Assembly (NCBI GenBank): GCA_017458885.1
Contig: JAFSZQ010000073.1
Coordinates: 1 to 10,034, forward strand
Length of the DNA stretch: 10,034 nt
From: Oscillospiraceae bacterium
GTDB taxonomy: Bacteria; Bacillota; Clostridia; Oscillospirales; Oscillospiraceae
Direction: 5' to 3'
Below the pieces are notes generated by a model. The model was not told the origin of the DNA. It was given only the letters and a program-made list of their open reading frames with translations, and did not search any database. Made by a program: the position numbers and the translations under genes. Of the stretch, positions 1 to 10,034 are shown piece after piece. Each line of letters opens with the position of its first letter. Position 1 is the stretch's first letter.

Positions 1-145
1 CGCCGCCGCTGATGCGGTACAGGGCGCTCGCGGTCAGCTCGGGCGCCGCGCCGAAGATCAGCGTCGCCGCCAGCAGCAGCGCGAACGCCGCCTGCCAACA
101 TCGTCGCGTTTTGGAGGGGCTCATTTGCGGTCGTCGTTCTATCAT
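1..145 (-). CDS. Partial exported protein of unknown function (N-terminus only)
   Basis: This reading frame runs leftward off the window with no stop, so only the first 48 residues are visible. They look like a signal peptide: a basic n-region (MIERRPQMSPSKTRR), a hydrophobic core of about 15 residues (AAFALLLAATLIFGAA, roughly residues 20-35), then a more polar stretch with possible Ala-X-Ala-like cleavage context near TASA. There is no lipobox cysteine in the right place. The start at 145 is supported by an AAGGAG motif (minus strand, 157-162) 11 bases upstream, a slightly long spacing. An internal ATG at 124 lacks a ribosome binding site. A near-consensus promoter and a palindromic operator lie upstream, so the gene is probably regulated. 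Seen: frame, ribosome binding site and signal-like segment. Inferred: export. The mature domain is outside the window, so no family can be named. Confidence 0.6.
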   Translation of the reverse strand, partial: MIERRPQMSPSKTRRCWQAAFALLLAATLIFGAAPELTASALYRISGG

Positions 146-209
146 AATGCTATAGTCTCCTTTTCCTGCTGCGGCGCGAGGCGCGCCGCCTGACAAATAT
201 GACAGCGTT

Positions 210-235
210 GTTACCCATGGTTACAAATTGTAACC
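210..235. promoter_or_regulatory. Palindromic operator with 10-bp phased GTTAC half-sites
   Basis: A perfect inverted repeat, GGTTACAA-A-TTGTAACC, spans 219-235. A third half-site GTTAC lies at 210-214, so the GTTAC/GTAAC cores begin at 210, 220 and 230, exactly one helical turn apart. The site begins roughly 10 bases downstream of the predicted start of the leftward promoter, a position where a bound repressor would block initiation or early elongation. The TACA/TGTA core resembles operators of BlaI/MecI-type and some other winged-helix repressors, but this does not identify the regulator. Confidence 0.6.
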
Positions 236-252
236 TTTTGGAGTGTTCCCGC

Positions 253-281
253 AGTATACCCCAGCCCTTTGGATTTGTCAA
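253..281 (-). promoter_or_regulatory. SigA-type promoter for the leftward exported-protein gene
   Basis: On the minus strand a perfect -35 TTGACA (281-276) is followed after exactly 17 bases by -10 TATACT (258-253). Transcription would start near 246 and give a leader of about 100 bases before the start codon at 145. Both hexamers and the spacing are near consensus, so this should be a strong promoter unless repressed by a protein bound at the palindrome just downstream. Confidence 0.75.
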
Positions 282-428
282 GCCGTGCGCCGACGCCCAA
301 ACTGCCGTTTCTTTCAAAATTTTGTACGAATTTCGCGGCTTTTCTGCCTGTTTCGTCCATTTCTTCGCGTGCTGTACGGCGGCAATTTGTGTAAGTTGCA
401 CAAGAATGAGGAAATTTTGCGATCCCGC

Positions 429-457
429 TTGACAACTAGATATGATTATCATATCAT
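429..457 (+). promoter_or_regulatory. SigA-type promoter for the SPFH/RHH gene pair
   Basis: A perfect -35 TTGACA (429-434) is followed after exactly 17 bases by -10 TATCAT (452-457). Transcription would start near 464, about 27 bases upstream of the start codon at 491. The spacer and -10 are overlapped by a perfect palindrome, so access of RNA polymerase is likely controlled. Confidence 0.75.
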
Positions 458-466
458 TTTCATATC
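439..466. promoter_or_regulatory. Palindromic operator over the -10 region, Fur-box-like
   Basis: A perfect inverted repeat GATATGAT-T-ATCATATC covers 439-455, overlapping the spacer and the first bases of the -10 hexamer of the rightward promoter. A further CATATC half-site at 461-466 lies 11 bases from the CATATC at 450-455. The 8-1-8 layout and the TGATTATCA core resemble Fur-family boxes (Bacillus Fur is TGATAAT-N-ATTATCA), but it is not an exact match. The ribbon-helix-helix protein of the same transcript is an alternative binder, since such proteins often repress their own operon. Confidence 0.55.
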
Positions 467-490
467 AAATTCCGAAGGAGGACATGGAAT

Positions 491-1513
491 ATGGAAGAGA
501 AGGTATTGACCACGAGGAAGAACGGGATGGCGATGCTGCTGCTCGTCATCGTGGGGTACATCGCGGCGGTGATCGGGACGCTCTGCGGCGTCAGCCGCGG
601 CGGCGCGGCGGGGACGGCGCTGACGGTCGTCTGCATCGCGTGGCTGTGCCTAGGCTGGCTCCTGCTGCTGGGGCTGAAGGTGCTCAAGCCGCAGGAGGCG
701 CTGGTGCTGACGCTGTTCGGCAAATACGTCGGCACGCTCAAGGGCGAGGGCTTCTACTTCGTCAACCCGTTCTGCGTCGCGGTGAACCCCGCGGCGAAGA
801 CGAAGCTCAACCAGAGCGGCGACGTGGACGGCGGCAGCGACGCGCGCAAGCTCACGCTCAACGTCGGGCCCGGGGGCAGCTCGCAGGTGGAGCTGCCCAG
901 CAAGAAGATCTCGCTCAAGATCATGACGCTCAACAACTCCCGCCAGAAGATCAACGACTGCCTCGGCAATCCCGTGGAGATCGGCATTGCGGTGATGTGG
1001 CGCGTGACGGACACGGCGAAGGCGGCGTTCCGCGTGGACAACTACAAGGAATACCTCTCGCTCCAGTGCGACAGCGCGCTGCGCGACATCGTGCGCATCT
1101 ACCCCTACGACGTGGCGCAGAACGTGGACACGACGGGCGACGGCGTGGCGGACGAGGGCAGCCTGCGCGGGAGCAGCGAGGTCGTGGCGCGGCGCATCCG
1201 CGACGAGATACAAAGCAAGGTCGAGGAGGCGGGCTTGGAGATCCTCGAGGCGCGCATCACCTATCTCGCCTACGCGCCGGAGATCGCGGCGGTCATGCTC
1301 CAGCGCCAGCAGGCGAGCGCGATCATCGACGCGCGCAAGATGATCGTGGACGGCGCGGTCGGCATGGTGGAGATGGCGCTCGACCGCCTCAAGGAGAACC
1401 GCGTCGTGGAGCTGGACGAGGAGCGCAAGGCGGCGATGGTGAGCAACCTGCTCGTGGTGCTCTGCGGCAACCAGAACGCCCAGCCGGTGGTGAACTCCGG
1501 CAGTCTGTACTAA
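491..1513 (+). CDS. Membrane-anchored SPFH/band-7 domain protein
   Basis: A 340-residue protein with two predicted membrane helices at about residues 12-32 and 42-63. An SPFH (stomatin/prohibitin/flotillin/HflK-C) domain follows directly, starting at the typical [22 protein letters not shown] segment (66-87) and running to about residue 270, where the alanine-rich helical region begins ([20 protein letters not shown], 271-290). SPFH proteins oligomerise on membranes and organise microdomains or protease complexes; the partner here is unknown. No NfeD-type partner is adjacent. An acidic loop at 213-222 ([10 protein letters not shown]) resembles a calcium-binding DxNxDG loop. The start is set by AAGGAGG at 475-481, 9 bases upstream; the ATG at 484 is out of frame. 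The next gene begins 3 bases after the stop, so the two are probably cotranscribed and translationally coupled. Family assignment is firm, cellular role is not. Confidence 0.9.
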
Positions 1514-1516
1514 CCT

Positions 1517-1717
1517 ATGAGCGAGGAGAAGAAACAAGTACCCCTGCGCCTCAGCCCGAAGCTCTACGCCGCGATCGCGGCGTGGGCGGAGGACGACTTC
1601 CGCAGCGTGAACGGGCAGATCGAGTACCTGCTCTCGGAGTGCGTGCGCCAGCGGAAGAAGAACGGCAAGTACGTCGGGGAGGAGATCGACAAGCCGCCGG
1701 AGATCGACATTGAATAG
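1517..1717 (+). CDS. Arc/CopG-type ribbon-helix-helix DNA-binding protein
   Basis: A 66-residue protein with the ribbon-helix-helix pattern: a short beta strand (KQVPLRL, residues 6-12), helix A (about 13-27, SPKLYAAIAAWAEDD), the turn, and helix B (about 30-46, SVNGQIEYLLSECVRQR). The NGQIEYLL segment is characteristic of the Arc-like family. Such proteins bind DNA as dimers through the beta ribbon and commonly repress their own operon, so the palindrome at 439-455 is a natural candidate target (inference). The last 20 residues are charged and probably disordered. It follows the SPFH gene after 3 bases without a good ribosome binding site, which suggests translational coupling. Its TAG stop lies inside the stem of the transcription terminator. 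Confidence 0.85.
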   Translation: MSEEKKQVPLRLSPKLYAAIAAWAEDDFRSVNGQIEYLLSECVRQRKKNGKYVGEEIDKPPEIDIE

Positions 1718-1754
1718 AGGAAAACGGCTGCTTTCGCAGCCGTTTTCCTCTATT
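1713..1754. terminator. Bidirectional terminator between convergent RHH gene and uvrC
   Basis: A perfect 19-bp stem (1713-1731 with 1736-1754) is closed by a four-base loop TTTC. The GC-rich upper stem (CGGCTGC/GCAGCCG) is flanked by A-tracts on one arm and T-tracts on the other, so it works as an intrinsic terminator in both directions. It lies exactly between the converging genes and includes both stop codons. Confidence 0.9.
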
Positions 1755-3576
1755 CTTCTCTGTGGAAATACCGATATATCTCCCGCGCCGTGTTCCTCGG
1801 CACCACCTTCGCAAGCGCGTCCTCGTCCGCCTCGCGGATGGCTTTCACGCTCTTGAACGCCTTCAGGAGCGCCGCCTTGCGCGTTTTGCCGACGCCGGGG
1901 ACGTCGTCGAGCGCCGAGCGGAGCGACGACTTCGTGTGCCGCTCGTGGTGGAATGTGATCGCGAAGCGGTGCGTCTCGTCCTGTATCTGCCCGATGAGCG
2001 CAAACACCGCGGGATTCGCGCGCAGGTCGATCTCCCGCCCCGCGGCGGTGACGAGCGCGCGGGTGTGGTGGCGGTCGTCCTTGACCATGCCGAAGATCGG
2101 CAGCGGCAGGTCCAGCCTCGCGCAGACGCGCTCCGCGACCGCCGCGTGCGTCGCGCCGCCGTCGATCAGCAGCACGTCGGGCAGCGGCGCGAACTTCTCG
2201 TCTCCGTCCAGATAGCGTTGCAGCCTGCGCGACAAGACCTCCTCCATCGAGGCGTAGTCGTCGGGGTGCTCCGACACCGTCTTCATCTTGAAGCGGCGGT
2301 AGGCGCGCTTGAGCGGCTTTGCGCCGGCGTAGACCACCATCGACGCAACGATGTCGCTCGCGCCGGTGTTCGAGATGTCGTAGCTCTCCATGCGCTCCGG
2401 CGGGGCGGACAGCCCCAGCATCTGCGCGAGCGCCGCGAGCGTGCGGTTCTCGCGCTCTTGCAGCGTCGTGACGCGCTCCACGTCCTCGCGGGCGTTGCGC
2501 TCCGCCATGCGCAGCAGCTCCGCCTTGTCGCCGCGCTGCGGGACGCGGACCGCCACCTTGTGCCCCGCGCGCTCCGTCAGCACGCCCGCAAGCCCTTCCG
2601 CGTCCGGCGTCTCGCAGGGGATCAAAATCTCGCGCGGCAGCACCGCGCGCGGGAGATAGTACTGGTTGAGCAGCGCGGCGAGCATCTCAGCCTCGCCCTC
2701 GTCGGTCGGCGCGGCGAACACGTCCGTCTCGCGTCCCGTGACCGCGCCGTCCTCGACGTGGATGACCGCCCAGCCGCACTTTGCCGCGCCGCGGTACACG
2801 CCCCACACGTCCGTGTCGGCGCAGACGCCGGCGATGACCTTCTGGCGCTTGCCGAGCGACTCGATGGCGTTCACGCGGTCGCGCAGCGCCGCCGCCTGCT
2901 CGAAGTGGAGCGCCTCCGCCTCGCGCCGCATCTCCTCGCGCATCGCGCGCGTGAGAGTCTTATAGTGTCCAGAGAGTAATTGTACCGCCTGCTCGATACG
3001 CTCCGTATACTCCTTCTCATCCGGCGTGCCGCGGCAAAAGCCGTCGCAGCGCCCCATGTGGAAATTGAGGCAGGGGCGCTCCTTGCCGACGTCGCGCGGG
3101 AATTTTCTCGCGCAGGTCGGTAATTTGAACGCCGCGAGCACCGCGTCCAACGCGGCGCGCGTCTCGCCGCGCCCGCCGAAGGGCCCGAAGCAGCGCGCGC
3201 CGTCGTCCGCGGGCCTGTTGACCAGCGTGAAGCGCGGGTACGGCTCCCTGCCGAGGCGCACGAAGGGGTAGCCCTTGTCGTCCTTGAGCAGGATGTTGTA
3301 GCGCGGCATATGCTGCTTGATGAGCGAGTTTTCGAGGATCAGCGCCTCGAACTCGCTGGAGACGAAGATGGTGTCGAAGGCATCGACCTGCGCGACCATC
3401 CGCCGCGTCTTCTCGTTGTGGGAGGCGTTGTTCTCCTGAAAATACTGGCTGACGCGGTTTTTGAGCTTCTTCGCCTTGCCGACGTAGATGACCCTGCCGG
3501 TCTTGTCCATCATCAGGTAGACCCCCGGCGCGAGCGGGAGGTCATTGGCTTTTTGACGCAGTTCTTCCTTGGTCAT
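1750..3576 (-). CDS. uvrC: Excinuclease ABC subunit C
   Basis: UvrC makes the two incisions around a lesion recognised by UvrAB in nucleotide excision repair. The 608-residue length is normal. The N-terminal GIY-YIG nuclease (about 14-95) shows GVY at 18-20, YVG at 31-33, Arg41 and Glu82 in LILENSLIK. Cysteines 155, 169, 177 and 181 match the conserved four-Cys set proposed to bind an iron-sulfur cluster. A UVR motif for UvrB contact is at about 203-238. The RNase H-like C-terminal nuclease shows Asp400 (YDISNTG), Asp472 (LIDGG) and His536 (ETHRFAI), and is followed by a helix-hairpin-helix region (DDVPGVGKTRKAALLKAF, 557-574). The start at 3576 has GGGAGGTG six bases upstream. An in-frame extension to 3681 would cross the HPr terminator and is rejected. 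The TAG stop sits in the shared terminator stem. No promoter fits between the upstream terminator and the start. Confidence 0.97.
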   Translation of the reverse strand: MTKEELRQKANDLPLAPGVYLMMDKTGRVIYVGKAKKLKNRVSQYFQENNASHNEKTRRMVAQVDAFDTIFVSSEFEALILENSLIKQHMPRYNILLKDDKGYPFVRLGREPYPRFTLVNRPADDGARCFGPFGGRGETRAALDAVLAAFKLPTCARKFPRDVGKERPCLNFHMGRCDGFCRGTPDEKEYTERIEQAVQLLSGHYKTLTRAMREEMRREAEALHFEQAAALRDRVNAIESLGKRQKVIAGVCADTDVWGVYRGAAKCGWAVIHVEDGAVTGRETDVFAAPTDEGEAEMLAALLNQYYLPRAVLPREILIPCETPDAEGLAGVLTERAGHKVAVRVPQRGDKAELLRMAERNAREDVERVTTLQERENRTLAALAQMLGLSAPPERMESYDISNTGASDIVASMVVYAGAKPLKRAYRRFKMKTVSEHPDDYASMEEVLSRRLQRYLDGDEKFAPLPDVLLIDGGATHAAVAERVCARLDLPLPIFGMVKDDRHHTRALVTAAGREIDLRANPAVFALIGQIQDETHRFAITFHHERHTKSSLRSALDDVPGVGKTRKAALLKAFKSVKAIREADEDALAKVVPRNTAREIYRYFHREE

Positions 3577-3599
3577 CCGTTTCACCTCCCGATGTAAGA

Positions 3600-3630
3600 A
3601 AAGGCGGTTTCGCTTCACGAAACCGCCTTT
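3600..3630 (-). terminator. Intrinsic terminator after the HPr gene
   Basis: A 13-bp stem (3600-3612 with 3618-3630, AAAGGCGGTTTCG) with a five-base loop is followed on the minus strand by a T-rich tract (TTTTCTT). It lies 17 bases beyond the HPr stop codon. The uvrC ribosome binding site begins only about 10 bases further, so the hairpin could also act as a leaky terminator or attenuator for uvrC. Confidence 0.85.
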
Positions 3631-3647
3631 CTTCACAATTCCCGCGC

Positions 3648-3911
3648 TTATTCGCCGAAGTTGCCGGACACCAGCTCGCAAAGGGCGTTCACGGCGTCCT
3701 CCTCGTCGGAGCCATCGGCGAGCAGGGTGATCTCCGTGCCCTTGCCGATGCCCAGCGACAGCACGCCGAGCAGGCTCTTCGCGTTCACACGGCGCTCGTC
3801 CTTCTCGACCCAGATGCCGCTTTTGAACTCGTTTGCCTTCTGGATAAAAAATGTGGCGGGGCGCGCGTGCAGACCGACCTCGTTATGGATCATGACGTTT
3901 TTTGTATACAT
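3648..3911 (-). CDS. HPr family phosphocarrier protein
   Basis: An 87-residue HPr. HPr accepts phosphate from PEP via Enzyme I on His15 and passes it to sugar-specific EIIA domains of the phosphotransferase system. In Bacillota, HPr kinase also phosphorylates Ser46 to signal carbon status through CcpA. Both residues are present: His15 in GLHARPA (13-19) and Ser46 in NAKSLLGVLSLG (43-54). Because His15 is retained it is a PTS-competent HPr rather than a Crh paralogue, although the family contains more than one copy in many Clostridia and the gene symbol (ptsH) is not certain. HPr kinase and Enzyme I are not in this window. It has its own promoter and terminator, so it is probably monocistronic with some readthrough into uvrC. 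The upstream GGGAG motif sits about 10 bases from the ATG. Confidence 0.95.
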   Translation of the reverse strand: MYTKNVMIHNEVGLHARPATFFIQKANEFKSGIWVEKDERRVNAKSLLGVLSLGIGKGTEITLLADGSDEEDAVNALCELVSGNFGE

Positions 3912-3960
3912 ATGGCTTTCGCTCCCTCTCCGAAACTTCCTCTCATCTCAACTGGCTTTT

Positions 3961-3990
3961 ATCATACACCATTACGCGGGGTCGCGTCAA
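3961..3990 (-). promoter_or_regulatory. SigA-type promoter for the HPr gene
   Basis: On the minus strand, -35 TTGACG (3990-3985) and -10 TATGAT (3966-3961) are separated by 18 bases. The start point would be near 3955, giving a leader of about 45 bases before the ATG at 3911. The spacer contains a short inverted repeat ACGCG-GGGT-CGCGT (3974-3987). No clear intrinsic terminator for mutS2 is visible between 3990 and its stop at 4056, so part of the HPr transcript could also come from the upstream operon. Confidence 0.65.
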
Positions 3991-4055
3991 TGTTCGTTCT
4001 GAATAGTTCCTGCGAAAATCCGCCGCGTTTTTTGTGCATTTCTTTTGCTTTCGCG

Positions 4056-6440
4056 CTACCGCAGCTCCACGACCGTCACGCCCGCCTCGCCCTCGCCGAA
4101 CGCGCCGAGGCGGAACGACTTGACGTGCTTGCTGCGCCGGAGCAGCGCGTGCACCGCCTTGCGCAGCGCGCCCGTGCCCTTGCCGTGGATGATGGTCACG
4201 GTCTCGAGCCGCGCCAGCACCGCCGCGTCGAGGTAGTTTTCCACGACGCTCTCCGCCTCCAGCGTCTCCATGCCGCGGATGTCCAGCTCGCGCGGCGCGG
4301 ACGCGGCGCGGGTCATACGGCTGACGCCGCCCGCGGGCGCGGGCTTCCGCCGCAGGGCGGCGCGCTCGTCGTCCTCGATCAGGCGCACCTCGTCCGCCTT
4401 CACCTTCATCCGCAGCGCGCCCGCCCGACACTCGAGCGTGCCGCCGCTGACCGCCAGCACCTCCGCCTGCCTGCCCGTGCCCGGGATCTCGACAAGGTCG
4501 CCGGCGGCGATGGGGCGGCTCGGCTTGGGGATGGGCTCCTTGACGCCGTCCCTTGCGCCCGCCGCCGCGCGGGCGGCGTTCAGGTCGCGCAGGATTTTTG
4601 CGCGCGCATCGTTGATCTGCTGGGCTTCGAGCTTCTTCTGTGCCTTTTTGAGCGCGTCCAGCTCGCGGAACGCCGCGTCCGCGGCGTCCTTCGCGTCCTG
4701 CAGGATGCGCTTCGCCTCCGCCTCGCCGCGCGAGCGGGCGTTGTCCTTCGCGCGCTCCATCTGCTCGCGGAACTCCCTCGCCTTTCTCGCGTCCTCCTCG
4801 CGGCGGAGCAGGAGCCGGTCGGTCTCCGTCTTCTCGCGCTCGAGCGCCTGACGCTTCTGCTCGAGCTGGGTCAGCACGTCCTCGAAGCGGACGCTCTCGC
4901 CGCTCATCTGCTCCCTTGCGCGCGCGATGACGCGCTCGGGAAGCCCCAGCCGCGCTGAAATGGCGAAGGCGTTGGATTTCCCGGGAATGCCGATCAGCAG
5001 CCGGTACGTCGGCGCGAGCGTCTCGACGTCGAACTCGCAGCTCGCGTTCTCGACGCCCGCCGTGGTCATGGCAAAGGTCTTGAGCTCGGCGTAATGCGTC
5101 GTCGCGGCGACCTTCGCGCCGCGCGCTCTCGCCTCCTGGATGACCGCGATGGCGAGCGCCGCGCCCTCGACGGGGTCGGTGCCCGCGCCGAGCTCGTCGA
5201 ACAGGATGAGGCTGCCGCCGTCGGCTTCGTCCAGGATCTGCACGATGTTGGTCATGTGCGCGGAGAACGTGGACAGGCTCTGTTCGATGCTCTGCTCGTC
5301 GCCGATGTCCGCGAGCACGGCGGAAAAGATGCTGACCGCGCTCCGGTCGGCGCAGGGGATGTGCAGCCCGCACTGGGTCATGAGGCACAGCAGCCCCAGC
5401 GTCTTGAGGCTGACCGTCTTGCCGCCCGTGTTGGGGCCCGTGATGACGAGCGTGTCGAACCCGCGCCCCAGCTCGACGTCGATGGGCACGGCCTTCGCCC
5501 GCTCCAGCAGCGGGTGCCGCGCGCGGCGCAGGTACACGCCGCCGTCCGCGCGCACGTCGGGGCGCGCGGCGTCCATCTCGCAGCTCAATTCGCCGCGGGC
5601 AAAGATGAGGTCGAGGTGCACGAGGAGGTCGTAGTTCCACGCAACGTCCTCCGCGAAGCCCGCCGCCTCGGCGGAGAGCGCCGCGAGGATGCGGTCGATC
5701 TCCTTCTCCTCCCTGGCTTCCAGCTCCTTGAGCTCATTGTTCGCCTGCACGACGCCCATCGGCTCGATGAAGAGCGTCGCGCCGCTCGACGAGGTGTCGT
5801 GCACCAGCCCGGGCAGCTCGCCGCGGAACTCCGCCTTGACGGGCACGACGAAGCGCCCGCCGCGCTGCGTGATGAGCGACTCCTGCAGCACGCTCTTATA
5901 GCTCGGCGAGGAGATGATCTTTTGCAGGATCTGCCGCCCCTTTGCCGCCGCCGCGCGCTTGTGGCGGCGGATGTCGGCAAGCTCCGTGCTCGCCGCGTCC
6001 GCGATCTCGTCCTCGCTGACGATGGCGGTCGTGATCTTGTCCTCTAGGTAGCGGTTCGGGCGCAGGGATGCGAACAGCCTGTCGAGCACGCTCGGCTCGG
6101 CGTCGTCCGGTAAGTACTCGCGCGCGCGGCGCGCCGCCGTCAGCAGCCCCGCCACGTCCAGCAGCTCGCGCGGATTGAGCGTCCCGCCGCGCTCCGCGCG
6201 GCCCAGCGCCTCCGAGACGCTCTTCACGCCCGCGAACGACGGGCTGCCCCTGCGCACGATCATGTCCCGCGCGGCGTCCGTCTCGTCGAGCAGCCGCCGC
6301 ACCTCGTCGAGCTCGGTCGCGGGCGAGAGCGCACGCGCGCGCTCCTTCGCCGCCTCGCTCACGGCGTGGCGCGAGAGCCACTCCAGCACGCGGGGCAGCT
6401 CCAGCACGCGGATGGATTTTTCAAAGAGTGATGACGCCAT
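4056..6440 (-). CDS. mutS2: Endonuclease MutS2 (MutS-like ATPase with Smr domain)
   Basis: A 794-residue MutS2, normal length. MutS2 lacks the mismatch-reading domain of MutS. It suppresses homologous recombination in some bacteria and, in Bacillus, rescues collided ribosomes. Visible domains: N-terminal lever/core helices (about 1-310); MutS ATPase with Walker A GPNTGGKT (335-342), Walker B LILFDE (411-416) in the signature FDELGAGTDPVEGAALA, and ATTHYAELK (446-454); a long charged coiled coil at about 510-620, which includes the KOW-like linker after it (about 645-690); and a C-terminal Smr nuclease domain (about 718-794) with LDIRG (719-723) and HGKGTG (752-757). The start at 6440 fits the family N-terminus and has AAAAGGGA upstream; the longer frame to 6638 runs antisense-like through recO and is rejected. 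It is the last gene of the phoH operon, 37 bases after recO. Confidence 0.96.
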   Translation of the reverse strand: MASSLFEKSIRVLELPRVLEWLSRHAVSEAAKERARALSPATELDEVRRLLDETDAARDMIVRRGSPSFAGVKSVSEALGRAERGGTLNPRELLDVAGLLTAARRAREYLPDDAEPSVLDRLFASLRPNRYLEDKITTAIVSEDEIADAASTELADIRRHKRAAAAKGRQILQKIISSPSYKSVLQESLITQRGGRFVVPVKAEFRGELPGLVHDTSSSGATLFIEPMGVVQANNELKELEAREEKEIDRILAALSAEAAGFAEDVAWNYDLLVHLDLIFARGELSCEMDAARPDVRADGGVYLRRARHPLLERAKAVPIDVELGRGFDTLVITGPNTGGKTVSLKTLGLLCLMTQCGLHIPCADRSAVSIFSAVLADIGDEQSIEQSLSTFSAHMTNIVQILDEADGGSLILFDELGAGTDPVEGAALAIAVIQEARARGAKVAATTHYAELKTFAMTTAGVENASCEFDVETLAPTYRLLIGIPGKSNAFAISARLGLPERVIARAREQMSGESVRFEDVLTQLEQKRQALEREKTETDRLLLRREEDARKAREFREQMERAKDNARSRGEAEAKRILQDAKDAADAAFRELDALKKAQKKLEAQQINDARAKILRDLNAARAAAGARDGVKEPIPKPSRPIAAGDLVEIPGTGRQAEVLAVSGGTLECRAGALRMKVKADEVRLIEDDERAALRRKPAPAGGVSRMTRAASAPRELDIRGMETLEAESVVENYLDAAVLARLETVTIIHGKGTGALRKAVHALLRRSKHVKSFRLGAFGEGEAGVTVVELR

Positions 6441-6477
6441 ATCTTGTTCCCTTTTGTCGGTTTTCGTCGAATTTTGC

Positions 6478-7239
6478 CTATTTCCCCGGCAATCGCAGGC
6501 TCCGGTAGAAATCCAATGTACGGAAGTCCCGCTCAAGCTGTATGCGCGTAAACGTCTCGCACGCGCGGGCAAAGCGCGAGAGCGGGCCGCCGTCGAGCGC
6601 GAACGACAGCAGGCGCTTGCGCTCCGCGCCCAGCACATGGCGCATCGCCGCGAGCGAACCGCCGTCGAGCGGCAGCAGCCCGTTCGCCGCCGCGCCCGCG
6701 CACTTCCGGCACACGACCACGCCCTCGCGCGCGTCGAACAGCGGCTCCTCCGGCGCGCCCGCGCCGCAGACGGCGCACTCCGTCAGCAGCGGCGCGTAGC
6801 CCGCGAGCGCGAGCAGCTTCAGCTCGAACGCGGCTTTCACCTGCTCCGGCGGCTTGCCGAGCGCGTCGAGCGCATAGAGCGCGTTGAGCAGCAGCGCGAG
6901 CGTCTCCTCCGCGCGCTCGCCCTCGCCCGTCGCCGCCTCGGTCAGCTCCGCGAAGTAGGACGCGAGCGCGAGCAGCGCAATATCCCGCCGGATGTTCTCC
7001 CACAGCGCGAGCGTGCTCGCCTCGTCGAGCAGGAACCAGCCGTGCTGCTCGTGCACGACCAGCTCCGAGAACGCCAGCAGCTCGCTCGCCGCCGCGATCT
7101 TGCTGTTCTTCCGCCGCGCGCCGCGCGCGACGAGCGCGATCCGCCCGTGCTCCGCGGTCAGCACGGTGAGTATCTTATCGGCTTCCTTCGTCTGCGTCTC
7201 GCGCAGCACGATCCCCTTTGTCACGATCTTCTCCGGCAT
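6478..7239 (-). CDS. recO: DNA repair protein RecO
   Basis: A 253-residue RecO, which works with RecF and RecR to load RecA onto SSB-coated single-stranded DNA and to anneal strands in gap repair. The N-terminal OB-fold (about 1-80) opens with the typical KGIVLRETQTKEADKILTVLT segment. A helical domain follows, with a zinc-binding motif made by Cys155 and Cys158 (CAVC) and Cys177 and Cys180 (CRKC). The start at 7239 is supported by a GGGGGAG ribosome binding site four bases upstream, which itself lies inside the coding sequence of the preceding small gene. recO overlaps that gene by 65 bases, so translation of the two is likely linked. This position after era and yqzL is the standard one in Bacillota. 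Confidence 0.96.
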   Translation of the reverse strand: MPEKIVTKGIVLRETQTKEADKILTVLTAEHGRIALVARGARRKNSKIAAASELLAFSELVVHEQHGWFLLDEASTLALWENIRRDIALLALASYFAELTEAATGEGERAEETLALLLNALYALDALGKPPEQVKAAFELKLLALAGYAPLLTECAVCGAGAPEEPLFDAREGVVVCRKCAGAAANGLLPLDGGSLAAMRHVLGAERKRLLSFALDGGPLSRFARACETFTRIQLERDFRTLDFYRSLRLPGK

Positions 7240-7315
7240 CGGGCTCCCCCTGCTTCGCCATCATATAAAACGTCGGATGTCCGGTTTCGAGAAACAATCC
7301 GAGATAGCCGTCCAT
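7175..7315 (-). CDS. yqzL: YqzL-like small protein between era and recO
   Basis: A 46-residue protein whose N-terminal half (YLGLFLETGHPTFYMMAKQG, residues 4-23) matches the pattern of the YqzL family: aromatic-rich start, LF..TG, then a tyrosine-led hydrophobic patch. B. subtilis YqzL has about the same length and the same position between era and recO. Function is unknown in the family. The start at 7315 has a good AGAGGTG ribosome binding site at proper spacing. The residues from 26 onward are encoded in the 65 bases that also encode the start of recO in another frame, and are a low-complexity charged tail (Asp, Arg, Gly, Glu, Ala), so only the first 25 residues are free of that constraint. 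The gene is easily missed because of its size and overlap. Confidence 0.75.
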   Translation of the reverse strand: MDGYLGLFLETGHPTFYMMAKQGEPDAGEDRDKGDRAARDADEGSR

Positions 7316-7368
7316 GTCATCACCTCTTGGGTTAGCATGGACATCCGCCGCCCGTTTACAAGCGGGAA

Positions 7369-8265
7369 TTACTGGTCGTCGTACCCGAACGCGCGGATAT
7401 AGTTCAGGTTGTCGCGCCAGTTTTCCTTGACCTTGACCCACGTTTGCAGGTACACCTTCGCGCCCATAAACCGCTCGACGTCGTGGCGCGCCTCGGTGCT
7501 GATGCGCTTGAGCATCTCGCCGTTTTTGCCGATGATGATGCCCTTGTGGCTCTTTTTTTCGCAGTAGATCGTCGCCTCGACCTCGATGACCTCGTCGTCG
7601 CGCTCGACGAAGCGCGTGATCTCCACCGCCGTGCCGTGGGGGATCTCCTGGTCGAGGCAGCGCAGCAGCTTTTCGCGCACGATCTCGCCCACGACCTGAC
7701 GGTCGGGCTGGTCGGTCACCATGCCGTCGGGAAAGAGCTGCGGCCCCTCCTGCGCGTACTTGGAAAGCTCGATGAGCAGGTCGCGCAGCCCGTCCTGCCT
7801 GAGCGCGGAGATGGGCACGACCGCGTCGAAGTCGTACGCCGCGCTGTACGCCGCGATGACGGCGAGCAGGCCGTCCTTCTTCTCAAGCGTGTCGATCTTG
7901 TTGACGCAGAGCACCGCGGGCAGCCCCGCCTCTTTGATCTTTTGGATCAGCTCCTGCTCGGGGATCCCGACGCGCGGCGCCGGCTCGACGAGCAGCACGA
8001 CGGCGTCCACGTCCGCGATGCTCTCGCGCGCGACCTTGACCATATAGTCGCCCAGACGGTTGCGCGCCTTGTGGAACCCGGGCGTGTCAAGGAACACGAG
8101 CTGCGTGTCGTCGCGGTTGACGACGCCGTAGATGCGGTTGCGCGTGGTCTGCGGTTTATTGGAAACGATGGCGATCTTCTCGCCGACGAGCGCGTTCACG
8201 AGCGTCGATTTGCCGACGTTCGGCCGCCCGCAGAGCGTGATCATCGCGGTCTTGGTGATGGGCAT
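7369..8265 (-). CDS. era: GTPase Era
   Basis: A 298-residue Era. Era binds the 3' end of 16S rRNA and assists maturation of the small ribosomal subunit; it is usually essential. The GTPase motifs are complete: G1 GRPNVGKST (13-21), G2 region KPQTTRN (37-43), G3 DTPG (60-63), G4 NKID (122-125) and G5 SAL (153-155). The C-terminal KH domain (about 205-285) carries GIIIGKNGEMLKRI (242-255), which holds the GxxG RNA-binding loop (GKNG). The start at 8265 is preceded by GAGGTAAGGAT, formed partly by the last codons of ybeY (AAG AGG TAA), so the two genes are tightly coupled with four bases between them. The dgkA and cdd genes found between ybeY and era in B. subtilis are absent. Confidence 0.98.
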   Translation of the reverse strand: MPITKTAMITLCGRPNVGKSTLVNALVGEKIAIVSNKPQTTRNRIYGVVNRDDTQLVFLDTPGFHKARNRLGDYMVKVARESIADVDAVVLLVEPAPRVGIPEQELIQKIKEAGLPAVLCVNKIDTLEKKDGLLAVIAAYSAAYDFDAVVPISALRQDGLRDLLIELSKYAQEGPQLFPDGMVTDQPDRQVVGEIVREKLLRCLDQEIPHGTAVEITRFVERDDEVIEVEATIYCEKKSHKGIIIGKNGEMLKRISTEARHDVERFMGAKVYLQTWVKVKENWRDNLNYIRAFGYDDQ

Positions 8266-8269
8266 ATCC

Positions 8270-8761
8270 TTACCTCTTCAGTTCCAATTCTGTCATCACG
8301 CGCTCCTCATGCGCGCGCATGAGCGCCTTTTGCGCGCCCTCGTCCATGTGGTCGTAGCCCAGCAGGTGCAGCGTCGCGTGCACCGCGAGGTACGCGAGCT
8401 CGCGGCTGCGGGAGTGCCCGTACTCCTTCGCCTGCGCCGCCGCGCGCTCATAGCTGATCGCCACGTCGCCGAGCGGGATCAGCCCCGTGCCCGCTTCGGC
8501 GTCCGCCGCCGTCGGCGGCGCGCCCGCCTGCAGCTCCAGCGCGGGGAACGAGAGCACGTCCGTCGGTCTGTCGACGCCCCGCTGCAAGCGGTTGAGCTTG
8601 CGGATGCCCCTGTCGTCCGTCACGAGCACGTCCACCTCGCACGGAAGCGTCACGCCTTCACACGAAAGCGCCGTGCGGATCGCGCGGCGGAGCAGCGCCT
8701 TTACACGCTCGCTCACGCCGCTCGCCTGCGTCGCAACGGGAATGAAATGCGTCTTTCTCAT
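8270..8761 (-). CDS. ybeY: Endoribonuclease YbeY (rRNA maturation factor)
   Basis: A 163-residue YbeY, a single-strand-specific metal-dependent RNase acting in 16S rRNA 3' end processing and ribosome quality control. The zinc-binding motif is HATLHLLGYDH (128-138) with His128, His132 and His138; the usual Gly after the first His is Ala here, a mild substitution outside the ligands. TDVLSFP (67-73) and LGDVAIS (98-104) are further family signatures. Residues about 76-94 (alanine, proline and threonine rich) form an insertion before LGDV, which varies in length across the family. The start codon lies one base after the phoH stop, with GGGGG about ten bases upstream inside phoH. Together with the downstream Era it forms the ribosome-maturation core of the operon. 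Confidence 0.97.
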   Translation of the reverse strand: MRKTHFIPVATQASGVSERVKALLRRAIRTALSCEGVTLPCEVDVLVTDDRGIRKLNRLQRGVDRPTDVLSFPALELQAGAPPTAADAEAGTGLIPLGDVAISYERAAAQAKEYGHSRSRELAYLAVHATLHLLGYDHMDEGAQKALMRAHEERVMTELELKR

Positions 8762-8762
8762 G

Positions 8763-9740
8763 TCAGCGCCGCCCCCTGTTCTGCCGGTTTTTCGCGTCCT
8801 CGTAGTCCTGATACGCCTTGATGATGCGCTGCACCATCACGTGTCGCACGACGTCCTGATCGCTCAACTCGCAGACGCCGACGCCCTCCACGTTTTTCAG
8901 CACGCGCACCGCCTGCTTGAGCCCCGAGAGCTTGTCCGCCGGCAGGTCGATCTGCGTCGCGTCGCCGGTGATGACCATTTTCGAGCCGAAGCCCATGCGC
9001 GTGAGGAACATCTTCATCTGCTCGCAGGACGTGTTCTGCGCCTCGTCGAGGATGATGAAGCTGTCGTCGAGCGTGCGCCCGCGCATATACGCCAGCGGCG
9101 CGACCTCGATGTTCCCGCGCTCGAGGTATTTGTTGTACGTCTCCGCGCCGAGCATATCGAACAGCGCGTCGTAGAGCGGTCGGAGGTAGGGATCGACCTT
9201 GCTTTGCAGGTCGCCGGGCAGGAAGCCCAGCCGCTCGCCCGCCTCGACCGCGGGGCGCGTGAGGATGATGCGGTTGATCTTGCGCTCGCGGAACGCGGCG
9301 ACCGCCGCCGCGACCGCAAGGTAGGTCTTGCCCATGCCCGCGGGCCCGACGCCGATGGTGACGGCGTTCTCCGCGATGGACCGGACGTAGGTCTTCTGCC
9401 CGATGGTCTTGGGCTTGACGGGGCGGCCCTTGGCGCTGATGCAGATGACGTCCTGCGTCAGCTCGCCGATCTTGTCCTCTTGCCCCGCGCGGGCGAGGGC
9501 GATGACGTAGCGCACGTTCTGCTCGCTGATCGCCTCGCCGCGGTTCGAGAGCGTGAGCAGCGCCGTGAGCGCCTTGGACGCGAGCATGACGTCCTCCGCC
9601 TCGCCATTCACGCGAAGCTCGCCCTCGCGATTGGCGACGGTGACGCCGAACTCGGTCTCGATGAGATGGATGTTCTCGTCGAACGAGCCGAAGAGGTTCA
9701 CCGCCTGCTCGAGGCGTTCGATGCTGATGCGTTGTTCCAT
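8763..9740 (-). CDS. phoH: PhoH family ATPase
   Basis: A 325-residue PhoH-like P-loop ATPase. Its exact biochemical role is unsettled; its conserved linkage to ybeY points to RNA metabolism, and related PhoH2 proteins are RNA helicase/RNase fusions. The N-terminal region (about 1-110) has the KH-like fold expected for the family. The ATPase shows Walker A GPAGMGKT (132-139), the conserved LTRPAVEAGERLGFLPGD (160-177), Walker B FIILDEAQN (228-236) and the VITGD sensor (256-260). The start at 9740 has AGAGGAA six bases upstream. The frame stays open for about 65 codons further upstream but contains no ATG, GTG or TTG, so the annotated start is preferred. It is the first gene of the operon in this window, preceded by the structured element at 9840-10016. 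Confidence 0.96.
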   Translation of the reverse strand: MEQRISIERLEQAVNLFGSFDENIHLIETEFGVTVANREGELRVNGEAEDVMLASKALTALLTLSNRGEAISEQNVRYVIALARAGQEDKIGELTQDVICISAKGRPVKPKTIGQKTYVRSIAENAVTIGVGPAGMGKTYLAVAAAVAAFRERKINRIILTRPAVEAGERLGFLPGDLQSKVDPYLRPLYDALFDMLGAETYNKYLERGNIEVAPLAYMRGRTLDDSFIILDEAQNTSCEQMKMFLTRMGFGSKMVITGDATQIDLPADKLSGLKQAVRVLKNVEGVGVCELSDQDVVRHVMVQRIIKAYQDYEDAKNRQNRGRR

Positions 9741-9811
9741 AGCCGGTTCCTCTTTTGTTGTGATTGGTTTCTTTTGGAGAACGGTTTCAAACTTCCGTAG
9801 AAGAAAGACGC

Positions 9812-9834
9812 CTGCCGACTGCCGTGCTGCCGAC
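9812..9834. repeat. Three short CTGCCG repeats upstream of phoH
   Basis: CTGCCG occurs at 9812, 9819 and 9827, with CTGCCGAC at the first and third positions. It lies between the phoH start and the structured element. It may be part of that element or a binding site; short repeats like this can also arise by chance in GC-rich DNA. Confidence 0.35.
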
Positions 9835-9839
9835 AGGAT

Positions 9840-10016
9840 TTCCGTGTCGTGGCAACGCTGTTTCTCGTAGTCTATTTGACGGTGCGTCTTCGGTCCGCTC
9901 GTCGCTCTTTGGGATATGACGCAAGTCTGGCGTCTCTACCGTTTCCTGCCCAAAGTCGAATAAGGGGTGTCAAATGCCGGCCCGCACAAGCAAAACAGCG
10001 TAGTCCCGACACGGAA
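9840..10016. ncRNA. Candidate structured RNA or palindromic element, unidentified
   Basis: Five perfectly complementary, properly nested segments are present: 9840-9849 with 10007-10016 (10 bp, TTCCGTGTCG); 9855-9863 with 9993-10001 (9 bp, ACGCTGTTT); 9874-9880 with 9969-9975 (7 bp, ATTTGAC); 9907-9913 with 9949-9955 (7 bp, CTTTGGG); and 9918-9922 with 9930-9934 (5 bp, GACGC). The result is a rod-like structure of about 177 bases with internal loops and a terminal branched region. A further GTGCG/CGCAC match (9882-9886 with 9983-9987) would form a pseudoknot. The stretch is less GC-rich than the genes and has no convincing coding frame. Strand is undecided: on the minus strand it would be a leader about 100 bases ahead of phoH. 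I do not recognise a known riboswitch, RNase P RNA, tmRNA, SRP RNA or T-box. A dispersed palindromic repeat (MITE-like) is the main alternative. The element may extend past the window edge. Confidence 0.45.
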
Positions 10017-10034
10017 CCCCAAACGTCATAGAAA

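Follow-up and report, generated by a model that had tools for sequence, protein, structure and literature searches.

What is the non-coding DNA directly upstream of phoH at the end of contig JAFSZQ010000073.1, from an Oscillospiraceae bacterium (assembly GCA_017458885.1)? The window is the whole stretch that was analysed, 10,034 nucleotides long. The original prediction described five perfect, collinear, nested stems at 9840-10016 and offered three readings: a cis-acting leader of the phoH operon, an independent RNA, or a short dispersed element. The DNA in question is a worn copy of a palindromic element that is dispersed in the genome. The predicted reading as a dispersed repeat is thus upheld, but the mirror-repeat ends of the element, which lie at or beyond the borders of the predicted region, were missed.

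All five stems are present as exact complements where they were predicted (Table 1). Their nested total of 38 bp is reached by none of 150 dinucleotide shuffles (mean 16.1, sd 4.2), in keeping with the claim that such a set is improbable by chance. A repeat search of the window joins stems 1 and 2 into a single pair of 24-nt arms with 88% complementarity. The folding energy of 9770-10034 departs only slightly from that of shuffles, with z -2.0 for DNA (4 of 200 shuffles as good), -1.6 for RNA of the minus strand (13 of 200) and -1.2 for RNA of the plus strand (28 of 200). A known RNA family is rejected, as predicted: at gathering score, Rfam has no match in the window. Ten loci with copies give four sub-threshold Rfam matches, the best with an E value of 0.00017.

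Table 1. Features of the window copy of the element and the neighbouring gene
Feature	Position	Strand	Length	Basis
phoH, neighbour, outside the element	8763-9740	-		PF02562
Worn left end: terminal hairpin remnant and linker GGTTTCAAACTTCC (9783-9796)	9764-9796	+		comparison with other ends; outer border 9764 estimated by eye
Purine arm GTAGAAGAAAG, in the third-strand position of intact ends	9797-9807	+		end comparison, register test
Inner arm	9808-9839	+		read by eye
Inner palindrome of the element (nested stems)	9840-10016	.		stem tests and alignment
Stem 1	9840-9849/10007-10016		10 bp	exact complement
Stem 2	9855-9863/9993-10001		9 bp	exact complement
Stem 3	9874-9880/9969-9975		7 bp	exact complement
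Stem 4	9907-9913/9949-9955		7 bp	exact complement
Stem 5	9918-9922/9930-9934		5 bp	exact complement
Internal block	9856-9916	+		alignment of nine copies
Second conserved block GTCGAATAAGGGGT	9955-9968	+		alignment of nine copies
Element continuation, cut by the contig end	10017-10034	+		comparison with other copies

Positions 9780-10034 give 24 BLAST matches at 15 places, the window included, in the organism's own draft genome (922,923 bp in 154 contigs, 64% complete), and homologues beyond the phoH locus are also found in relatives, all within the same genus. The first 32 bases of the element recur in inverted orientation at the far end of other copies; the element therefore has inverted ends. 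Its borders are wider than predicted. The stems lie inside, but the element runs from about 9764 to beyond the contig end at 10034, and the right arm and right hairpin of this copy fall outside the window. At its left end the pyrimidine/purine (Y/R) hairpin of intact copies is lost. The inner-arm position, where several other copies have a GC-rich hairpin and then a run of T, is degenerate here (by eye).

Nine own-genome copies were aligned over 269 columns. Pairing is kept in 89% of cells in stem 1, where four pairs have two-sided changes, in 91% in stem 2 and in 67% in stem 3; stem 4 is paired in 88% of cells, with near-zero variation against which pairing can be tested, and stem 5 in just 23%. 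The predicted stems are thus borne out for 1 and 2 and in part for 3, stem 4 hardly varies, and stem 5 fails. Most of the fold is therefore a property of the family, and the innermost hairpin belongs to the window copy alone. The internal block is nearly invariant in these nine copies, which differ elsewhere; its roughly 60 bases are not accounted for by the stems, and may reflect a protein site or recent conversion. Three open reading frames are listed here: 105 aa ending at 9870, 437 aa ending at 9800 and antisense over phoH, and 60 aa at 9849-10031. Aligned copies differ across them by indels and by ATG/ACG changes, so that none of the three is taken as a gene and protein coding through the region is rejected.

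A full copy used as query matches 11 of 60 genomes, the organism's own included, all of the same genus; among the matches listed outside its own genome, nearly all span the ends of the element and not the interior. The end pattern (at most one mismatch) is present in 5 of 400 family genomes from 106 genera, and all five are among the nine members of the genus drawn. The 14-base linker (at most one mismatch) occurs at least six times in 10 of 18 genus genomes, including one (G015) counted by pattern alone with six matches, and zero to three times in the other eight. In a named collection, 28 of 29 matching stretches come from MAGs labelled Oscillospiraceae, Ruminococcaceae or Clostridia, and those with a stated source are from sheep rumen or roe deer abomasum; the 29th, from Pseudovibrio, has no hairpin. 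The element is restricted, in the genomes searched, to one genus of uncultured gut Oscillospiraceae. A phage source was rejected on the basis of IMG/VR, which has no exact match to one end pattern.

The neighbourhood of phoH decides the first of the predicted readings. A conserved cis-acting leader of the phoH operon is suggested by the position of the element in the window, directly upstream of the gene. It is refuted by the congeners, all of them other species: a phoH start is readable in 14 (the match is partial or weak in two more genomes and absent from one), and the 420 bases upstream hold no such element in any of the 14. These bases read as the end of a gene which stops shortly before phoH, apparently yqfD; in the one congener tested it is YqfD (PF06898). 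Element copies elsewhere adjoin other genes. The probability of a leader function is accordingly close to nil. Given the empty upstream region in the 14 congeners, the window copy is most likely an insertion between yqfD and phoH; yqfD has no match in the organism's own draft, which is 64% complete.

Intact copies have a constant order: hairpin, linker, purine arm, nested inner palindrome, pyrimidine arm, linker, hairpin. The usual end consists of [C/T]TGA[A/C]ACC, a Y tract, a loop, an R tract, GGTTTCA[G/A], ACTTCC and the purine arm, and the arm is the R tract read backwards, as in GAAAGAGAAGAAACGGTTTCAGACTTCCAAAGAAGAGAAAG and AAAAGGAAAGAACCGTTTTCAGACTTCCAAAGAAAGGAAAA. A Y/R-stem hairpin followed by an arm which mirrors its purine strand is the layout of an intrastrand DNA triplex, and a Y stem, an R stem and a mirrored third strand of at least 6 nt follow one another on one strand, which is the structure that characterises PIT repeats. 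A mirror repeat beside its own hairpin has one standard structural meaning, namely an intrastrand triplex. Just outside the hairpin there is a loose consensus, roughly GGGGRRCGKTTC.

The match between arm and hairpin was measured on 101 clean ends among 120 end-like sequences listed; the other 19 were set aside for want of a clean hairpin and include the window copy, several good mirrors which exceed the mismatch limit, and five matches which are not copies of this element, two in L088 (a Pseudovibrio record) and three in coding DNA (L135, L162, L165). Arm and reversed R strand are identical in 94.8% of cells at one register and in 37-50% at seven others, and 94 of the 101 ends score 8 or 9 of 9. 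The commonest end types make up 25, 17 and 17 of these ends, and types recur in several species. The 71 distinct R/arm pairs match in 647 of 710 cells against 472 (sd 12) for shuffled arms, with none of 5000 shuffles reaching the observed value; T-A:A and C-G:G triplets both occur in number in each of columns 3, 5, 6, 7 and 8, and between 3 and 6 of the 71 pairs per column depart from them. The match survives collapse to one row per R type, where 14 all-purine types give 120 of 126 cells (shuffled 90.2, sd 4.4; none of 20,000 as high), the remaining 6 of 20 R types being left out for a non-purine letter in the nine positions of R or arm.

Read as a direct repeat, the 14 collapsed types match in 74 of 126 cells. 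An origin of the arm by direct repetition or by Watson-Crick copying is rejected, since direct offsets give an identity of at most 0.65 against 0.93 for the mirror (71 pairs); mean longest runs are 7.6 for the direct reading and 9.9 for the mirror. Over a T-A pair in column 1, the third-strand base is T or A in 54 of 55 cells. This use of T and A fits the antiparallel motif, in which both read A-T, and is suggestive only.

When 460 kb of fetched loci are scanned for any hairpin with a mirror arm, 84 distinct places emerge, against none in one mononucleotide shuffle; the loci were chosen for the repeat and include overlaps, and 84 is not a genome-wide rate. The usual linker is present at 76 places and GGTGTCGCCCGCC at six; two places have neither, and one of these has a third linker. 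The two further linker sequences keep the same hairpin and arm geometry. For 21 two-ended elements the arm was scored over 9 positions against both hairpins, and it agrees at 8.3 with its own and at 6.4 with that of the opposite end; arm-arm pairing therefore does not explain the mirror match. The left end of L090 has an arm score of 6/9 in this comparison. Arms with at least 8 of 9 purines were required here and in the counts of gene settings, outer consensus, shared loci and covariation.

Several smaller features of the ends can be noted. A G.T or A.C wobble frequently occupies a single lower-stem position in many ends, and its 5' base tends to recur as the arm base that follows TTCC. TGACACC often takes the place of TGAAACC in the lower stem, giving a C.T mismatch. 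Beyond the end of some copies (L004, L021, L055, L059) a further hairpin, or half of one, stands in tandem, which looks like a duplication of the outer hairpin. In L003-L006, L008 and L009 a GC-rich hairpin and T run inside the left arm resemble an intrinsic terminator reading inward (by eye).

Elements occupy the same intergenic slots in different species, which allows changes to be counted locus by locus. Judged by flanking DNA, there are 17 shared locus ends at 12 loci, each in two to four species; one group from a single genome (L027/L062) was excluded from the between-species count, which leaves 17 groups and 31 pairs. In these pairs R and arm both differ in 54 cells, only R in 4 and only the arm in 5; a further 197 cells are unchanged, and 19 that contain a non-purine were set aside. 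Coupled changes number 54 and uncoupled ones 9. One pair per group gives 29 coupled, 7 uncoupled and 103 unchanged cells, with 14 set aside. The slot L021/L109/L145/L158 has four hairpin sequences in four species, with three distinct 9-mers, each a 9/9 mirror. A score of 8 or 9 of 9 is reached by 36 of the 40 shared-locus ends, but not by L002+ (5/9), L021- (7), L063- (7) and L118- (2, hairpin lost). L002+ and L118-, with the left end of L090, break the mirror rule and are counted against a triplex.

L057 and L090, which share a locus, have interiors that are 95% identical and end modules that differ in type; in these modules the hairpin has changed jointly with its arm. Whole end modules may be exchanged in this way, and the safe count of independent changes is therefore nearer the number of types than that of cells; the coupled changes stand for fewer events than cells, and part of the match is inherited.

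Interiors were compared for 21 hand-picked ends at 8 shared loci. The median score is 63 bits for different loci within a genome, 20 bits for the same locus in different species and 19 bits for all other pairs; a score of at least 40 bits is reached by 25 of 34, 5 of 20 and 12 of 156 pairs, respectively. Flanks behave in the opposite manner; their resemblance follows the locus and not the genome. The slot is therefore shared and most of its content is replaced, through either re-insertion at favoured sites or intragenomic conversion. Inner modules are mosaic: in L013 (G000:C47) an inverted GTCGAATAAGGGG module stands in place of the conserved block, and L017, L021, L011 and L014 have a different inner module of about 80 bases.

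Among 18 fully flanked elements, nine lie between convergent and nine between tandem genes, and none lies in a divergent setting. Settings were assigned by a codon score trained on eight genes of the window, for elements with 200-420 bp between linkers; 4 of 22 elements were left out for short flanks, and some of the elements counted represent one locus in two species. The absence of divergent settings would also be explained by an RNA-level or terminator role. No target duplication was seen by eye among the copies compared. Larger elements, with 745-1163 bp between linkers and with open reading frames, occur in congeners at L046:539-1526, L026:1539-2702, L033:785-1530 and L109:1488-2379. No transposase was seen among the reading frames listed in three of them; the one run through Pfam, in L026, encodes a small HTH protein. 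The larger element of L046/L055 encodes a zinc-ribbon-like membrane protein (by eye), which may be cargo or a gene caught between two elements. The many copies at shared loci suggest long residence rather than frequent movement.

Intrastrand triplex repeats are themselves already known in bacteria as boxC/PIT/TM_ECO (Holder et al. 2015, PMC4666352), where the purine motif (antiparallel third strand, A.A-T and G.G-C) and the pyrimidine motif are defined. TM_ECO, the best studied natural triplex of this kind, is described there as G/C-rich and highly conserved, is reported from proteobacteria, and has 9-nt stems and a second loop of 3 nt. Its triplex is stable in vitro, stable formation in vivo is unsupported, no function is assigned, and no association with mobile elements was found by the authors. 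The present element resembles these repeats, as that paper presents them, in being dispersed and intergenic, in having one strand which can fold as a Y-R-R triplex, and in that some TM_ECO copies form inverted pairs. It does not have the TM_ECO/boxC pattern. Its stems are A/T-rich purine tracts of many types, the hairpin is extended by a lower stem of roughly 8 bp and separated from the third strand by a 5-6 nt linker, two triplex-like ends bound one element, and the host also differs. The motif search in PMC4666352 allowed loops of 1-6 nt and would miss the layout of these ends. The main text of that paper contains no occurrence of covari- or compensatory. GTAG/CGTC-tagged repeats (PMC3733652) are likewise palindromic, multi-copy and intergenic, and GTAG stands beside the hairpin in many ends here; theirs, however, are described as units of 20-40 bp, and mirror, Clostridi- and Ruminococc- do not occur in the main text. 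No paper on the present repeats was found among the open-licence papers listed, most subscription papers being outside the scope of the search, and no description of a palindromic element with triplex-like ends and a covarying third strand was found in this literature.

From copy to copy the three strands of the intact ends change in step, which is why these ends look built as triplexes. Each end, on the strand that leads into the element, would fold as an intrastrand triplex: the Y and R strands of the hairpin pair, and the arm would lie antiparallel along the R strand, giving A.A-T and G.G-C triplets (purine motif). The other strand of the same end would form a pyrimidine-motif triplex. A putative trans-acting factor would recognise the shape of the end in single-stranded DNA rather than its sequence, and the Y/R sequence would thus be free to change provided that all three strands change together. 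The element would move, spread and be homogenised within each genome. A decayed, non-coding, transposon-like palindromic element with ends foldable as triplexes, their shape recognised in trans, is on balance the favoured account, by a modest degree of confidence. The fuller proposal, a family with ends recognised as DNA triple helices, in which the fold and not the sequence is selected and the slots are repeatedly renewed across species, is more tentative and falls a little short of being probable. Against the triplex account, A/T-rich purine triplexes are weaker than G-rich ones, and no mover was found beyond a Y1 transposase fragment in 1 of 18 genus genomes.

The element has the terminal inverted repeats, multiple copies and lack of coding sequence of a MITE, and it shares with Correia, RUP and ERIC, which are bacterial MITEs, a short, non-coding, intergenic form with inverted ends. 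Unlike these, its ends are mosaic, left differs from right, and no parent transposon or target duplication was seen. An ordinary MITE, with mirror-like ends that owe their form to purine-rich composition or to the exchange of a few end cassettes and form no triplex, would agree with the dominance of a few end types and their recurrence in several species. Against this reading stand the fixed register, the loss of the match in shuffled arms even at one row per type, and the poorer fit of the direct-repeat reading. A mirror, moreover, cannot be copied by a polymerase; the match therefore calls for selection, even with later exchange of whole modules, and cassette exchange leaves the origin of the first matched types unexplained. 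An ordinary MITE is thus improbable. Movement as REP/REPIN elements by a Y1 (RAYT) transposase is considerably less probable again. REPINs, described as inverted-order REP doublets (Bertels and Rainey 2011, PMC3116915), are extragenic, have two inverted hairpin units around a spacer and are regarded as non-autonomous mobile DNA; intergenic hairpins in inverted pairs, and GTAG beside the hairpin in many ends, are found here too. REPINs go with RAYT transposases, however, and PF01797 was found in 1 of 18 genus genomes, as a fragment of 45 positions, though the control matches 5 of 14 known genomes; RAYT as the mover is unsupported. CCAAA or CCAAAG replaces GTAG in many ends, the unit is several times the length of a REP, and a mirror third strand is unmentioned in the abstract of PMC3116915.

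A role in RNA is the second most likely account, after shape recognition of the single-stranded ends by a putative factor, though it is still unlikely. A pyrimidine-motif RNA triple helix, or a strong 3' hairpin, would protect, end or insulate mRNAs, and the element would be kept as useful at gene ends. This would suit the convergent and tandem settings (nine of each, none divergent), the slots common to several species, and the GC-rich hairpin with a T run just within the left end of several copies (by eye). The purine-motif side, however, is not possible as an RNA triplex by present knowledge, and each strand has one; the window has no promoter-like sites and one terminator-like site (0.7 expected), and Rfam is without a match.

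The role of natural intramolecular DNA triplexes in bacteria is a long-standing question. In this genus, a third strand which tracks its duplex through many changes points to selection on the three-stranded fold itself, and the natural variants of the ends are ready material for testing triplex formation and recognition.
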